Positions 1 through 64,000 of a stretch of DNA of 64,000 nucleotides are shown piece by piece. The notes under the pieces are model-generated. The model did no database searches. It was not told the DNA's origin and saw only the letters and a program-made list of their open reading frames with translations. Location of the stretch: NCBI GenBank assembly GCA_028287505.1, contig JAQBPN010000001.1, forward strand, positions 62,001 through 126,000. Reading direction: 5' to 3'. The DNA comes from Fibrobacterota bacterium. Lineage in GTDB: Bacteria > Fibrobacterota > Fibrobacteria > UBA11236. Within the stretch, counting starts at the first letter, position 1. Each line of letters opens with the position of its first letter. The position numbers were made by a program, and so were the translations under genes.

Positions 1-861
1 ATCGTTGGCCATCACATTCGCTTGTTTGGCGTTATCGCTGTTCTGCTTGGTCATCGAGGACATCTCTTCCAGGGAGGCGGAAGTCTCTTCAAGGGATGAA
101 GCCTGTTCGCTTGCGCCTTCAGCCATCTGCTGACTGCTCTGGCTGACCTGCCCGGAAGCGGACGAAACCTGTTCGCTGCCTTCGGAAAGGGAAGCGATGA
201 CCTTCTGGAGGGCGGAGGAGATGGAGCGGCTCAGGAAGATGCCGATTGCGGAGCCGACGGCCAGGGCCAAAAGCAGGCCGATGATGATCCCGGTGGTGGC
301 CAGGCTGACGGAGGTGGAAATCTCCTTCCCGAAGCGGTCACCATCCTCTTTGTTGAAGTCCACGCACTTTTCGGCCGCATCTATATAGGTCTGGTATGCG
401 GGAACCAGGCGCCCGGTGAAAGCCGCCATGGCTTCGTTCAGTTTTCCCGACCGGCTGGGCGGAAGCACCGCCTCGTTGCGCGCGGCTATGAATTTTTCCC
501 GGGCCGGCCCGATGGCGGCGAACAACTCCTGCTCCTTGGGATCGCTGATGGTCTCTTTGTAATCCTCCATCATCTTGTCGATTTTCTTTCCCATGTCCGC
601 CATCTCGGCTTCGATCTGGGTTTTTTCCTTCACGTCCGGAGCCACGACATGCCTCAAGACCAGGGATACGTTTTCCTGGACCAACATCTGCAATCCTTGG
701 GAATACAGGATGCCCGGAATGGCCTCGCCGGTCATGTTTTTCGCGTCTTGCTTGATTCCCGCCAGCTGCACGTAGGCGAACAACCCCAATGCCGCGACGA
801 TCAGCAGGACCGTTCCGAATCCCATATACAACTTGGCGCTTAGACTGGTTCCTTTTAGCAT
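1..861 (-). CDS. Methyl-accepting chemotaxis protein, C-terminal part outside the window
   Basis: This is a membrane chemoreceptor that passes ligand signals to CheA through CheW. The reading frame is open from 861 to the window edge (287 codons seen). The N-terminus has a membrane segment (about residues 8-30), a helical periplasmic four-helix-bundle-like sensor region, and a second membrane segment near residues 190-210. Then comes the start of the cytoplasmic signalling domain, with the repeated S/Q/E-rich pattern and the stretch EGASEQASSLEETSASLEEM typical of methylation helix 1. ATG at 861 is preferred over ATG at 867 because GGGA lies six bases upstream of it. The cheW gene is 101 bp upstream on the same strand, so the two probably form one transcription unit. 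The hairpin tip and the second methylation helix are not in the window. Confidence 0.93.
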   Translation of the reverse strand, partial: MLKGTSLSAKLYMGFGTVLLIVAALGLFAYVQLAGIKQDAKNMTGEAIPGILYSQGLQMLVQENVSLVLRHVVAPDVKEKTQIEAEMADMGKKIDKMMEDYKETISDPKEQELFAAIGPAREKFIAARNEAVLPPSRSGKLNEAMAAFTGRLVPAYQTYIDAAEKCVDFNKEDGDRFGKEISTSVSLATTGIIIGLLLALAVGSAIGIFLSRSISSALQKVIASLSEGSEQVSSASGQVSQSSQQMAEGASEQASSLEETSASLEEMSSMTKQNSDNAKQANVMAND

Positions 862-962
862 TTCCATTCCCTTTTCAATTGATTTCAGATGTGACGCAAA
901 ATCAGTCCGGGTCGTGCCGGCCGCTCTCCATGTCCCTCCGGGGACTCAAGCCTATTCCATTG

Positions 963-1361
963 TCATTTTCTTCGGTCATCGGGAGATCGGATTTCGATCT
1001 CCTCCGCCGACACGTCCCGCACTTCCGATGCTCCGTCCACGACAAGTCCAAGCGTAACCGGACCTTCATCCAATACCACCTCCGCCACGATAATGCGGGT
1101 GCGCTCCGTGTCATCTTTGCGTGAAAGCCCGAACTTCAAGCGAAGATCGATGACGGAAACGATATCTCCCCGGAAATCCATGACGCCGCGGACGAATTCC
1201 GGCGCCTCGGCAACCCGGGTTACGGGCGCCATGCCGAGAACCTCCCGGACTTTCAGGATCTCTATTCCGTACTCTTCGCCGTCCAAGGTGAAGGTCAGAT
1301 ATTTTCCCGCCTTGGCCGCTGCTCCGGATTTTTCGTCTTGATTTGTCGCGAACTCCGTCAT
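963..1361 (-). CDS. cheW: Chemotaxis coupling protein CheW
   Basis: CheW is an adaptor that links chemoreceptors to the CheA kinase. The 132-residue protein is one CheW-like beta-barrel domain: YLTFTLDGEEYGIEILKVREV, then APEFVRGVMDFRGDIVSVIDLR, are the characteristic strands. An in-frame upstream ATG exists at 1436, but ATG at 1361 is the better start because GGAGGGG lies about nine bases before it and the extra 25 residues look non-coding. The gene precedes the receptor gene on the minus strand. No cheA, cheY, cheB or cheR is visible nearby, so this could serve a receptor cluster encoded elsewhere. Confidence 0.93.
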   Translation of the reverse strand: MTEFATNQDEKSGAAAKAGKYLTFTLDGEEYGIEILKVREVLGMAPVTRVAEAPEFVRGVMDFRGDIVSVIDLRLKFGLSRKDDTERTRIIVAEVVLDEGPVTLGLVVDGASEVRDVSAEEIEIRSPDDRRK

Positions 1362-1669
1362 GATCGATTTTCCCCTCCGGGAAAAATCCCGGGCTCGCAT
1401 CAGTCTGTTCATCCGGGCGGGAAATCCATTTTTCATTTTTCAACCTGGCCTGTTCGAGTCGCGTCCGCCGTCTCAATACGGCGATCGATTTGAATCCTAG
1501 GGTATGGCGAAGTTTTGAGGCAATGAATTATTAAATGATTTTATTTCATATTATGAGATAAAAATTCATCGAAAAAATATAGACCGGGGGAACGCACCAT
1601 CTTGGAGTTGAAAGTCAAGCGAAAACCAGCGTTACCGTAAAATATAAGCAAATAAGTAATTTTTTACAC
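1362..1669. other. Divergent AT-rich promoter region
   Basis: This gap lies between cheW (leftward) and a small rightward gene. From about 1510 to 1670 it is markedly AT-rich compared with the rest of the window, with TTATTAAATGATTTTATTTC-type tracts and a TAAAATATAA stretch near 1637-1646 that could be a -10 region for the rightward gene. No coding frame is supported. I see no clear palindromic operator. Confidence 0.5.
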
Positions 1670-1924
1670 ATGAAGAAGAAGAGTGTAGGCCGGCCCCCTA
1701 AACCTGAGGAGGACAAAATGAAGCGCCGGATCACCGTGCCCCTGACAAATTCCGACTATCAGGATCTGCTAAACTATGAGAAAAAATTCGGGATGCGCGA
1801 ACACGCACAAACTGTACGCTTCTTGTTTCTTACGGCCCTTCGCCAACGGCTCACCAGGGCGAACATTCCCCTGACCAATTCCCAGCTCGTAGTCGTCGGG
1901 ATGTTGATCGCTTTGCAGTTCTAG
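1670..1924 (+). CDS. Small basic putative DNA-binding protein with AT-hook-like N-terminus
   Basis: This 84-residue protein has no family I can name with confidence. It starts with a basic stretch containing VGRPPKPEE, a GRP core like that of AT-hook motifs. RRITVPLTNSDYQDLLNYEKK follows, a short strand plus helix arrangement reminiscent of ribbon-helix-helix regulators, and then an Arg-containing helix (AQTVRFLFLTALRQRL). ATG at 1670 has no clear Shine-Dalgarno sequence, but the AT-rich region upstream looks like a promoter. A role as a small transcription factor is an inference. It stands alone between a divergent cheW and the convergent YeeE pair. Confidence 0.6.
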   Translation: MKKKSVGRPPKPEEDKMKRRITVPLTNSDYQDLLNYEKKFGMREHAQTVRFLFLTALRQRLTRANIPLTNSQLVVVGMLIALQF

Positions 1925-1950
1925 AAATCGTGAGAAAAGGCCGGGCCGCT

Positions 1951-2361
1951 TCACGAACCGATTTTCGGCCTTACCCAAGCATAAGCGAATGCTCCCGCCA
2001 ACGCGCCGGCCAAAGTGAATAGGGCCCAGATCTCTCCAGAACCAATCTGGGCATAGATGGGACCCGGGCAGGTGCCCGTGATGAACCATCCCAAACCGAA
2101 AATGAATCCGCCAATCACGGTTCCCCGGGTCAACGCCTTGCCGGGAATGGTCAGCGGTTCGCCGGCCAATGTGCTCGGATGGAATCGCTTGACCAGGAAG
2201 ACGGAGATCGCCCCCACCAGGACGGCCGAGCCGATGATGAGATAGAGATCCGGCTCCCGGAAAAAGAACATGTTGCGGATCTTGTACCAGGAAATCACCT
2301 GGGCTTTGGTGAGCACGATTCCGAAATAGGTTCCGAGCAACAGGAATTTCAGCTTGCCCAT
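1951..2361 (-). CDS. YeeE/YedE-type (DUF6691) sulfur transporter, second half
   Basis: This integral membrane protein (136 residues, about four hydrophobic segments) carries the conserved GLGWFITGTCPGP motif of the C-terminal half of YeeE/YedE transporters, which import thiosulfate or related sulfur compounds. Many bacteria encode the transporter as two half-length proteins, and that is the case here: the gene lies one base downstream of the gene for the other half on the same strand, so the two are almost certainly co-translated and work together. The Cys in TGTCPGP corresponds to the conserved pore cysteine of the family. The exact substrate cannot be told from the sequence. Confidence 0.87.
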   Translation of the reverse strand: MGKLKFLLLGTYFGIVLTKAQVISWYKIRNMFFFREPDLYLIIGSAVLVGAISVFLVKRFHPSTLAGEPLTIPGKALTRGTVIGGFIFGLGWFITGTCPGPIYAQIGSGEIWALFTLAGALAGAFAYAWVRPKIGS

Positions 2362-2362
2362 C

Positions 2363-2857
2363 TCACCGCCCTCCCAGACCCAGGAGAGTGTGCAATCCGG
2401 CCGCGGTCAATCCGCCCGCAAAGAAGGCGAGGGTGGCCGCCAGGCTGGCCTTTTGGAGGTTGGACAGCCCCATGATGCTGTGGCCGGAAGTGCACCCTGC
2501 GGCGTAACGGGTGCCGAAGCCGATCAGGAAGCCGCCGGCAATCAGCCTCAGGGCCCCGGGGAGAGTATGGATTTCCGGGGGCAACAACGGGGTCGGATTC
2601 GCGGTAAGGAACCGGGTGGCCACGAAACCTCCCACGACCAAGCCCGCCGCGAAGAACAGGTTCCAGGACTCCTTGCGCCAGTCATAACCCTTCAGATAGG
2701 CGGGCCCGGATTTTGGGAGCAGGGCCGCGCAAATATGGCGGAAGCTGGAGCTGATGCCGAGATTCTTGCCGCCGATCAGCAATAGCAAGGGTATGGTCAA
2801 CCCGATCAAAGGCCCGGAAACATACCACGGCCAAGGTTGCAGGACGCTGGGTAACAT
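2363..2857 (-). CDS. YeeE/YedE family sulfur transporter, first half
   Basis: This is the partner of the half-transporter just downstream. It is a roughly 164-residue membrane protein with the family motif [19 protein letters not shown], which holds the conserved cysteine of the substrate pathway. ATG at 2857 is annotated. A TTG nine bases further upstream (2866) is also in frame, and neither start has a clear ribosome site. Together with the following gene it should form one inner-membrane channel-like importer for thiosulfate, sulfide-derived species or another small sulfur compound. No rhodanese or persulfide regulator gene is adjacent, so the context does not narrow the substrate. Confidence 0.87.
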
Positions 2858-2920
2858 ATGGGCCAATTTACAAAGGAAGGAGGAGCGGGAACGACAAAAA
2901 GCGGGGGCCCGGAGGCCGGA

Positions 2921-3166
2921 TTAAAGGGATATTTCGAGAGAACGCGCTTTGCGGACCAGGCGGGCCTCGCAGAGTTTCACGAATTCAAGCTGGGTCTCGC
3001 TGGCGGAGGAGCTGGCGCGATGACGGAAGACCCGGGTCGCGATGATCACCTCTTCCTGGATGGTTTCCCTGGGCAGCACCCTGCCGAAATACCTGGCCAG
3101 GCCATGCAGGTTGGAAAAGACGAAAACCGTGGTCCTGCGATCATTGTTACCGGCTTCTTCTTGCAT
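2921..3166 (-). CDS. Hypothetical protein (81 aa)
   Basis: This short reading frame is preceded by a good ribosome site (AGAGGGAAG immediately before ATG). The product begins hydrophilic, then reads TTVFVFSNLHGLARYFGRVL and ends in a basic helix. I recognise no family. It lies 63 bp upstream of the YeeE pair on the same strand and may be co-transcribed with it. A frame of similar length on the opposite strand lacks a ribosome site and has a shadow-like composition, so this strand is preferred. It remains only moderately supported. Confidence 0.4.
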   Translation of the reverse strand: MQEEAGNNDRRTTVFVFSNLHGLARYFGRVLPRETIQEEVIIATRVFRHRASSSASETQLEFVKLCEARLVRKARSLEISL

Positions 3167-3397
3167 CTTCCCTCTGACTTCCTTGAAAACAACGACTCAT
3201 CGACTGGCACAAGGATACCCTTTTAGGAACTCGAGCTTCAATAGTCTCAGCTATTGCAGTAATTTGCGTTATTATGGAATAAATAGGAAAACGGGAAAAG
3301 GGACAGCTTGCTTCCGACCGCCTTTGCAAATACAATACATCCGATCCGATCCATCGCGACGCAAATCGTTGTCATGCATCGGCTTGAAGGGAACCGC

Positions 3398-3640
3398 ATG
3401 GTCTCGTCTCCAGTCGATAGGCGCAGTGAACGCTACGGATTCGAATCCGTGGATTCGATGACCGTTTTCTTTTCCAAATGGATCCCGGAAACGGAGATCA
3501 AGGATCTGGTCGATCAATCGGTGACGAACTTCCGTCCGCGCAAGGATTGCTCCGAGGCCGAGACCGACCTTCAGAAAATCCAGAAGGCCGAATTCGCCAT
3601 CGTGCGCCGCCTGGTGCACCGCAATCCGACCATTCTCTGA
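3398..3640 (+). CDS. Hypothetical protein (80 aa)
   Basis: This frame encodes an 80-residue, mostly helical, charged protein with no motif I recognise. Start ATG at 3398 is chosen over the upstream ATG codons because AAGGGA lies five bases before it. The stretch TEIKDLVDQSVTNF and the acidic middle look like a genuine protein, while the overlapping minus-strand frame is Gly/Arg/His-rich in the way antisense shadows are. A perfect 16-bp palindrome, ACGGATTCGAATCCGT (3435-3450), falls inside the coding region. Confidence 0.45.
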   Translation: MVSSPVDRRSERYGFESVDSMTVFFSKWIPETEIKDLVDQSVTNFRPRKDCSEAETDLQKIQKAEFAIVRRLVHRNPTIL

Positions 3641-3749
3641 ACAAACGCCCCGCGCACCGCCCTCCTTCCGATTTCCTAGATTTACCGCACCGGTCGGTTC
3701 GGGGCCCGCCCTCGCGGGAGTGATTGCCGTCCGGTTACAAAGGAATGCC

Positions 3750-4232
3750 ATGATTCTCGATCAGATCAAAGCCGACCTCACCGCCGCCATGAAAGACCGG
3801 GAGCCCGCCCGCAAGGAGGAGAACCAATTGAAGGTGCTCACCCTGCGAACGCTCCTGGCCGAGGTGAAAAGCTTCGAAGTGAACAACCGCAAGCAACCCG
3901 AGGACACGGACCTATCGCTCATGATTTCCAAGGCCGTCAAACAGTTCCGGGAAACCCTGGACAATGCCATGGGCAAGAACGCCGCAGGGGTGGTCCGGGA
4001 AGATATCGCCGCCCTGGAGCGAACCAAGATCGCCATCGTGGAGAAGTACCTGCCCACCCAGATGGACAAGGCCGAGATAGAAGTCCTGGTGGCCAAGGCC
4101 ATCGCCCAGGCGGGCGCCACCACCCCCAAGGACATGGGCGCGGTCATGGCCATCGTCAGGCCTCAGACCCAGGGCAAGGCCGACGGCAAGCTGGTAAGCG
4201 AAGTGGTCAAGGCCAAGCTCTCCGGCGCCTGA
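3750..4232 (+). CDS. GatB/YqeY domain protein
   Basis: The 160-residue product matches the free-standing YqeY family, which is related to the tail domain of the GatB amidotransferase subunit. It begins with MILDQIKADLTAAMKDREP, carries the family's helical LKVLTLRTLLAEVKSFEV segment, and ends with a GKADGKLVSEVVKAKL motif that closely resembles the GatB C-terminal tRNA-binding tail. The AAAGGA ribosome site fixes ATG 3750, ten codons inside the longest frame. The precise role of stand-alone YqeY proteins is unclear; some are linked to tRNA-dependent amidation. A strong GC hairpin follows the stop codon. Confidence 0.88.
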   Translation: MILDQIKADLTAAMKDREPARKEENQLKVLTLRTLLAEVKSFEVNNRKQPEDTDLSLMISKAVKQFRETLDNAMGKNAAGVVREDIAALERTKIAIVEKYLPTQMDKAEIEVLVAKAIAQAGATTPKDMGAVMAIVRPQTQGKADGKLVSEVVKAKLSGA

Positions 4233-4252
4233 ACAGACGCCTCCCCAGGTAG

Positions 4253-4280
4253 CGGCCGGGTTTACCCGGCCGGTTTGCCG
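4253..4280 (+). terminator. GC-rich hairpin after yqeY, likely terminator
   Basis: A perfect eight-base stem (CGGCCGGG / CCCGGCCG) closes a TTTA loop at 4253-4272, 20 bases after the yqeY stop codon. The following bases include only short T runs, so termination may be weak. Confidence 0.55.
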
Positions 4281-4317
4281 TTTCCCCGCCATCGAAGCTT
4301 AATCCCCGCCAGTTTGT

Positions 4318-4323
4318 TATAAT
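4318..4323 (+). promoter_or_regulatory. Candidate -10 box for the BFD-like gene
   Basis: A perfect TATAAT lies 11 bases before the ATG at 4334, inside the gap between the yqeY hairpin and this gene. If it is used, the transcript would begin only a few bases before the start codon, making the mRNA nearly leaderless. A GGCGGG stretch just before the ATG could still act as a ribosome site if transcription starts further upstream. Confidence 0.35.
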
Positions 4324-4333
4324 AGGCGGGCCG

Positions 4334-4552
4334 ATGCCTGATCTGATTTGCTATTGCCTGCGGGTGGAAAAGCCGCCGATCGTGGCCGCCATCGAAGCGG
4401 GCTGCGCGAGCGTGGAGGATTTGAGCGCTTGCCTGCGCGTTTGCACCGGATGCGGCGGCTGCCGCCCGGACCTGGAAGATATGCTCCGCTTCTACCGCAG
4501 CGAGTCCGAAACCTCCGTCACTCCCCTGATTCGCCCGAAAAAGGCGGTTTAG
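4334..4552 (+). CDS. BFD-like [2Fe-2S]-binding small protein
   Basis: This 72-residue protein has the BFD-domain cysteine layout: Cys-Tyr-Cys near the start (ICYCLRVEK) and CTGCGGC near residue 40, the four-cysteine set that holds a [2Fe-2S] cluster in bacterioferritin-associated ferredoxin and in NirB- or NifU-linked domains. The intervening IVAAIEAGCASVEDLSACL is the helix-turn-helix of that fold. The gene stands alone rather than beside bacterioferritin, so a role in iron release is possible but not shown. A TATAAT box lies directly upstream. Confidence 0.8.
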   Translation: MPDLICYCLRVEKPPIVAAIEAGCASVEDLSACLRVCTGCGGCRPDLEDMLRFYRSESETSVTPLIRPKKAV

Positions 4553-4665
4553 TCCCTATTTTTTTACCTTAGGGGCGGGTGGAACCCCCGCGGTTTGGTA
4601 ATTTACCACGCATCAAAACTTTCCCCCGGCCCTTTTCGGAGCCGGCTGGAACAAAGGAGCGATCC

Positions 4666-5469
4666 TTGCCGATAAGAGCCTTGATCCTGACATGCCTGAC
4701 CGCCGGACTGATGCTGACACGCGCATCGGCGCAAGAAACCCTGTCCTCGGTGCAACGGGAGTTGGATCGCGTGGACAAGGAAATCGAGCGCGAAAAGGAC
4801 CTGCACAAAACCGAACGCAAACGCGCGGGCGATTTCGAAAACGAGAAGGCCGCAAAGCTCAAGGCCTTGCAAGAGCAATTGCGCCTGACCGGCGGGAAAA
4901 TCGACAGCCTGAAAAGCCAGTTGAACCGGGCCAAGCAACAGAAGGCGGGCTTCAAGAACCAGGCCGCCCAGTTCCAGTCCCGCCAGAAGGAATTCGTAAA
5001 GGCTTTTTCCAAGCAGGTGCGCGACATGTCCGCCTCCCTGAAAAAGGATTTCCCCTACGATCGCGACAAACGCGTCTCCGATTTGGAAGAACTGGCGACC
5101 GCGATCGATAACGGGGTGGTGGGCGTCGAGGACGGCCTGAACCGCTTCTTCTCCCTGACCCAGGCGTCCTTGGATTTCGCATACGACACCGAAGTGTACC
5201 GCGGCACCTACCACGGCGCCGACGGATCCGATCACGAAGGCAGCTATGTCCGGCTGGGCGCGGCCCTCCTCGCCTTCGCCGGCGAAGACGCGAAGACCGC
5301 CGCCTATCTCGCCAAGGTCGATACCGGCTACGTCTGGCGCGAGGCCGACCTGACGCCGGAAACCCGCCAGGACATCCTTACCGCGGTCAAAGTGGCCCAG
5401 GGCAAAGTCGCCCCGCAGTTGGTGAACATCCCCTTCCAGGCGCCCAAGCCCGTTGTGGCAGGTAAATAA
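4666..5469 (+). CDS. DUF3450 periplasmic protein of a TonB2-type system
   Basis: The product (267 residues) has a signal peptide (about MPIRALILTCLTAGLMLTRA, cut after ASA) and a long coiled coil of Glu/Lys/Gln-rich heptads over residues 25-130. A compact C-terminal domain with GSYVRLGAALLAFAGED follows. This is the DUF3450 pattern, a family that co-occurs with TtpC/ExbB/ExbD/TonB genes. The start is TTG at 4666: AAAGGAG lies seven bases upstream and the signal peptide begins there, whereas the ATG at 4579 would add a non-signal extension. Its stop overlaps the next gene's ATG by one base (TAATG). It probably helps organise the proton-driven complex in the periplasm. Confidence 0.82.
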   Translation: MPIRALILTCLTAGLMLTRASAQETLSSVQRELDRVDKEIEREKDLHKTERKRAGDFENEKAAKLKALQEQLRLTGGKIDSLKSQLNRAKQQKAGFKNQAAQFQSRQKEFVKAFSKQVRDMSASLKKDFPYDRDKRVSDLEELATAIDNGVVGVEDGLNRFFSLTQASLDFAYDTEVYRGTYHGADGSDHEGSYVRLGAALLAFAGEDAKTAAYLAKVDTGYVWREADLTPETRQDILTAVKVAQGKVAPQLVNIPFQAPKPVVAGK

Positions 5470-6974
5470 TGCACATGATTAATCGTTCCCATGGCAAAAG
5501 CTTTTCCACTCTCGGTTTCGCCTTTCTGGCCGCGTTGCTGGTTGCCGCCGGCCCGCTCAAGGCGCAGGTCTCCGTCAATGAAAACGCCGAGAAACTGGAA
5601 GCCTTGAAAGAGGAACTCGAGAAGGCCCGCCAATTGCGTGACAAGGTGATCGCCAAGCGCTGGGAAGACAAGCGCGGGGACATGGATGCCCGGGAAAAGT
5701 TCAACGCCGCTTACGATGATCTGAAGACCCAGTTGGAAACCCGGAACTCGGAATCCGATCGGCTCCACGAGGAAATCCAATCCCTGGTCAAGGACGCGGA
5801 AGAAGCCGAGGCCAACGCCGAAAACGCCAAGGTGCAATACCTGTCCCTGGCGTCGCTCCTGCGCGACCGTATCTCGGAGATGTCCTCCCAGGTTGGAAAG
5901 TCCTTCCCGGCCAAGGTGCCGGAACGCATCCAGCTCTTCAACCAGATCCTGAAATCCGCCGATTCCAAGCGGGAAGCCCCCGCGGAAATCCTCACCGACC
6001 TGGCCGGATTCTACGCCTCCGAGTTGGCGCTTACCCGCGAGATCTCCCTGGAAAAGCGCGGTTTCACCCGCGCCGACAAGACTCCGGGCGAGGGCGCGCT
6101 CCTGCGCTTGGGTATGGCCGCTTCCGCCTATCGGGACGACAAAACCGGCGCGGTGGGACTTTTGATCAAGGACGGAGGCTCCGGGGCGTTGAACCCTTAC
6201 GAATGGCGGGAGAACCTCCCCGCGGACGCCAACGCGGCTTTGGCGAAAAGCCTGGAGAAGATGGAGAAGGGCGAGGCCGGAGCCGTGTCCATCCCCATCG
6301 ACATTCTGCCCAACCAGACCCAGGGCAAGGCGTACATCCAGAAGGAAGAAAAAAGCTTCTGGAAAAGCCTGTTCCATACGGTCAGGACCGGCGGCGTATT
6401 CATGTGGCCGTTGCTGATCATCCCCATAGTCGTGCTCGTGCTCTTCTTCGCCAAGCTCTTCGCCGTGTTCCGGAGCAGGGCCGGAGGCCGGGGCCTTTAC
6501 GGCCAGGCCGTGGAAAGCCTTTCCACCAAGCCCGAGGAAGCGCTCAAGCTGGCCGGAAGCCAGCCCTCCAGCCCCGTCCTCAGGATTATCGGAGCCGTGG
6601 CGGCCAACCGGAACAAGGACCGGGAACTGGCCGAGAAGGACGTGAAGGAAGTGCTTCTCCACGAGGTCCCGCGCCTGGAGCGCCACTTGACCACCCTTTC
6701 CGTGCTGGCGGCGGCGGCTCCCCTGCTGGGCCTGCTGGGAACCGTATCCGGCCTCATCGCCATGTTCCAGGTCATCACCCAGCACGGCGTGAACGACCCC
6801 AAGCTTTTGGCGGGCGGCATCGGCGAAGCGTTGATCGCCACCGAGACCGGATTGTTGATTGCCATCCCCACCCTATTGGGCCACAATTTCCTGGCCAACC
6901 GGGTGGACCGCCTGGTGGCCGACATGGAATTCTACGCCTTGAAGTCCCTGAACATCCTCTGGCCCAAAGGCTGA
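5469..6974 (+). CDS. TtpC-like MotA/TolQ/ExbB protein with long periplasmic coiled coil
   Basis: This 501-residue protein fuses an N-terminal signal sequence and DUF3450-like coiled-coil region (about residues 35-260) to a C-terminal MotA/TolQ/ExbB proton-channel domain (about 300-500). Membrane segments are visible at FMWPLLIIPIVVLVLFFAK, at VLAAAAPLLGLLGTVSGLIAMF and at LIATETGLLIAIPTLLGHN, the last two being the conserved channel helices. That architecture matches TtpC, the extra component of Vibrio TonB2 systems. The coiled coil resembles the preceding DUF3450 protein, so the two may pair. The gene sits second in a six-gene run and its start overlaps the preceding stop codon. Confidence 0.85.
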   Translation: MHMINRSHGKSFSTLGFAFLAALLVAAGPLKAQVSVNENAEKLEALKEELEKARQLRDKVIAKRWEDKRGDMDAREKFNAAYDDLKTQLETRNSESDRLHEEIQSLVKDAEEAEANAENAKVQYLSLASLLRDRISEMSSQVGKSFPAKVPERIQLFNQILKSADSKREAPAEILTDLAGFYASELALTREISLEKRGFTRADKTPGEGALLRLGMAASAYRDDKTGAVGLLIKDGGSGALNPYEWRENLPADANAALAKSLEKMEKGEAGAVSIPIDILPNQTQGKAYIQKEEKSFWKSLFHTVRTGGVFMWPLLIIPIVVLVLFFAKLFAVFRSRAGGRGLYGQAVESLSTKPEEALKLAGSQPSSPVLRIIGAVAANRNKDRELAEKDVKEVLLHEVPRLERHLTTLSVLAAAAPLLGLLGTVSGLIAMFQVITQHGVNDPKLLAGGIGEALIATETGLLIAIPTLLGHNFLANRVDRLVADMEFYALKSLNILWPKG

Positions 6975-7004
6975 TCCGCAACGCCGCGGTTTGGATGAAC
7001 AAGC

Positions 7005-7655
7005 ATGAATGATGCGCTCCGGCAAACCATATTCGATCTCTGGAGAATCATTTCCCAGGGAGGTTGGGTCATGGGCGCGATTTTCATCGCCGGACAGGTA
7101 GGCTGGTTTTTGATCCTGGAACGCTTTTGGCATTTCCGCAAAATGGATAGCAGGTCCCACGGCAAATCCCATTCGGCCCTCGGAAAATCGGAACCGCAAG
7201 CGGCGGACACCCAGGCCGCCCTGGAAGCGGCCCGAAGCGCCAAAGGGCTTTTCGGCCAGGTGGCCCGCTCCATCGCCGAGGCGCGATCCCAGGGACAGGA
7301 AGCCATGGTCATGAGGGCCCGCGAAATCCTCCACCAACATGTACCCGAACTGTCCCGCCACCTGGGCACGCTCGCCATCCTGGCCGGCGTGGCGCCCTTG
7401 TTGGGCCTGACCGGCACCGTGCTCGGCATCATGGAAACCTTCCGCGTCATCACCCTGTACGGAGCGGGCAACCCTTCCATGATGGCGGGCGGCATCGCCC
7501 AGGCCCTGGTGGTCACCGAAGCGGGCCTGGTGGTGGCCTTCCCCATCCTGCTCTGCCATGATCACCTGCAGAAACGCGCCGACGCCATCGAAGACCAATG
7601 CGTGGCCGGCGCCACCCGGCTTATCCGCCTGTATGCGGGGAGTCGACAACCATGA
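7005..7655 (+). CDS. exbB: ExbB-type MotA/TolQ/ExbB proton channel protein
   Basis: A 216-residue inner-membrane protein with the usual ExbB plan: an N-terminal membrane helix (WVMGAIFIAGQVGWFLILER), a cytoplasmic helical region, then two channel helices (LGTLAILAGVAPLLGLTGTVLG and ALVVTEAGLVVAFPILLCHD). It would form the pentameric proton channel with ExbD and energise TonB. This is the second channel paralog in the cluster, shorter than the TtpC-like one 30 bp upstream, as in TonB2 loci. The ExbD gene follows after 25 bp. Confidence 0.88.
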   Translation: MNDALRQTIFDLWRIISQGGWVMGAIFIAGQVGWFLILERFWHFRKMDSRSHGKSHSALGKSEPQAADTQAALEAARSAKGLFGQVARSIAEARSQGQEAMVMRAREILHQHVPELSRHLGTLAILAGVAPLLGLTGTVLGIMETFRVITLYGAGNPSMMAGGIAQALVVTEAGLVVAFPILLCHDHLQKRADAIEDQCVAGATRLIRLYAGSRQP

Positions 7656-7680
7656 GCATAGCGAATGAAGGGGCACCCGT

Positions 7681-8103
7681 ATGAGCGCCATCGGCGGCGA
7701 CGATTTCGGATTGAAGCGGAGGCCCCGCCGCGTGGCGGAGATCAACCTCATCAACATGATCGATATGCTCTTCTTCCTGCTGGTCTTTTTCGTCTTGACC
7801 AGCAGTTTCACGCGCGAGACCGGTATCGATATCAACAAGCCCAAGGCCAGCAGCTCCAAATCCCTGCCGCGCCAGCCCCTGCTGATAGGCGTGACCAAGG
7901 ACGGCGCCATCAACGTGAACGAAAGCCCCGTGAGCCTCAAGGCGCTCGGAACCGTGCTCAAGCATTACATGTCCCAGGACCCCGATCGCGCCGTGGTCAT
8001 CGTGGCCGACCGGGACGCGTCCATCGCCAAGGCCGTGGACGTACTGGACGAATGCAACCTGGCCAACGTCAAAAAGGTGTCCATCTCCTCGCTCAAGGAG
8101 TGA
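7681..8103 (+). CDS. exbD: ExbD/TolR biopolymer transport protein
   Basis: This 140-residue protein has a short basic N-terminus, one membrane helix holding the conserved aspartate (INLINMIDMLFFLLVFFVL, Asp28), and a C-terminal periplasmic domain ending DVLDECNLANVKKVSISSL, as in the ExbD/TolR fold. Asp28 should be the proton-carrying residue of the ExbB-ExbD motor. The gene lies between exbB and tonB with short gaps, supporting ExbD rather than TolR; no tolA, tolB or pal is present. Confidence 0.9.
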   Translation: MSAIGGDDFGLKRRPRRVAEINLINMIDMLFFLLVFFVLTSSFTRETGIDINKPKASSSKSLPRQPLLIGVTKDGAINVNESPVSLKALGTVLKHYMSQDPDRAVVIVADRDASIAKAVDVLDECNLANVKKVSISSLKE

Positions 8104-8125
8104 GCGGGCACCGGCCGGGAAACCC

Positions 8126-8812
8126 ATGCGCATCGGCAACGTGATCGAAAAGTCCGTCCTGTTCGCGGCCGCCGTGGCCGTCAACCTGGGACTATACTTG
8201 CTGGTTCCATATATCCAGGTGTTGATCGCGAAGAACGCCGTCCCCCCCAAACACGAAAAGCTGGTGACCACGGTGCTGGAATTCACACCTCCCACCGCGG
8301 ACAAATTGGTGAAGCGGGAGATCAAGGAAATCAAAACCGCGTCCGTCAATCCTCCCCAACCCACGCCCACGCGGCCAACCACTCCCGGAGGCGGCCTCAA
8401 GATCGACTTGAGCCCGGCGGGCGGCGAGGGACTGGCGCTGCAATCCGGCGGAGACAGGACGGGCGGGATCGGAGCGGGGACTGGCGGGGGCAAGGGCGAT
8501 GGCATGTCCGCCATGACCTATGAGGTGGGCCAAACCGACATAGACGCGACTCCTATGAACGATCCCCCGCTGGATATTCCCAGCAGGGCGAGCAGGGAGG
8601 GAGTTGGCGGGTACGTCGACCTAGTTTTCATCGTCAATGAAGCCGGTCTCATTGAGCAGATTTCCGTGCTCAAGGAGGAACCCACCGGGTATGGCTTCGC
8701 GAACAGCGCGATTGCGAGCGCGAAAAAGATCCGGTTCAAGCCCGCGGTCTTCCAGAAGCTTTCGGTAAGGCAGAGAGTCAAAAAGCGCTATAGCTTCGAG
8801 ATGGGGGAGTAA
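8126..8812 (+). CDS. tonB: TonB-family energy transducer
   Basis: TonB carries proton-motive energy from ExbB-ExbD to outer-membrane receptors. The 228-residue product has an N-terminal membrane anchor (VLFAAAVAVNLGLYLLVPYIQ), a proline/threonine/glycine-rich linker (PPQPTPTRPTTPGGG and a Gly-rich stretch), and a C-terminal TonB domain (YVDLVFIVNEAGLIEQISVL to the end), which includes the IASAKKIRFKPA segment typical of the fold. No TonB-dependent receptor gene is in the window, so the transported substrate is unknown. It is followed four bases later by a TPR gene. Confidence 0.88.
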   Translation: MRIGNVIEKSVLFAAAVAVNLGLYLLVPYIQVLIAKNAVPPKHEKLVTTVLEFTPPTADKLVKREIKEIKTASVNPPQPTPTRPTTPGGGLKIDLSPAGGEGLALQSGGDRTGGIGAGTGGGKGDGMSAMTYEVGQTDIDATPMNDPPLDIPSRASREGVGGYVDLVFIVNEAGLIEQISVLKEEPTGYGFANSAIASAKKIRFKPAVFQKLSVRQRVKKRYSFEMGE

Positions 8813-8816
8813 GCGC

Positions 8817-9860
8817 ATGAATGGCCCCATGAGATTCCTGGTATCATACGCCGTCGCGCTTTCGATGCTGGTTACGGCGCAAGCCCAGGAAGGCGCCGCG
8901 GGCGCACCCGGTAACGGAGACGCTACCTCCCAGGCTGCGGCCAAGAATCCCCTCGTCAACGGCAACAAGCTTTACGAGAAAGGCGACTATGCCGGAGCCG
9001 CCGACCAATACCGCCTGTCCGCGCGCACGGACAAGTTCCAGATCAACCGCGCCTTCGCTTGGTTCAACCTGGGGAATTGCCATGTGCAGACCAAGGCGTA
9101 CAACAAGGCCATCGTGGCCTATCGCCGCAGCCTGGAAGAGGCGCCCACCTTCACCCGCACCTGGATGATGCTCGGCGAGGTCTATACCTCCCTGGGCGCG
9201 GTCGGGGATGCGTTCCCCTGTTTCCGGCGGGCCTTGGAGATCGACGGCCCCAACGTGCGCGCCTACCAGATGCTCGGAGAGCTCTCCCTCAAGGCGGGCG
9301 ACATCGCCGAGGCCCTGCAGAACTTCGAGGCGGCCCTGAAGCTGGAGCCCAACCAGCCGGACATCTACCTGGCCATGGCGGAAGCCAACGCCCGCATCCG
9401 CGATTATCCCACCGCGGAGAAGGTGATGGAGGAGGCGCTGCTCAGCATCCCTTTGCCTCCCGCCGACATGTATTTCTACCTGGGCCAGCTTTACGAACTG
9501 GGCGAGAACGATCGCAAAGCGGTGCGCTCCTACGAGGAGGGCTTGCTTATCGATCCCAAACGCACGGAGTACTATATGCGTATCTCCGCCATCCACGAGC
9601 GGAACGGCGACGATTTCCTGTCCCTGCTCACCTTGGAACAGGCGGTGAAGGCCGGGATCAAGAAGCCGGAGATCCGGCTCAAGCGGGGGACGTTGTTCTT
9701 CGGGCAGAAAAGGTATGATAGGGCATTGGAGGAGTTCAAGGCGGCTTATGACCTGGGAAGCATCCAGGGACGGAGCGGTATCGAAAACGTGGCCGCCGTA
9801 TACTACAATTCCGGGAACGTGAAAAAGGCCAAAGAAGTGCTGGCAACCCTGTCCCAATGA
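8817..9860 (+). CDS. Periplasmic TPR protein of the TonB module
   Basis: The 347-residue protein has a signal peptide (about MRFLVSYAVALSMLVTAQAQ) and then about eight tetratricopeptide repeats, visible as GxxYxxxGDYxxAxxxY-type units such as NGNKLYEKGDYAGAADQYR and LGELSLKAGDIAEALQNFEAALK. TPR proteins are the usual last member of DUF3450-TtpC-ExbB-ExbD-TonB clusters, where one paralog aids the complex in the periplasm. Its stop codon overlaps the following glycosyltransferase start (ATGA), which suggests that the module and two sugar-transfer genes share a transcript. Confidence 0.85.
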   Translation: MNGPMRFLVSYAVALSMLVTAQAQEGAAGAPGNGDATSQAAAKNPLVNGNKLYEKGDYAGAADQYRLSARTDKFQINRAFAWFNLGNCHVQTKAYNKAIVAYRRSLEEAPTFTRTWMMLGEVYTSLGAVGDAFPCFRRALEIDGPNVRAYQMLGELSLKAGDIAEALQNFEAALKLEPNQPDIYLAMAEANARIRDYPTAEKVMEEALLSIPLPPADMYFYLGQLYELGENDRKAVRSYEEGLLIDPKRTEYYMRISAIHERNGDDFLSLLTLEQAVKAGIKKPEIRLKRGTLFFGQKRYDRALEEFKAAYDLGSIQGRSGIENVAAVYYNSGNVKKAKEVLATLSQ

Positions 9861-10954
9861 ACAGGACGGAACCCCGGATCCTGATCAACGCCCTGTTCCT
9901 GCAGGCCCATCTCGGCGGCATCGGGAACTACTGCCATGAATTGCTGAGGGTCCTGATGCGGAGGCATCCGGATCACCGTTTCACATTGTTGATTCCGGAA
10001 AAGGCGGCGCCCAATTTCACGGGCCTGGGGGAGGATCTCGAGCTTTGGCGGGTGGGGATCCGGAGCACGGCCTTACGCCAGCTCTACCACCAATTTATCC
10101 TCCCTTTCGCCGTGGGGAGGTTCCGTCTTATCCATTCCATCGGCAACATCGGCATGGTCCTCAGTCCCATCACCCAGGTCATCACCCTCCATGACACTTA
10201 CGAGAAAGTCTCTCCGGAACGGTTCTCTTGGCTCAAACGGTGCTTCATGGGCTGGCTGATTTCCCTTTCCGGACGCCGCGCGGCGCGGGTGATCACCGAT
10301 TCGGCGAACACCGCCAAGGACATCGCGCGCTTCTACCCGCACATGGCTCCCAAAACGACCGTCGTGTATCTGGGAAACAAATACCCGGTGGCGGACCCCG
10401 CGGAGGGCCGCGCGCGCAGGCATTTCCTGTTCGTGGGCACGCTCGAGCCCGGCAAGAACCTGGCGACCGTGCTGCGCGCCTTCGCGCTCTTCCGGAAAGG
10501 CCGGGCGGAGAAACTCCTGATCGTGGGAGCCATGGGATGGAACCAGGGCGCCCTTCCCGAATTGGTAGACTCCCTGGGAATCAGGGGCGACGTGGATTTC
10601 ATGGGGTACATCACCGATGACCGGCTCAGGGAAATCTACGCGTCTTCCCGCGCACTGATTCTCGCTTCGTCCTACGAAGGATTCGGCCTGCCGGCGATTG
10701 AAGCCATGGCCTGCGGCTGCCCGACAATCCTGGCCCGCAACTCCAGCCTGCCCGAGGCCGGCGGCGATTCCTCGCTCTTTTTCAGCACCTTCGATCATGG
10801 AGAACTGGCCCGGCGGATGGAAGAGATCTGCAGCGACGAAGATCTGATCGGAAGAACCGTCCGCACCGGCGCGGACCATGCCCGGAAATTCACGTGGGAC
10901 AAAACCGCGGACGAAACCTTCGCCATATACCGGCAAGCGGGTTTGCGGGCATGA
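9857..10954 (+). CDS. GT4-family glycosyltransferase
   Basis: A 365-residue GT-B fold glycosyltransferase. The N-terminal domain has the G-G-I-G loop (HLGGIGNYCHELLRVL). The C-terminal domain carries HFLFVGTLEPGKNLATVL, a Lys-containing donor loop, and the EGFGLPAIEAMACGCPTI motif whose glutamates bind the nucleotide sugar in GT4 enzymes. It probably adds mannose or a related sugar to a cell-surface polysaccharide. It overlaps both neighbours by four bases (ATGA), forming a coupled TPR-GT4-GT4 run. Confidence 0.88.
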   Translation: MNRTEPRILINALFLQAHLGGIGNYCHELLRVLMRRHPDHRFTLLIPEKAAPNFTGLGEDLELWRVGIRSTALRQLYHQFILPFAVGRFRLIHSIGNIGMVLSPITQVITLHDTYEKVSPERFSWLKRCFMGWLISLSGRRAARVITDSANTAKDIARFYPHMAPKTTVVYLGNKYPVADPAEGRARRHFLFVGTLEPGKNLATVLRAFALFRKGRAEKLLIVGAMGWNQGALPELVDSLGIRGDVDFMGYITDDRLREIYASSRALILASSYEGFGLPAIEAMACGCPTILARNSSLPEAGGDSSLFFSTFDHGELARRMEEICSDEDLIGRTVRTGADHARKFTWDKTADETFAIYRQAGLRA

Positions 10955-12000
10955 GCGGGATCCTGTTCGATGGACGCTGGGTGCGGCCGGGGATGACGGG
11001 CGTGGGCATCGTGGCTTTCAATATGCTGGCGGCTGTGGCCAAGCAAGGTATCCATGCCGGGGTGATATTGAACGAAGGGCCGGTGCCGCCGGAATTGGCG
11101 ACCGGATTCACCATCATCCGCACCAAGGTCGACTTGGCGCAGCATCCCGTCACGGAATTGTATGAGCAGCTCATGATCCCTTACCTTTGCTATCGCCATG
11201 GTTTCGATAGCTTCGTTTCCTTCGAGGGCCGCGTCCCCGCCTTCCATTTCGGGATCCGGACCTTTTCCTATATCCACGATCTCTCCTATTTGAATTTGCG
11301 GGGCACGCATAGTCTGAAGTACAGCTCCTTTCTGATTTTCTCCCTGGCCATGAGCCGCTTATTCGCAAGCCGCATCATTGCCGTGTCCCATACGACGGGG
11401 CGGGAGTTGGCGAAAAAACTCAGGCTTCCGGCGGGCAAGATTCTGGTTCTCCAGAATGCGGACAGCGGCCTTGCCAGGGTTGTACCGATGGAAATCCCGG
11501 ACCTGCCTCGGCCATATCTTCTCAGCGTAGGCCTTACCAACCCCAGGAAAAACCTGCCGCTGCTCTTGCAAGGTTTTAGCCTGTTTCGGAAAAACCGCCC
11601 GGAATTTTCCTTGGTGCTCACCGGGAATAAAACCTGGATCGAAACCGCCGGCGCGCCCTATCCGCGCGAAAAAACCCTGAATCTCGGCTTTGTGTCCCAA
11701 GAAGAACTCCGATATCTCTACCAGAACACGGCGGGCTTGGTATATCCATCCAAGGACGAAGGTTTCGGTCTGCCCCTGATGGACGCATACCGGGAAAAAT
11801 GCCCGGTGTTCTGCTCGGACATACCCGTGTTCAGGGAAGTGATGGGAAACTATGCTTCATATTTCAATCCTGTCGATCCCGAAGATATGGCTGCGAAACT
11901 TGCCGTATGGAAAAAGGGGACGGATAACGCGATCGCTTTGAATCATGGCTATTCTTGGGATGAGGCGGCATCCTCCCTACTGAGAGCTGCCGGGGAATAA
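10951..12000 (+). CDS. GT4-family glycosyltransferase
   Basis: This is a second GT4-type glycosyltransferase of 349 residues, with an N-terminal WVRPGMTGVGIVAFNMLAA loop, a middle LLSVGLTNPRKNLPLLLQGF donor-domain strand and the EGFGLPLMDAYREKCPVFC motif. The start is ATG 10951, overlapping the previous stop (ATGA); the longer in-frame version would read through the end of the upstream gene. The acceptor is unknown, and context suggests exopolysaccharide or O-antigen assembly. A converging lipoprotein gene ends 120 bp further on. Confidence 0.87.
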   Translation: MSGILFDGRWVRPGMTGVGIVAFNMLAAVAKQGIHAGVILNEGPVPPELATGFTIIRTKVDLAQHPVTELYEQLMIPYLCYRHGFDSFVSFEGRVPAFHFGIRTFSYIHDLSYLNLRGTHSLKYSSFLIFSLAMSRLFASRIIAVSHTTGRELAKKLRLPAGKILVLQNADSGLARVVPMEIPDLPRPYLLSVGLTNPRKNLPLLLQGFSLFRKNRPEFSLVLTGNKTWIETAGAPYPREKTLNLGFVSQEELRYLYQNTAGLVYPSKDEGFGLPLMDAYREKCPVFCSDIPVFREVMGNYASYFNPVDPEDMAAKLAVWKKGTDNAIALNHGYSWDEAASSLLRAAGE

Positions 12001-12120
12001 ACCCTAACGAACTTTCCAGTCTGTGGTTGAGTTTATCGGTGGAGCAAGTCATTTCCAAATCCATCCACCGCCGCTCGCGGCCCAGGGGGGCTTCGGGAAA
12101 TGGACCTATGGGGCGTATCC

Positions 12121-13380
12121 CTATTTCCCCAGCCATGCCAGCGCAAGGCTGTCGCCGTTGAGCGGCTTCGAGTTGAAGGATACCAAGGACATGATCGTTT
12201 GGTTGGGGTGCATGGTGCCGATACAGTGGCAATCCCCGGAATATACGATTCCGATCGATTGAACATAGATGGTCCCGACCGGGAAGGAAAAGCCGGCTGC
12301 AGGCGAAGGCCTGATGATCAAAACCCAAAGGCTGTCCTCCCCCACCTTCCGCTTCTTCAAATCGGGAAAGATCGTATTTGTCTCGCTCCCCCAATAGAGC
12401 GGGGTCTCGGAATATTTCCCCGGTCCGACATGGGCCGTCCCGCTGCTGTCTTTCTTGAGGTCCATCGGGTAGGTGGTGTCGATGAGAGATATGTTCGGCG
12501 ACAATCCTTCGATTCGGGATTCAAGGCTATCATGTATCGAAAAAGCGAAAAACGAACTGTCCACGGAAACGTTGACGACCTCCGCGGTCATGAATTTCAT
12601 CCCGGAAAGGCTTGGCTCCAGGCCGCCGCCGTGTTGATAGGCGTAGGCCCATTTGTCTCCCGTCTTAAAAGGAGCGAAGACGGCGGGATCCGGGTCCTGG
12701 CTGGAGTAGCGCGCCGCTTCAAAGCCTCGGGTTCCGACTTGCACCAGCGCGCCTGTGGGCACGGCGTTTCCATTGAAAGACTGGAGGACCAAGCGGTATC
12801 CTGAGGAATCGCCTCCGCCACCGCCATCATGGCCATCTTCATAGATCTTTCCGATGCCTTCCGCCACGGCGACGGCGAAGGACCAATCCTCCCGAGGAAT
12901 TTCCCGGTCCGGGGTGCACACCGAAAGCCGCACGATTTGGCCGTCCCATTCTGCCCGGCCCGGAGTTTCCTGGCATTTGGCATGCATGGACCAAAATGGG
13001 AAATCGGCGCCTGCCCCGATGACGGATTCCCCCTTTCTGGTGACCCGTAACGGATGCTCTTTGATTCCGCTGACATGTCCCCACGCGCCCTTCCTTACCT
13101 CCTTGAGGCTATCGCGCACAAGGAAATCATATACAGTGCCGTCCAATTGCTTTTCGACATGGGTCAAGGTCACGGACTTGGAACCGGAAAAACGCTTGTC
13201 CATGCCGGCGGCGACTTGGTAGGAAAGGGACTCGTAGACCCAGTGGTCCCCAACGGTTTCGGAAGCGAAGATGGTGAAGTCGGTTTTCGGCTCTTCTGCC
13301 TTTGGCTCTTCCTCATTCTGCATGCAGGCCGTGCACAAGACCGCCGAGAGAAACCCAAACACGCTTATGTAGCGGCCCAT
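12121..13380 (-). CDS. Lipoprotein of unknown function
   Basis: The 419-residue product has a lipoprotein signal with lipobox LCTAC (Cys19), followed by an acidic linker EEEPKAEEPK. The body appears to hold two similar beta-rich halves: each contains a GDHWVYES / GDKWAYAY-type strand and later a DFLVRDSL / AFSIHDSL strand, so an internal duplication is likely. AAGGAGG nine bases before ATG 13380 fixes the start, 22 codons inside the longest frame. I do not recognise the family. It is probably exposed at the outer membrane or periplasm. It is transcribed divergently from a methyltransferase gene. Confidence 0.75.
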   Translation of the reverse strand: MGRYISVFGFLSAVLCTACMQNEEEPKAEEPKTDFTIFASETVGDHWVYESLSYQVAAGMDKRFSGSKSVTLTHVEKQLDGTVYDFLVRDSLKEVRKGAWGHVSGIKEHPLRVTRKGESVIGAGADFPFWSMHAKCQETPGRAEWDGQIVRLSVCTPDREIPREDWSFAVAVAEGIGKIYEDGHDGGGGGDSSGYRLVLQSFNGNAVPTGALVQVGTRGFEAARYSSQDPDPAVFAPFKTGDKWAYAYQHGGGLEPSLSGMKFMTAEVVNVSVDSSFFAFSIHDSLESRIEGLSPNISLIDTTYPMDLKKDSSGTAHVGPGKYSETPLYWGSETNTIFPDLKKRKVGEDSLWVLIIRPSPAAGFSFPVGTIYVQSIGIVYSGDCHCIGTMHPNQTIMSLVSFNSKPLNGDSLALAWLGK

Positions 13381-13510
13381 TCCAGCCTCCTTAATCCATC
13401 GAATATACACCGAAAAGCAAGAAACAGGCCAAGGAACAACCCGCATATGCCTTCAATTCCAAACCTGGGCCGGTCAGGAAGCGACCGCGTGCGTCAGGTT
13501 TGCCCGGCAA

Positions 13511-13554
13511 TTTCCAAATCACCCACGCCCGCAAGGACCTTGCGGACTTGGAAA
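13511..13554. promoter_or_regulatory. Nested palindrome in a divergent intergenic region
   Basis: Two inverted repeats are nested. The outer pair is TTTCCAA (13511-13517) with TTGGAAA (13548-13554); the inner pair is CCGCAAGG (13529-13536) with CCTTGCGG (13538-13545), separated by one base. The element lies between the leftward lipoprotein gene and the rightward methyltransferase gene. The one-base inner spacing argues for a protein-binding DNA site over an RNA hairpin, but function is not shown. The rest of 13381-13666 shows only a TATAAA box near 13609 after a T run, a candidate promoter for the methyltransferase. Confidence 0.4.
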
Positions 13555-13666
13555 GCCGCAATGGCCGGCTCCCCGCGCCCTGTTGGCTTTTAGCCCGGGT
13601 TTTTTCTTTATAAATTCTCCCCTCTCATCCACAACGGCGTCCAAGCACGCCGCCGAAGGAATCGAC

Positions 13667-14416
13667 ATGGAAGCGAATCGTCTTGAGTCGAAGGAAGCCA
13701 GGGAAATCGACTACTGGAGAACCATGCCCAGTGAGTCCCCGGAATCCGAGGATGTAGGGACGCTACTCAACAAGATTACGGACGCGCCGAACCTGCTGGA
13801 GTGCCTGGCCCGGTTCGGAAACGTCTTTCCCGAAGGGGCCGAGGTCCTGGAATTGGGCGCCGGCCAGGGTTGGGCGTCCTGCCTGCTCAAAAGAATGCAT
13901 CCCAAGGCGCGGTTCACCGTTTCCGATATCAGCGAGTACGCGGTGGCCTCCATCCACAAGTGGGAGCATATCTTCCAGGTGAAGGCGGAAAAGACCTTCG
14001 CCTGCAAGAGCTATGAAATCCCTTCCGGGGACGCCGCCTTCGACGTCATTTTCGCATTCGCCTCTGCGCATCATTTCGGAGCCCACCGCAAGACCCTCGC
14101 GGAAATCAAGCGCGTGCTCAAACCGGGAGGGCAATGCCTCTATCTGCATGAGCCTTGTTGCCGGCGGTGGATTTACAAAGCGGCCCATCGGCGGGTCAAC
14201 CGGACCCGGGATACGGTTCCGGAGGACGTCATCGTTTTCCCGAAGCTTGTCGCCATCGCGAAGGAAGCGGGACTCGAAGTCGAATTCATTTTCACCCCGA
14301 CCCTCAACAAGCGGCTTCCTTTCGAATTCCTGTATTATTTCGCGATGCGGAAGATCCCGTTCCTCCAGCAACTTTTGCCGTGCACCGGGTGTTTCCGGTT
14401 TGTGCGGCCGGCATAG
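13667..14416 (+). CDS. Class I SAM-dependent methyltransferase
   Basis: This 249-residue protein carries the SAM-binding motif EVLELGAGQGWASCLL, the acidic second motif (FTVSDISEYAV), and the post-motif segment IKRVLKPGGQCLYLHEP. ATG 13667 is chosen because GAAGGA lies upstream. The substrate is unknown. The C-terminus includes a hydrophobic FEFLYYFAMRKIPFLQQLLP stretch, which hints at a membrane-associated or lipid-linked acceptor. A second methyltransferase follows after 57 bp, and both lie beside exopolysaccharide genes, so modification of a glycan or its lipid carrier is a reasonable inference. Confidence 0.83.
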   Translation: MEANRLESKEAREIDYWRTMPSESPESEDVGTLLNKITDAPNLLECLARFGNVFPEGAEVLELGAGQGWASCLLKRMHPKARFTVSDISEYAVASIHKWEHIFQVKAEKTFACKSYEIPSGDAAFDVIFAFASAHHFGAHRKTLAEIKRVLKPGGQCLYLHEPCCRRWIYKAAHRRVNRTRDTVPEDVIVFPKLVAIAKEAGLEVEFIFTPTLNKRLPFEFLYYFAMRKIPFLQQLLPCTGCFRFVRPA

Positions 14417-14473
14417 CCTCTTCCGGATGATGATTCCATTGGATGCGAAATTGAAGATGCGCTCGAGGCAGGC

Positions 14474-15295
14474 GTGACCCAGGGGCAGGCCAACGACCAG
14501 ATCCGGCTTAACATCAAGGCCCACGATAAAGTGGCCGCCAAATATGAAAAGCTGCACGGAGAGATTTACAATCCATTGGAGCAGGCCCGCTTGCATGAAA
14601 AACTGGGTATCGCGCGGTCCAGCCTGCGGACGGATGCTCCCCGGAAAACCGCCCTGGACTTCGGTTGCGGCGCGGGCAACCTGACCCGCCACCTGTTGGA
14701 ATTGGGGTTCGGCGTCACCGCTTCCGACGTGTCACCCAGGTTCCTCGAGCTGGTCCGCAAGGATTTTTCCGATAGGGGATCCTTGGATACGTTCCACCTG
14801 AACGGTTCCGACCTCGCCGGGATTCCGGACGACTCATTCGATCTGGCCGCCACCTATTCCGTGCTGCATCATGTCCCGGACTACCTGGGCGCCGTGGCCG
14901 AGATGGCCAGGGTGGTGAAGCCGGGCGGCATCCTCTACCTCGATCACGAAGTCAATGAGGGCTACTGGAACCGATCGGAAGCCTACCGGGAATTCCTGGG
15001 CAAGGTACGGCCCAACCCGGGCTGGACCCGCTTCTTCGATCCCAACACCTATTACCTGAAGATCCGATCCAGGCTGAATCCGAAATTCCGCGACGAAGGC
15101 GATATCCATGTTTTCCAGGACGACCATATCGAATGGGGAAAGATCGAAACCTTGCTTGGAGCGCGCGGATTCGAAATCGTACTGCGGGAGGATTACCTCA
15201 TCTACCGGCGCGAATACGCCCGGGATATCTACGACGCCTACAAAGACCGCTGCACGGACATGCGGCTCCTGATCGCGCGCAAACGGACGGGTTGA
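14474..15295 (+). CDS. Class I SAM-dependent methyltransferase
   Basis: The product (273 residues) has the SAM motif TALDFGCGAGNLTRHLLELG, then TASDVSPRFLELVR and MARVVKPGGILYLDHEVNE, the usual order of the methyltransferase type 11 fold. The start is GTG at 14474 with GAGG six bases upstream. The C-terminal half contains YLKIRSRLNPKFRDEGDIHVF, similar to SAM enzymes in polysaccharide clusters, but the acceptor cannot be named. The gene converges with the end of the minus-strand exopolysaccharide operon, leaving 48 bp between the stop codons. Confidence 0.83.
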   Translation: MTQGQANDQIRLNIKAHDKVAAKYEKLHGEIYNPLEQARLHEKLGIARSSLRTDAPRKTALDFGCGAGNLTRHLLELGFGVTASDVSPRFLELVRKDFSDRGSLDTFHLNGSDLAGIPDDSFDLAATYSVLHHVPDYLGAVAEMARVVKPGGILYLDHEVNEGYWNRSEAYREFLGKVRPNPGWTRFFDPNTYYLKIRSRLNPKFRDEGDIHVFQDDHIEWGKIETLLGARGFEIVLREDYLIYRREYARDIYDAYKDRCTDMRLLIARKRTG

Positions 15296-15343
15296 ACCGG
15301 GGTCCGGCCATACTTCAGCATTCCCATCTCTTCCCGAATCCGC

Positions 15344-16741
15344 TCATCTCCGGATGGATCCGGAATCTTTGGGCGGGGCCGGATAATGCCGACCTGCCTG
15401 CCACTTTTCCTCCCACCGGCTTTTCCGGAAATCCACGCCCCGGAAAACTTCGGGAGAATATTCCTTGGGAAACGATCCATCCGGAAGCCCGCCGGCTTGC
15501 GACCAGGCGAGGTAGGCCAGGAGGGGCGCGCTGTAACCCGAACAGAGGGGAAGCAACGAGTCGCTTTGCGGCTGGCATGTTTCGAAGTTGTTGAAGGACA
15601 TATGCGCATAGCCGCGGCGATGCGCCTGATAATGCCGGGATTCCCGGACCCATTCGAACAGCGATTGTAACGTCCGGTCCACGGGCGGGGAGAACGGCTC
15701 TTGGCCGTCCTCCCCCGCGCCTATCAGATAGGAGTAACCCAAGCGGTCGAGGTAACCCAGCTGTTTCGCTTTGCTGAGAACCACGTTCCGGTACCTGTCC
15801 TTCCCGTCGGATTCCAGGGAACTGTATATCCATGGGATCACCACCAGCTTATCCTTCAGCCGGAACCGGTCCCGCAGGATCCTCAGCGTACCCGCCGCTC
15901 CGGTTTTCGCGTCTCCGGCCAATCCATAGGTCTCCCCATAGTCTCCGGGGACGAACGAATCCCCGAAGAGAAGCAGGGATGTGGAGGAGTCGACGATCTC
16001 CGCCACTTGGACGGCCCGGGCGTGGATCTCCTCCGCGACGAGCGCAGCCTTGGTCTCCGGACGGTGGCGGCTTTTTCCCGCCTTGATCAGGCATATCTCA
16101 TTGTACCCCAGCTCATCGTGCCCGATGAGGATGAAAGGCGGATGGCCGTCCGCATTTCCATCCGCCGTCCACACGGCTTTGATGATCCGGAGGTATTCCC
16201 GGAAAAATTGATCGGCGCCGGGATTCCGTCCCAGGGGACCGGCTGCCGCGATCCCGTCGTATTTGGCATAAGCCTGCTTGCCCGCGGCGGGCCAGGTCCA
16301 GGGCGGGTGTGGCCGGGGATTCTTGCGATCGAACTCCGAGATGCTTGAATCCATCGCGATATACGCATCCATGTGGGAAAGCGAGGTCATGGCGGGGACG
16401 AGGACCATGCCCCGCGCCTCCGTTTCCTTTTTCATCCGGGCGAGGGAAAGCGAATGGTCCCCCGCGGCGTACGCGCCGCCGTTATAGATCCAGCCTGCGG
16501 CGGTTTTCCGGAATAGGGGCGCGTAAGGGGAGTCGATGAAATAGAGAATATGGGTGAAGCCGAGTCCCCGGTAGTAATCCAGGGCGCCGCGCTTGGCTCG
16601 GATGATTTTCTCCATGGCCGGGTCCGCGCTCGAATCCGCCATCCAGCCCCAAAGCCTCACATTGGACGCCAGGCGGATTTCACCGGCGCACGCGCAGCCC
16701 ATGGATAGGAGGAGTAAAAGCCAGCCGGTTTTTTTCCCCAT
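15344..16741 (-). CDS. Secreted GH20-like TIM-barrel protein
   Basis: This 465-residue protein has a signal peptide (MGKKTGWLLLLLSMGCACAG, probable cut after ACA) and reads as a TIM-barrel glycosidase. VRLWGWMADS and YYRGLGFTHILYFIDSPYAP resemble early barrel strands. PPFILIGHDELGYNEIC resembles the catalytic His/Gly-Asp-Glu motif of GH20 hexosaminidases, which would place the general acid at that glutamate. I cannot assign the family firmly. As the last gene of the exopolysaccharide operon it may trim or degrade the polymer in the periplasm. It starts nine bases after the upstream glycosyltransferase. Confidence 0.65.
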   Translation of the reverse strand: MGKKTGWLLLLLSMGCACAGEIRLASNVRLWGWMADSSADPAMEKIIRAKRGALDYYRGLGFTHILYFIDSPYAPLFRKTAAGWIYNGGAYAAGDHSLSLARMKKETEARGMVLVPAMTSLSHMDAYIAMDSSISEFDRKNPRPHPPWTWPAAGKQAYAKYDGIAAAGPLGRNPGADQFFREYLRIIKAVWTADGNADGHPPFILIGHDELGYNEICLIKAGKSRHRPETKAALVAEEIHARAVQVAEIVDSSTSLLLFGDSFVPGDYGETYGLAGDAKTGAAGTLRILRDRFRLKDKLVVIPWIYSSLESDGKDRYRNVVLSKAKQLGYLDRLGYSYLIGAGEDGQEPFSPPVDRTLQSLFEWVRESRHYQAHRRGYAHMSFNNFETCQPQSDSLLPLCSGYSAPLLAYLAWSQAGGLPDGSFPKEYSPEVFRGVDFRKSRWEEKWQAGRHYPAPPKDSGSIRR

Positions 16742-16750
16742 CCGCCCGCC

Positions 16751-17878
16751 TCAGTTTCGCTGGGGCAGCGAGTGGGCCAGCAAGGTGTCGATGGTGGCTT
16801 CCATGCTGCAGTTTTCCAGGACGAACCGCTTCGCCCGGGCCCCCATGGCCGCGGCCTTGGAACGATCCCCATGGATGGAGCGGATGGATTCAGCCAGCTT
16901 CAAGTCATCTCCCGAGGGGAAAAAGAGTCCTGTTTCCCCGGAAGCGATGATTTCCCTGGAAGACGGGATGTCGGAAGCCACGATGGGAAGCCCGAAAAAC
17001 ATCGCTTCCAAAATCGAACGGGAGAGGGCTTCAGCGAACGAGGTGTGGACGAACATGTCCAGGAGGGAATACCACTCGTTCATATCCTCCTGCAGGCCCG
17101 TGAAGCAGACGCGATCCGCCAACCCATGCTTTTCCGCCTCCGCCTGCAAATGCTCCCGCTCGTCCCCGTCGCCGATGAGGAAGATCCGGATATCCTTCAG
17201 GTCCCGCAAATGGAGGCCTACGGCCCGGATCAAGGTGACCTGGGATTTGTACGGGAAGAAATGGCCCACGCAACCGATCTTGAAGCCGGGAGCGGCAAGG
17301 CCGTAACGCGCCGCGAGTTCGGTTCGTTTGTCCGCATCCACCGTCATGCCCGTAAAATCCAGGCTGTTGAGGGTGGTGACCACCTTCTCCGGGGGCAAGC
17401 GGAAATAATCCAGCGATTCCCCGCGCAGGCTTTCGGAAACCGTGAAGATCCTATTGAAGCTCCTGAAGGCGAGGGAGGAAAGCAGCCGTTGCCGCAAGCG
17501 GCTTTGCCCCGTCAATTGCGCCTGCGCAAGGATGGAAGAATGGATGGTGGATATCCTTCTCGGACCGGACAGGCCCAGGGTGGCGAAGTAGACCATGATA
17601 TCCGCGAGGAAAAGATGCGAATGGATCAAATCGAACCGCTGCTCCCGGACCAAGGCCCGTATCCTGGCGAGGGATTCCCAAGGACGGTTCCGGAAGTCCA
17701 GGGTATGATGGACCACTCCGAACTCCCGGAGCGCCTGGTAATGCGGCAGGATATCCCCGGGGGGGGAAATCAGATGGCAGGTATGCCCGCGCCTCGCGAA
17801 GGCCTTGGTCAATAGGCCCGTGTTCTTTTCTGCTCCACCCAAAGTGGCGTATCCGACGACCTGGAGGATCTTAGGCAT
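16751..17878 (-). CDS. GT4-family glycosyltransferase
   Basis: A 375-residue GT-B glycosyltransferase with GYATLGGAEKNTGLLTKAFA at the N-terminus (acceptor-domain glycine loop), KIGCVGHFFPYKSQVTLIRAV at the start of the donor domain, and EALSRSILEAMFFGLPIVAS as the nucleotide-sugar motif. It overlaps the upstream deacetylase gene by eight bases and so is translationally coupled. It probably adds one sugar of the exopolysaccharide repeat unit. Confidence 0.88.
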   Translation of the reverse strand: MPKILQVVGYATLGGAEKNTGLLTKAFARRGHTCHLISPPGDILPHYQALREFGVVHHTLDFRNRPWESLARIRALVREQRFDLIHSHLFLADIMVYFATLGLSGPRRISTIHSSILAQAQLTGQSRLRQRLLSSLAFRSFNRIFTVSESLRGESLDYFRLPPEKVVTTLNSLDFTGMTVDADKRTELAARYGLAAPGFKIGCVGHFFPYKSQVTLIRAVGLHLRDLKDIRIFLIGDGDEREHLQAEAEKHGLADRVCFTGLQEDMNEWYSLLDMFVHTSFAEALSRSILEAMFFGLPIVASDIPSSREIIASGETGLFFPSGDDLKLAESIRSIHGDRSKAAAMGARAKRFVLENCSMEATIDTLLAHSLPQRN

Positions 17879-18806
17879 AGAGTCCGGCGACGCCTTCCAG
17901 ACTCGTGAACTTCACGCCCCGGTCCCGGCAATGTCTCAGGATTTCACCCAGGGAATCCAGGAACCTGCGGACATCTTCGGGAGAATGAGTGTAGGGGTTG
18001 GCATCCGGGATCACTTCCATGGAGTGGAACATCATGTTCAGGATCCTCGGCCCGGATCGCCCGTCCTCCGGGGCCGGGTTATCGACGATTTTCTTCATCA
18101 TTTCCGTGCTCGACCAGAAGGGCCTGAGCCAGCGGATGGGACGGCTGGGCCGCAAGCGACGGACGGATGAACGCAAGGAAAAAATCCGGCGGACCGTGAT
18201 CGGCACTTCCAGAATCTTGCCGGAACCCTTTCTCAGGATTTCCCCGGGGGCGACCCGGTAAGGCTGGGTGGGCGCGGCGCGGTAGTCCACCTGTTTCCCC
18301 TCCCGGTTCGGCCACTGCATGTGGGGGGAAACGCTGGTATCGACCACATACCCCAAGCGCTCCAGGGATTGGATGGTGTGCCCGTTGGCGGCGAACCGGC
18401 CCGCGCGGAACACCTTGGGGGAGCGTCCGAAAGCCTTTTCAAAATTCCCGGTCAGGGTCGCCAATTTCCCGTATTCCACTTCGGGCGGATAATCGATCTG
18501 GAAATCATCCGGATAGGCGCCGGGATACTCGGTTATGCGGGACTGCGGTTCCACGTAATCGGCATGCAGATGGGTCCCGAGTTCGAACCGCCCCGGCAAG
18601 CGGGACAGGGTTTGAACGCACCCTTCGTGCCGGAGAACCTCATTGGTGAGCAGATAGGTGGGCACCGCGGCGTTTTCCATGAAAATGGGATGGAGCAGAT
18701 CCGGAACGCCCCGCAGAACGGAATGGTAGGTTACCGGATTCGAAACCGACCAATTGGTGGTGTGGTCGCATTCGGTATCTATGGTGATGCAGAGATATGT
18801 TTCCAT
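17871..18806 (-). CDS. Polysaccharide deacetylase-like protein (CE4/NodB fold)
   Basis: The product (311 residues) begins METYLCITIDTECDHTTNW, where the TIDTECD stretch corresponds to the metal-binding Asp-Asp motif of CE4 deacetylases. ELGTHLHADYV supplies the metal-binding His-x-x-x-His motif, and VFRAGRFAANG matches the R-x-G/P-x-G motif. ATG 18806 lies 11 bases after the upstream stop; the 73-residue longer frame runs through the neighbouring gene and is not credible. It could remove N-acetyl groups from the exopolysaccharide during assembly. It lacks a signal peptide, so a cytoplasmic or lipid-linked-intermediate substrate is possible. Confidence 0.8.
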   Translation of the reverse strand: METYLCITIDTECDHTTNWSVSNPVTYHSVLRGVPDLLHPIFMENAAVPTYLLTNEVLRHEGCVQTLSRLPGRFELGTHLHADYVEPQSRITEYPGAYPDDFQIDYPPEVEYGKLATLTGNFEKAFGRSPKVFRAGRFAANGHTIQSLERLGYVVDTSVSPHMQWPNREGKQVDYRAAPTQPYRVAPGEILRKGSGKILEVPITVRRIFSLRSSVRRLRPSRPIRWLRPFWSSTEMMKKIVDNPAPEDGRSGPRILNMMFHSMEVIPDANPYTHSPEDVRRFLDSLGEILRHCRDRGVKFTSLEGVAGLYA

Positions 18807-18817
18807 TTGATCCAGTC

Positions 18818-19690
18818 CTAGCCCGATTCGGGAGCTGTCCGATCCTTGGCCGCTACCACAAGCATATCGGTTTTCACGGGACCGCACAACGATTTCAGCA
18901 AAAGCCACTTGATCGCAATCGCGGCCGAAAGCCTGATCCGGCCGAAAGCCATGCCCCTGAGCAGGGACCACTCGCCGGCGCATTTCTCGATGGCGCTCAC
19001 GGTGAAACCGCTGCCTTCCAGGCACGGCCCGATATTCCGGTCATGGTAAATGTAATGCTGCAGGGGGATATGCAGGCAAAGCCGTTGCAGCGCTTCGTTC
19101 GGGAGCATGCCGCAGACGATGGGATAGGCCCGGTTCCAGCAGATTGTCTTGATGAGGATTTTGCCGCCCGGATTCAGGGATTCGCGGATTTTCCCCAAAA
19201 GGATTTTCTTGTCCGTTGTCAATTGCGTAAAGACGTTCATCAGGACGATCAGGTCGAAACCGCCCAGGGACAAATCCTCGAAGAAACCGGAATGGCATTC
19301 CATTCCCCAATGGCTCCTGCAATACTCCGATGCGAACGCCGAAGGCTCCACCCCGACCACCCGGTACCCCGAATCCATCGCCGCCTTGAGGAAGAAACCG
19401 GTGCCGCATCCGATGTCCAGGATGCGGCCTCCCGGTTGCAGGTGCTTGCGGACCAGGGGCATGATTTCCCGGCCATAGTAGGAAATGGTCTCCTGTTCCC
19501 GCGGCAGGTAACTCGCCCGGTAGTACCCTTCGCTATAGGCATCGTCGAATTCCAGCACCGTCCTGGGCGAGCAGTAGATCGATAGGCATCCCGCGCATTC
19601 CCGGAAGGAGTATTTGCTGTCGCGATAGAGATCCCGGGAATCCGCCCGGCCGCAGTCGGGACAAGCCTCCACGGGAATATCCTCAGCCAT
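18818..19690 (-). CDS. SAM-dependent methyltransferase with N-terminal zinc ribbon
   Basis: This 290-residue protein starts with two Cys-x2-Cys pairs (ACPDCGRAD and ECAGCLSIYC), a zinc-ribbon-like module, and continues into a class I methyltransferase domain with GGRILDIGCGTGFFLKAAMD and the LNPGGKILIKT segment. The arrangement is common for methyltransferases in O-antigen and capsule clusters that act on sugar nucleotides or glycan ends. It overlaps the flippase gene by eight bases on the upstream side. The specific sugar position cannot be read from sequence. Confidence 0.83.
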   Translation of the reverse strand: MAEDIPVEACPDCGRADSRDLYRDSKYSFRECAGCLSIYCSPRTVLEFDDAYSEGYYRASYLPREQETISYYGREIMPLVRKHLQPGGRILDIGCGTGFFLKAAMDSGYRVVGVEPSAFASEYCRSHWGMECHSGFFEDLSLGGFDLIVLMNVFTQLTTDKKILLGKIRESLNPGGKILIKTICWNRAYPIVCGMLPNEALQRLCLHIPLQHYIYHDRNIGPCLEGSGFTVSAIEKCAGEWSLLRGMAFGRIRLSAAIAIKWLLLKSLCGPVKTDMLVVAAKDRTAPESG

Positions 19691-21191
19691 GGGCCAACCT
19701 CGCCTTTACCATCGCCATGGCCTGGACCAAGGTCGCCCGGTTCTCGCTCCAGACGGCGATGGAGGCGGACAGCGCCAAGGGGAGCAGCCAGCCGAAAACC
19801 GGGAGATGGGATTCCCGCAACGGCCAGATGACAGCGACCGATAGGGCCAAGGTCGCGCCGTTTTTCAAAAGGAACCGCATCACCGCTCCGAAATCCAGGA
19901 AGGCGAAAGTGCTCCGGATGTATATCCAGAGGGCCAGGAGATAAAGGATCCGCACGATCAAAAGCCCGATGGGATATCCCACGTAGCCCATGCGGCCAAC
20001 CAAGAACCAAATCACCAGGATGTTGGCGAAGTTATATCCCAATTGCAGATAGAAACCGGATCCGACCTTCTTGGCGGCGAAAATGAGCTGGGTCACGAAA
20101 CCGTCGATCAGGATGAACGGCAGGCTCAGCAACAGCAGGCGGAAGAAACGGCTCGTCACCAGGACATCATCGTGCCCGAAGCTTCCCCGCTCGAAAGCCA
20201 AGGACACCAAATCATCGCTGAAATGAATGAGCAACGGAATGGCAAAAAGCAGGGCAAGCAGCGCGGGCCTGAGGTAACGGAGGAACAAGAAGTTCAGCTC
20301 TCCGGTTTTTTTCTGGGAATAGAGGTCCATGAAGAAAATACCGACGACATAGGATATTTTCGCCGTGAAGACCAATTGGATCAGGTTTACCAGGGAGCTG
20401 CCGTAATTCATGGAGGAATAGATGCCGGTCGCGAACCCCGACAGGAGGTAGGAAATGGAAAGCGAAAACAGGAAGGCGGACAATTGCCCGAGCAGCGTGA
20501 TCCCGATATTGGCGCGTACCGCGCGTGGTACTATCCCTCCGGCCAGCCCGAACAGCCAGCCCATCCGGTTTTTCATGACGGCGATCAGCAGCAGGAGTTG
20601 GAGAATGCATCCGGCCAGGAACCCCCAAGCCATGGCCTCGCCTCCCAGCCAAGGGCGCAAAGCGAGGAATACGAGCAGGCTCATCAGGCTCTTCAGCGCT
20701 TCGATGGCGATGGTGACCGAAAACATCTTGTAGATGCCGAACGTATCCGACAACAGCGCGGAGGCCGTCAGCACCGGAAGGACCAGCCAGGTCAGCCGGA
20801 TGATCCTCAGGTTTTCCCCGATGATCTGGGCGTCGAACCTGGAAAGCCATCCCGCCATCGTTCCCGGGAAGCATACCAGCAGCAAGGTCGCGGCCAGGCT
20901 CACCCCCAGGTACCCCTTCATGACCGTCACCAGGAACAGGCGCATGGGTTCCTTGCCTTCGGCGTTCAGCAAATGGATCCCGTGGGGGATGACGACGGCG
21001 GAATCGATGCTCGTGATGAGGGCGGAAAAGGAAATGACCAGGGTCATGCACCAGAAAAAAGCGTCCGTGCTGCCCTTGGCCCCGAAATAATATGTGATGC
21101 AGAATTGCAGGACGAAGCCCAGGGCCCGGGCCAGCAGGCTCAGGGCGATGGAGTAGGAAACGCCCCGCTTTATGCTTTCAGGCTTGAGCAC
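19683..21191 (-). CDS. MurJ/Wzx-like lipid-linked polysaccharide flippase
   Basis: The 502-residue product is an integral membrane protein with about 14 hydrophobic segments from GVSYSIALSLLARALGFVLQ onward. The opening ALGFVLQFCITYYFGAKGSTDAFF resembles the MurJ/MviN family of MOP-superfamily flippases; within an exopolysaccharide operon it more likely moves the undecaprenyl-linked repeat unit. The start is GTG 21191 with GGAG seven bases upstream, and the gene overlaps the O-antigen-ligase-like gene by 14 bases. A Wzx-like role is inferred from context. Confidence 0.82.
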   Translation of the reverse strand: MLKPESIKRGVSYSIALSLLARALGFVLQFCITYYFGAKGSTDAFFWCMTLVISFSALITSIDSAVVIPHGIHLLNAEGKEPMRLFLVTVMKGYLGVSLAATLLLVCFPGTMAGWLSRFDAQIIGENLRIIRLTWLVLPVLTASALLSDTFGIYKMFSVTIAIEALKSLMSLLVFLALRPWLGGEAMAWGFLAGCILQLLLLIAVMKNRMGWLFGLAGGIVPRAVRANIGITLLGQLSAFLFSLSISYLLSGFATGIYSSMNYGSSLVNLIQLVFTAKISYVVGIFFMDLYSQKKTGELNFLFLRYLRPALLALLFAIPLLIHFSDDLVSLAFERGSFGHDDVLVTSRFFRLLLLSLPFILIDGFVTQLIFAAKKVGSGFYLQLGYNFANILVIWFLVGRMGYVGYPIGLLIVRILYLLALWIYIRSTFAFLDFGAVMRFLLKNGATLALSVAVIWPLRESHLPVFGWLLPLALSASIAVWSENRATLVQAMAMVKARLAHG

Positions 21192-22443
21192 GGATGGCTC
21201 CGTCGGCCGCCGCGGCCTTGTAGATGGTCAAACCCATGATGAGGAAATAAAGGGTCAATACGTTTCCGAAAGATGCGTCCGGCACCAGGGTTTCCTGGGT
21301 GAATCCCGTGAAGATGATTCCCAGGGTGAGGAAAGCCATGTACCTGAGATTCCTATGCCTTTTCCCGACCGACCAGCAGTAGAAGAACAGAGTAGCGCAG
21401 ATGGCGAGCAGGAGAATGAGGCCGATCAATCCCGTTTCCACCCAATAGTGGAGGTAGAGGTTATGGGCTGCGTTGGCGTAGAAAGGCGTGGTGACCAGCT
21501 TGTTGTAGAGAAAGCGGAAATTGCAGAAGCCGATCCCGATGAAGAAATGCTCCTTGCTCTGGGTGATGATCTCCCAGCTCTTGAGCCAGATGATTAGGCG
21601 ATTGCCCGCGGACGCATCGATGGTGACGCCGTTGCCGACGGAAAACGCGTTGGAGGCGCGGTCGGCGAGGATGAGCTTGAAAAAGGCCACGAACCCGGCG
21701 ATGGTCGGCACCCCGAGCAGGTACGTTTTGAAGGTTCCCCGGGCCAGGATCAGGAGGCACATGAAAATCGCGGCGGCAATCTGGGCCGCCCGGGAACCCG
21801 AAATCAGCAGGCAGATCAGCGAAACCACGATGGCGGCCACATGCAAACGGCGAGGGCGCTCCGACCAGGCATAGAAAGCCGTGGCCATGGAAATCAGGAA
21901 ATAAAGCCCCACATGGGCGCGATTGCCACCGAACATCCCCGGCACTCCCGCCAACAATTGATCCGGATTCATGGCCATGTCCAGCATATGGATGACCCCA
22001 ACTACGATAGCACAGCCGAGAAATGCGTCCAATGCGAAATCTATCAGGTCGAATGGCTTGATCAAGGGGGGGATGATCAGGAATGCGAGATAGGCCAGCA
22101 CCCAGTGCAGGCATGCGAAGGCGAAGAATAAAGGCGCTTCCGCCTTTGCCGCCCCGGCCATGATTATCCAGAAGATGAAGAGGGGCAGGGAAATGAAAAC
22201 CCAGAAATTCCGGATCCTCACTTGCCGCCCCAGCTTCATCATGGCGATCAGGAATATGAAAGCAATGATGATTACCATCGGCACATCCCGCCGGAGCAGC
22301 ACCTGGTAGGTGGTGGGCGGGATCCCCTGGGCATACAGGAGGATTTCCATCCGCGTAAAGGACAACGTCCCCCAAAGAACGATAAGTACGGCCTGGAGAA
22401 AAAACCTGTCGATCGGATTGGGGATTTCTACGGGCGCGTCCAT
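21178..22443 (-). CDS. O-antigen ligase/polymerase-like membrane protein
   Basis: A 421-residue protein with about 11 membrane segments and, in its second half, the large periplasmic loop with GNRLIIWLKSWEIITQSKEH followed by FFIGIGFCNFRFLYNK and AHNLYLHYWVETGLIGLILL. The last motif, with an H-N-x-Y-L pattern, is the hallmark of the O-antigen ligase (Wzy_C/WaaL) superfamily. In this operon it probably polymerises exported repeat units or ligates the chain. It begins eight bases after the Wzz-like gene. Confidence 0.83.
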   Translation of the reverse strand: MDAPVEIPNPIDRFFLQAVLIVLWGTLSFTRMEILLYAQGIPPTTYQVLLRRDVPMVIIIAFIFLIAMMKLGRQVRIRNFWVFISLPLFIFWIIMAGAAKAEAPLFFAFACLHWVLAYLAFLIIPPLIKPFDLIDFALDAFLGCAIVVGVIHMLDMAMNPDQLLAGVPGMFGGNRAHVGLYFLISMATAFYAWSERPRRLHVAAIVVSLICLLISGSRAAQIAAAIFMCLLILARGTFKTYLLGVPTIAGFVAFFKLILADRASNAFSVGNGVTIDASAGNRLIIWLKSWEIITQSKEHFFIGIGFCNFRFLYNKLVTTPFYANAAHNLYLHYWVETGLIGLILLLAICATLFFYCWSVGKRHRNLRYMAFLTLGIIFTGFTQETLVPDASFGNVLTLYFLIMGLTIYKAAAADGAIRAQA

Positions 22444-22451
22444 CTGCCCAA

Positions 22452-23633
22452 CTAAACGGATTTCGACAGGACGTAGCGGAAGAGCTTCCTGCCGGGGTCC
22501 GAAGCATACTCGGGATTCCTCAGGATATCCATCAATATGATCAGGATCACGGCCAGGAACATCGTCGGCGCCACGATCAAGGCGATGATCATCGACCTTT
22601 TGGGCTTGGACTTGTATCCCGGGCGGTAGGTCGGATCGATGAAAGTCAAAGTGGGCGTGTTCTCCACCATGGAAATCTTGGTGTCCTGGAGTTTGGGCAA
22701 AAGCATCATCAGGTACCCTTCGTTCTTCTTAATCTGGGTTTCCATGAATTTGAACTCTTTCGCAAGCTCGGGGATGCTCTCATAGGGGGCGGTGAACGTG
22801 AATTTGGAATCCCCGACGGTGACGGGCTTGCCCTGGAGCAACTGCTTCTGTTTCCCATTGAGAAATCCGATTATGCTTTGGACCTGCTTGATCCTGAGCG
22901 GGGTGCCGGAATTATCCGTTTCCATCATCCTTTTTTCGGAATTCAGGCTCGTCAGTTCCTGATCGATTTTCGCAAGTTGCTCCAGGCCCATTTCCATCTG
23001 GCTCCGGAAATCCGCCATATTGTATTTCTTCAGCAGGAAAACCACGGAATCGGCATATGCGTTCGTGCTGCTGTCGATATTGTCCACCTGCGTTTTCAGG
23101 AATTCATATTCAATCTTGGCCTTGCTGATCGCCAATTGCCGGTTCTTCAGGTCGACATAAGCCAGGATGGAGTCGGCGATGATCTTCACGCTGTCCTGGG
23201 AAGGATAGGTGAACTCGATCTGGATGATGCCTTCCGCGAACGGAACGACGCTGAGGTTGCTTTGGAACTTCTTGACGGCCAGGTGCATCCATTTGGTGTG
23301 GTATTTGTTCATCAGCCCGAACTTCTCGACCATTTCCACTGCCAATTGCCGGCTGTCGAAAATAGCCATCACCGTCGATACACCGGCATTGTCCGACGAA
23401 AGCGGGTCCAGCATTTTCAGGCCCTTGGTCAACTGGGAGGGCAGGGATGTCTTCTCCTTCGTTTTGATCTGGAAGATTGCGCTTGTGGAATAGGCCTCGG
23501 GCATCAGCCAGGCCACCGCGAATGCGATCGCGAGCACGGCCAGAAAGATTTTCCCCAGCAGGGCCTTGTGGGACGAGAGGGAGATGAGGATTCGCACGAA
23601 GAGCGATTCCTTGTATGGGTCATGCGTTGACAT
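22452..23633 (-). CDS. Wzz-like chain-length determinant protein
   Basis: The 393-residue protein has two membrane helices, near the N-terminus (LGKIFLAVLAIAFAVAWLMP) and the C-terminus (MIIALIVAPTMFLAVILIILM), flanking a long helical periplasmic domain. The segment TPTLTFIDPTYRPGYKSKPKR before the second helix is the Pro-rich signature of the Wzz family. There is no kinase domain, so this is a Wzz-only co-polymerase and a separate tyrosine kinase would have to be encoded elsewhere. ATG 23633 is annotated; a TTG two codons upstream is also possible. Confidence 0.87.
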   Translation of the reverse strand: MSTHDPYKESLFVRILISLSSHKALLGKIFLAVLAIAFAVAWLMPEAYSTSAIFQIKTKEKTSLPSQLTKGLKMLDPLSSDNAGVSTVMAIFDSRQLAVEMVEKFGLMNKYHTKWMHLAVKKFQSNLSVVPFAEGIIQIEFTYPSQDSVKIIADSILAYVDLKNRQLAISKAKIEYEFLKTQVDNIDSSTNAYADSVVFLLKKYNMADFRSQMEMGLEQLAKIDQELTSLNSEKRMMETDNSGTPLRIKQVQSIIGFLNGKQKQLLQGKPVTVGDSKFTFTAPYESIPELAKEFKFMETQIKKNEGYLMMLLPKLQDTKISMVENTPTLTFIDPTYRPGYKSKPKRSMIIALIVAPTMFLAVILIILMDILRNPEYASDPGRKLFRYVLSKSV

Positions 23634-23657
23634 TGGCAATCCAGTGGATAAGGAGTA

Positions 23658-24878
23658 TTAAAGTTGCTGGGATAGCTGAATCAGGTATACCGTGGAGATT
23701 ACCACCGTCGCGATGGAACTCACCACGAAAAGGATCTCCTTGAAGTTGGCGTATCCGGACCGCTTCACGTAAACATGGTCGCCGGGGTAGAGATGATTGC
23801 TGGAAAGATCGATTGTTTCCGCTTTTCCATCCACGCGCACCACCATCACTTTTCCCACGAACTGCGAATTCGATGAGATGCCGGCCTCGGCCATGTAATC
23901 GCGGATACTCTGCCCGGGGACATAGCTGTAAGCATACGGCTTGCCCACCTCGCCTTCCACGTAGATCTTGAGATCCTTGCCGAAGAACTCGATAACATCC
24001 CCGTCTTGGGGAGAATATTCCAGCAGCTCGGTGCCCACCAGGACTTTGCCGGAATTGAGCCGGGCCGCCCGGAGATCGAAGGCCTTGGAGAATCCCGCTA
24101 TTTCCGTGGCAATCTCGCCGAGCCGCAGCTTGGAGCCGCGAAGCTGGTAATAATAGGAGGCATTCGACATCAACAATTCGATTTTCGGTTGCGACAAATC
24201 GATACGGGGAACCATCACGCGGTCCCCCATTTGCAGAACGGGGTTGGAGAGGACGTTTCCGGTACGGTAGTAATCGCCGATATTGATCTCGACCTTGGAC
24301 CCGTCCCTTTTCAGGATTTGCACCATGGGAAGTTGGGCCGACTTCGAAAACCCGCCCGCTTTCAGGATGATTTCGCTGACCCTGGCGTTTCCGGACACGC
24401 TGAAAATGCCGGGCGAGTTGACCTCGCCGACCACTCCCACCTTGATGAGCTTGATCTGCCGGATGCTGATGTAGACAAGGTCTTTTTTGAACTCGTGTCC
24501 CAGGGCATCCTTGATTTTCACCTTGGCATCCGCGAGGGTCAGATTCTCCAGCTTGATTGGCGCCACCCCGGGAAAGGCGAGGTAGGATTCCGGAGAAACC
24601 TTCAGATTGTAGTTCTTGCCCGCGAAGATGAGGAATTCATCCCCCGGTCCGACGATATATTCCTTTTCGTCCAGGGGCGATTCATAGGGAATGCTCGGGG
24701 GGGTTGAACCGCTCATGAATTCATCGGGAATGTCCTGGGAGAACATGCCATGCAAATCCTGGTGGTCGCCCCCTTGATTCATCCCCTGCGTCTGCGCCTG
24801 CGCCAGGATTGACGGCGCCAAAGGCAGCAGGCAAAGCCATTTTTTCCAGTCCGCGGCCATCCTCATTCTACGTGTCAT
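23658..24878 (-). CDS. Wza-like polysaccharide export protein (SLBB domains)
   Basis: This 406-residue outer-membrane export protein has a signal peptide (about WLCLLPLAPSILAQAQ), a Poly_export domain beginning YIVGPGDEFLIFAG, and SLBB-type beta-grasp segments (KVGVVGEVNSPGIFSVSGNA and KIYVEGEVGKPYAYSYVPGQ). It ends in a membrane helix (ILFVVSSIATVVISTVYLI). The signal lacks a convincing lipobox cysteine, unlike E. coli Wza. ATG 24878 overlaps the upstream glycosyltransferase by 11 bases. The longest frame adds 86 low-quality residues and is rejected. It should form the outer-membrane exit for the polymer. Confidence 0.86.
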   Translation of the reverse strand: MTRRMRMAADWKKWLCLLPLAPSILAQAQTQGMNQGGDHQDLHGMFSQDIPDEFMSGSTPPSIPYESPLDEKEYIVGPGDEFLIFAGKNYNLKVSPESYLAFPGVAPIKLENLTLADAKVKIKDALGHEFKKDLVYISIRQIKLIKVGVVGEVNSPGIFSVSGNARVSEIILKAGGFSKSAQLPMVQILKRDGSKVEINIGDYYRTGNVLSNPVLQMGDRVMVPRIDLSQPKIELLMSNASYYYQLRGSKLRLGEIATEIAGFSKAFDLRAARLNSGKVLVGTELLEYSPQDGDVIEFFGKDLKIYVEGEVGKPYAYSYVPGQSIRDYMAEAGISSNSQFVGKVMVVRVDGKAETIDLSSNHLYPGDHVYVKRSGYANFKEILFVVSSIATVVISTVYLIQLSQQL

Positions 24879-26028
24879 GTGATTCCATATTCCTTTGGGT
24901 CGGCCCCGCAACCGCCATGCTTGTTTCTTCCCCGCCTGCGGCTTCCCGGTAGAGCCGCAAGTAGTTTTCCGCGGTCCTGCCGATCGAGAAATCCAGGGCA
25001 TAGCGATAGGCCGGCTCCACCAAGCGCCGCTGGTCCGCGGGGTTTTCAAGAAAGGCTTCGATTTTTCCCGCGAGGTCCGCCGCGTCTTCGGATTTGAAAA
25101 GAGCGGATCGCCTGCCCCCGCCGGCTTTTTCGGCAAGCACAGGGTAATCGGAGGCCAGCACCGGGACCTTCGCCAAAAAGCTTTCCAGCATGATCAGACA
25201 GGACCCTTCCCGGCGGGAAGGAATGATGATCAGGTCGAACCGATGCAACTCCCCGGAAATTCCCGGCCGGGCCTCATTGAAGTGGACGTTGGCTCCCGGC
25301 TCCATGGCTTTTTCAAGCTTATCCCGGTCCGGGCCATCGCCGAACAAATCGCACCTGAAGCGGACGGACTTTCGGCCCAGGATGTTCAAGGCCGTGATCA
25401 GGATGTCCTGCCCTTTCTCCCGCCGGAAACTTCCGATACAGGCCAGGCGGATTTCCCGTTCCCCTTGACCTGGGGAAACCGGAGCCGCTCCGGGATCGGC
25501 AATCGGAAGCACGGCTCCATTTTCAACCAAGGCCGTGTTCCGGAACACCAGGTAATTCCTGCGGTAGAACTCCCTTTGGTAGGGAGTGATGAAGACGATT
25601 TTCGCGAAAAGGAACTGGGAAAGGAAATTCATCGCGGCCGTCTTCCAAGGGTGCCGCAGGGTGGAATGCTTGGTCGAGATGATCTTTACCCGCGGATTCA
25701 GCAGTTTCAACAATACGCAGGTCTTGTCGCATTCGTAAAGATGGGAATGGATCAAAGTGATGCCCTGGAGGGTCAGGAACCGGTTCAAAACCTTGGCGGC
25801 CGACCATCCATATGCCAAGGGCAGCCCCAATTCCGTGAACTGGAAATCGTTCCGGCCGCGCAGGGCCATCGCCCGATCCGTCAGCTTTCCGCCGCGGCCC
25901 AGCAAAACCAGATGGAATGCGAATTCATCCGATTCCAAAAACGCCTCGATCAGATTCAACACCAGGTTTTCCGCCCCGCCGATTTCAAGGTTCGGCAAAA
26001 AAATCGCCGCCTTGATCCGAGCGTCCAT
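24868..26028 (-). CDS. GT4-family glycosyltransferase
   Basis: A 386-residue GT-B enzyme with AAIFLPNLEIGGAENLVLNL at the N-terminus and ILIHSHLYECDK-type acceptor-domain strands (here LIHSHLYECDK). The donor domain contains IRLACIGSFRREKGQDILI and the SRREGSCLIMLESFLAKVPV motif. ATG 26028 has GGCGGG just upstream and lies ten bases after the PorV-like gene. As the first glycosyltransferase of the operon it may act early in repeat-unit assembly. No polyprenyl-phosphate sugar-1-phosphate transferase, the usual initiating enzyme, is visible in the window. Confidence 0.87.
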   Translation of the reverse strand: MDARIKAAIFLPNLEIGGAENLVLNLIEAFLESDEFAFHLVLLGRGGKLTDRAMALRGRNDFQFTELGLPLAYGWSAAKVLNRFLTLQGITLIHSHLYECDKTCVLLKLLNPRVKIISTKHSTLRHPWKTAAMNFLSQFLFAKIVFITPYQREFYRRNYLVFRNTALVENGAVLPIADPGAAPVSPGQGEREIRLACIGSFRREKGQDILITALNILGRKSVRFRCDLFGDGPDRDKLEKAMEPGANVHFNEARPGISGELHRFDLIIIPSRREGSCLIMLESFLAKVPVLASDYPVLAEKAGGGRRSALFKSEDAADLAGKIEAFLENPADQRRLVEPAYRYALDFSIGRTAENYLRLYREAAGGEETSMAVAGPTQRNMESHDT

Positions 26029-26038
26029 GTACCCGCCG

Positions 26039-27097
26039 CTAGATGAGCGCATACCGGATCGTCAGGGCATGGACCCAACTGAGGCCATACCAATACTGCA
26101 CCGCATAATCCAACCCGATTGCGTCGGCCTGGAACGTGAATCCGCTCGCAAGCTTGAGCGCATTGCCGCCCTGAAGCTCGCCCGGCCGCTGGTCGGTGGC
26201 CTTGAGGAAGTAGTAGCGGGTTTCCACCCAATCGAGGCGGCTGCCCGCGCGCAGGGTGAGACTGGGATTATATGCATACTCGATGCCGCCGGATAGGCGC
26301 GGCGTGTCATGCCAGGGCAATTCCAGGTCCACCGCCAGCTTGGCCTTGGGAAGATCCAAAGGGAAATAATACATGCCCCCCTTGAGGGAAACCGGCAGGA
26401 GCCCTCCCGTGCGGCCGTCAACGGTATGGGCCACCTCTTTCCGGCCCAGGTTCAGCAGCGCCAGGCCGAACCCCAGGTTGCGGACATTCGGTTGGTACTG
26501 CAGGCCCAAGTCCACGCCCCAGCCGAGGGCCAACTGGGACCCTTCATAGTCTCCCAGATATTCCGACAACCCCTTCAGCGTCGCTCCCAGGCGTAGATTG
26601 TCGTTGGCTTTCCTGGAAGCGGTGAAGGATGGGTTGAAGGATACCGGAATGTCTTTCTTGCCGGACGCGTTTCCCTGTTCGTCCAATTCTTCGATGCGGC
26701 CGTAATTGATATAGGCGGCGGAGAAGGCGTAGGAAATCCCCCCCATTCCGGGATATCCGTACGTTACATTTCCGGAGGATACCCCCAGAAAGTGATACCG
26801 CATGGTGCCGGACACCGAGCGGACCTGTTCCGACCTGGAAACGCCGGCCGGGTTGTATCCCACGGCGTCCAGTCCCTGGGCCAGGCTCGTATAGGCCCCC
26901 GCCAAGCCGGCAGGTCGGGCGAAGATCAAAGTCTCCAAGTATTGGAACTCAGCGGTGCCGGCCCGATCGGAATAATCCTGGGCGGAAACCGTAGTGAATA
27001 CGCAAAGGGTGGATAGGATGGCCAAGCGGGCGATGAGCTGCGGCAATCGGCGCTGTAAGCTTGATTTCCGGGCTAAAATCACGGGGACAAGGTACAT
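26039..27097 (-). CDS. PorV/PorQ-like outer-membrane beta-barrel protein
   Basis: This 352-residue protein has a signal peptide ending near VFTTVSAQ, followed by the family's N-terminal signature: FLQ-like strands and RPAGLAGAYTSLAQGLDAVGYNPAGVSR (positions about 60-90), where the A-x-x-YNPAG motif is typical of PorV/PorQ/UPF0164 and FadL-like barrels. The remainder alternates amphipathic strands and ends in an aromatic strand (VHALTIRYALI). PorV-type proteins shuttle type IX secretion substrates in FCB bacteria, which fits the C-terminal domains seen on secreted enzymes nearby. Here it heads the exopolysaccharide operon, so a role in polymer export is an alternative. The ATG lacks a clear ribosome site. 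Confidence 0.78.
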   Translation of the reverse strand: MYLVPVILARKSSLQRRLPQLIARLAILSTLCVFTTVSAQDYSDRAGTAEFQYLETLIFARPAGLAGAYTSLAQGLDAVGYNPAGVSRSEQVRSVSGTMRYHFLGVSSGNVTYGYPGMGGISYAFSAAYINYGRIEELDEQGNASGKKDIPVSFNPSFTASRKANDNLRLGATLKGLSEYLGDYEGSQLALGWGVDLGLQYQPNVRNLGFGLALLNLGRKEVAHTVDGRTGGLLPVSLKGGMYYFPLDLPKAKLAVDLELPWHDTPRLSGGIEYAYNPSLTLRAGSRLDWVETRYYFLKATDQRPGELQGGNALKLASGFTFQADAIGLDYAVQYWYGLSWVHALTIRYALI

Positions 27098-27183
27098 AAT
27101 GAGGAAAGAAAAACAATCACGCGGGCTCGTAATTACCGCTCAAAAGCTTGCAAGCCAGGGGGTGGGGAGCTATCTTTGCCACT

Positions 27184-27207
27184 CCCTTGGGAGTAAAAAC
27201 CCAAGGG
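27184..27207. other. Perfect hairpin just upstream of tRNA-Lys
   Basis: CCCTTGGG (27184-27191) and CCCAAGGG (27200-27207) form a perfect eight-base stem around an AGTAAAAA loop, ending seven bases before the mature tRNA. It would be in the 5' leader of the precursor tRNA if transcription starts upstream, or it could block transcription entering from the left. No T run follows. Confidence 0.45.
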
Positions 27208-27213
27208 GAGCCC

Positions 27214-27286
27214 GAGCTAGTAGCTCAGTTGGTAGAGCAGCGCCCTTTTAAGGCGTGGGTCGTAGGTTCAAATCCTACCTGGCTCA
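27214..27286 (+). tRNA. tRNA-Lys (anticodon TTT)
   Basis: All four arms fold. The acceptor GAGCTAG pairs with CTGGCTC (one G-T wobble), D arm GCTC/GAGC closes AGTTGGTA, anticodon stem GCGCC/GGCGT closes CTTTTAA with anticodon TTT at 27247-27249, and T arm GTAGG/CCTAC closes TTCAAAT. Discriminator base A is at 27286. The 3' CCA is not encoded. A strong intrinsic terminator begins eight bases downstream, so the gene appears to be transcribed alone. Confidence 0.97.
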
Positions 27287-27294
27287 GATTTTCG

Positions 27295-27342
27295 GCCCCC
27301 GGGACCCCGCCCAAAAGGTGGAGGACCCGGGGGCTTTTTTTT
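27295..27342 (+). terminator. Intrinsic terminator after tRNA-Lys
   Basis: GCCCCCGGG (27295-27303) pairs perfectly with CCCGGGGGC (27326-27334) and is followed by eight T residues (27335-27342), a textbook rho-independent terminator. Confidence 0.93.
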
Positions 27343-27483
27343 GTCGTGCCGGGATGGCCGCGCACTCTATCTTTGAAGAAACCCAAATTCACAAAAATAG
27401 TCAGGATTTTATCAAGCGATTTTTTAAACCTTCCATAAGCCATTACTAATTAAAGAGTTACCCTTGATATGACCAACTGGGAC

Positions 27484-27501
27484 AATTCACAAGAGTGAAT
27501 T
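27484..27501. promoter_or_regulatory. Palindrome site A upstream of the TIGR02147 gene
   Basis: AATTCAC-AAGA-GTGAATT is a palindrome with seven-base arms, 89 bp before the ATG at 27590. Its core TTCACAAGAGTGAA matches the exact repeated motif TTCACAGTTGTGAA at 11 of 14 positions (differences only in the centre). A GATTAT hexamer starts at 27549, about 57 bp downstream of the site centre. Binding by the TIGR02147 product (autoregulation) is an inference. Confidence 0.5.
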
Positions 27502-27589
27502 AAAAAGGGGCCTTCAAGGTGTTTCCGGAAGCTAATTGCAACTACCAGGATTATTCTTGAGTTCTGCGACGGACCAACCGCAGAGGCAC

Positions 27590-28438
27590 ATGAAAAGCAT
27601 CATAGACAAGCTCTTCGAGTACGATAACTACCGTACCTTCCTGGAAGATTACTACGCCTTCATGAAAAAGAAGAAGGCCGCATTCACCCTGAAGTATTTC
27701 GCGAAAAAGGCCGGACTCAACTCGGCCAGTTTCTGCATGTACATCATCGACGGGCGGCGCAACCTTTCCTATCGCACCATCCCCCGCTTCATCCAGGCTT
27801 TGGAGCTGAAGGGCAAGAAGGCGGAGTACTTCGAGGCCCTGGTCCTGATGAATCAGAGCGTTACCTTGGAGGACAAAGAGCGGTACGCCAATGTCATCAC
27901 CAAGCTGCGCAAGACCACCAAGTATTACAGCCTCAAGAAACGTCAACACGCCTATTTCGAGGAGTGGTATTATCCTGTCATACGGGAGCTCGCCGCCTTC
28001 GCCGATTGGGGAGCGGACTACACGCGCTTGGGTAAATTGGTCCGTCCCTCGATCACGTCCGACAAGGCTAAAAAAGCGGTGGAGCTGCTGTTGGATATCG
28101 GTTTGTTGGTGAAAACGGATGACGACAGGTATTCGCAGGCCGAGGTGGCCATCGATGCGGAAGGCCTGCCCCAATTCCTGATCCGCAAGGCGCGCCGGGA
28201 CTTCCTGATGAAAGGCATAGAGGCATCGGAAACCATATCCCCCCAGGAGCGGCATGTTTCCTGTTCGACGGTGGCGTTGAGCATGGAGAACTTCCATCGC
28301 GCGTCCATGTTAATGAGCGAGTTCCACAAGGAACTCGCCGAAATGACCGAGTCCGACCAGGGCCAGGCCGCCAATATCGTATTCCAGTTCAATCTGGAAG
28401 CCTTTCCCCTCTCGAACAGCAACGGCGAGAAAATCTGA
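27590..28438 (+). CDS. TIGR02147/DUF4423 family protein, putative transcriptional regulator
   Basis: The 282-residue protein begins MKSIIDKLFEYDNYRTFLED and matches the family first noted as a large paralog set in Fibrobacter succinogenes. Residues about 32-70 (LKYFAKKAGLNSASFCMYII followed by a basic RR turn and TIPRFIQALEL) look like a Cro/CI-type helix-turn-helix. The rest is helical, including a winged-helix-like TSDKAKKAVELLLDIGLLVK segment. ATG 27590 has AGAGG upstream; the TTG start 18 codons earlier is less likely. One base separates its stop codon from the next gene's ATG, so it is translationally coupled to a surface lipoprotein. It is probably a DNA-binding regulator, but no function is established for the family that I can cite. 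Confidence 0.85.
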   Translation: MKSIIDKLFEYDNYRTFLEDYYAFMKKKKAAFTLKYFAKKAGLNSASFCMYIIDGRRNLSYRTIPRFIQALELKGKKAEYFEALVLMNQSVTLEDKERYANVITKLRKTTKYYSLKKRQHAYFEEWYYPVIRELAAFADWGADYTRLGKLVRPSITSDKAKKAVELLLDIGLLVKTDDDRYSQAEVAIDAEGLPQFLIRKARRDFLMKGIEASETISPQERHVSCSTVALSMENFHRASMLMSEFHKELAEMTESDQGQAANIVFQFNLEAFPLSNSNGEKI

Positions 28439-28439
28439 G

Positions 28440-30068
28440 ATGACGTTCCGGTCCTTTTCCATCCGCGCCCTGGCGATGACGGCGGGCTTGTCGCTGTTTG
28501 CGGGCTGTACCCGCCAGGATGACGGCAGCACCGCGGGCATCACCACCATCGGCAACACCATCGCCGGTACGGTGGTGGACGACAAGGGCACCCTGGTAGC
28601 GAATGCGGAAGTGCGCCTGATCAAGCCGGATTACAATCCCGCCAACGACGCCGCGGAAACCGGATACACCGTGGTGCGCACGGACGCCAATGGCCAATAC
28701 CAGTTCACCAAGATCGAACCGGGCACGTATAACGTGGAAATCGCGAAGGAAGACCAGGCCGCATTCATCCGGGGCCTCGTTCTCACCAAGGATCGTCCCG
28801 AAGACACCGTCGCGCTGGCGGCGCTCTACAAGCCCGGGGCCATCACCATCGTCTTCGGCCGTTCCGGAGCCAAGCTGGGCGGGCACTTTTTCATGCCGGG
28901 CACCACGCGCCATCGCCGCATCGACACCACCGCCCAGCGCATCGGGTCCCTGACCCTGCCTTACGTGGCCGCGGGTCATTACACCTCCGTGCAGTACCAG
29001 GCCGCCGAGGATACCTTCGGGATCGAAGTGCTGGAACCCCGCGTGCTGGACGTGCTCCCGGAAGATACCCTGATCATGATCCCCAACACGGGCTGGGCCA
29101 TCGTACGCAAGGTGACCCTGAACACTTCGGCCACCGGCGCGAATGTGGCGGGCGACAACTACGACTTCCCTGTGCTGGTCCGCCTGACCGCTCCCGGCTT
29201 CGACTTCTCCAAAGTGCGCAAAGACGGCGCGGACATCCGCTTCGCCAAGGCCAACGGCGCCCTCCTGCCCTACTACATCAGCCGCTACGACAGCGCCTCC
29301 GGTGAAGCCGAAGCCTGGGTCAAGCTGGATACGGTCTACGGAGCCACCCGCACGCAATCCTTCTACATCCTGGCCGGCAACGCGGACTCCGCGGCCGCTT
29401 CGGACGTCAAGAACGTATTCCCTTCGGCCACCGGATACGCGGGACTCTGGCACTTCGACAACGCGGACAATCTGGCGGACGCGGTGGGCGGCAACGACGC
29501 CATCAACCACGGGGCCGAAAGCGTGGACGGCATCATCGGGAAAGCCATCCGCTTCCGCGGGTCCGCATGGGTGGACATTCCCGCCAAGGCCTTCGCGGGC
29601 ATCAGCCGGAAGATCTCCATCTCCTTCTGGCAGAAAAGCGGCGATACCCTCCAGGCCCAGCCGGGCGACATTTTCGGGGGCCAGGACGCCGCCGGAGCCG
29701 TCGTATTGCGCATGCACGATCCTTTCGGCGATACCACGGTTTACTGGGCCGCGGGCGGAACGGACCGGGTTGAGAAAAAAACGGATGCGGATGCGGAAAA
29801 CCGCTCGCGCTGGAACTTCTGGTCTTTGACCAAGGACGCCGACAAGGGAGAGATGAAGATCTACCTGAACGGCAAGGTCTGGCAGATAGCCACCGGCAAG
29901 ACCGCCTCCATCGGATTGATCCAGTCCTTTGTCCTGAGCTTCGCCGGAACGGATTCCTACGCCATCGACGAGTTCCGCCTGAGCCGGGCTGCGGGCTCCG
30001 ACGACCGGGTCAAGTTGAGCTACGAGACCCAGAAGGCCGGGACTACGGCCGTAATCATCGGCAAGTAA
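28440..30068 (+). CDS. Lipoprotein with DUF2341 and LamG-like domains
   Basis: A 542-residue lipoprotein with lipobox FAGC (Cys23). An SdrD/carboxypeptidase-regulatory-like Ig domain follows (about residues 40-115, with NTIAGTVVDDKGTLVANAEV and TDANGQYQFTKIEPGTYNVE). Next is a DUF2341 domain (about 225-325, VRLTAPGFDFSKVRKDGADI and QSFYILAGN), then a LamG/concanavalin-like lectin domain (about 340-530, GLWHFDNADNLADAVGGNDA to DEFRLSRAAGSDDRVKLSYE). DUF2341-LamG proteins are thought to bind glycans at the cell surface. It is co-translated with the TIGR02147 gene, which suggests a sensor-regulator or regulator-target pair. Confidence 0.85.
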   Translation: MTFRSFSIRALAMTAGLSLFAGCTRQDDGSTAGITTIGNTIAGTVVDDKGTLVANAEVRLIKPDYNPANDAAETGYTVVRTDANGQYQFTKIEPGTYNVEIAKEDQAAFIRGLVLTKDRPEDTVALAALYKPGAITIVFGRSGAKLGGHFFMPGTTRHRRIDTTAQRIGSLTLPYVAAGHYTSVQYQAAEDTFGIEVLEPRVLDVLPEDTLIMIPNTGWAIVRKVTLNTSATGANVAGDNYDFPVLVRLTAPGFDFSKVRKDGADIRFAKANGALLPYYISRYDSASGEAEAWVKLDTVYGATRTQSFYILAGNADSAAASDVKNVFPSATGYAGLWHFDNADNLADAVGGNDAINHGAESVDGIIGKAIRFRGSAWVDIPAKAFAGISRKISISFWQKSGDTLQAQPGDIFGGQDAAGAVVLRMHDPFGDTTVYWAAGGTDRVEKKTDADAENRSRWNFWSLTKDADKGEMKIYLNGKVWQIATGKTASIGLIQSFVLSFAGTDSYAIDEFRLSRAAGSDDRVKLSYETQKAGTTAVIIGK

Positions 30069-30462
30069 ACCGCCCCGCCCACGGCCCTTTCCAGGGCCGG
30101 GCAATAATTATTCACAGTTGTGAATTCCCTGCTTTGGGCGAAACTTGAGCTTTTAAAAGCCTGAATCCCCTGATAACCAAGCGGTTTGGAAGGTTTCCTT
30201 GATTTTTTCAAGTGAACCAGGACCCCAAACCCGGGAAAACCCATACCCTGGGAAAAGGACTGTGCCTTGGATTTCGTCCCTGGCGCATAGGCGGAAAACT
30301 ATTATAAACGCCGTATTCCCGAGGCATTGAGGCAAATCCGGGCGGGTCGCGAGGTTGGATCGCAGACCGTCAGCCTGGATGGAGACTTGGTCCCGGGTGA
30401 CATTCTTGGGTGGGGCTGCAATCGGTGGGATTCAGCGATTTTCATTTTTCCGGGAGGCGCAT
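30069..30462 (+). other. 394-bp gap upstream of the GH39 gene
   Basis: The gap holds a short hairpin (GGCCCT/AGGGCC, 30083-30098), the exact palindrome site B (30111-30124), a TGATAACC stretch at 30171 that could be a weak -10, a CTATTATAAAC box near 30299-30309 that is a better -10 candidate, and the ribosome site GGGAGG at 30452. An in-frame ATG at 30355 exists, but the segment it adds does not look like protein. No gene is supported here. Confidence 0.5.
30111..30124. promoter_or_regulatory. Palindrome site B (TTCACA-GT-TGTGAA)
   Basis: One of three exact copies in the window; with the flanking A and T it has seven-base arms. It lies 42 bp after the lipoprotein stop codon and 339 bp before the GH39 start. 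An AT-rich stretch (AATAATTA) precedes it on the plus strand, as at sites C and D. Confidence 0.55.
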
Positions 30463-32361
30463 TTGGGACGCACGTTGTCGGCCGTTTATCTGATTCTCGC
30501 CTTTGGCACGAGCCTGGTTTCCGCGGCGACGCCCTATAACATCGTGGTGGATGCGAACAAGGGGACTTCGGCCCTCAATCGGTTCTGGGAAAACTGCATC
30601 GGCTCCGACCATTTCTATACGGTGCTGCATACCGGATACGGCGGCAACGCCAAATCCGCATACGCCCTGGCCAAGACGGAATTGGGAATCAAGTCCGTAC
30701 GCGCCCACGGGATGCTGAACGACGACGTAGGCATCTACAAAGAGGACGGCTCGGGAAATCCGGTCTACAACTGGAAGAACTACGATTCCATCGCCGACTA
30801 TATCGTATCCCTGGGATGGAAGCCCATCATCGAGCTCAGCTTCATGCCCAAGGCCCTGGCTTCCGGAACCACCACCACCTGCTGGTACAATGGCGTTCCC
30901 GGCAACGTGACCCCGCCCAAGGACTATACCAAGTGGAAGAACCTGGTCACGGAGATCATCAAACACAGTGAAGCCCGGTTCGGAGCCGCGGAAGTCCAGG
31001 CCTGGCGCTGGGAGGTCTGGAATGAGCCCGATATCAAGCCGCAGTTCTTCACCGGATCCGAGGACGACTATTTCAAGATGTACGACTATGCGTCCGAAGG
31101 AGCCGTCGCGGCCGACTCCAACGTCAAAATCGGCGGGCCCGCCACCGCCATCTCGGACACCGCGGGGCTGCTGAAGCGGTTCCTGAACCATTGTATGACG
31201 ACCAACCTGGCCAACCCCGCCAAGCACAGCACCAAGGTCGACTTCATCTCCTGGCACCAATACCCCTGGAACGAAGGGGATCAGAACCCCACCGCCTTCG
31301 CCCCGCGCAATCGCGGCATCGTGCAGTTCCTGAAGCGCTATCCGACCCTGAAACTGGAAAATCTCCAGACCGAGTGGAACGCCAGCGCCAGGTACAACTA
31401 CTTCGACGACGAAGCCAACGCATCCTTCGTGGTGAAATCCGTGCATTCGCTTTTCCCGGAAATGAACCAGGGCACTCCGCCTCCCGACGTATTCAGCTTC
31501 TGGGTGGTCTCGGACATCTTCGAGGAAGGCAATCTCAGTTCCACCTCCGCTTTCGCCGGCGCCATGGGCATGATCCTGCGCCAGCGGGACGCCAAGAAGC
31601 CGTCCTACAACGCCTTCAAGATGCTGCACATGCTGGGCGATTCCAGCCTGACCCTCACGGGCGGCACCACCAACGACAAAGGCCTCAACGGATTGGCCAC
31701 CATCAGCAAGGACAAGACCAAAATCCAGGTCCTGATCTACGATCATACCTACGGGTCGGGCGCAAATCCCACCTTCGCGACCGTCAACGATTCCGTGCAC
31801 CTGCAGATCAAGAACCTGCCGTTCCCTCCCGGCAGAATCAAGGTCGAGCGCTACGGCGTGGACAAGAACCACAGCAACTCCTTCACCACCTGGGTGGCCC
31901 AGGGCCGCCCGGCCAAGCCGAGCGAAGCGCAGTGGGACCAGTTGGCCGCCGACGGCGCCTTGAAACTGCTGGATAGCGCCACTACCGTGCCCCTCACCGG
32001 CACCACCTTTTCCAAGGACTATCCGCAAGCCCAGCCAGGCGTCTCCCTGTTGGTCCTGACGGGCGAGACTCCCGTCGGGATCGCAACGCCACCTTCCGGA
32101 AAGACCGGCAACCTGGGACTGCAAGGTTCCGTGATCGGCAATGCTCTGACGGTAGGCTATACGCTGCCCAAAGACATGTCCGTGACGCTGACCCTGGTGG
32201 ACCGCCTTGGCAAGGTGGTTTCCCGGATCGAGACCGGCGGCATGCAGCGCGCCGGCGGACACCGCGTCAGCCTCGCATCGCCGTCGCCCGGCGCCTATTT
32301 CTGTATCCTGCAGTCCGGCGGAACCGTGGTGGAAACCGCGGCCGTTTCGGTTTTGCGTTAA
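30463..32361 (+). CDS. Secreted GH39-like glycoside hydrolase (beta-xylosidase type)
   Basis: This 632-residue enzyme has a signal peptide (about LGRTLSAVYLILAFGTSLVSA), a GH39 TIM barrel and a C-terminal beta domain. Catalytic residues are readable: acid/base Glu188 in RWEVWNEPDI and nucleophile Glu304 in LQTEWNAS. Early motifs FWENCIGSDHFYTVLHTGYG and KSVRAHGML are also GH39-like. It probably removes xylose or similar sugars from hemicellulose. The start is TTG 30463, with GGGAGG five bases upstream and the signal peptide beginning there. The last 70 residues (LVDRLGKVVSRIETGG and SPGAYFCILQSGG) resemble a type IX-like sorting domain. The GH5 gene follows directly. Confidence 0.83.
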   Translation: MGRTLSAVYLILAFGTSLVSAATPYNIVVDANKGTSALNRFWENCIGSDHFYTVLHTGYGGNAKSAYALAKTELGIKSVRAHGMLNDDVGIYKEDGSGNPVYNWKNYDSIADYIVSLGWKPIIELSFMPKALASGTTTTCWYNGVPGNVTPPKDYTKWKNLVTEIIKHSEARFGAAEVQAWRWEVWNEPDIKPQFFTGSEDDYFKMYDYASEGAVAADSNVKIGGPATAISDTAGLLKRFLNHCMTTNLANPAKHSTKVDFISWHQYPWNEGDQNPTAFAPRNRGIVQFLKRYPTLKLENLQTEWNASARYNYFDDEANASFVVKSVHSLFPEMNQGTPPPDVFSFWVVSDIFEEGNLSSTSAFAGAMGMILRQRDAKKPSYNAFKMLHMLGDSSLTLTGGTTNDKGLNGLATISKDKTKIQVLIYDHTYGSGANPTFATVNDSVHLQIKNLPFPPGRIKVERYGVDKNHSNSFTTWVAQGRPAKPSEAQWDQLAADGALKLLDSATTVPLTGTTFSKDYPQAQPGVSLLVLTGETPVGIATPPSGKTGNLGLQGSVIGNALTVGYTLPKDMSVTLTLVDRLGKVVSRIETGGMQRAGGHRVSLASPSPGAYFCILQSGGTVVETAAVSVLR

Positions 32362-32362
32362 G

Positions 32363-32395
32363 ATGAACATCGATAGCACGGGGATACTCGCTTGA
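32363..32395 (+). other. Ten-codon mini-ORF overlapping the GH5 start
   Basis: ATG at 32363, one base after the GH39 stop codon, opens a ten-residue frame (MNIDSTGILA) whose TGA overlaps the TTG start of the GH5 gene (TTGA). It has no ribosome site of its own and could relay ribosomes from GH39 to GH5 by termination-reinitiation. It may also be chance. Confidence 0.25.
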
Positions 32396-33924
32396 AAAAA
32401 TCCGCAACCGCATTCGCCATTTCGGCATCCTTGGCCTGCATGGGCCTCTCCGCTTTGTGCGCGCCTTCGGCCTTTGCCCAGGCTTCCCGCCCCTTCCTCA
32501 AAACCGACGGGATATACATCCGCAACGGCAACGGGACCGGGGATACGGTCTGGCTTTACGGCGTGAACTTCGGCGGCCTGTTCGTCCATGAACCCTGGAT
32601 GTCGCCCCTGGCCGGCCCCACCACGGAATGGGATTCGCGCACCACCCTGGAAACCCGCTTCGGGAAACCGGCCGCGCAAAAGCTGCTGGCCACCTATTGG
32701 GATTCCTGGGCCACCGCCGTCGACTTCAAGAACATCGCCGCCGACGGCATGAACTGCGTGCGCATGCCCGTCTACTTCCTGGATTTCATGGACGACAACG
32801 GCAATTGGCGCATGGACAGCGTCACGAAGGCCATCGACTTCGCCCGCATCGACAAGCTGGTGAATGCGGCCACCGCCGCCGGAGTCTTTACCGTGCTCGA
32901 CCTGCACGGAGCGCCCGGATCCCAGAACGGCAACCAGCATTCCGGCAAGACTACCGGCGCCAACCTGTACACCACCCCGCGCTACCAGGATATGCTGATC
33001 AAGTTCTGGACCGGCATGGCGGACCATTTCAAAGACAATCCCGCCATCGCCGGATATGATTTGCTGAACGAGCCCTCCTCCACTTTTCCCGGGGCCATGG
33101 GCCAGAACGTGGTGGACCTGTACGACCGCAGCTACAAGGCCATCCGCACCCTGGACAGCAACCATATCGTCTTCATGGAAGCCATCTGGGCCTGGAACCT
33201 GCTCCCCGATCCCAAGACCAAGGGCTGGTCCAACGTATCCTACAGCCTGCATTACTATCAGTGGACCAACAATTCCGATTTCAACACCATGAAGACTTTT
33301 TTCGACGGGAAGATCAGCGACGCCAAGACCTGGTCGGTGAAATACCAGGTGCCCCACTTCGCGGGGGAGTTCACCCTCTTCGGCAACCCCCAGGTGTGGG
33401 ATTACGGCATGACCGCCATAGTGAAGGAAAATTGGAACTGGACCTTCTGGAGCTACAAGGTGACCGGGACCAATTCGAGCTGGGGCCTGTACACGGCCAA
33501 GAATCCCGGACCCAATACTCCCAATGTGAACACGGACACCTACGACCAGATCCTCCAGAAGTGGGGCCATTGGGACACCCCCACCTACTTCACGCGCAAC
33601 GCCATGGTGGGCGATGCGGTGAAGAAAGCGGCGCTGCTGCGTCCGGTGGTGCGCCCTACCCTCACCCCTACCTCGGTTGCCGGGCGGGGTAAAGAGCAAG
33701 GCCTCGCCCTGAGGCTTTCCGGCCGCGCGCTGGCAATCTCGCTTCCCCAGGCAGGTACCTGGCGCGTGACCCTGCGGAACCTCCGCGGCAAGGCCGTTCG
33801 CAGTTTGCGCGCGGAAGGAAAGTCCTTTTCGATGCCCGCGGAGGGATTGGAGAACGGCGTCTACGGAGTGACCGTCGATGGCGCGGACCAGTCCTATTCG
33901 GGCCGTATCGTCATCGAGCGTTGA
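32392..33924 (+). CDS. Secreted GH5 endoglucanase-like enzyme
   Basis: A 510-residue secreted glycoside hydrolase with signal peptide (to about SAFAQA), a GH5 catalytic barrel and a short C-terminal beta domain. The acid/base is Glu227 in GYDLLNEPSS and the nucleophile Glu326 in FAGEFTLFG; NIAADGMNCVRMPVYFLDFM and TVLDLHGAPGSQNG match conserved GH5 strands. It likely cuts cellulose or another beta-glucan. TTG 32392 is the only start that keeps the whole signal peptide. The C-terminus (VTLRNLRGKAVRSLRAEGK to IVIER) resembles the tail domain of the upstream GH39 enzyme, suggesting a shared export route. Confidence 0.87.
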   Translation: MKKSATAFAISASLACMGLSALCAPSAFAQASRPFLKTDGIYIRNGNGTGDTVWLYGVNFGGLFVHEPWMSPLAGPTTEWDSRTTLETRFGKPAAQKLLATYWDSWATAVDFKNIAADGMNCVRMPVYFLDFMDDNGNWRMDSVTKAIDFARIDKLVNAATAAGVFTVLDLHGAPGSQNGNQHSGKTTGANLYTTPRYQDMLIKFWTGMADHFKDNPAIAGYDLLNEPSSTFPGAMGQNVVDLYDRSYKAIRTLDSNHIVFMEAIWAWNLLPDPKTKGWSNVSYSLHYYQWTNNSDFNTMKTFFDGKISDAKTWSVKYQVPHFAGEFTLFGNPQVWDYGMTAIVKENWNWTFWSYKVTGTNSSWGLYTAKNPGPNTPNVNTDTYDQILQKWGHWDTPTYFTRNAMVGDAVKKAALLRPVVRPTLTPTSVAGRGKEQGLALRLSGRALAISLPQAGTWRVTLRNLRGKAVRSLRAEGKSFSMPAEGLENGVYGVTVDGADQSYSGRIVIER

Positions 33925-33950
33925 GAGCTTCCTGTTTTCCTTCCGTTGAT

Positions 33951-33976
33951 CAGGCATCCGCAGGCGTTGCGGCCTG
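33951..33976 (+). terminator. Hairpin after the GH5 gene, possible terminator
   Basis: CAGGC and CCGCA pair with TGCGG and GCCTG around a GGCGT loop, 27 bp after the GH5 stop codon. The stem is strong but no good T run follows. The remaining sequence up to 34240 shows no supported gene; a 105-codon minus-strand frame there is rejected. Confidence 0.4.
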
Positions 33977-34240
33977 ACGGGCCTTTGCGATCGGCGTTAC
34001 CGTTCCTCCCCAAGGCCATGGGGTTGAAGAGATTCGCGTACCGCGCCGCACATGAAAAAGTGTCTCCCATCAGATTGACGATCAACCTTCCCGGCGGGTA
34101 GCCCGATATCCTGGTATACAGGATCAAATGGACGGCATACAATGCCTGGTTTTGGCAGGCACACGGACAATCCTGGAAATACACAGGACAAAAAGCCACG
34201 CAGGCATCCATGGCCTGGAGGCGAGGGTGGCGGACGGTCC

Positions 34241-34272
34241 AAAGAAAAAGCCGCCCCGGGCGGGACGGCTTT
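34241..34272 (-). terminator. Intrinsic terminator of the sugar dehydrogenase gene
   Basis: AAAGCCG (34247-34253) and CGGCTTT (34266-34272) enclose a GC-rich loop. Read on the minus strand, the stem runs into TTTTTCTTT, 42 bp after the stop codon at 34314. Confidence 0.75.
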
Positions 34273-34313
34273 GCAATAAAACCGGATTCGGGTCGGAGCC
34301 CGAACCGATAGGC

Positions 34314-35699
34314 TTAAAGGACCACCTTGGTCACGGCTTGGGATGTGCCGCTCTTCCAGACCAGCAAATGGGTTCCCCGGGCGGAAGCAAATGTCAGTTC
34401 CCCAGGCCCCTTGGCATTGAAATTTTTCACCGCCAGGACCTTGCCGTCCAGGCTGCGCAACTCGACGGTCTGCAATCCCGCCTGTTCCAGGTCGATCAGG
34501 ATGCGGCCGGGCAATACCGACCAGTTCATGCGGCTCGCCGCCGCGATGCTGGATTGCTTCTCAGGAGTGATGTCGGTGGTGGGTTCCGTCCCATACCAGA
34601 CCTTGGTCACCCTGCCGTCCCCGTAACGCGTATCTTCCGTCTGGCAGCGCGTGGTCACGTATATCGCTCCCACGGCGTCCTGCTTCACGTCGATAGGGCA
34701 TTGGAAGGCCGAGAAGTTCTTCGCGCCGCTGTGGGCCGCGTCCTGCATCTTGAGCTGGGTCACGTCGATGCCGCCGAAGAAGTATTTATCGCGGTACTCC
34801 GCGGGAAAGTTGGTGCCCGTATACCAGAGCGATCCGATCATGGCCCGGCCGCTGATGCCGGCGCTGTTGGCGGTCCACAGCGGGTTCTTGGTTCCCGTTC
34901 CGCCGAAGCCGTAGTTGGTGCCGGGGGGGCCGAATTCGTTCACCCGGTCGTCGCCGGAGTTGCCGCGCACTTCGCTGAACCAGAAGGCCTTGGTGTTGGA
35001 GTTGTAGGACAGGGTGAAGGGCTGGCGCAGACCCCAGAAGTATACCGCCCGCGCATCGCCGGTGTTGGTGGTGTAGAAGGGGTTGTCGGAGGGGATGTCC
35101 CCTTCGGGGATGTTGATGCGGAGGATTTTCCCCTCGACGCGGTTCTTGGTCTGGGCATTGGTGGGCCCGGGTTCCCCGTCATTGATGGCGCCGCGACATC
35201 CCGAGGCTACGTAGAGCTTGCCGTCCTCGCCGATGGCCAGGCCGCCGCCGTGGTGATATTGGGGGCCCGAATCGCCCAGGCTGATCATCAATTTCTCGGA
35301 GTTCCCGTCCACCACGTCGCCCGTCACCGTGAAGCGGCTGACCTGGTCGATGCCGTTGTTGCCGCTGGCCTTGGTGTACCAGACGTAGATGTAATTGTTG
35401 GTCGCGAAATTGGGATCGGCCAGGATGCACATCATCCCTTTCTCGAAGCGGCTGTTGGTCTTCGAGCTCCAGTCCATGAACGGAGTGGCGACCTTCACGC
35501 CGTTTTTGATCAGAGTGACCTTGCCGTATTTCTCGATGGCAAGGATGCGCCCGTCGGGCAGCACCGCGGACGATACGGCATCCAGGCCGGTGATCAAATC
35601 CTTTTGGGTGAATCCCGTTGGCAGGGCGGACAGGTCGGTGACCAGCAGGGCCGACACGACCAAGGCCAGGAGGGGTAATAGGGCGTACTTACGGATCAT
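34314..35699 (-). CDS. Secreted PQQ-type glucose/sorbosone dehydrogenase
   Basis: The 461-residue product has a signal peptide (MIRKYALLPLLALVVSALLV...) and a GSDH six-bladed propeller domain. Recognisable segments are VSSAVLPDGRILAIEKYGKV, CILADPNFATNNYIYVWYTK, QYHHGGGLAIGEDGKLYVAS (with the conserved active-site His) and GKILRINIPEGDIPSDNPFY. Such enzymes oxidise aldose sugars or sorbosone with PQQ. The last 70 residues (VELRSLDGKVLAVKNF to KVVL) form a sorting-type beta domain. AAGGAG before ATG 35699 fixes the start. Upstream is palindrome C with a well-placed -10 box, indicating control by the shared factor. Confidence 0.85.
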   Translation of the reverse strand: MIRKYALLPLLALVVSALLVTDLSALPTGFTQKDLITGLDAVSSAVLPDGRILAIEKYGKVTLIKNGVKVATPFMDWSSKTNSRFEKGMMCILADPNFATNNYIYVWYTKASGNNGIDQVSRFTVTGDVVDGNSEKLMISLGDSGPQYHHGGGLAIGEDGKLYVASGCRGAINDGEPGPTNAQTKNRVEGKILRINIPEGDIPSDNPFYTTNTGDARAVYFWGLRQPFTLSYNSNTKAFWFSEVRGNSGDDRVNEFGPPGTNYGFGGTGTKNPLWTANSAGISGRAMIGSLWYTGTNFPAEYRDKYFFGGIDVTQLKMQDAAHSGAKNFSAFQCPIDVKQDAVGAIYVTTRCQTEDTRYGDGRVTKVWYGTEPTTDITPEKQSSIAAASRMNWSVLPGRILIDLEQAGLQTVELRSLDGKVLAVKNFNAKGPGELTFASARGTHLLVWKSGTSQAVTKVVL

Positions 35700-35763
35700 C
35701 TTGAGCTCCTTACTGAATAACCCCATCGGCTGGGTATGCCGGGTCCCCTCCCGTACTGGAGAG

Positions 35764-35769
35764 AATATA
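35764..35769 (-). promoter_or_regulatory. Candidate -10 box (TATATT) for the sugar dehydrogenase gene
   Basis: On the minus strand TATATT lies 65 bp before the start codon and 57.5 bp from the centre of palindrome C. No TTGACA-like -35 box is evident at the right distance, which would fit an activator-dependent promoter. Confidence 0.4.
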
Positions 35770-35819
35770 GCGCACCGGCATGGCCCGCCGTGGGTTCGCG
35801 GCCGGGGCCGGAATATTTA

Positions 35820-35833
35820 TTCACAGTTGTGAA
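35820..35833. promoter_or_regulatory. Palindrome site C (TTCACA-GT-TGTGAA)
   Basis: An exact copy of the motif, 121 bp upstream of the sugar dehydrogenase start codon and 97 bp after the end of the multicopper oxidase gene. The AT-rich flank AATATTTA lies on the promoter side. Confidence 0.6.
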
Positions 35834-35929
35834 CTTCCAGTCCAATATATTTCGCGGAAGCAACAAAACCCAATCGGAACGCCTGATTACGGCCGTTGGA
35901 CACGCTTGCGGAGGAACCCGCGCCGAGGC

Positions 35930-37525
35930 CTATTCGCTAACGCGGAAATGGAACATCATCCCCGCCTCCATATGTTCGGCGATGTGGCAATGGGCCATCC
36001 AGGCGCCCGGATTGGACGCGTCCAGCAGGAGATCGGCGGTGGCTCCCGACGGGACCAGGTAGGTGTCCTTCCAGGCCAGGTCGGGATTGGTCTTGCCGTT
36101 GACCCGGACCACCAGGAACCGCTGGCCGTGGAAGTGGATGGGGTGGGGCATGGCATGCACCGCATTGGAATCGTTCTTGATGCGGATGAGCACTTGGTCC
36201 CCGCGTTTGAACTCCCAGAGGATCTGGTGGTTTTCGAGTCCCGTTTGGAGGTCCCGGATCACCCATGACATGTTCGCCGGCGTGGAGCTTGAGTTCATGA
36301 CCCCCATGGTATCCACCCATTCAATCCCCAGGGAACCGTCCGGCCCGTGTTCCGTGGCCGCGATTTTGGCCGCCGGCCCGGGAACGCCCTCCGCCGCGGT
36401 CATAGCGGCCATGTGCATGTGCGGGCCCATGCTGCCGGTGAAAAACAGTTCCTTGTCGGGTTTGGGCTTGTCGAAGGAGGCCCGGAACCCGTCGATGTCC
36501 TTGATGACGGAGACGTTGGTATCCGTATCCGAATACGCGCCGCCGAAATGCGTGTCCACGGAGTCCTCCGACACGTGGACGGTGCCGAGTTTCAGATACC
36601 GGTCCGGCATCTCGTGGTAGAGAAGGACCGTACCCGTGTCCTTGAACATCACCTCGTACACCAGGCGTTCCCCGGGAGCGATGAACTCGCTGCCCATGTG
36701 CTGGGAGCGTTCGTATTTGCCGTTGTCGGATCCCACTACCTTCATCCAATGCTGGTTCGTCACCAGGTTGATCACCCGCGAGTTGCAGGCGTTGGTCGCA
36801 TAGAACCGCACGTATTCGTTGCGCTTGATGTTGAGGGTGTAGTCGGTGTCCCCGTTCACCAGGAACACGTTCCCGAATCGGCCCATCATCACGTAATCCG
36901 CCATGTCTTTGCGGATGGGAACCAGACCGTTGCTGTCCATCTTCACTTCGCTGATGACGAGCGGCACCTCCCGATCCACGGGGTTCCAATAACCGGAATC
37001 CCTGGGCGTAACAAGGAAGTTACCATAGAGGCCGAGCTGCTGGTACACGTCCTCGCGCAGATGGCTGTGGTACCAGTACACCCCCGGATCCGGGAAGACG
37101 ATGGTGTAGGCGAAGTCCTTGCCGTCTTCCACGGGATACTGGGTGTAGCCGGGGGCTCCATCGAAGCGGGAATCCAGGCGTATGCCATGGGGATGCAGGG
37201 TGATGGGTGAGCCGGAACGGTTGCGCAGGTTCAGGGTGATGGTATCGCCCTGGGTGACCCGGATGATGGGGCCCGGGATGGATCCATTGAAGGCCGCCAT
37301 GCGGACTTCCTTGCCCAGGATGACTTTCTTCACGGGGGAAACGGTGAGATCGAGACTGTCATGGTTATGCAGTTCCCGGGTCTCCGTGACCGTGGCCTCT
37401 TCCAGGCCCTCCACGCTCTGGGAAAAGTAAGGGTCTTCCGGCGGACCTGAGGGTGAGCGCGAATCGAAAAGGCAGCCGGTAAGGACGAAAGCCAGGAAAA
37501 CCTGTTTACCGAGGCGCGAATCCAT
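35930..37525 (-). CDS. Multicopper oxidase lipoprotein (laccase-like)
   Basis: This 531-residue protein has a lipoprotein signal (lipobox VLTGC, Cys18) and three cupredoxin-like domains. The four copper-binding motifs are present: TLHPHGI, VYWYHSHLR, MPHPIHFHG and MAHCHIAEHMEAGM, the last holding the Cys-His type 1 site with a trailing Met as likely axial ligand. A Met/His-rich segment GSMGPHMHMAAM could bind extra copper. It oxidises phenols, metals or other reductants with O2; substrate is unknown. The start at 37525 is chosen for the lipobox; the 42 codons upstream look non-coding. It precedes the sugar dehydrogenase gene on the same strand. Confidence 0.88.
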   Translation of the reverse strand: MDSRLGKQVFLAFVLTGCLFDSRSPSGPPEDPYFSQSVEGLEEATVTETRELHNHDSLDLTVSPVKKVILGKEVRMAAFNGSIPGPIIRVTQGDTITLNLRNRSGSPITLHPHGIRLDSRFDGAPGYTQYPVEDGKDFAYTIVFPDPGVYWYHSHLREDVYQQLGLYGNFLVTPRDSGYWNPVDREVPLVISEVKMDSNGLVPIRKDMADYVMMGRFGNVFLVNGDTDYTLNIKRNEYVRFYATNACNSRVINLVTNQHWMKVVGSDNGKYERSQHMGSEFIAPGERLVYEVMFKDTGTVLLYHEMPDRYLKLGTVHVSEDSVDTHFGGAYSDTDTNVSVIKDIDGFRASFDKPKPDKELFFTGSMGPHMHMAAMTAAEGVPGPAAKIAATEHGPDGSLGIEWVDTMGVMNSSSTPANMSWVIRDLQTGLENHQILWEFKRGDQVLIRIKNDSNAVHAMPHPIHFHGQRFLVVRVNGKTNPDLAWKDTYLVPSGATADLLLDASNPGAWMAHCHIAEHMEAGMMFHFRVSE

Positions 37526-37692
37526 CCACGACTGTTCTTGTCCCACCTTTCTGAAAATAACACCGTAGCCCGGCAGGCAAAGGAGGATTCTTCCGAAACC
37601 GCTTTTAACCTCAAAAGCGGGGCGCTGGAGGGCTTTTGTGACCGCAATCATTACCCTCGACCGAGCCAGTGATTACTTTTCAGCCACCGACT

Positions 37693-38352
37693 ATGCGACT
37701 CGATTCAATATTTGCAATGCCCGTATGGGGAAGGCAAACCCTCTTTGCAATGGTTTGCCTGCTTTTGCCCTCATTCCCGTGCGCCCAAACGGGCGCCCGG
37801 TACCTGTCCAAAGAGGACTACGCCGGTTCAGCTTCCCGTACCTTGAAAGTGGATACGGCCCTGGTCCGGAAGCTTTACCTGGATGGAGAGTTTGAACGGG
37901 CCATCGCGATCCTGGAATCCGATCTCAAGGCGAATGTGCCTTTCGATCATGGCGACAGCGTGTTCATCTTCAAGCACCTTGGCGTCATGTTCGCCGCCCG
38001 CTATGAGACCCGGGAGCGCGGCAAGATGTACATGCATCAGCTCTTGATGACGGAGCCGACGGCCAAGATCATGGACATGTACGCCAGCGACATGATTTAC
38101 ATGATCTTCAAGAACATCCAGGATGAATTCGAGACCAATCGCAGAAGATTCGGCCAAGGCGACACCACCGTGCCGGTCCTGACGAAGGACAATGAGGAAA
38201 CAGGGACCGGAACCCATCCGAAAAGCGCCGGTAGCGGATCGCATGGCCACTTGGCCCTATGGATTGGCGCCGCCGTGGTCGCGGCCGGGGTCGGGGGGTA
38301 TTTCCTGGTCCTCGCGTTGTCGAGTTCGGGAGCCCAAAACCACAACTTTTGA
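37693..38352 (+). CDS. Hypothetical exported protein with TPR-like region and C-terminal membrane helix
   Basis: The roughly 219-residue product has an N-terminal signal-like segment (VWGRQTLFAMVCLLLPSFPC), a helical repeat-like region (ALVRKLYLDGEFERAIAILE and KHLGVMFAARYETRERG, reminiscent of one or two TPR units), a polar Thr/Gly/Ser/His linker, and a final membrane helix (LALWIGAAVVAAGVGGYFLV). No enzyme motif is visible. In-frame starts exist at 37669 (GTG), 37693 and 37717, none with a clear ribosome site. It lies 135 bp upstream of the large surface-protein gene and may be part of its export or anchoring, an inference from position only. Confidence 0.6.
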   Translation: MRLDSIFAMPVWGRQTLFAMVCLLLPSFPCAQTGARYLSKEDYAGSASRTLKVDTALVRKLYLDGEFERAIAILESDLKANVPFDHGDSVFIFKHLGVMFAARYETRERGKMYMHQLLMTEPTAKIMDMYASDMIYMIFKNIQDEFETNRRRFGQGDTTVPVLTKDNEETGTGTHPKSAGSGSHGHLALWIGAAVVAAGVGGYFLVLALSSSGAQNHNF

Positions 38353-38487
38353 GGCCTCTTCCGGGTGTGGGTTTTGTAACGCCCATCACGGCCTATTCGC
38401 CCGGGCAATGTATCTTTCCCAGGCGCGGGCACGGGCCCGCCGATGTTATCGAGCATTCCATTCCAAACCTTTTGTTCAAGGTGCCGC

Positions 38488-41400
38488 ATGTCCATGAAAT
38501 CCCCCCTCCGAGCGCGAGCCATCGGATTCCTTTTCGCCGCCTTGGCCTTGATCGTCCTTGCTTGCGGCCTCGCCGGCAACGAAAACACCGATCAGACTTT
38601 TTCCTTCACCAAATCCTACGATGAACTGGCGCAGTTCGATTCGGTCCAAATCGTCCTCAAGGACACCTCCGGCCATACCCTGGACAACCTGTACCGCGGC
38701 AAGGTCGACACCGTCCGGGAAATCGAACAGCTTAAAGCCATCCACTGGAAGGGCGGTATCGCCGTCATTTCCATCATCGGATACCAAGGCGGGGAAATCG
38801 TCTACAAGGTGGAAAAAAGATTCAACGGAGCCAACGACCAGGTCCTCGACACCCTCCGCCTTATCCTGCCCGGCACCACCCTTTCCATCGACGGCCTGGA
38901 ACTGCAGATGACCGAAGGCGATTCGGTCTCGTTCCCCAAAATCACGGTCACGCCCGTCGAGTTGTCGGACAAATCCCTCTCCTTCGCCTCTTCGGCTCCC
39001 CAACTGCTCCAAGTCGGGCCCACCTATCTGCGGGCGCTGCAACGCGGCACGGCCAAACTGACCGCTACGCTCAAATCGAACCCCGGCAAATCCCTGGTCT
39101 TCAACGTCACCATCCTCCCCAATCCATTGACCCCGGACAGCCTTTTCCTCACCCCGGACACTCTACGCCTGGCTGCCGGCGGCTCCGCAGGCTCGCTCGC
39201 CGTAAAGGTGAGCCCTGCCTCCGCGGACACGGCCGTGACCTGGAGCCTCAAAGACTCCACCATCGCCCGCATCACGGGCCCGGGAATAATCGAAGGGGTG
39301 AAACAGGGCGCGACCGTGGCCTTCGCCATTTCGAAGCGGAGGCCCGCCTTGCTGGATTCCTCCATCATTCTTGTCTCCTCACCCGTTGCCGTCAAAGAGG
39401 TCAAGTTCCAGAGTGATTCCCTGGATCTGTTCGTCGGAGGCGCCGCGGAAAGCCTGTCCGTGAACGTCCTTCCGGCTTTGGCCAATCCCAAAGTGGCCTT
39501 TGAGGTGATGAATCCCGCCCTCGTCAGCTTGATCGGCAGCCGCGTCCAGGGTCTCGCCGAGGGCACCACCGGCGTCATCGCCCGCTCCACGGAAAACCCC
39601 GCCGCCGCGGACACCCTCAAGGTGGTGATCTTCCCCACCCAGAAAATCGACAGCGTGCGCCTGTCCTTGGACACCCTCAAACTGTTTACCGGCGCTCCCG
39701 GCGCGACCCTAACCCCCAAAGTCTATCCCTTGACGTCGAACCCTTCCCTGCTCTGGCGTTCGCAGAATCCCGCCGTGGCCACCGTCGATGGCGCGGGAAA
39801 AGTATCGCCGGTAAGCCCGGGCAAGACGCTGGTTATCGCCTTCTCCCGCGTGGACAGCACCCGGCAGGATACCGCCATTGTCCTGGTGAAACGCGACATG
39901 CCCCAGGTATCGGTGGGACGGGACACGGTCATTCCCCTCGGCACGAGCCTTTCCTTCCGGCCCCAGGTCACCCAGGAATATGGGTCCGTGGTCCAATTCC
40001 GTTGGGACCTGAACGGGGATGGGACCTGGGACGGAACATCGGACTCCATCAAAACCGTGTCCTACACCTATGCGGAGGCCAAGGAAGTCGTGGCCGCCTT
40101 TTCCATCAAAGACACCGAAGGCAACGATACGACGGTGACCAGAAAAATCAAGGTCGTGGCAGGACCGGCGGTGCAGATCCTTTCGCCCAAAGACAGCACC
40201 TATACCCGGCTGTTCACCATCGATGTCACCTGGAGCGTGAATGCCAAAGAACAGGATTCCCTGAAGAAGCAGACCCTGAAACTCGGAGTGAACACGGTGA
40301 CGCGCTCGGCCAAAGACGAGTCGGGCAACCTCTACTCCGCTTCGATCACGGTGATTGTGGACACCACCCCGCCGAACAAGCCCTTGGTGCATGGGCCCGC
40401 GACGACCGCGTCCAAGACCCCGACCTGGACTTGGGCCAGCGGGGGCGGAGGCGGGGCGGGGACCTACAAATATTGGTTGGATGTGGACGATTCCTCCAAG
40501 GGCAAGCAGATCAAGGATACGACCTATACGCCTCCGACGGAATTGACGGAAGGGGTGCATACCTTGTTCGTGGCCGAGAGTGATTTGGCGGGGAATTGGT
40601 CGGTGGCGGGCAAGCTCGCGATCAAGATCGATGTGACGGTTCCGGGGACGCCTTTGGTGGCTGTGACGCCTGCTTCTCCAACCAATGTGCGGAAGCCGAA
40701 ATGGATTTGGGCGACGGGCGGGAATGGTGGCATAGGAGCTTACCAATACAAATTGGACAACGGCAATTTGGCGACGGGCGCCACGGCTACGACAGATACA
40801 ACTTTTACCCCGGCGGCAAACCTGGCGAATGGTTCGCATACGCTGTATGTGCAGGAGAAGGATTCGACGGGGAATTGGTCGGCATCGGGGAGCGCAACCA
40901 TCAGTATTGACACTATCGCGCCCAATGCGCCGGTTGTGACCTCGACGACGGCATCACCAACAAATAACACGATGCCGACTTGGAATTGGACCAGCGGGGG
41001 TGGTGGCAAGGGGATCTATCGCTACAAGGTTGGGGATACGGTCTGGGCATCCAGCGGCTCACAGGGCAACGGAACCACTTACACGGCGAGCGCTTTGGCC
41101 GAGGGGGACAGGACGTTATTTGTGGAAGAACAAGATTCAGCGGGGAATTGGTCGACGCCGGGATCAAAGATTATTCGAATCGATTTGACTCCCCCTGGAG
41201 TTCCAACGGTTTCCAGCCCCGGCTTGAAGACAATCAGCTTGAAACCAACGTGGAGTTGGACTTCAGCTGGAAGCGGAGGCGGAGGCTACCGGGTTAAATT
41301 AGATAATTCGGATTTTACTTCGGGTTCAACCACCGTCTCAGGGTCAAGCTTCGCGCCGACGAGCAATCAGAGCGAGGGCACGCATACTTTATATGTGCAG

Positions 41401-42324
41401 GAAAGCGATTCGGCGGGAAATTGGTCGGGGGCTGGATCGGCATCAACATTTATTTATGGGCAGACGGGTTATGCAGCGGGTGGCGGAGTTTATAAAACTA
41501 CCAATGGCGGTGTCACTTGGGTCAAGCTCCCAACAATTACCGATGATATCAGTGCCGCTTATTTCACGGATAGGGATACGGGATACGCGGTTGGTGGCTC
41601 TGGCCTGATCTTGAAAACATCGGATGGTGGAAACAATTGGTCTTTACCTCAGTCTGGACTTGATAGCAATTTGCATTATTCTTGTGTGTTTTTCCCGACT
41701 AAGAGGAATGGATATGCGGCTTCCGCAACTGGTCTGGTTGTAAAAACCACCAATGCCGGAAACACCTGGAGTTCGACCACCAGTGGTACCCCATTAAGTT
41801 TGGGGTCTATCCATTTCACGGATGCTTCTACCGGCTACACCACAGGTTATGGGGGAGACGGTGACTTCGGAATCTTCAAAACCGGCAACGGAGGCGATTC
41901 TTGGGATCGGGTTGGCAGCCTAAATGCCTATGGCGGAGCTGTCTATTTCACCAACGCAAGCACCGGCTACGTAGTACTCGATGGTGGAACCATTGTAAAA
42001 ACCACGAATGCCGGAGCGAAATGGGACACCCTTCCCCACTCCGACATTTCCCACCTATTAGCTGTCCATTTTCCGGATAACAATAACGGATATGCGGCAG
42101 GATATGTAGGTGCGATCCTTAAAACCACAAATGCCGGAGCGAAATGGACCGTACTCAATAGCAATACCACGGAAAATATCCGCTCGCTCTTTTTCCTTGA
42201 TGCAAGCGTTGGGTATGCAGGAGGTGATAATGGGTTGATAACCATGACCGTGGATGGCGGTGCCACTTGGAGTCAACAAAACACACCCACGGCGGGGGCA
42301 TTTAATTCGATACAATTTCCTTAG
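38488..42324 (+). CDS. Large mosaic surface lipoprotein with Ig-like, PKD-like and BNR/Ycf48-like repeats
   Basis: The 1278-residue product starts with a lipobox (IVLAC). Regions in order: an N-terminal domain (to about 130); three or four bacterial Ig-like (Big2) modules with VTWSLKDSTIARITG and LLWRSQNPAVATVDGAGKVS (about 130-470); a PKD-like module (FRWDLNGDGTWDG, about 500-560); four tandem Ig-like repeats each ending in a D-x-x-GNWS motif (about 625-990); and a C-terminal beta-propeller of Ycf48/BNR-type repeats (TGYAVGGSGLILKTSDGGNN and similar, about 1000-1278). AAGGTG precedes ATG 38488. It looks like an adhesin or scaffold. The last third is visibly AT-richer than the first, suggesting the 3' modules were acquired separately. 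Confidence 0.8.
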   Translation: MSMKSPLRARAIGFLFAALALIVLACGLAGNENTDQTFSFTKSYDELAQFDSVQIVLKDTSGHTLDNLYRGKVDTVREIEQLKAIHWKGGIAVISIIGYQGGEIVYKVEKRFNGANDQVLDTLRLILPGTTLSIDGLELQMTEGDSVSFPKITVTPVELSDKSLSFASSAPQLLQVGPTYLRALQRGTAKLTATLKSNPGKSLVFNVTILPNPLTPDSLFLTPDTLRLAAGGSAGSLAVKVSPASADTAVTWSLKDSTIARITGPGIIEGVKQGATVAFAISKRRPALLDSSIILVSSPVAVKEVKFQSDSLDLFVGGAAESLSVNVLPALANPKVAFEVMNPALVSLIGSRVQGLAEGTTGVIARSTENPAAADTLKVVIFPTQKIDSVRLSLDTLKLFTGAPGATLTPKVYPLTSNPSLLWRSQNPAVATVDGAGKVSPVSPGKTLVIAFSRVDSTRQDTAIVLVKRDMPQVSVGRDTVIPLGTSLSFRPQVTQEYGSVVQFRWDLNGDGTWDGTSDSIKTVSYTYAEAKEVVAAFSIKDTEGNDTTVTRKIKVVAGPAVQILSPKDSTYTRLFTIDVTWSVNAKEQDSLKKQTLKLGVNTVTRSAKDESGNLYSASITVIVDTTPPNKPLVHGPATTASKTPTWTWASGGGGGAGTYKYWLDVDDSSKGKQIKDTTYTPPTELTEGVHTLFVAESDLAGNWSVAGKLAIKIDVTVPGTPLVAVTPASPTNVRKPKWIWATGGNGGIGAYQYKLDNGNLATGATATTDTTFTPAANLANGSHTLYVQEKDSTGNWSASGSATISIDTIAPNAPVVTSTTASPTNNTMPTWNWTSGGGGKGIYRYKVGDTVWASSGSQGNGTTYTASALAEGDRTLFVEEQDSAGNWSTPGSKIIRIDLTPPGVPTVSSPGLKTISLKPTWSWTSAGSGGGGYRVKLDNSDFTSGSTTVSGSSFAPTSNQSEGTHTLYVQESDSAGNWSGAGSASTFIYGQTGYAAGGGVYKTTNGGVTWVKLPTITDDISAAYFTDRDTGYAVGGSGLILKTSDGGNNWSLPQSGLDSNLHYSCVFFPTKRNGYAASATGLVVKTTNAGNTWSSTTSGTPLSLGSIHFTDASTGYTTGYGGDGDFGIFKTGNGGDSWDRVGSLNAYGGAVYFTNASTGYVVLDGGTIVKTTNAGAKWDTLPHSDISHLLAVHFPDNNNGYAAGYVGAILKTTNAGAKWTVLNSNTTENIRSLFFLDASVGYAGGDNGLITMTVDGGATWSQQNTPTAGAFNSIQFP
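40358..41450 (+). repeat. Four tandem Ig-like repeats inside the surface-protein gene
   Basis: Four units of about 270 bp begin near 40358, 40633, 40909 and 41182. Each encodes a Pro-rich opening (TTPPNKPLV, TVPGTPLV, IAPNAPVV, TPPGVPTV), a W-x-W-x-S/A-G-G-G strand, a K-Y/V-x-L-D strand and a closing GNWS. DNA similarity is highest at the GGGGAATTGGTCG segments that encode the end of each unit. Confidence 0.8.
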
Positions 42325-42558
42325 CGGTATCTACTTACAGATTGAGCAAACGAAGCGGAGAGTACAATGTCCATACCCCGATTGAGAGACTTTTAATCTA
42401 AATACTTTCAAGTCTCATTAATCGGCAGAATTTGGAATAACCATTTGGAAAACGAATACCATTTCAATGCGAGCTTGCCTCGATTGGAAACCGAGGCATA
42501 CTGGAGAATCGGAAAACCGCTTACTGTAGCACATTGACCCGGCACACAATCGGAGATA
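42325..42558. other. AT-rich convergent gap with two stem-loops
   Basis: Two inverted repeats precede the terminator. The first runs from 42378 to 42425 and pairs CCGATT with AATCGG and GAGACTT with AAGTCTC. The second is GCCTCG/CGAGGC at 42477-42497. No gene is supported. Base composition is lower in GC than most of the window. Confidence 0.5.
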
Positions 42559-42600
42559 GAAAAAGCCGCCGGAACATTATCGAGTTCCTACGGCTTTTTC
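42559..42600. terminator. Bidirectional intrinsic terminator
   Basis: GAAAAAGCCG (42559-42568) pairs perfectly with CGGCTTTTTC (42591-42600), with an inner GGAAC/GTTCC stem. The A and T runs flank both sides, so it can stop transcription from the surface-protein gene (plus) and from the converging sugar dehydrogenase gene (minus). Confidence 0.9.
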
Positions 42601-42635
42601 GTCAAACCAATGACAGGAAAAGCAACCAGCTCTTA

Positions 42636-44294
42636 TTAATTCGAAAACTTTGCCAGCACTAATCCACTACGGAGCTTGCCAGTCAGTAAATTATTATCGA
42701 CGGGCAGACTCTCGCCTTTTTGAAGTGAGGCAACTTTTTCCCCATTCATAGAATAAAGATCAACTTTGGTTGCGAACCCGGGGAATTCGATTCTTTCGCC
42801 CGGGAACACGGTGAGAAGTTTGTTTGCGGACGACGATTTACCTGAAGCATTGGACTTGATTCCCGTCGTGCTGCAGGCACCCGTATAGTCGATCCTGGAG
42901 ATCTTTCCCTTGAGGTCATTCAACCAATGTGCATTGTCTCCACCCCACTCAATAACATAAAGAGCGCCATCCGCTCCGACCTTGAAATCCATGGGCCGCG
43001 CCAGGCCTGTCAGTACGGTCTTAACGGATGTCAAAGAGCCGTCATCCGCCAATTTGAAAAAGCGGAACGTTGCATTATCTTCTTCGTGATTTGCCATGAA
43101 AAAGCCATTATCCATTGCCGGCGGCAGGCGTTTGGGGTTCGTCCCCATTGGATCAAATCTGTAAAATCCGCCGACCTTTATGCAGCGATTTCCAGTCTGA
43201 GGCTTAATACCCGCGATTGGCCATGAAGTGGAATTTGAGAACCAAAATAGGGACTTGGTACCCGCAGGCAGGTTCTTGATTCCGGTGTTGTTCTTGGAAT
43301 TGTTGACCAGGTTCGCGGGATCGTACTTCTTCCCACTCATGTCCGAGTATGCTTGGTTGTCTCCCGACAGATATGGCCAGCCCAGGTTCGATGCCTGCTT
43401 GATTTGATTTACTTCGTCCTGACTGGGTATGGGGCCATCCGAGCCATCCGGCCCCACTTCGCCGCTATAGGCCCAACCTGTTTTCGGATCAATCGTCAAT
43501 GTGAACGGGTTTCGAACGCCCATGGCATAGATTTCAGGCTTGGTATTGGCTGTTCCGGCCGGAAACAAATTTCCAGCGGGAATCGAATAGGTTCCATCAT
43601 CCTTTGGCGTGATCCGGAGAATCTTTCCTAATAGGCTATTCGAGTTTGCCGAAGTCGCTTGGGCATCGAAGTTGTCCGTATTCTCGTTGACCGGTACGGC
43701 AAATCCACCAGCCGTGATTTTCAAGTCTCCCGCTGCGATCAAAAGGTTCCCGGAGGGATCAAAGGCGATGGCTCCGGCTGCATGGATGATTAAGGCTCCA
43801 TATGCGCTGAAAGGGTGCGGAATGCTCAAGACGACCTTTTCCGCAGTAAGAGCATCTCCTACGAGAGTATACCGTGACAGCCGGTAGCCCATAGGAGTCT
43901 TTAAAGTGTGATAGACGTAAACAAAAGAGTTGGATTCAAACTTGGGATCAAGGGCGATGCCGAGTACACCATCTTCGTTGTTCCTATTGTCATTCACAGT
44001 AATCGGCAATATCTCAACCGGATCTGCCGCTCCTGGCTTCAATACCAACACGGAACCCGTACGCTCGGTGAAGAAGATACGACCATCCTTCGCGACGGCC
44101 ATTTTCATCGGGGACTCCAACCCCTTCGTTGTCAGAACCGTCTTCTTGAAATCCGTCGTGGCGAAATCATTGCACGCCTGCCCCGCCGCCCGCCCGGCCC
44201 CCGCCGCCAGGACGCATCCCGCCAGCAAAAGGGATTTCAATCCCGCCGCGGCGGAAAGATGTCGGTGCGTTTGCGTCGTCTTGGTGTTACCCAT
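42636..44294 (-). CDS. Secreted PQQ-type sugar dehydrogenase (GSDH family), second copy
   Basis: A 552-residue secreted protein with signal sequence (LKSLLLAGCVLAAGAGRAAG) and a GSDH propeller: SPMKMAVAKDGRIFFTERTG, GVLGIALDPKFESNSFVYVY, HAAGAIAFDPSGNLLIAAGD, and GKILRITPKDDGTYSIPAGN with FTLTIDPKTGWAYSGEVGPD. It is distant from the copy at 34314, so the two are not recent duplicates. The tail (KVDLYSMNGEKVASLQKGES to KFSN) is a sorting-type beta domain. AGGAGA before ATG 44294 sets the start. It lies 53 bp downstream of a kelch gene on the same strand. Base composition is lower in GC over most of its length than in its neighbours. Confidence 0.84.
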   Translation of the reverse strand: MGNTKTTQTHRHLSAAAGLKSLLLAGCVLAAGAGRAAGQACNDFATTDFKKTVLTTKGLESPMKMAVAKDGRIFFTERTGSVLVLKPGAADPVEILPITVNDNRNNEDGVLGIALDPKFESNSFVYVYHTLKTPMGYRLSRYTLVGDALTAEKVVLSIPHPFSAYGALIIHAAGAIAFDPSGNLLIAAGDLKITAGGFAVPVNENTDNFDAQATSANSNSLLGKILRITPKDDGTYSIPAGNLFPAGTANTKPEIYAMGVRNPFTLTIDPKTGWAYSGEVGPDGSDGPIPSQDEVNQIKQASNLGWPYLSGDNQAYSDMSGKKYDPANLVNNSKNNTGIKNLPAGTKSLFWFSNSTSWPIAGIKPQTGNRCIKVGGFYRFDPMGTNPKRLPPAMDNGFFMANHEEDNATFRFFKLADDGSLTSVKTVLTGLARPMDFKVGADGALYVIEWGGDNAHWLNDLKGKISRIDYTGACSTTGIKSNASGKSSSANKLLTVFPGERIEFPGFATKVDLYSMNGEKVASLQKGESLPVDNNLLTGKLRSGLVLAKFSN

Positions 44295-44347
44295 ATTGAA
44301 CTCTCCTGAATTGGAAACGAAATCCCCTGGCATAATCTAACTCCGGT

Positions 44348-45481
44348 CTAGCGAATGAACTTGATGCTGTTCCGGGCGGCTTTGCGGTTACCGGGGGCGA
44401 AATGACCCAGTCGGCCGGTTACATCGATGAAAGGCGCGGAAAGGACGTGTCCCCCGGACTGTAGGCGGATCCCCTCGGTCCGCTTTCCAATCACGAGACG
44501 GGATGTGGTCCCGCCCGGGGGCACGAAGGCCTCCACGGTATTGATCAGGCCGTTGGCGGAAAAGCCTCCGAAAACGAAAATGGTATCCTGGAAATTGACG
44601 ACCGACATGGCTTTGCGGGTCGCCGTCATCTTGAGGACGGTTTTCCAGGCGTTTGTCGCGGGGTCGTATTCTTCGTTGACGTCGAATATGCCCGGCTTTT
44701 CCCCGCCCATGGCATAGAATTTCCCGCGGCTTTGGGCGAAGCCGATGTCGCTGCGGACGGTGAGCATGTCCTTGAAGGAGTACCATTTGTCGCTGGCGGG
44801 GGAATAGGCTTCCAGTTTGCCCATGCTGGTGGTGGCCAGCCGGCCCGAAGACACGTAGATGAGGCTGTCCAGCACGGCGGCGCCCACGTGTTCGCGCTTG
44901 GTGGGCATGGCCGTCCGCGTCGCCCAGGTATCCGTGGCCGGATTGTATTCCTGTACCAGGTCCAAAGCGACGCCGGTCCCATCGACCCCGCCAATCACGT
45001 AGATCTTCTCACCCAGGGAGACGACTCCCGCCGCCGCGGTCGAATGCGGTAGGGGCTTGATGGCGCGCCATTTGTCGGTTGCGGGATCGTATTCAAAGGC
45101 GCTGGTGCTGCCGCTCCACTCGGCTCCGGTGTTCAGATTGGGTCCGCCTCCGGAGCCATAGGTGACTCCGCCCATTACGTAGAGTTTGCCGCCCGCGGAG
45201 GCCATGCCGGTATGGTGCAGGCTCACAGGTACCGGCGCGATGGCCTGCCAGGTGTTCGCGCCGGGAGTGTAGGCGTAGGCTTCCTTGGAGGGGTTGAGGC
45301 CGTTGAAGAAACCGCAGGCTACGTAGATCTTGTCGCCCAGGCGGGCCGCGCCGGTTTCCCCGCGCGAGGTGGGCAGGGCTGCCCGGGACATCCATTTGGC
45401 GGCGATGGTTTGCGCGCAGACGGGGCCCAGGAGCAAAAGCCCCAGGAATCCGGTCCGCATTGCGTTCGCCGTCCAAAACAT
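44348..45481 (-). CDS. Secreted kelch-repeat protein
   Basis: The 377-residue product has a signal peptide (MFWTANAMRTGFLGLLLLGP to VCAQ) and about six kelch repeats, each with a paired-glycine strand such as KLYVMGGVTYGSGGG, KIYVIGGVDGTGV and TIFVFGGFSANGL followed by a conserved Tyr/Trp (EYNPATDTWATR). Kelch propellers bind sugars or proteins; some, such as galactose oxidase, are enzymes, but no copper-site pattern is evident. The C-terminus (GIRLQSGGHVLSAPFIDVTG to KFIR) resembles a short sorting domain. GGAAAGG before ATG 45481 sets the start. Confidence 0.8.
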   Translation of the reverse strand: MFWTANAMRTGFLGLLLLGPVCAQTIAAKWMSRAALPTSRGETGAARLGDKIYVACGFFNGLNPSKEAYAYTPGANTWQAIAPVPVSLHHTGMASAGGKLYVMGGVTYGSGGGPNLNTGAEWSGSTSAFEYDPATDKWRAIKPLPHSTAAAGVVSLGEKIYVIGGVDGTGVALDLVQEYNPATDTWATRTAMPTKREHVGAAVLDSLIYVSSGRLATTSMGKLEAYSPASDKWYSFKDMLTVRSDIGFAQSRGKFYAMGGEKPGIFDVNEEYDPATNAWKTVLKMTATRKAMSVVNFQDTIFVFGGFSANGLINTVEAFVPPGGTTSRLVIGKRTEGIRLQSGGHVLSAPFIDVTGRLGHFAPGNRKAARNSIKFIR

Positions 45482-45785
45482 CCGGTGCCCTTTCCTTTCC
45501 TGGCTTTCCGCCCGGGAAACCCACCTGGGGTCCCTTCGCGGCTCCGACGGCCCCTCGCCGCCGGCCAATGACGCCGGAGCGCATCGCTCTGGCGTCCAAA
45601 CCCAACCACCGCCCAGGCCCGGACAATCCGGACCCAGACGGGGCGGTGCATCCATGACCCGGTGGGGGGTGGCCAAGGATGTCGTTCGACCGAGAGTTGC
45701 GGCGCCGAACCGGCCGCCCCTCTCGAAACTCTGGGCCAGGGAGAAAGCATGTGCTTTCTTCCGTTATCGGCCCATCTTACTGAGA
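45482..45785. promoter_or_regulatory. Leader of the kelch gene with hairpin and 16-bp palindrome
   Basis: Two elements are visible. GACGCC/AGCG pair with CGCT/GGCGTC at 45570-45596 as an interrupted stem. GAAAGCA-TG-TGCTTTC at 45743-45758 is a perfect palindrome (eight-base arms counting the flanking A and T). The palindrome lies 28 bp after the DUF1080 stop codon, so it could be a weak terminator for that gene or an operator for the kelch operon. Coding frames here are not supported. Confidence 0.4.
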
Positions 45786-46784
45786 TTACCGTGCCCGGGG
45801 CACGATCCCGGAAAAGGCGTTACCATCCCCGGTAACGCTCAGGATATGACTGCCGGCCCCCAAGGCCGGAAGCGATATCTCCATCGGAACTCCTGCGTCC
45901 GCCCGAACCGGGCGGGAAAAAACCGTGCGTCCCTGGAAATCGCGCAGGGATACCTTGATGGCCGATGAGCCGCCGGCCAGAAAGGAGGCCGGGATGAAAA
46001 GCGTATTTCCGGTCACGCCGATCGCGGCGTTGGCGGCCAGGGTTTGCGGGACAAGGCCGGCAGTGGCCGAATAGGAGTCGTCGAGGGTGACGGCGGCGGA
46101 ATCGGGAATGGCGAAGGAGTTGTTCAGGGGCCGGATGAACACGTCCTTGAAATCGACCTTCATCACCAGGTCGGTGGCGTGCAATTGCAAGCCGATGTAT
46201 CCGTTCAGAACCGATGCGGTGTATTCCGCGCAGAAATTCCCGTTCAACTCGTGGCGGACTCTGCCGCCGTTGGCCGTGACCAGGAACTGGTTCCAGCCGT
46301 TGGCGTTGATGAACTTGCGGCAGGGATCATTCAATACCATGTTCGCGTCCGTGGGATAAGCCCCTTCGGGATACATGGAACCGTCGAGTCCGTCCCCGAT
46401 GTCCACCTGGTAGCCCTTCATCCGATGGGCGGTGGAATCGAGGAAATCGGAGCGGTACTGCAATCCGCTATTGGTGTATCCCGCCGGGGTCTGCCAAAGC
46501 CTGGCCTTCACGGAAAGGACGAAATCCGAATACTTGCGGTTGGTATGGCAGAAGGTGTTGTAGGTGGCTTTTCCCTGGCCTTGCAGCATCCCGCTGTCCA
46601 CGTGCCAATAGTCCGCTTGATAACCCCATCCGGAAAGGTCCTTGCCGTCGAACAGCTTCATCCAAACCGGTTTCGGCGGACTGCTTCCCATCGCCAGGCC
46701 GGTGACGACCAAGACCAAGGCGAATGCAGCCGGAACGAACCGGAGGCGCTTGCGACTGCTTTTTGGGTTGTTTTGGATGAGCAT
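45786..46784 (-). CDS. Secreted DUF1080 (3-keto-disaccharide hydrolase) protein
   Basis: This 332-residue protein has a signal segment (FVPAAFALVLVVTGLAMGSS) and a DUF1080 concanavalin-like domain. WMKLFDGKDLSGWGYQADYW is the family's opening signature; NSGLQYRSDF and GYQVDIGDG follow in the usual order. Characterised members hydrolyse 3-keto-glycosides, products of sugar oxidation at C3. The last 80 residues (SLRDFQGRTVFSRPVRADAG and GAGSHILSVTGDG) form a sorting-type beta domain. ATG 46784 has AGGA upstream. A TATAAT box and palindrome D lie upstream in the same layout as at the sugar dehydrogenase gene. Confidence 0.85.
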   Translation of the reverse strand: MLIQNNPKSSRKRLRFVPAAFALVLVVTGLAMGSSPPKPVWMKLFDGKDLSGWGYQADYWHVDSGMLQGQGKATYNTFCHTNRKYSDFVLSVKARLWQTPAGYTNSGLQYRSDFLDSTAHRMKGYQVDIGDGLDGSMYPEGAYPTDANMVLNDPCRKFINANGWNQFLVTANGGRVRHELNGNFCAEYTASVLNGYIGLQLHATDLVMKVDFKDVFIRPLNNSFAIPDSAAVTLDDSYSATAGLVPQTLAANAAIGVTGNTLFIPASFLAGGSSAIKVSLRDFQGRTVFSRPVRADAGVPMEISLPALGAGSHILSVTGDGNAFSGIVPRAR

Positions 46785-46846
46785 ATTCCTAATGGCCCCG
46801 TTCCCGGACCTCGGCCTGATTCGAGGTCCCGATGGGCTGACCGTAT

Positions 46847-46852
46847 ATTATA
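46847..46852 (-). promoter_or_regulatory. -10 box (TATAAT) for the DUF1080 gene
   Basis: A perfect TATAAT on the minus strand, within CCGTATATTATACGG, 63 bp before the start codon and 56.5 bp from the centre of palindrome D. No recognisable -35 box. Confidence 0.5.
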
Positions 46853-46901
46853 CGGGAGGGGGGCATTGGGCACCGGGATTTTCCCTTCCGGGAAATGAAT
46901 T

Positions 46902-46915
46902 TTCACAGTTGTGAA
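46902..46915. promoter_or_regulatory. Palindrome site D (TTCACA-GT-TGTGAA)
   Basis: The third exact copy, 118 bp upstream of the DUF1080 start codon and 17 bp after the stop codon of the MBL-fold gene. AT-rich AATGAATT lies on the promoter side, as at site C. Confidence 0.6.
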
Positions 46916-46931
46916 CCCCCCCAATGGGCGA

Positions 46932-48431
46932 TTAAAGCCGTTTTTGGGTAATCAGCACCGGCCAACGAACCTCCCTGGGACGTTTTTCTCCCTCTTGGCC
47001 GGCCGGGTCGCCTTTGAGGTAGTCCCCCATCGAAAAAGGACGTCCCAGGGCTTGCCGGCACAGGATGACCATATAGAGGCCGACTTCCCGCCAGCGGGGA
47101 AGCCACGCGGCCAGGAACCGCGGGGAAAGCAGTTTCCATGCCGGCAGCATCTCGCATTCATACAGGTTGAAGAGCGTTATCAGAAGCCGGAAGTATTTCG
47201 CGTCCGCCTTGCTGGATCGGAACAGCACCCGCTTGCTGATGCCCAGATGGATGAACATGTCCTGGGCCATGCACCTCCGGAATACGTAGGCGGAGGTGTA
47301 AATCTGGAGGGGGTTGGCTTCGTCATCCACCCCGGCCACCTCCCGGATCACGCCGCGGTGGATGTCGATCCAGAACCGGCTGGTGCGCTTGCCGGATAAC
47401 ACGCAGGTTACCTGCCTGTCCTTGAAGGCGCGCCGGACCACCCAGGGCAGGACCGCAATGAACCTGCGGAAATAACCTTCGACCTGGGCCAGGCTGGTAT
47501 CGGTCCTGGCTTCCAGGGCGTAGAATTTTTCCAAGACCTGGGATTGTCCCGCGGCGTAGGCCTCCAGGCAGCGATCCCGATCGGTGAAGTGCGGTCCTTT
47601 GGCGATGGCGAAGCCGGTTTGCGACGACCATGCGTCCCCGGAGACCATGGCCTTCACTTCCGGATGCGTCATGTCCCGGGAGCGGCAGTACGCCTCCACT
47701 TGCGGGGGCGTGGTGATGGTGTCGTTGAGGTGGAAGGTTTCCCGGTGCAGATAGCAATGGTTGCTGGCGAACGGGATGGCGTATCTGGCCCCGACCTTGC
47801 GGACGAAATCGGCGAAATCGCGGAGGTAGCGCCGGGAATCCTCGCGCGGCCGCGCGGGCTCATCCATGAAATCGAAGCACATGCGCTCATTGGCGGAACT
47901 GTGGCTGCGGAACACGAAGTCGATGCGGGGATGGCGCGCCAGGATCTGATCCAGAGGGGCGCCCATGAACTTGGCGTCGTTGGCATTGAAGAGGGTCACT
48001 CCGCCGCACTCCACCACGGCGGCGCTGTCCATGAACGGGTAGAATTGGTAAGAACTCAACCGCAGGCCCGGCGCCAGCTCCACGGTTTGCCCATGGCGTA
48101 TCTCGGTTACGTTTTCGAAACCCATTGCCAGGAGATCTTTTTTCATCCGCCTGGCCGGGGACTTCGGAATGAAGATGGGCGTATCCAGGGGGAACTTGCG
48201 CAGCGAAGGCCCATGGAAATGGTCCCAATGGATATGGGTGAGATAGAGAAAATCCGGCCGCAACGACTCGATCAGCTCCCGGGAGACCGGAGGGAAGTTC
48301 CACCATGATCTCCAATAGGAGCTGCCCACCAGCCACGGATCGAAAATCAGGCTCTTCCCCGCCCCTTTGACGAGCAGGCCCGCATGGGACAGGATTTGGA
48401 ACTCGACGGACGGTGCGGATGCGACTCTCAT
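46932..48431 (-). CDS. MBL-fold metallohydrolase (UlaG/CMAH-like)
   Basis: The 499-residue protein starts with a beta-lactamase-fold domain: LVKGAGKSLIFDPWLVGSSY, then the metal motif LTHIHWDHFHG (H-x-H-x-D-H), and later NANDAKFMG and the SHSSANERMCF stretch. A C-terminal extension of over 200 residues has no recognised motif. The N-terminal half resembles UlaG-like lactonases and the MBL domain of CMP-sialate hydroxylase-type proteins; the substrate is unknown. ATG 48431 with GAGG five bases upstream is chosen; 169 extra upstream codons run through a structured leader and are rejected. It may share a transcript with the downstream DUF1080 gene, although palindrome D separates them. Confidence 0.75.
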   Translation of the reverse strand: MRVASAPSVEFQILSHAGLLVKGAGKSLIFDPWLVGSSYWRSWWNFPPVSRELIESLRPDFLYLTHIHWDHFHGPSLRKFPLDTPIFIPKSPARRMKKDLLAMGFENVTEIRHGQTVELAPGLRLSSYQFYPFMDSAAVVECGGVTLFNANDAKFMGAPLDQILARHPRIDFVFRSHSSANERMCFDFMDEPARPREDSRRYLRDFADFVRKVGARYAIPFASNHCYLHRETFHLNDTITTPPQVEAYCRSRDMTHPEVKAMVSGDAWSSQTGFAIAKGPHFTDRDRCLEAYAAGQSQVLEKFYALEARTDTSLAQVEGYFRRFIAVLPWVVRRAFKDRQVTCVLSGKRTSRFWIDIHRGVIREVAGVDDEANPLQIYTSAYVFRRCMAQDMFIHLGISKRVLFRSSKADAKYFRLLITLFNLYECEMLPAWKLLSPRFLAAWLPRWREVGLYMVILCRQALGRPFSMGDYLKGDPAGQEGEKRPREVRWPVLITQKRL

Positions 48432-48460
48432 GGAGGCCTCGATCGGATTCGGATATCGGA

Positions 48461-48528
48461 AAAACCGCCGCGGCCCAATCCGGGCCGCGGCAGTGATGCT
48501 TCCGGAGCGCGGGTCCCGGAACAGCATC
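48461..48528 (-). promoter_or_regulatory. Structured mRNA leader with terminator-like hairpin before the MBL gene
   Basis: On the minus strand two stems occur in order. The first joins GATGC-TG-TTCCGG to CCGGAA-GCATC (48495-48528). The second is a perfect nine-base stem CCGCGGCCC/GGGCCGCGG (48468-48490), followed by CGG and five U residues. The structure ends 30 bases before the start codon of the MBL-fold gene. An intrinsic terminator in a leader suggests attenuation or a ligand-sensing RNA; ending an upstream small RNA is an alternative. Confidence 0.55.
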
Positions 48529-48786
48529 CGGCAGGGATGAAAAGCAAAACGGATACCGGATATTTGCGCGGACCCCGATCGGGAGGCGCTTGGCCTTTTC
48601 CGGGAATTTGGGCCCGTGGACGCCCATTTCGGCCCGGGGAAGCGATCAAATTCTGCCCGCGCGGTCCGGGATTGAGCAATCGGGTTTTTTCCGGGAGTTG
48701 CCTGCAACATCCCCCCGCCACCCCGGACCAATACGTATAGAACGGCAATCACCTTGGTATTTTGATCATCAGCTTGGAGGCTTTTT
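48529..48786. other. Divergent promoter region between MBL and msrAB genes
   Basis: This GC-rich stretch holds an ACGTATAGAAC box near 48732-48742 that may be a rightward -10 element, and the GGAGG ribosome site for the first msrAB gene at 48775-48779. Nothing else is recognisable. Confidence 0.4.
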
Positions 48787-49974
48787 ATGTTTCGCAGTTT
48801 TTCAAAACCCGGTCTGACCTTCGGCGCGGCCTGCCTGGCTTTTGTCGGGCTCATGTGGTTGCGCGCCCCCCACGCGGAGGGATCCGGACAGACGGCCGCT
48901 ATGCAAACGGCGGAGGCCGGCAAAGCCGCGCATGCCACCTTCGCGGGCGGATGCTTCTGGTGTATGGAGCCGCCCTTCGAAAAGGTCCAGGGCGTGTCCG
49001 CGGTGCTTTCCGGATACAGCGGCGGTGATGAAGTGAATCCGACCTATGAGCAGGTGGGAAGCGGCCGCACCGGCCATGCCGAATCCGTGGAAGTCCTTTA
49101 CGATCCGGCCAAGGTCAGCTATGCCACCTTGTTGGAAGTCTATTGGCGTTCCATGAACCCCACCGACGCGGGCGGCCAATTCGCGGATCGCGGCAAGCAA
49201 TATCGTCCCGCCATTTTCACGCGCAATGCGGAACAGAAGCGCTTGGCGGAAGAGTCCAAGGCCAAGCTGGCCGCGAGCGGAAAATTCTCCAAGCCCATCG
49301 TTGTGGAGATCACTCCCTTCAAGGCGTTCTATCCCGCGGAAGAGTATCATCAGGACTATTACAAGAAGGATCCCGGGCATTACCATGCGTACCGCCAGGG
49401 ATCGGGCCGCCAGGGCTTCCTCGAAAAGACCTGGGGCAAGGACTATCCGGAGTATCCCGTCATTCCGGTGACCAAAGACAACGACGGAGTCGAGGAGGCT
49501 ACCAGCATGGGATCGAACCATAAATACGTGAAACCCGCCGACGCGGAACTGAAGCAGAAGCTGACGCCCGAACAATACAGCGTGACCCAGAAAAGCGGCA
49601 CCGAGCGTCCCTTCGCCAATGCCTATTGGGACAACCACAAGGACGGCATCTACGTGGACGTGGTGACGGGCGAGCCTCTTTTCAGCTCCAAGGACAAGTT
49701 CAACAGCGGCACCGGCTGGCCCAGCTTCACGCGGCCCATCGATCAGAACAGCCTGAAGAAGGAATCGGACAACAGCCTCGGAATGCAGCGGGACGAGGTG
49801 CGCAGCCAGATCGGGAATTCCCACCTTGGCCATGTGTTCGATGACGGGCCCGCCCCCACCGGCCTGCGCTATTGCATCAATTCCGCCTCGCTCCGCTTCA
49901 TTCCCAAGGAAAAACTGGCGGAAGAGGGCTACGGCGAATTCGAAAAGTCCTTCCAGGTCGCGTCCAAGCATTGA
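48787..49974 (+). CDS. msrAB: Exported bifunctional methionine sulfoxide reductase MsrA-MsrB, copy 1
   Basis: This 395-residue fusion repairs both stereoisomers of oxidised methionine. A signal anchor ([20 protein letters not shown]) leads to an MsrA domain with [10 protein letters not shown] (catalytic Cys56, Cys59) and an MsrB domain whose catalytic Cys363 lies in RYCINSAS. The MsrB domain lacks the CxxC zinc pairs, and the position equivalent to Cys275 of copy 2 is Ser270, so it may lack a resolving cysteine. The thioredoxin-like third domain of PilB-type MsrAB is absent. GGAGG precedes the ATG. A close paralog follows 64 bp later. Confidence 0.92.
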
Positions 49975-50038
49975 ATCAAAACGGTCCCTCCTTCCGCATC
50001 GGAAAGAGGGGCGCTTTCACCGAAGAACGGAGATTTCC

Positions 50039-51241
50039 ATGTTCCCTTTCACGTTTCCCGCTATGACCAAGCCCGGCTCCGCCGCGGGATTCGCGGTGCT
50101 GGCGCTGACCGGCATCCTCGGCATCGCTTCTCCCCGGGCCGAAGAGATCAAGCCGGCCACCGCCATGCCCAAAACCATCGCCCCGGGCAGGCTGGGGCAT
50201 GCCACCTTCGCCGGCGGCTGTTTCTGGTGCATGGAGTCCCCGTTCTTCAAGATCGCCGGAGTCATCGACGTGTTGCCCGGATACAGCGGCGGCGAAACGG
50301 CCAATCCTTCCTATGAAGACGTGAGCAGCGGAACCACCGGGCATGCCGAGTCCGTCGACATCACTTATGATCCGTCCAAGGCGAGTTACTCCACCTTGCT
50401 GGAGGCCTATTGGCGGTCGCTGGACCCGACCGACGCGGGAGGGCAATTCGCGGACCGGGGAACGCAATACCGCCCCGCCATCTTCTACCGCAACGCCGAG
50501 CAAAAACGCCTGGCGGAGGAAAGCAAGGCCCGCCTGGCCGCGAGCAAGAAGTACCTTAAGCCCATCGTGGTGGAGATTACGGCTTTCAAGGCTTTCTACG
50601 TGGCGGAGGAGGAGCACCGGCATTACGCCAAGCGGAACCCCGTCCGTTACCACGCCTATCGCGCCGGATCCGGCCGCGAAGGCTTTATCGCGAAAAACTA
50701 CGGCATCGACCTTCCGGAAGCGCCCGTCATTCCGGTGAACAGGGACAACGACGGAGTAGAGGAGGCGACCGCCATGGCACCGGAACCGAAATACGTGAAA
50801 CCCGCGGACAACGATTTGAAAATCACCCTGACCTCGGAACAATACAAGGTGACCCAGCAATGCGGCACGGAAAAGCCGTTCGACAATGCCTACTGGGACA
50901 ATCACAAGGAAGGCCTGTACGTGGACGTGGTGACCGGGGAACCGCTCTTCAGCTCCAAGGACAAGTTCAACAGCGGCACCGGCTGGCCCAGCTTCACGCG
51001 GCCCCTCGATCCCGGCCACGTCAAGAAGGCGACGGACGAGAGCCACGGCATGCAGCGCGACGAGGTCCGCAGCAAAATCGGGGATTCCCATCTGGGCCAC
51101 GTCTTCACCGATGGCCCCGCTCCCACCGGCCTGCGCTATTGCATCAACTCCGCCTCGCTGAAATTCATCCCCAAGGAGAACCTGGCAAAAGAAGGCTACG
51201 GCGAATACGCCAAACTCTTCGAAGGCGTGGCCAAGCACTAG
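50039..51241 (+). CDS. msrAB: Exported bifunctional methionine sulfoxide reductase MsrA-MsrB, copy 2
   Basis: The 400-residue paralog of the upstream fusion has its own signal sequence ([20 protein letters not shown]) and the same order: MsrA motif [10 protein letters not shown] (Cys61, Cys64), then MsrB with catalytic Cys368 in RYCINSAS. Unlike copy 1 it has Cys275 in [11 protein letters not shown], a position used as resolving cysteine in some MsrB enzymes. ATG 50039 with GGAG seven bases upstream is the start. Identity with copy 1 is high through both domains, so the pair arose by tandem duplication. A strong terminator follows. Confidence 0.92.
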
Positions 51242-51272
51242 CCGCAAAATCCTTTTCCGGCTTTTTCTCCCA

Positions 51273-51296
51273 ACGGTCCGGAAACGGACCGTTTTT
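51273..51296 (+). terminator. Intrinsic terminator after the msrAB pair
   Basis: ACGGTCCG (51273-51280) and CGGACCGT (51285-51292) form a perfect stem with GAAA loop, followed by a T run (51292-51296). Confidence 0.92.
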
Positions 51297-51471
51297 CATG
51301 GTCTGAATCGCAATCGGTCAAAATGTTACCGGCCGGAATCCCTCAGCATCGGATCCACACTTCTTTCCGGTACCTCAGATTGGGAAACCAGAGCTAATTT
51401 CTCTATAGCCATTCTGGCATGCGGATTGCGGTTCAAGAAAGACGCACAAGCCGTCAATCAAGGAGTCTGAT

Positions 51472-51993
51472 ATGAAGTTCTTTTTGCGCTGCCTTTCCTT
51501 GACTGTGGTCTGCCTGGTTCCAGGCTGCCGGCTTTTCGGACCCGAGTCAAATCCCGAACCCTCGTCCATCTATCATTTCCAGGGTATTCTCGGCGATCTT
51601 CCATTCGTGGAGACGAGGAGCGACACCGTGGCCTGTTACCAAGGCGCAACTTTCCACAATAACACGGTTTTTTGCGACGCACCCGGAATGCCGAACCAAT
51701 ATCCCTCCGCGGGTCCGATTGTCAAAACCCAAATCATCACCACCGGATATTACTTGCTGGAATGGAAACGGCCCGTAACGGACGAAACCTGGATACTGCG
51801 CCTCGGCCCCAATAAAGACTATCTCACGGAAGTAAGTGGTTTCCAACCCACTTCCGTACAAATGGGCCGGGAAATACGTTGGAAACTGAGCGGCACAGCT
51901 CCGGACTATGCGGACTTCGCGGAAGCCAAGACGGAAATGGACAAAGAGACATTCTTCATCGAATTGATACGGGTCGGCACCTTGGAGAAGTGA
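51472..51993 (+). CDS. Small lipoprotein of unknown function
   Basis: The 173-residue product has a lipoprotein signal with lipobox LVPGC (Cys19). The body is beta-rich and contains two further cysteines (VACYQG and VFCDAPG) about a dozen residues apart that may form a disulfide. AGGAG lies seven bases before the ATG, and an AT-containing promoter-like region precedes it. I recognise no family. It stands alone between the msrAB terminator and mfd. Confidence 0.7.
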   Translation: MKFFLRCLSLTVVCLVPGCRLFGPESNPEPSSIYHFQGILGDLPFVETRSDTVACYQGATFHNNTVFCDAPGMPNQYPSAGPIVKTQIITTGYYLLEWKRPVTDETWILRLGPNKDYLTEVSGFQPTSVQMGREIRWKLSGTAPDYADFAEAKTEMDKETFFIELIRVGTLEK

Positions 51994-52079
51994 ACCAATC
52001 ATGGACCGCCTTTCTCCATACGTGGAACGATTGGCGTTTCCAATTACCTTCAGCCCGGGTTTTTTTACCTTAATATGGC

Positions 52080-55000
52080 TTGAACACCCGGACTTCCAAA
52101 ACCCACGCCCCCTTTCCCCTTGAACAACTCTTCCAGGAAGAGGCGTTTCCCGCGTTGGCGGGTTTGCGGTTCCAGAAGGAGAATCCCCTCTATGTGGCCG
52201 GCGTGGCCGGCTCGGCGGTGTCCGCTCTGGTGGCCCGGCAATTCCTGGACTCGAAGGGCAATATGCTGTACCTTGCCCCGGACGCCAAGACGGCGGAACT
52301 GGTGGCCGAGGATCTGGAATCCTGGCTGGGCGAGGAACAGGTGCTCCTCTTCCCGGGCCTCGACCTTAAGCCCTACGAATGGCGCAAGCCTTTCGGCCAC
52401 GTGCTGGAACAGCGCCTGGGCTGCTTCGAGGCCCTTTACAAGAAGAAACGATCCGTGCTGGTCACGGCCCTGCCCACCTTCCTGACGCGCCTTTCCAGTC
52501 CGGACTCCCTCCACCTGGAGATCCTGAACCTGGCCAAGGGCCAGACCTTGAACATGGAGGATTTCCGCGACGCCGTGTTGCACATGGGTTTCACGGAAGA
52601 AGCCGTGGTGCAGGACATCGGCGAATTCTCCGTGCGCGGCGAAATCATCGACATCTACCCCTACCTGCTGGAAAACCCCGTCCGCATCGTCCTCTTCGGG
52701 GATGAGATCGAATCGGTCAAGGAGTTCGACATCTTCACCCAGCGCTCGGTGAAGGACATCCCGTCCGTGGACGTCTTTCCCCTGGATGAATGCTGCTTCA
52801 GCCACAAGGATCTGGAAGCGGGGATGGAAAAGCATCTCGACCGCTTCGTGGGGGAAGGCTCCTTCGAGGCCGAGCACCATCGCCTGTTGGTGAAGCGCAA
52901 CCTGGACGGCATCCACTGGCAGAAGGCTTTTTTCAAGGACCTGAACTACTCGCTGCTGGATTTCCTGGGCCCGGACACCCGCGTGGTAGTGGGAGACGAG
53001 GACAATCTCAAGGCGGGAGTGGAACGGCTTTGGAGCGCGGCGCAAGAGGGCTACAACGAAGCCTTGACCGCGGAAAAATGGGTGGCCAGGCCGGATGAAC
53101 TGTTCTTCTCCAAGCCCGATCTGGACAGGATGCTGTCGGATCGGCCCAGCTTGCGCATGGGGCGCCTGAGTTGGGAAGGCGCGGGCTGCCGCACCCTGGA
53201 CATGCAGGAACAAGGCCGGGGCGGAGGCGGGCTGGCCCAGGTGGAGCACGTTTTCGCGGAACTGGATCTGGAAGGCCTGCGCGTCTACCTGCTCTCGCCC
53301 AACGAAGGCCAGGCCGAACGCCTCCGCAAGCTGACCGCGGAATATCCCATCGCCGGCATCGCGGTGGGCCATCTCGCCTGCGGCTTCATTTCCCGGGACG
53401 ATGGCGTGGCCGTCTTCACGGACCATCAGATCTTCAACCGCTTCAGCCGCAAGATCAAGCGCAAGAAGCAAAAGGGCGGCGGCGTCGCCATCCAGAACTT
53501 CGAAGCCCTGTCCCGCGGCGACTATGTGGTCCACGAGGATTACGGCATCGGCCGCTTCGTGGGCGTGAAACGCATCAAGACCCGGCCCCCGGCGACGGGC
53601 GGCCCTGAAGCTCCCATACCCGCGGAAATCCAGGTCGACTGCATCCTTTTGGATTTCCAGGGATCCGACAAGCTCGCATTGCCCGTCACCGATCTCAGCA
53701 AGCTGGAGAAGTATTCCTCCGAGGAAGGGCATGTGCCCGTGCTGTCCAAGCTGGGCGGCAAGACCTGGGAGAACCAGAAGGAAAAGGCCAAGAAGTCCAT
53801 TGTCAAGTTGGCGAAGGATCTCATCGAACTGTACGCCAAGCGTTCGGTGATGGTGGGCTATTCCTTCAGCGCGGACACGCCCCTGCAGAAGGAGTTCGAA
53901 GAAGCCTTCGAATTCGACCTCACTCCCGATCAGGCCAAGGCGGTGGCGGACGAGAAGGCGGACATGGAGAGGCCCAAGCCCATGGACCGGCTAATCTGCG
54001 GCGACGTGGGCTTCGGCAAGACGGAGGTGGCCATGCGCGCCGCCTTCAAGGCCGTGCTGGACAAGAAACAGGTCTGCATCCTGGCCCCGACCACCATCCT
54101 GGCCGCCCAGCATTATGCCAGCTTCATGGACCGCTTCGGCAATTGGCCCGTGCGCATAGACTATTTGAACCGGTTCAAGGGCCCCAAGGAGCAGAAGGAA
54201 ACCATCGAGGCCCTGGGCCGCGGCGAAGTGGATCTGATCATCGGAACCCATCGCCTCATATCCAAGGACGTGGTCTTCAAGGATCTGGGCCTGATGATCA
54301 TCGACGAGGAGCAGAAATTCGGCGTCAAGCAGAAGGAGCGTCTCAAGGAGATGCGCACCCACGTGGACGTGCTCTCCATGTCGGCCACGCCCATCCCCCG
54401 CACGCTCAACATGTCCCTGGTGGGCGCGCGCGACCTGTCCATCATCGCCACCCCGCCCCGCAACCGCCTGCCCATCGATACGCGCGTCATCTACCACGAT
54501 CCGAAGATCATCCGCGACGCCGTCGAAATGGAACTGGCGCGCGGCGGCCAGGTGTTCTACGTGCACAACCGGGTCATGGATCTGCCCGAAGTCACTACCT
54601 TCATCGAGGGCCTGGTGCCGCATGCCCGCGTGGGCATGGCCCACGGCCAGATGGACGAGGTGGCCCTGGAGCAGGTGATGGCGGCCTTCGTGAACCGCGA
54701 GTACGACATCCTGGTGGCCACGGGCATCATCGAATCCGGCCTGGACATCTCCAACGCCAATACCATCATCATCAACCGCGCCGATCTGTTCGGCCTGTCC
54801 CAGCTCTACCAGCTGCGCGGCCGCGTGGGCCGCTCCGCCACCAAAGCCTATTGCTTCCTGATCTCGCCGGACGCCAACCGCTTTTCCGACGAAGCCAAGA
54901 AGCGCCTGTATTCCCTGGAGAAGTTCACGGACCTGGGTTCGGGTTTCCAGATCGCCATGCGGGATCTGGAAATCCGCGGAGCGGGCAACATCCTGGGCCT

Positions 55001-55550
55001 GGAGCAAAGCGGGCACATCGCCGCCGTCGGCTTCGAGACCTACCATCGCATGTTGCGCGAGACGGTCAAGGAGATGCAGGGGGCCAAGGTGCTGCCCAAT
55101 CTCAATCCGGAAATCGAGTTCCCGGAGGATGCATTCATTCCGGAGGAGTACGTCGAAGACGGCCTGCAGCGCGTGGCCCTGTACCAGAAACTGGCGCGGT
55201 GCACGGAGACCGGGCAAATCGACGAAGTGGGCCGGGAACTGCTGGATCGGTTCGGGCAACTGCCGCCTTCCGTGCAGGTCCTGCTCGACAGCATGACCGC
55301 GCGGGTGGCCGCCCAGCGCTTGGGCTTCCAGAAGGTGTTGCTCCAGGGCAATCTGCTCAACCTGCAATACGCGGAAATGCTGGTGCCGGAAAAGGAGGAG
55401 CTCGGAGTCCTGGTGTCGAAGTTCAAGCGCCCGATGCGCATCCTGTATGCCAAGCCCTTGCAGATGCTGGTGGAATTGAATCCGCCCCGCAAGGGCGATA
55501 CCCATGCCGCCATCTCCCAGGCGGCGCAGATCCTGCGCGATCTGCTGTAG
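52080..55550 (+). CDS. mfd: Transcription-repair coupling factor Mfd
   Basis: Mfd releases RNA polymerase stalled at DNA damage and recruits UvrA. The 1156-residue length is standard. An N-terminal UvrB-like region (SGSAVSALVARQ-type start, GLDLKPYEW) comes first, then the RNA polymerase-interacting CarD-like domain (SRGDYVVHEDYGIGRFVGVK, about 475-500), and RecG-like helicase lobes with Walker A GDVGFGKTEVA (about 640), DEEQ box and QLRGRVGRS. The C-terminal D7 domain follows. The only in-frame start near the expected N-terminus is TTG 52080, without a clear ribosome site; an ATG-GCT-TGA mini-frame overlaps it. Confidence 0.96.
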   Translation: MNTRTSKTHAPFPLEQLFQEEAFPALAGLRFQKENPLYVAGVAGSAVSALVARQFLDSKGNMLYLAPDAKTAELVAEDLESWLGEEQVLLFPGLDLKPYEWRKPFGHVLEQRLGCFEALYKKKRSVLVTALPTFLTRLSSPDSLHLEILNLAKGQTLNMEDFRDAVLHMGFTEEAVVQDIGEFSVRGEIIDIYPYLLENPVRIVLFGDEIESVKEFDIFTQRSVKDIPSVDVFPLDECCFSHKDLEAGMEKHLDRFVGEGSFEAEHHRLLVKRNLDGIHWQKAFFKDLNYSLLDFLGPDTRVVVGDEDNLKAGVERLWSAAQEGYNEALTAEKWVARPDELFFSKPDLDRMLSDRPSLRMGRLSWEGAGCRTLDMQEQGRGGGGLAQVEHVFAELDLEGLRVYLLSPNEGQAERLRKLTAEYPIAGIAVGHLACGFISRDDGVAVFTDHQIFNRFSRKIKRKKQKGGGVAIQNFEALSRGDYVVHEDYGIGRFVGVKRIKTRPPATGGPEAPIPAEIQVDCILLDFQGSDKLALPVTDLSKLEKYSSEEGHVPVLSKLGGKTWENQKEKAKKSIVKLAKDLIELYAKRSVMVGYSFSADTPLQKEFEEAFEFDLTPDQAKAVADEKADMERPKPMDRLICGDVGFGKTEVAMRAAFKAVLDKKQVCILAPTTILAAQHYASFMDRFGNWPVRIDYLNRFKGPKEQKETIEALGRGEVDLIIGTHRLISKDVVFKDLGLMIIDEEQKFGVKQKERLKEMRTHVDVLSMSATPIPRTLNMSLVGARDLSIIATPPRNRLPIDTRVIYHDPKIIRDAVEMELARGGQVFYVHNRVMDLPEVTTFIEGLVPHARVGMAHGQMDEVALEQVMAAFVNREYDILVATGIIESGLDISNANTIIINRADLFGLSQLYQLRGRVGRSATKAYCFLISPDANRFSDEAKKRLYSLEKFTDLGSGFQIAMRDLEIRGAGNILGLEQSGHIAAVGFETYHRMLRETVKEMQGAKVLPNLNPEIEFPEDAFIPEEYVEDGLQRVALYQKLARCTETGQIDEVGRELLDRFGQLPPSVQVLLDSMTARVAAQRLGFQKVLLQGNLLNLQYAEMLVPEKEELGVLVSKFKRPMRILYAKPLQMLVELNPPRKGDTHAAISQAAQILRDLL

Positions 55551-55688
55551 CCGAGATCCACCTCCCATATGGGGTCAAAGGGGGATTGCGCCAATCATCC
55601 CGGAATCCCCCGGGAAATGTGTCAAAAGAGTGTTTTTTGCTATATATACTCCCTGGCCCGGCTCCAACGGTCAGGAACCCTTTTCGGT

Positions 55689-57050
55689 ATGAAGATCAAT
55701 TCCCAGGCATCCACGCGGCGGCCGGCCAGACCGGCCTGGGCCGCTTCGATCACGGCATTCTGCCTCTCTCTGGCCTTCGTCGCCTGCAAGAAGGAACCGG
55801 TCAAAGCCACCGTCCTGGCCCAGGTGGGCACTTCCACCCTGACCCTGGAAGACCTCCGCGAAAGCTTCCCCGCCGAGTTCGAGCAGCTTATCCGCCGGGA
55901 ACAGTACCTGGATTTCATCAAACGATGGATGGACGACGAAGTGGTCTACCAGGAGGCCCTGAAAGCCAAAGTGGAGAACGATCCGGTGGTGGGCCGCAAG
56001 CTGGAAAAACTCCGCCGCAAACTGCTCATCGAAGAGTTCCTGTCCCGGGAAAACGCCTCCGAGGTTTTCGAACCCGATGAAATGGCGATGAACCAGTACT
56101 ATGAAATGCACAAAGAAGAGTTCCGCCGCAAGGTTCCGGAAGTCAAGTTCGCGCAAATCCGCGTGCAGACCAACAAGCAGGCCGCTGACCTGAGATACAA
56201 GGTCAACCGCGGGGATTTCCTGACGGTGGCCGCGGCGAATTCCCTGGACCCGGTCCCGGAATCCTACGCCTCCATCTCGTTCAAGAAGCAGACCGAGTTC
56301 CCGCCCTGCCTGTCCCAGGACATCGCCGGCGCCGGTATCGGCGCGGTTACCTTGCCGGTGGCCTGCCCGGACGGATTCTACCTGGTCAAGGTCCTGGAGC
56401 GCCAGGAAGCCGGCAGCCTCATCCCCTTTCCGGAAGCCAAAGAGGAAATCAGCGGAATCCTGGTGATGGAACGCAAGGACAAGCTGATGGACGGCCGCAT
56501 CGCCAAATACAAGGAAGGCATGTCCTTCAGCTACAACCTGGACCAGATCCCCGGCCTGGCGGAATCCACGAAAGGTTCCGAGGCGCCGGCGGCTCCGGAA
56601 CCGGCAGTCGCCGAACCGGCCCATCCCGTCGCCATCCAGCCCGCACCCGCCGCGCCCGCCGCACCGGCCGCGCGTCCTCCCGTAAAACCCAAGGTTTACG
56701 CGCCCGCCGCCGCTCCCTCGGCCGCCGTGGCCCCCGTTACGGCCCAGCCCGCCGCGACCGCGCCGGCAATGGGCGCGTCCTCCGCGGGCGCACCCGTGCA
56801 AACCGTCCCCGGCCAGACAGCCCCCGCGGATCCCCGTCTGCCCCGCGAGCCATGGCAGGACAAACAGGATGCCGTGTCTGCAAAGCCCAAGTATCCCGCC
56901 CGCAAGCGGGGAATCAGACGACCGGCGGATTCCTCGGACACCCACGCGGCGGCGCCCAAGCCGGCCGCGGAAACGACCCAAGAGCCATCGGGCCAGAAAC
57001 CCGATGCGGAAGAGAACAGCAATGCGCAAACTCCCGTTGAAACACCTTAA
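55689..57050 (+). CDS. PpiC-type peptidyl-prolyl isomerase lipoprotein with Ala/Pro-rich tail
   Basis: This 453-residue lipoprotein (lipobox AFVAC, near residue 32) has a SurA/PrsA-like N-terminal helical domain (LEDLRESFPAEFEQLIRREQ and DEVVYQEALKAKVENDP). A parvulin-like region follows (VKFAQIRVQTNKQAADLRYK to DGFYLVKVLERQEAG), then about 150 residues of low-complexity Ala/Pro/Lys sequence ending in an acidic stretch. It probably assists folding or targeting of outer-membrane or secreted proteins; the tail may reach across the periplasm. The annotated ATG leaves out 40 codons that do not look coding. Its 3' end overlaps the SurA-like gene by 29 bases. Confidence 0.78.
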   Translation: MKINSQASTRRPARPAWAASITAFCLSLAFVACKKEPVKATVLAQVGTSTLTLEDLRESFPAEFEQLIRREQYLDFIKRWMDDEVVYQEALKAKVENDPVVGRKLEKLRRKLLIEEFLSRENASEVFEPDEMAMNQYYEMHKEEFRRKVPEVKFAQIRVQTNKQAADLRYKVNRGDFLTVAAANSLDPVPESYASISFKKQTEFPPCLSQDIAGAGIGAVTLPVACPDGFYLVKVLERQEAGSLIPFPEAKEEISGILVMERKDKLMDGRIAKYKEGMSFSYNLDQIPGLAESTKGSEAPAAPEPAVAEPAHPVAIQPAPAAPAAPAARPPVKPKVYAPAAAPSAAVAPVTAQPAATAPAMGASSAGAPVQTVPGQTAPADPRLPREPWQDKQDAVSAKPKYPARKRGIRRPADSSDTHAAAPKPAAETTQEPSGQKPDAEENSNAQTPVETP

Positions 57051-58401
57051 GCGGATCGCCTTCGGCGCGCTTCTCGCCGCGCCCGCCTTCGCCTCGCGTC
57101 AACCCTATGACGGCATCGTCGCCTCCGTGGACGATCAGATCATCATGCTCTCGGAACTCGAAGAGCTGCGCATGGTCTCGGCGGAGCAGCAGCCGGGCAT
57201 GAACCGGATGCCCGCGGATCAGCAGCGCCAGGAAATCCTCAACCGCCTCATCGACGATAAGGTGGTATTGGTCAAAGCCAAGCAGGACACCACCATCAAG
57301 GTCTCGGAAAAGGACATCGCTCCCCGCGTGGAGGACGCCATCTCCCATTACGTGGAACAACAGGGCGGCGAGAAGAAGTTCGAGACCCTGCTGAAGCAGA
57401 CCAATGGAATGAACCTGGCCCAATTCCGCGCCCGCCTGTCCCAGCAATATCTGGATCAATCCTACCGCCAGAAGCTGCAGTTCAAATACGTCGGCGATCA
57501 CGAGCCGTCCAATCAGCAGATCCGCGAGTTCTACGAGAGATACAAGGACAGCCTCCCCCTGCAGCAGAACAGCCTGCGGTTGTCCCATATCCAGGTCAAG
57601 ATCAAGCCGGGCGCGGCCCTGGAGAAGGCCGCATTCCTGAAGGCCGACTCGCTCACCAAGCGGCTGGACAAGGGCGAAGCCTTCGCGGACCTGGCCAAGA
57701 AATATTCCGACGACTATTCCGGCAAAGAGGGCGGCGACATCGGCTATACCAAGCGCGGCACCCTGGATCCGGATTACGAGCGCGCGGCCTTTTCCCTGGA
57801 AGCGGGCGATTACACCAAAGTCCCGGTGCGGTCCCGCTTCGGTTACCATCTCATCAAGGTCACCGGCAAAAAGGACAATGAAATCCGCACGTCCCACATC
57901 CTGGTGCGCCTGACTCCGGAAGCCTCCGACAGCGCGCGCACCATCGCGTTCATGGACTCCTTGCGGACCGTCTCCCTCAAGCAGAAGAACTTCCCCGCCC
58001 TGGCCACGCGCTTTTCGGAGGACAAGAAAACCCTCGATCACGGCGGCAGCCTGGGCTGGTTCACGCGCGACAAACTGGATCCCCGCTATCTCCAGGCGGT
58101 GGACAGCCTCAGCGTGGGCGGCGTGAGCCCCCCCATCGTCATCGGCGACAGCTACCACATCTTCCGCCTGGACGGCCAGTCTCCGGAACGGAAAATGACC
58201 GTGGACGAGGATTGGACCGAGATCAGCCAGATCGCCCGCAATTATTTCATGAGCCAGAAACTTTCCACCTTCATCAAGAAGTGGCGCGAGACCGTCCATA
58301 TCGAGAACCGCCTGGCGCAGTTCAAGAACCTGCCCGCCACGGCCGAGGGCTTCGAAGAAGGCGGTTCCGGCGAAGCCGGTCCCCAGCCCGCGCCGAACTG
58401 A
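57022..58401 (+). CDS. SurA-like periplasmic peptidyl-prolyl isomerase
   Basis: The 459-residue protein has a signal peptide (about LKRIAFGALLAAPAFA), a SurA N-terminal chaperone domain (VDDQIIMLSELEELRMVSAE and ILNRLIDDKVVLVKAKQD), and two parvulin domains. These are seen as LRLSHIQVKIKPG with YSDDYSGKEGGDIGYTKRG and as IRTSHILVRLTPE with FSEDKKTLDHGGSLGWFTRD. It should escort outer-membrane proteins through the periplasm. ATG 57022 lies inside the end of the preceding lipoprotein gene, so the two are translationally coupled. A methyltransferase gene follows after 14 bp. Confidence 0.87.
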   Translation: MRKLPLKHLKRIAFGALLAAPAFASRQPYDGIVASVDDQIIMLSELEELRMVSAEQQPGMNRMPADQQRQEILNRLIDDKVVLVKAKQDTTIKVSEKDIAPRVEDAISHYVEQQGGEKKFETLLKQTNGMNLAQFRARLSQQYLDQSYRQKLQFKYVGDHEPSNQQIREFYERYKDSLPLQQNSLRLSHIQVKIKPGAALEKAAFLKADSLTKRLDKGEAFADLAKKYSDDYSGKEGGDIGYTKRGTLDPDYERAAFSLEAGDYTKVPVRSRFGYHLIKVTGKKDNEIRTSHILVRLTPEASDSARTIAFMDSLRTVSLKQKNFPALATRFSEDKKTLDHGGSLGWFTRDKLDPRYLQAVDSLSVGGVSPPIVIGDSYHIFRLDGQSPERKMTVDEDWTEISQIARNYFMSQKLSTFIKKWRETVHIENRLAQFKNLPATAEGFEEGGSGEAGPQPAPN

Positions 58402-58415
58402 GCGGCGAGCGCCTG

Positions 58416-59162
58416 ATGCGGGACGAAACCTCTTACCGGACAATCGCTCCCTACTATGATTACATCATGGCCCATGTGGACTATGATGCCTGGGGCCGCT
58501 ACCTGGCCCGCCTCTGGAAAAAGCACGGCATGGACCCCGTCGGCATCCTGGAATTGGGCGCGGGGACCTGCCCGTTCGCGCGCCGGGACGTATTCCCGCC
58601 CAAGGCCAGGGTGGTCTACTCCGACCTCTCCCCCTTCATGCTCACGCAAGCCCCCGTCCTCACTCCGGACTGCCGCGTGGCCGCCAACGCCCTGTCCCTT
58701 CCCTTCAAGGGTCCCTTCGACCTATGCCTGATGGTCTACGATGCCATCAACTACCTGATGCAGGAAGAGGACGTATCCCTGTGCTTCAAGGAATCCCTGC
58801 GCGTGCTTGCGCCGGGGGGGCTGTTCATCTTCGACGTGACCACGGAAGCCAATTCGAAAAAACATTTCCATCACGCCGTGGATTACGGCGAGATGGAAGG
58901 CTGCACCTATTTCCGGGAAAGCCACTTCGACCGCGAAGCGCGCCTGCAGGGCAACGATTTCGTTTTCTTCGTGGAGGGCCGGGAAGGCAATTGGCGCAAG
59001 GTCAAGGAAAGCCACCAGCAGCGCATCTACAAGATCGACCGCCTCAAGGCCCTCGCGAAAAAGGCCGGATACAAAGTCGAAGGCCTGTTCGAAGGATTCA
59101 CCTTCCGCCCCGGCAAGGAAGGCTCCGAGCGCGTGCATTTCGTCCTCAGGAAGCCGGCGTGA
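58416..59162 (+). CDS. Class I SAM-dependent methyltransferase
   Basis: A 248-residue methyltransferase with ILELGAGTCPFARRDVFP as the SAM-binding motif, VVYSDLSPFMLTQA as the second, and SLRVLAPGGLFIFDVTTEAN as the post motif; LCLMVYDAINYLMQEEDV matches a subset of small-molecule methyltransferases. ATG 58416 is taken as start; the longer frame runs through the SurA-like gene. Its stop codon overlaps the GTG start of ftsE (GTGA), a coupling that suggests related timing rather than related chemistry. The substrate is unknown. Confidence 0.83.
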   Translation: MRDETSYRTIAPYYDYIMAHVDYDAWGRYLARLWKKHGMDPVGILELGAGTCPFARRDVFPPKARVVYSDLSPFMLTQAPVLTPDCRVAANALSLPFKGPFDLCLMVYDAINYLMQEEDVSLCFKESLRVLAPGGLFIFDVTTEANSKKHFHHAVDYGEMEGCTYFRESHFDREARLQGNDFVFFVEGREGNWRKVKESHQQRIYKIDRLKALAKKAGYKVEGLFEGFTFRPGKEGSERVHFVLRKPA

Positions 59163-59839
59163 TTTCCTTCATCCACGTTTCCAAGAAGTACGAGAAAGAC
59201 TGGAAGGCCCTGCAGGACGTGCATTTCCGCCTGGACCGCGGAGAGTTCGTCTTTCTCACCGGACCCAGCGGCGCCGGCAAGACCACGATCCTGAAATTGA
59301 TTTACATGGATGAGCGGCCCGACATCGGCGAGGTGCTGATTTCCTTCAACAAGGATCTCGCATATCGTTCCGCCGAGACCTCGCTTTCCAAGATCCAGTT
59401 GCTGCGGCGGCGGCTGGGCATCGTGTTCCAGGACTTCAAGCTCCTGCCGGACCGGAACGTCTTCGAGAACGTGGCCTTCGCCCTGCGGGTCGCCGGATAC
59501 TCCAGCAAGCGCATCAAACACCGCGTGTACGAAGTACTCACCCTGACGGGGATCTCCCACAAGGCCAAGAACCTGCCCCACCAACTGTCGGGCGGAGAGC
59601 AACAGCGCGTGTCCATCGCAAGGGCCATGGCCAACGAACCTTACATCGTACTGGCCGATGAGCCGACGGGAAACCTGGATCCTCAAACTTCCAAGGAAAT
59701 CGTCAAAATCTTCCAAAACATCAATGCCTCCGGGACCGCGGTCCTGATGGCCACCCATGATTACGGCCTGATCAACAGCCTTCCCTACCGGCGTCTCCTC
59801 CTGAATCGCGGTTCCCTGGTCAATCGCGACTTCATCTGA
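59159..59839 (+). CDS. ftsE: Cell-division ATP-binding protein FtsE
   Basis: FtsE is the ATPase of the FtsEX complex, which controls septal peptidoglycan hydrolases. The 226-residue product has Walker A GPSGAGKTT, a Q-loop FQDFKLLPDRNVFENV, the signature LSGGEQQR, Walker B VLADEPTGNLDP and the switch histidine in MATHDYG. The FtsE-type opening ISFIHVSKKYEKDWKALQDV supports this name over LolD. The start is GTG 59159, overlapping the preceding stop. The ftsX gene normally follows directly but is absent here; the next gene encodes a YbjQ-domain protein. Confidence 0.86.
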   Translation: MISFIHVSKKYEKDWKALQDVHFRLDRGEFVFLTGPSGAGKTTILKLIYMDERPDIGEVLISFNKDLAYRSAETSLSKIQLLRRRLGIVFQDFKLLPDRNVFENVAFALRVAGYSSKRIKHRVYEVLTLTGISHKAKNLPHQLSGGEQQRVSIARAMANEPYIVLADEPTGNLDPQTSKEIVKIFQNINASGTAVLMATHDYGLINSLPYRRLLLNRGSLVNRDFI

Positions 59840-59928
59840 CCTTTCCCGTCCTTCCGTTTTCCGGAATAAATTTCTGGTCAAATCGCCCCATCCGGCCCCT
59901 ACAATGGAAACAGAAAAAGGACAGGTCC

Positions 59929-60684
59929 ATGGATAATCCGTTCTCGGCCGATAATAACAATCCGTTCCAGACGCCGTATCAGCAGCCGTCCCTTCCGTCT
60001 GCTTCGACAATCAAACCGTTCACGGCGGTGGATTTGGCGCCTCCCGCGGGGCAGAACGGTAACCGCCATAGTGCTCCAGCCGCGCCCGCGCCCAATCCTT
60101 TCATGGGAGGCGATTTCGGCGGCGCGTTCATGAACAGGGAAGCTCCCATGGCCGGGGCGATGCAAACCATGGCTCCCGCCCAACCCATGCATACTCCCGC
60201 GCCGATCGCTCCCGCCGCTCCCATGGCGAACACGTACGCGCCCAGGCCCGCCGTGCCCGCGCCGATGCCGGATTACACGCCCGCTCCGCTGGCGCCTCCC
60301 GCGGCCGCGCGCCAATCGCAGATCCTGTCGATGACGGATTTCAACGAGAGCATGAACAGCCGCAAGCCCGATTTCTTCTGCACGTCCACGCCCGGAATCG
60401 ATGGTTATCAGATCCAGAACTACTTGGGGGTGGTCTCCGTCGAGATCGTGATCCCGAAGGATATCCTCTTCCACAATCCCGCCGCGTACGGCGAACTGCA
60501 CCGGATGAAGGCCGCCGAGGACCAGCTGCAAAAGGTGAAGGTGAAGGCGTTCGAGGAGCTTGCGGAACGCGCGCGCGCGTTGCAGGCCGATGGGGTTGTG
60601 GGGGTCACCTTGCAGTTCTCCCAATTCGACGCGATTGTTTGTCTTTGCTCGGCTGTGGGTACGGCTGTGAAGATCGCGGACTAG
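59929..60684 (+). CDS. YbjQ-domain (UPF0145) protein with Pro/Ala/Met-rich N-terminus
   Basis: Of its 251 residues, the first 125 or so are low-complexity (Pro, Ala, Met, Asn-rich, with NPF-type motifs such as DNPFSADNNNPFQTPY). The last 110 form a YbjQ/UPF0145 domain: FCTSTPGIDGYQIQNYLGVV, a helical segment, and ADGVVGVTLQFSQFDAIVCL. YbjQ domains form pentameric beta-sheet proteins of unclear function, sometimes linked to metal binding. AAAGGA lies upstream of the ATG. The disordered front half suggests a scaffold or binding role. It is followed by a long non-coding G-rich region. Confidence 0.8.
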   Translation: MDNPFSADNNNPFQTPYQQPSLPSASTIKPFTAVDLAPPAGQNGNRHSAPAAPAPNPFMGGDFGGAFMNREAPMAGAMQTMAPAQPMHTPAPIAPAAPMANTYAPRPAVPAPMPDYTPAPLAPPAAARQSQILSMTDFNESMNSRKPDFFCTSTPGIDGYQIQNYLGVVSVEIVIPKDILFHNPAAYGELHRMKAAEDQLQKVKVKAFEELAERARALQADGVVGVTLQFSQFDAIVCLCSAVGTAVKIAD

Positions 60685-61362
60685 CGCGCCCGTCCGGGGG
60701 CTAGGACGGCTTCGGCGGGGCTGTACCCTGCTGCTATGTGGGTCTTTCTCGGGCCAGCTTCTTTTCTCTGCGGCCGCTGCCCGGGGCCGCGCAACTCCAA
60801 TCGAACCTACCGATGCTTCCGAAGAAGCGCGTCCCCTAGCCGCCGGCCCTTCGTTTTGCCGCCTGCGCCGATACGCCCCCGGACGGGCGCGCTAGTCCGC
60901 GGGGTCCATCGCCTCCCCCACGGCGGAGCAAAGCCTTGGGCGCGGGCGGGAAGAGGGTTGGTCGGTGATTTGTGGGCGCGGGAGGAGTCGGTCGGGGATG
61001 GTGGGCGGGAGGCTTGAGGTTGGGCGGAAGGCTCGGGGGGCTGGGTCGATACAACCGCGGGGAGGATTCGCGCGGTTGGGGGGGAGCACTTTGCTGGGCG
61101 GAAGCCTTGAGGGGCTGGGTCGATGCAACCGCGGGGAGAATTCGCGCGGTTGGGGGTGAGCACGGTGCTGGGCGGAAGTCACAAGGGTTTGGGTCGATGC
61201 TGCTGCGAAGAGGAGTACGCGCGGTGCGGTTGGAGGTGGTCGGAGGGGTTGGGGGTTGCCGGGTGGATACTGTTTGGGTTGGGTGTCAAGGTGGTTTTGG
61301 GTGGCGGGAGGGTGTTTGGGGAGGCCGGATGGGGGCGGGGGAAATTTATAGTTTTCAAAGGT
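60685..61362. other. 678-bp G-rich non-coding region before aroA
   Basis: No gene is supported here. Both strands hold open frames, but they consist of Gly/Arg/Trp (plus) or Pro/Ala/Arg (minus) low-complexity sequence caused by the strong G bias of the plus strand. The region contains a 74-bp tandem repeat (61022-61243), and its last 60 bases include TTTATAG and AAAGG, a likely promoter and ribosome site for aroA. Confidence 0.6.
61022..61243. repeat. 74-bp tandem repeat, two good copies and one degenerate
   Basis: Units begin at 61022, 61096 and 61170, each with GGGCGGAAG, and the spacing is exactly 74 bp both times. Units 1 and 2 differ at roughly eight positions. Unit 3 keeps the opening and GGTTTGGGTCGATGC-type middle but diverges after that. 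Each of the first two units contains AACCGCGGGGAG and GCGCGGTTGGGGG, whose CAACCGCG and CGCGGTTG parts are complementary and could fold. Confidence 0.8.
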
Positions 61363-62664
61363 ATGGATTCGCTCACTTTGCCTCCGGTGCGATTGGTTCA
61401 GGGCGTGGTGCGGCCGCCGGGCTCGAAGAGCATCAGCAACAGGGTGCTGCCTTTGGCCGCCTTGGCCGCCGGGATCACGGTGTTGAGGAATCTGCCCGAT
61501 GGCGAGGATGTGGAGTTGATGCGGGACGCGCTGAGGCAATTGGGGCTGCGCATGACGGAAACGGATGCAGGGCTTGAGGTGCGGGGGCTGGGCGGGCCTT
61601 TTGCGACCCGGGAGCCTATGGCTTTGTTTCTGGGGAACTCGGGGACGTCCACGCGCATCCTTTCGGCGTTGTTGGCCGGGGGGAGCGGTGAGTTCACGGT
61701 GGATGGGGTGCCGCGCATGCGGGAGAGGCCCATACGGGATCTGGTCGACGCCTTGAACCCCATCGCGGGTAACACGCGGATTACCTATGGGGCGAATCCC
61801 GGGTTTCCGCCCCTGCGGATTTTCGCGGAGGGGCTCGCGGGGGGCCGGACCCGGATCAAGGGGAACGTTTCCAGTCAGTTCTTGACGGGATTGTTGTTGT
61901 CGCTGCCTTTATGCCGGGATGCGGTGGAGGTGGAGGTGGACGGGACCCTGGTTTCGGCGCCGTACGTGGAGTTGACTTTGCGCATCATGGAGGCGTTCGG
62001 GGTGCGGGTGGAGAATCATGGCTTCCTGAAATTCTCGTTGGCGCAGCCCCAAGGCTATCAATCGCCGGGAGAATATGCCATCGAGCCCGACGCATCATCG
62101 GCTTCCTATTTCCTGGCGGCCGGGGCGATTGCGGGAGGCACCGTGGAGGTGCAGGGCATCGGGCGGGATAGTTTGCAAGGCGAGGCGCGCTTCGCGGAAG
62201 TGTTAGCCTCCATGGGCGCCAAGGTCGAGTACTCCCGGGACGGCATCAAGGTTACCCGAGGGGAATTGCGCGGCGTGGATGCGGACATGGATTTGATGTC
62301 GGACACGGGAATGACCCTGGCGGTGACGGCCTTGTTCGCCAAGGGAGCCACGACCATCCGGAACATCGGCAATTGGCGGGTCAAGGAAACGGATCGTATC
62401 GCGGCGATGGCGACCGAACTCCGCAAGGTGGGAGCGCGCGTGGAAGAAGGACCCGATTGGATCAGGGTGGAGCCGCCCGCGCAGCTGCGGACCGCCGTGA
62501 TCGATACCTACCAGGATCATCGCGTGGCCATGTGCTTTTCCCTGGTGTCCCTGGGAGGGGTGCCCATCGCCATCAACGATCCCGGATGCACGCGCAAGAC
62601 TTACCCGGATTATTTCGATGCGTTCCGGGCCATTACCGTTTCCGGAGAAGGGGTCACCCCGTGA
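61363..62664 (+). CDS. aroA: 3-phosphoshikimate 1-carboxyvinyltransferase (EPSP synthase)
   Basis: AroA joins phosphoenolpyruvate to shikimate-3-phosphate in aromatic amino-acid synthesis. The 433-residue length is normal. Motifs include RPPGSKSISNRVLPLAALA with the active-site Lys, FLGNSGTSTRILSALLAGG, RMRERPIRDLVDAL, and the C-terminal RVKETDRIAAMATELRKVGA and DHRVAMCFSL. ATG 61363 is preferred; an 80-codon in-frame extension runs into the tandem repeat. AAAGG lies just upstream. The stop codon overlaps the next gene's GTG (GTGA). Confidence 0.95.
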   Translation: MDSLTLPPVRLVQGVVRPPGSKSISNRVLPLAALAAGITVLRNLPDGEDVELMRDALRQLGLRMTETDAGLEVRGLGGPFATREPMALFLGNSGTSTRILSALLAGGSGEFTVDGVPRMRERPIRDLVDALNPIAGNTRITYGANPGFPPLRIFAEGLAGGRTRIKGNVSSQFLTGLLLSLPLCRDAVEVEVDGTLVSAPYVELTLRIMEAFGVRVENHGFLKFSLAQPQGYQSPGEYAIEPDASSASYFLAAGAIAGGTVEVQGIGRDSLQGEARFAEVLASMGAKVEYSRDGIKVTRGELRGVDADMDLMSDTGMTLAVTALFAKGATTIRNIGNWRVKETDRIAAMATELRKVGARVEEGPDWIRVEPPAQLRTAVIDTYQDHRVAMCFSLVSLGGVPIAINDPGCTRKTYPDYFDAFRAITVSGEGVTP

Positions 62665-64000
62665 AGGTCGCGACCTGGATCCTGTTCATGGCCGCGCTCG
62701 TGCTCGGCGATTCGACGAAGACCGAAATCAAGGCCAAAGCGCCGCCTGTAGCGCCAGCGCCCGCCGCCGCTCCCATTGGGGGCCAGACGGCCGCGCCGGC
62801 CTCTCCCACCCCGTCGGAATCCGCGGTCCTGGGGGCGCCCAACGCGCCTTCCCAGATGTTGCTGACGGCTCCCTTGAGCCGGACCTACGTGACCCGTCCG
62901 TCGCCTTTTCTCAAAAAGGATCTCGAAGAGGTCTACAAGCGCAGTCGGGTCAAGGGACGCCTGGCCTTCAGCGTGTATTCCACGCGTTACGGCCGCACCG
63001 AGGCGGCCCTCAACGATACCGAATGGTTCACCCCGGCCTCGTGCCTCAAGCTCGTGGTCACCGCCGCGGCCCTGGACACCTTTCCGGTGAACTTCTTCCC
63101 CCCCACTTTGATGGACGTGTTCGGCACGGTGCAGAACAAGACCCTGACCGGAAAAATCCGCATCTCCGGGGAAGGCGACCCCAACGTTTCCGATCGGTTC
63201 TTCCCGGACGCCTTGAGCCCCCTGGAGCCGTTCATGGACAGCCTTAAGGCGCTGGGCATCGATACCATCCGGGGCTCGGTGGAGGTGACCGACACGTTCT
63301 TCACGGGCCCGCACCGCCCGGAAGCCTGGAAGCAGCATCATTTCAATACCTGGTACGGAGCCGAGGTTTCCGCCCTGTCCTACAACGACAATACCTTCAC
63401 CCTGAACGTGCTTCCCGGCGCCAAGCCCGGATCGCCCGCCATCGCCGTGGTCAAGCCCGACGTGGGCTATGTGCGCATCGTGAACAGGGCCAAGACGGTC
63501 GCGGGCCGGAAGCGCCGCATCGTTCCCGCCCAGAATCCGGATTCCACCGTCATCACCCTGAACGGCTACGTCGGCAACAAGGCGCCCGGCTTCCAGATGA
63601 TCCTGCCGGTGCGCAATCCCACCCAGTATTTCCGGGCCTCCTTCCTCAAATCCATGGCGGCCCACGGACTGGTCATGCGGCCCGATACGGCCGGAGCGGG
63701 ATCGCCCCTGTTCCACTCCTTCCGCTTCACCACCGCCCCCCTCATGGACATCGTGGAGGAGATCAACCAGCGCAGCCAGAACCTGCACGCGGAAATGACC
63801 TTGCGGCAACTGGGCAAGTTCGTAAAGGGAGACGGTTCCTCCGCGGCCGGCATCCGGGCCGAAAAGGAATTCCTCCACCGCCAGGGGTTGGACACCAACG
63901 ACTTCCAGCTTCACGACGGCTGCGGGCTTTCCGCCAACAACCGCATCAAGCCCAGGGCCATGGCCGGCCTGTTGGCGAGCATGACCCGCCACCGCTACGG
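62661..64000 (+). CDS. D-alanyl-D-alanine carboxypeptidase/endopeptidase (DacB-like, S13), 3' end outside the window
   Basis: This periplasmic penicillin-binding enzyme trims or cuts peptidoglycan cross-links. The frame is open from GTG 62661 to the window edge (446 codons). A short hydrophobic start (VATWILFMAALVLG) leads into a Pro/Ala-rich linker and then the S13 domain. The SxxK motif is Ser127-Lys130 in PASCLKLVV, and the SxN motif is Ser372-Asn374 in QRSQNLHAEM; RISGEGDPNVSDRFF is also typical. The KTG motif would lie beyond the window. GTG overlaps the aroA stop codon. Confidence 0.87.
   Translation, partial: MKVATWILFMAALVLGDSTKTEIKAKAPPVAPAPAAAPIGGQTAAPASPTPSESAVLGAPNAPSQMLLTAPLSRTYVTRPSPFLKKDLEEVYKRSRVKGRLAFSVYSTRYGRTEAALNDTEWFTPASCLKLVVTAAALDTFPVNFFPPTLMDVFGTVQNKTLTGKIRISGEGDPNVSDRFFPDALSPLEPFMDSLKALGIDTIRGSVEVTDTFFTGPHRPEAWKQHHFNTWYGAEVSALSYNDNTFTLNVLPGAKPGSPAIAVVKPDVGYVRIVNRAKTVAGRKRRIVPAQNPDSTVITLNGYVGNKAPGFQMILPVRNPTQYFRASFLKSMAAHGLVMRPDTAGAGSPLFHSFRFTTAPLMDIVEEINQRSQNLHAEMTLRQLGKFVKGDGSSAAGIRAEKEFLHRQGLDTNDFQLHDGCGLSANNRIKPRAMAGLLASMTRHRY

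Follow-up and report, generated by a model that had tools for sequence, protein, structure and literature searches.

The analysed window is a 64,000-nucleotide stretch (G000:C112:62001-126000) of the 6.07-Mb assembly G000, whose source is an uncultured relative of the plant-fibre-digesting bacterium Fibrobacter. On its plus strand, a TIGR02147/DUF4423 gene (27590-28438; ATG at 27590, stop ending at 28438) encodes a 282-residue protein that scores 220.1 bits against TIGR02147 (cut-off 50) over model positions 3-271 of 272, which identifies it as a full-length member, and 91.6 bits against DUF4423 (PF14394, gathering threshold 30) over residues 110-274. On the same strand follows the gene of a 542-residue lipoprotein (28440-30068; ATG at 28440) with a signal peptide and the lipobox FAG-C23, in which Cys23 is the lipid-bearing residue. 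As the original prediction held, a single base (28439) separates the regulator stop codon from the lipoprotein ATG, and a palindrome precedes the regulator gene, TTCACAAGAGTGAA at 27486-27499, lying inside the slightly longer AATTCACAAGAGTGAATT (27484-27501, plus strand) that we propose as the operator of the pair's own promoter. A half-site TTCACAA (27388-27394, plus strand) is found upstream of this operator, and a -10-like element TATTCT (27552-27557, plus strand) lies 51 nt past it. Direct reading of the upstream regions shows that half-site and operator are kept in the orthologs of two sister genomes, G003 and G005, with one spacer change in the palindrome, and that the -10-like element stands at the same distance in all three species. 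A tRNA-Lys gene (anticodon TTT, 27214-27286) ends about 200 bp ahead of the operator; on the minus strand, at 23658-26052, a polysaccharide-export-like protein adjoins a glycosyltransferase by visual inspection, possibly an exopolysaccharide locus.

No Pfam HTH profile matches the window regulator, DUF4423 alone being reported at E values up to 0.01, and its sequence profiles reach solved structures weakly. The AlphaFold model of the protein (mean pLDDT 90) has a helical XRE-type N-terminus in which helices 34-40 and 46-53 form an HTH; these helices, helix 64-70 and residues 31-70 as a whole all lie at pLDDT 97-98. In fold comparison, the N-terminal part matches C.BclI (probability 0.97, target-normalised TM 0.66), DdrO (Z 7.4, 70 residues aligned at 2.5 Å) and HigA (Z 7-8), a Z near 8 being modest when taken alone, whereas a winged helix at approximately residues 114-188, inside the DUF4423 part, matches ArsR/MarR proteins. 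The predicted Cro/CI-like HTH near residues 32-70 is therefore recovered in the model by its confident helices and XRE fold matches, and the structural check proposed for the N-terminus yields a DNA-binding fold, to which the winged helix is added. Like XRE (Cro/CI) one-component regulators, the window regulator has a five-helix HTH domain and palindromic sites; unlike them, it lacks a Pfam HTH match, carries the extra winged-helix DUF4423 part and belongs to a family with tens of paralogs per genome. The resemblance to HigA, weak both by sequence (E 0.14) and by fold, might suggest a toxin-antitoxin-like or mobile module. Such a module is highly improbable, given that the partner is a 542-residue lipoprotein with a beta-sandwich and lectin-like domains, that both the orthologous pairs and their operators are conserved between species, and that the site is common to a dispersed enzyme regulon. 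A HigBA module in particular was rejected, the neighbouring lipoprotein having no RelE/HigB-type toxin domains.

In NCBIfam, TIGR02147 (Fsuc_second) is typed as a paralog family, takes its name from Fibrobacter succinogenes and has no function given. In the literature searched, we found no paper naming TIGR02147, met DUF4423 only as a table mention, and found none giving the family a function. Of 120 genomes sampled from the phylum, 110 carry the family, frequently with 20-80 copies, and all 14 control genomes lack it. G000 alone has 56 hits, five of which (on C90, C50, C96, C129 and C47) are fragments; some of these are cut by contig ends, and the remaining ones suggest gene decay in a fast-turning family. 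Across nine genomes of the same taxonomic family, a lipoprotein gene comes next after 191 of 219 full TIGR02147 copies, compared with 38 of 443 control genes, and regulator and lipoprotein overlap by exactly four bases at 126 of the 219 compared with 8 of the 443 controls. After hand curation, 48 of the 51 full copies in G000 have a partner, in one case at a distance of 176 bp. In another family of the phylum, the pair is present at all 23 readable loci, and three more loci missed by our script show it as well. The coupled two-gene unit seen in the window thus recurs throughout the phylum, and the pairing is a systematic rule, not an accident.

What recurs is the lipoprotein, not the DUF2341/LamG architecture that the original prediction had singled out. 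Among the 48 G000 partners, CarboxypepD_reg occurs in 28, DUF2341 in 13 and LamG in 13, and a few instead carry CBM6/35, LRR, Kelch or ThuA domains; since the outer domain varies, DUF2341/LamG is one flavour of partner and the constant partner is a lipoprotein with a short common motif after the lipid cysteine. This motif (e.g. AGGGTETGN) is found in 138 of the 191 partners and in 10 of 151 proteins of a rough control set, a comparison that is indicative only because the control set contains false lipoproteins. The genes next after three other pairs (L038:3138-4961, L056:5129-7054 and L070:2474-4288) encode two glucose/sorbosone dehydrogenases (GSDH) and one alpha-L-fucosidase, hinting that other regulator-lipoprotein pairs too sit by carbohydrate genes.

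The window lipoprotein itself carries the motif as AGITTIGN. Pfam assigns CarboxypepD_reg to residues 40-121 and DUF2341 (PF10102, 45.4 bits, gathering threshold 23.4) to residues 262-327, while Laminin_G_3 (PF13385) has no match at E values up to 0.01 and the lectin-like part has no Pfam match. The AlphaFold model (pLDDT 85) comprises an N-terminal beta-sandwich, the DUF2341 region and a C-terminal concanavalin-A-like jelly roll, whose best whole-domain match in Foldseek is domain 4 of the arabinanase AbnA (216 columns, target-normalised TM 0.70, E 2.8e-9). Of the three domains first read from the sequence, DUF2341 accordingly stands and the lectin-like domain stands by fold only, whereas the supposed Ig domain is the CarboxypepD_reg beta-sandwich. 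Neurotoxin chains top the fold list of the lipoprotein, a reflection of the common jelly-roll fold and no sign of toxicity. The lipoprotein evolves faster than the regulator, with 74% and 60% identity to its G005 and G003 orthologs, compared with 91% and 89%. Glycan binding by the lipoprotein is plausible.

The palindrome ahead of the pair is not confined to this promoter. Perfect TTCACAGTTGTGAA copies occur in the window at 30111, 35820 and 46902, and the pattern TTCACNNNNGTGAA occurs 31 times in the 6.07 Mb of G000, compared with none for a reversed control pattern, above chance. The extended palindrome TTCACANNTGTGAA was counted in 150 genomes of the phylum: G000 has 17 copies, G003 has 16 and G005 has 12, the remaining 147 have no more than one apiece, and the congeners G001, G002 and G004 have none. 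An ortholog of the window protein at 89% identity or above exists in precisely the three site-rich genomes, G000, G003 and G005, the next best match being 43%. In addition, among 232 TIGR02147 genes sampled, TTCAC-N4-GTGAA within 400 bp upstream is found only before the window gene and its two orthologs. In the pair's own operator the spacer, AAGA, does not show the outer A..T symmetry found at most target sites. The arm words TGTGA and TTCACA are similar to those of the CRP operator (consensus TGTGA-N6-TCACA) and the Rex operator (consensus TTGTGAA-N4-TTCACAA), but the window site, TTCACA-N2-TGTGAA, has the reversed arm order and another spacing.

As short inverted repeats in intergenic DNA, the copies could in principle be RNA or DNA structural elements, such as terminators or repeats, with no protein reader. 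This is scarcely credible: the arms are fixed while the spacer varies, there is no T-run terminator pattern, the sites lie upstream of gene starts, and they are absent from congeners without the regulator. The match between site number and ortholog argues strongly, yet not conclusively, for the TIGR02147 protein as the reader, because the three site-rich genomes share a genus. Other lineage-specific factors therefore exist in them, and an unrelated regulator confined to these genomes could read TTCACANNTGTGAA, the TIGR02147 pair being merely one of its targets. We consider this improbable, as no regulator other than the TIGR02147 protein is recognised among the Pfam-annotated targets, and as the paralogs nearest to this protein carry palindromes that match its own in geometry and differ by one base in each arm, a pattern that a shared external factor would not account for.

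These paralog palindromes read GTTTAC-N4-GTAAAC and stand before seven of the eight paralogs nearest the window protein; the seven are not independent events because they are partly orthologs of each other. At one near paralog, G000_19, the palindrome brackets the pair as in the window, before the regulator and after the lipoprotein (GTTTACN4GTAAAC at L047:12131 and L047:15045), the second copy lying 47 bp before a dienelactone-hydrolase-like gene. Across the family, taking just the strongest inverted repeat ahead of each paralog gives only a modest excess over shuffles. Conserved upstream inverted repeats scoring at least 5 are found in 11 of 41 ortholog groups, including that of the window gene, compared with 0-3 under three false pairing rules; all 11 are different, and several groups hold the arms while the spacer changes (e.g. 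TGCGCCCAAACGGGCGCA and TGCGCCCATTTGGGCGCA). A Mantel test of protein against palindrome similarity over 102 representatives is null overall, and palindromes are common to pairs of proteins at 50-70% identity only, in 15-31% compared with approximately 0.6%. The protein-palindrome link is thus confined to proteins above about 50% identity and to the clade of the window protein, so that only for a dozen or so groups, and not for all, is a private operator established. The conserved operator of the regulator's own gene, the one-base-per-arm variants of its nearest paralogs and the tracking of site number with the ortholog among the 150 genomes all uphold the original nomination of the TIGR02147 product, and we regard the window protein as very probably the reader of the repeated palindrome, which is the best explanation of these sequence patterns; on the same grounds it presumably binds the palindrome physically.

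The sites point to a regulon. All 24 A-type sites examined in G000 lie upstream of gene starts, and the genes behind them encode mostly extracellular carbohydrate enzymes; the targets include six GSDH, two 3-keto-disaccharide hydrolases, a ThuA protein, two GH16, two GH18, a GH39 and a PL14, together with a GFO/IDH/MocA oxidoreductase, a DUF2341-LamG protein and esterases (SASA and feruloyl-type). Genes of a similar kind stand behind the sites of G003 and G005, and for 14 target genes at 13 sites the site is kept at the sister-species ortholog (at least 64% identity). Three proposed targets lie in the window. The TTCACAGTTGTGAA copy at 30111-30124 (plus strand) precedes a GH39 gene (30463-32361, plus strand; PF01229, 268 bits) by approximately 350 bp from its start codon; in G005 and G003 the GH39 orthologs sit away from the regulator, on different contigs, and there, too, the palindrome precedes them. 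On the minus strand, the copy at 35820-35833, with TATATT 51 nt downstream, precedes a GSDH gene (34314-35726; PF07995, 133 bits), and the copy at 46902-46915, with TATAATAT 50 nt downstream, precedes a 3-keto-disaccharide hydrolase gene of the DUF1080 type (45786-46784; PF06439, 97 bits), whose G003 ortholog (72% identity) retains the site. In other systems, DUF1080-type 3-ketoglycoside hydrolases contribute to the periplasmic oxidation of glycosides (PMC9007349), and some of the regulon genes may form a pathway of this kind. By eye, the tails of the GH39 protein and of a GH5 protein, both encoded within 30463-33924, resemble the basic C-terminal, type IX-like tails reported for Fibrobacter enzymes.

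The direction of control is suggested by promoter geometry. Boxes resembling TATACTAT are enriched over chance at 48-53 nt beyond the palindrome, with 11 in one 5-bp window compared with a shuffle maximum of 8. The pooled spacing test gives p = 0.0005; taken singly, G000 gives 0.007, G003 a marginal 0.06, and G005 is not significant (p = 0.66). A box approximately 50 nt past the site puts the site near -70, the class I activator position, suggesting activation. Many XRE-type factors are repressors, however, and the protein might instead read the palindrome as one, blocking its promoters until a glycan-derived ligand releases it. Some divergent family members (L069 and L074, i.e., G000_46 and G000_51, and others) indeed have conserved palindromes 7-20 nt from a -10-like box, and these members may be repressors. 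For the window protein we consider repression unlikely, as its site is centred approximately 70 bp upstream of the predicted transcription start, as for class I activators, and the spacing is near-constant (51, 51 and 51 nt in the three orthologs, 48-53 nt at many targets). On balance, this geometry favours activation through the palindrome.

Taken together, these patterns suggest that the window protein is an activator of its own operon and of a dispersed carbohydrate-enzyme regulon, acting through the palindrome, a proposal that we consider likely as a whole. Points against it are the spacer of the pair's own operator with its deviating symmetry, the long distance between site and start codon at GH39, the spacing results of G005 and G003 taken singly, the missing correlation of protein and palindrome over all paralogs, and the common genus of the three site-rich genomes. 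The TIGR02147 protein would be a one-component transcription factor that binds TTCAC(A)-N2/N4-(T)GTGAA, probably as a dimer, its N-terminal XRE-type HTH reading the palindrome arms, while the DUF4423 part, with the winged helix and C-terminal helices, probably serves to detect a signal in the cytoplasm or to contact RNA polymerase. It would activate the operon that includes the co-translated surface lipoprotein, along with dispersed extracellular enzymes (GSDH, 3-keto-disaccharide hydrolases, GH16, GH18, GH39, a polysaccharide lyase and esterases). G000 has about 50 such regulator-lipoprotein pairs, many with their own palindrome. The lipoprotein is then most likely a glycan-binding surface protein made along with the enzymes that it serves. 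More speculatively, each pair could be a private receptor-regulator channel, in which the lipoprotein binds a particular glycan and passes its state to the coupled cytoplasmic regulator; we hold this to be doubtful, and the pair shows no means of carrying a signal across the envelope. Were it true, Fibrobacterota would sense glycans through tens of circuits working in parallel and built differently from two-component, ECF-sigma and Sus systems.

In Bacteroidota, polysaccharide utilization loci (PULs) are regulated by HTCS, SusR and ECF sigma/anti-sigma systems with SusC/D. By analogy, TIGR02147 pairs resemble these in having many paralogous regulators, each apparently linked to glycan proteins of the cell surface and to enzymes for carbohydrates. 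However, histidine kinase, sigma and TonB components are all missing from the TIGR02147 pair, and neither protein has a Pfam or NCBIfam match to histidine kinase or sigma-70 domains; the regulator is a cytoplasmic one-component protein translationally coupled to its lipoprotein, and the enzymes are dispersed. Structurally, the window regulator does not differ from the rest of the TIGR02147/DUF4423 family, and what is added here is the lipoprotein partner, the individual palindromes and one regulon; judged from sequence, the analysis offers a putative function for a widespread family and a concrete candidate regulon for one member. The F. succinogenes genome paper called the control of dispersed fibre-degrading enzymes in Fibrobacter-type bacteria an unanswered question and remarked that few recognisable regulators lie near cellulase genes (PMC3079729). 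If our proposal is true, the TIGR02147 family would be the missing regulator class, each member with predictable operators and every copy directly testable.

Follow-up and report, generated by a model that had tools for sequence, protein, structure and literature searches.

A two-hairpin leader with a terminator-like stem before an MBL-fold gene in a Fibrobacterota genome

When a terminator-like hairpin stands before a gene and nothing on the same strand lies upstream of it, the question arises of whose transcript it would end and whether its action is regulated. This arrangement is found in a 64,000-nucleotide stretch of DNA from a Fibrobacterota bacterium (the window, below), in which two hairpins lie back to back on the minus strand ahead of a gene for an MBL-fold protein (46932-48431, minus strand; 499 aa in the ORF listing). 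The ATG at 48431 is also the start chosen for this gene by a coding-score gene caller, and a GAGG at 48437-48440 (minus strand), found 4-6 nt 5' of the ATG in the window and in its relatives G002 and G005 of the same genus, is its probable Shine-Dalgarno sequence. An earlier reading of the DNA, made from the sequence alone, held that no gene precedes the hairpins on their strand and that the neighbouring msrAB is divergent; both points are confirmed, and Pfam (PMSR plus SelR) identifies the neighbour as a fused msrAB gene (48787-49974, plus strand).

Form of the two hairpins

The first hairpin, HP1, occupies 48495-48528 on the minus strand, where the sequence-only reading had placed a long interrupted stem, and folding bears this out: 48528-48523 pair with 48500-48495 and 48520-48515 with 48506-48501, giving 6 + 6 pairs with a 2-nt bulge, and G002 and G005 have a hairpin of similar layout at the corresponding position. 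The second, HP2 (48464-48494, minus strand), emerges both from folding and from a strict stem scan. Its core, GCCGCGGCCC/GGGCCGCGGC, consists of ten perfect pairs around a 5-nt loop, GGAUU, and is extended by U-G, C-G and A-U to 13 pairs (48494-48464; -29.2 kcal/mol). The nine-base perfect GC stem reported earlier is thus to be replaced by ten perfect pairs within 13, while the five U residues said to follow it are indeed present (48460-48464, minus strand), one of them shared with the HP2 stem. The terminator also lies directly before the start codon of the MBL gene as claimed, at a distance of 28 nt between U-run and ATG instead of 30. A stable GC-rich hairpin followed immediately by a U-run is the form of an intrinsic terminator, and HP2 with its five U has that form.

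This combination is non-random, far beyond chance: the 64-kb window has one perfect stem of 9 or more pairs closely followed by 5 or more T, where 40 dinucleotide shuffles average 0.025. Folding of the predicted transcript's first 70 nt gives z = -4.36, a value that none of 300 shuffles equals, and the control 70 nt upstream of the motif described below fold as expected (z 0.27). A longer stretch of 176 nt has z = -2.73 (1 of 200 shuffles as good), and its minimum-energy fold keeps HP2 and pairs the arms of HP1 with other partners. HP1 taken alone is unexceptional (first 40 nt, z -1.17; 40/300 shuffles as good). A generic terminator scan, which returned 9 sites as against 10.5 in shuffles, does not list HP2, presumably because the A-U extension takes one U of the run. 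Both hairpins are confirmed as predicted folds. That they might be coding was considered and rejected: the frame is open upstream to 48938, yet the G002 and G005 proteins, whose starts were chosen by eye for this comparison, align from the ATG at 48431, and conservation upstream of it comes in islands of DNA.

A promoter-like motif and the leaders of close relatives

Among 101 genomes searched (the window's own and 100 relatives), the MBL gene is carried only by the own genome (G000), G002 (73% identity) and G005 (70% identity), which belong to a set of six genomes of the genus, G000-G005. In each of the three carriers a promoter-like motif, GGTATCNNTTTTGCTT, stands upstream of the gene (48542-48557, minus strand, in the window, where it ends 13 nt 5' of HP1). 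It occurs exactly once each in G000, G002 and G005 and is absent from G001, G003 and G004, with no other exact copy in the six genomes; it is identical at 14 fixed positions in the three leaders, and an HP1-like hairpin follows close downstream in each. With up to two mismatches there are 39 sites in the own genome and 25 for the reversed pattern, which is not a clear enrichment, and with three mismatches there are 4 sites in the window, as chance predicts.

The conserved motif, GGTATCCGTTTTGCTT, has the form GG-N10-GC, which resembles the -24/-12 spacing of sigma-54 promoters. GG-N10-GC with TTGCT is the spacing of that promoter class, and the motif shares both elements in 3/3 species, in a genome that has sigma-54. 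Its -24 half is non-consensus, CGGTATC as against TGGCACG, and has CGGTA in place of the TGGCA-type element seen at the clearer sigma-54-like sites of the genome. All six genus genomes encode Sigma54_DBD, and the own genome has 25 matches to Sigma54_activat, 20 of them strong, none of which is tied to the MBL gene. The six genomes contain 17 copies of the full consensus TGGCACG-N4-TTGCW and 4 of a reversed control; upstream of genes in 857 kb of the own genome, TGGCA-N6-TTGC occurs 8 times where shuffles give 0.33 and the opposite strand 2, and the looser GG-N8-TTGCW 23 times where shuffles give 9.2 (largest 14) and the opposite strand 12. This enrichment upstream of genes suggests that sigma-54 promoters are probably in use in the organism, and the MBL motif may be one of them at about even odds. 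Should it be one, transcription would start near 48532 (minus strand), 12 nt past the C of GC and four bases before HP1. A consensus search returned no housekeeping promoter for the MBL gene, and a looser housekeeping-type pattern matched weakly at one site, 219-248 nt 5' of the ATG.

HP2 is less constant than the motif. The sequence-only reading would have been undone by loss of the hairpins in close relatives, and here the outcome is divided: an HP1-like hairpin is kept in 2/2 relatives, HP2 in 1/2 (G002), and a U-run of at least five in 0/2. G002 has both hairpins, with CUUUCC after HP2 instead of the five U, and G005 has the HP1-like hairpin only, without HP2, in a leader of about 61 nt as compared with 101 and 116 nt in the other two. 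HP1 in all three species consists of two stems, the lower of 5-6 and the upper of 4-6 pairs, parted by an internal loop or bulge, its sequence being different in G005. The first 70 nt of the G002 leader are stabler than most shuffles (z -2.93; 2/300 as good), and the G005 leader is no stabler than its shuffles (220/300 as good). Through motif, HP1 and HP2 the window and G002 share 75/103 columns. Covariation, the check proposed earlier for orthologous leaders, was counted in two aligned rows (window and G002) of the three leaders known, and yields one pair exchange on both sides in each hairpin, that in HP2 being an outermost A-U in the window and G-C in G002; 249/500 shuffled controls reach this count, which is thus not above control. 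In the same alignment 4 of the window's 12 HP1 pairs do not form in G002, whose upper stem is shifted. With so few exchanges, and a third of HP1 unpaired in this way, covariation gives no proof. G002 has only CUUUCC behind HP2 and G005 has no HP2, which implies that the leader's capacity for termination has not been conserved: as read from these leader sequences, the terminator is not conserved among relatives, and the motif and first hairpin are kept in both.

A probable terminator within a leader

How the genome uses such structures elsewhere was surveyed in 857 kb (the window plus 793 kb more), with 630 genes called by a simple coding-score script and not a standard gene finder. Strict criteria give 7 terminators, of which 6 sit 23-77 nt past a same-strand gene, and the genome therefore appears to use terminators of this kind. 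HP2 is the sole one of the seven without a same-strand gene upstream, its upstream gene being divergent. Lax criteria (7 pairs, 4 T) give 25 sites: 16 intergenic and past a same-strand gene, 6 intragenic, 2 intergenic and flanked by two opposite-strand genes, and HP2, which alone lies between a divergent gene and a same-strand start. Like the six gene-end terminators, HP2 has a perfect GC-rich stem, a small loop and a U-run, and it scores within their range by a termination score d (50-59, against 16-62 for the six); it differs by its place, before a gene and not after one, and by its U-run of five, the shortest of the strict seven (6-9 in the others). HP2 of G002 with its CUUUCC scores -6 to 9. 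The 3' sequence of HP2 with its T-run does not recur intergenically in the 857 kb, and the idea that the leader is a repeat element was discarded, the own genome having one match (the leader itself) at E up to 0.001.

The explanation that best accommodates these data is that the MBL-fold gene's own mRNA carries these hairpins as a structured 5' leader. Transcription would most likely start at about 48532 from GGTATCNNTTTTGCTT, which would put the 5' end of the RNA at the foot of HP1; in the window species RNA polymerase would then reach HP2 and the five U, where a fraction of the complexes probably stops near 48460 with a short RNA, some 70 nt long, and the remainder would read on into the MBL gene. 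We infer the promoter, its sigma factor, the start site and actual termination at HP2 from sequence. The leader terminator is probably real by its form and active to some degree in the window species. A constitutive or weakly regulated leader terminator, set on a conserved promoter-plus-hairpin leader, is the reading we tentatively adopt, at somewhat less than an even chance; it is favoured because a strict stem with U-run is found once where 0.025 is expected and because the motif is present in 3/3 carriers. The leader is in this sense a plausible local brake on the MBL gene and not a demonstrated new riboswitch. Provided that the terminator works, it offers a compact case of a leader terminator that appears or decays among close relatives as the motif and HP1 stay. 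No long-standing question is settled by this leader.

Several other explanations bear on the same observations. HP1 and HP2 might together serve as a 5' structure that shields the mRNA or governs the access of ribosomes, in which case termination would be negligible and the five U incidental. G002, which keeps the stems without the U-run, and the HP1-like hairpin at the predicted 5' end in both relatives are consistent with such a role, but HP2 with its five U scores like gene-end terminators and lies far beyond chance, and it has been lost from G005 or was never there; we regard this as unlikely, though deserving serious consideration. A more elaborate version of the leader-terminator account, in which the leader is a lineage-specific cis-regulatory element, would have a sigma-54-type, activator-dependent promoter firing into a two-hairpin RNA whose terminator was either gained or, in relatives, lost within the genus, with the MBL gene controlled at both initiation and leader termination, perhaps in step with the divergent msrAB; this is improbable.

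The sequence-only reading had gone further, taking the layout as that of an attenuator or riboswitch. The layout itself stands, as the only such case among the 7 strict terminators in 857 kb, and the step to a regulated switch is weak, there being no conserved antiterminator. That transcripts can end prematurely within 5' leaders is well established in other bacteria, an example being the 3' ends mapped in E. coli 5' UTRs (PMC7815308). As in leader attenuators, HP2 lies between a promoter-like element (an inferred one) and a same-strand start codon, with no same-strand gene upstream; the MBL leader differs from them in that no conserved antiterminator, leader peptide or effector was found for it and in that its terminator is not kept in relatives. 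Neither a conserved, mutually exclusive antiterminator nor a terminator kept in orthologous leaders is thus in evidence. Regulated attenuation, or a riboswitch, would involve a shift of HP1 and HP2 to an antiterminator form, driven by a ligand, a protein or a leader peptide. Besides the layout, what speaks for this is a predicted alternative fold of the nascent window RNA at 57 nt, in which the loop and 3' side of HP1 pair with the 5' arm of HP2 (-21.6 kcal/mol), about as stable as HP1 before the 3' arm of HP2 has been made. The nascent RNA of G002 folds with no such competitor, which counts against a conserved antiterminator. An ATG inside HP1 shares the reading frame of the MBL gene in the window but not in G002, and G005 lacks it (by eye); hence no conserved leader peptide starts from it.

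Searches for a known class point the same way, and agree with the earlier statement that no riboswitch class was recognised. At gathering score Rfam finds only a tRNA in the window and nothing in the leader; the leader region alone gives 7 weak matches (E up to 1), each bearing an sRNA label and far below gathering, the best being ar7 (28.7 of 60 bits, E 0.00033 in a 221-base search). A known riboswitch or sRNA class is accordingly rejected for the leader. A covariance model built from the window and G002 leaders and searched over the six genus genomes returned 14 matches with E up to 1: the two training sequences at 125.3 and 104.1 bits, the opposite strand of the same locus at 27.5, an intergenic terminator of G003 at 25.7, the orthologous leader of G005 at 22.5, which is not above background, and nine others from 22.2 bits down. 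No clear second copy of the leader was found in the six genomes by this search. The G003 terminator, rejected as a leader copy, has a stem sequence very like that of HP2, a similarity judged to be coincidence, followed by eight T; it lies at L186 1501-1612, between what appear by eye to be the genes for glyceraldehyde-3-phosphate dehydrogenase and phosphoglycerate kinase. The likeness of the MBL leader to Rfam riboswitches is one of position only, with no match at gathering score and a single locus in the genus by model search. Regulated attenuation is on these grounds decidedly improbable, and a metabolite-sensing riboswitch is unsupported, with no positive evidence beyond the layout. By title, no literature retrieved for Fibrobacter and riboswitch treats the subject of the MBL leader; PMC2864571, on 104 candidate structured RNAs, names Fibrobacter once. 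One phrase search on intrinsic terminators in Fibrobacterota brought up no paper, which says little about novelty, and among the matches listed for sigma 54 with attenuation none contains 'sigma 54'.

Two further explanations separate the terminator from the MBL transcript. Positions 48532-48460 might encode a small RNA in its own right, terminator included, with the MBL gene under another promoter; a promoter-like motif, two hairpins and a terminator do make up a complete short unit. Against this, the motif tracks the MBL gene in 3/3 species and does not occur in the three genus members that lack the gene, the terminator is not kept in relatives, and a consensus search gave no promoter in the stretch from 48460 to 48431, which offers just 28 nt, all of which makes a separate small RNA very improbable. 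HP2 might instead insulate the MBL gene from stray backward transcription from the msrAB promoter, so that the gene hears only its own promoter. The divergent msrAB adjoins the MBL gene in all three species (window, G002 and G005), which speaks for such an insulator, but the conserved motif lies upstream of HP2, so the MBL gene's own transcript would stop there too, and HP2 is not conserved; we give insulation very little weight indeed. The leader-terminator reading remains the one that we prefer.

The MBL-fold family and neighbouring elements

The conserved motif is a better entry than the hairpins into the regulation of this widespread, uncharacterised MBL-fold family. The window protein scores under cut-off with Pfam Lactamase_B_2/B_3 and has no match in an NCBIfam search; it carries the HxHxDH metal motif (THIHWDH, read from the sequence), and the profile of its residues 8-129 resembles the solved non-heme diiron monooxygenase 8a90 (E 0.00019). 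Beyond G002 and G005 its relatives are 28-59% identical over the matched stretch, some of them partial, and by record title come from several phyla; the family has members in Prochlorococcus. At least 59 related loci are present in genome_contigs, two from Fibrobacteria and 57 others. None of the 57 has msrAB nearby or the motif GGTATCNNTTTTGCTT (flanks of up to 4 kb, less on short contigs), both features being restricted, among these at least 59 loci, to the two from Fibrobacteria. Viral contigs searched for further MBL orthologues gave none.

On the msrAB side, a second island of conservation (48643-48723, minus strand) appears in the alignment of window and G002, with 64/90 columns identical in three 30-column blocks starting at 48723, and may be an operator region of either gene; the stretch between it and the promoter-like motif aligns poorly. 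Two short inverted repeats lie within it in the window, GTTGC-AG-GCAAC and GATTG-CT-CAATC, and G002 keeps them partly. The fused msrAB is itself the first of two such genes in tandem (48787-49974 and 50039-51241, plus strand), the second judged by eye from its similar sequence, and a terminator-like hairpin lies 3' of the second at 51273-51292.

The survey of the own genome also brought to light a dispersed, mostly intergenic element made of exact head-to-tail copies of GCCCGAC with a period of 7, often with T-rich DNA before it and GAAA after it. Arrays of at least 2 copies number 27 in the 857 kb, 23 of them intergenic by the script's gene calls and 9 with four copies; they may be sites bound by a regulator, or members of a repeat family. 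None lies in the window, and examples are found at L159-L163 and L169-L172 (contigs C39 and C117) and also on C112, C101, C99, C65 and C35.
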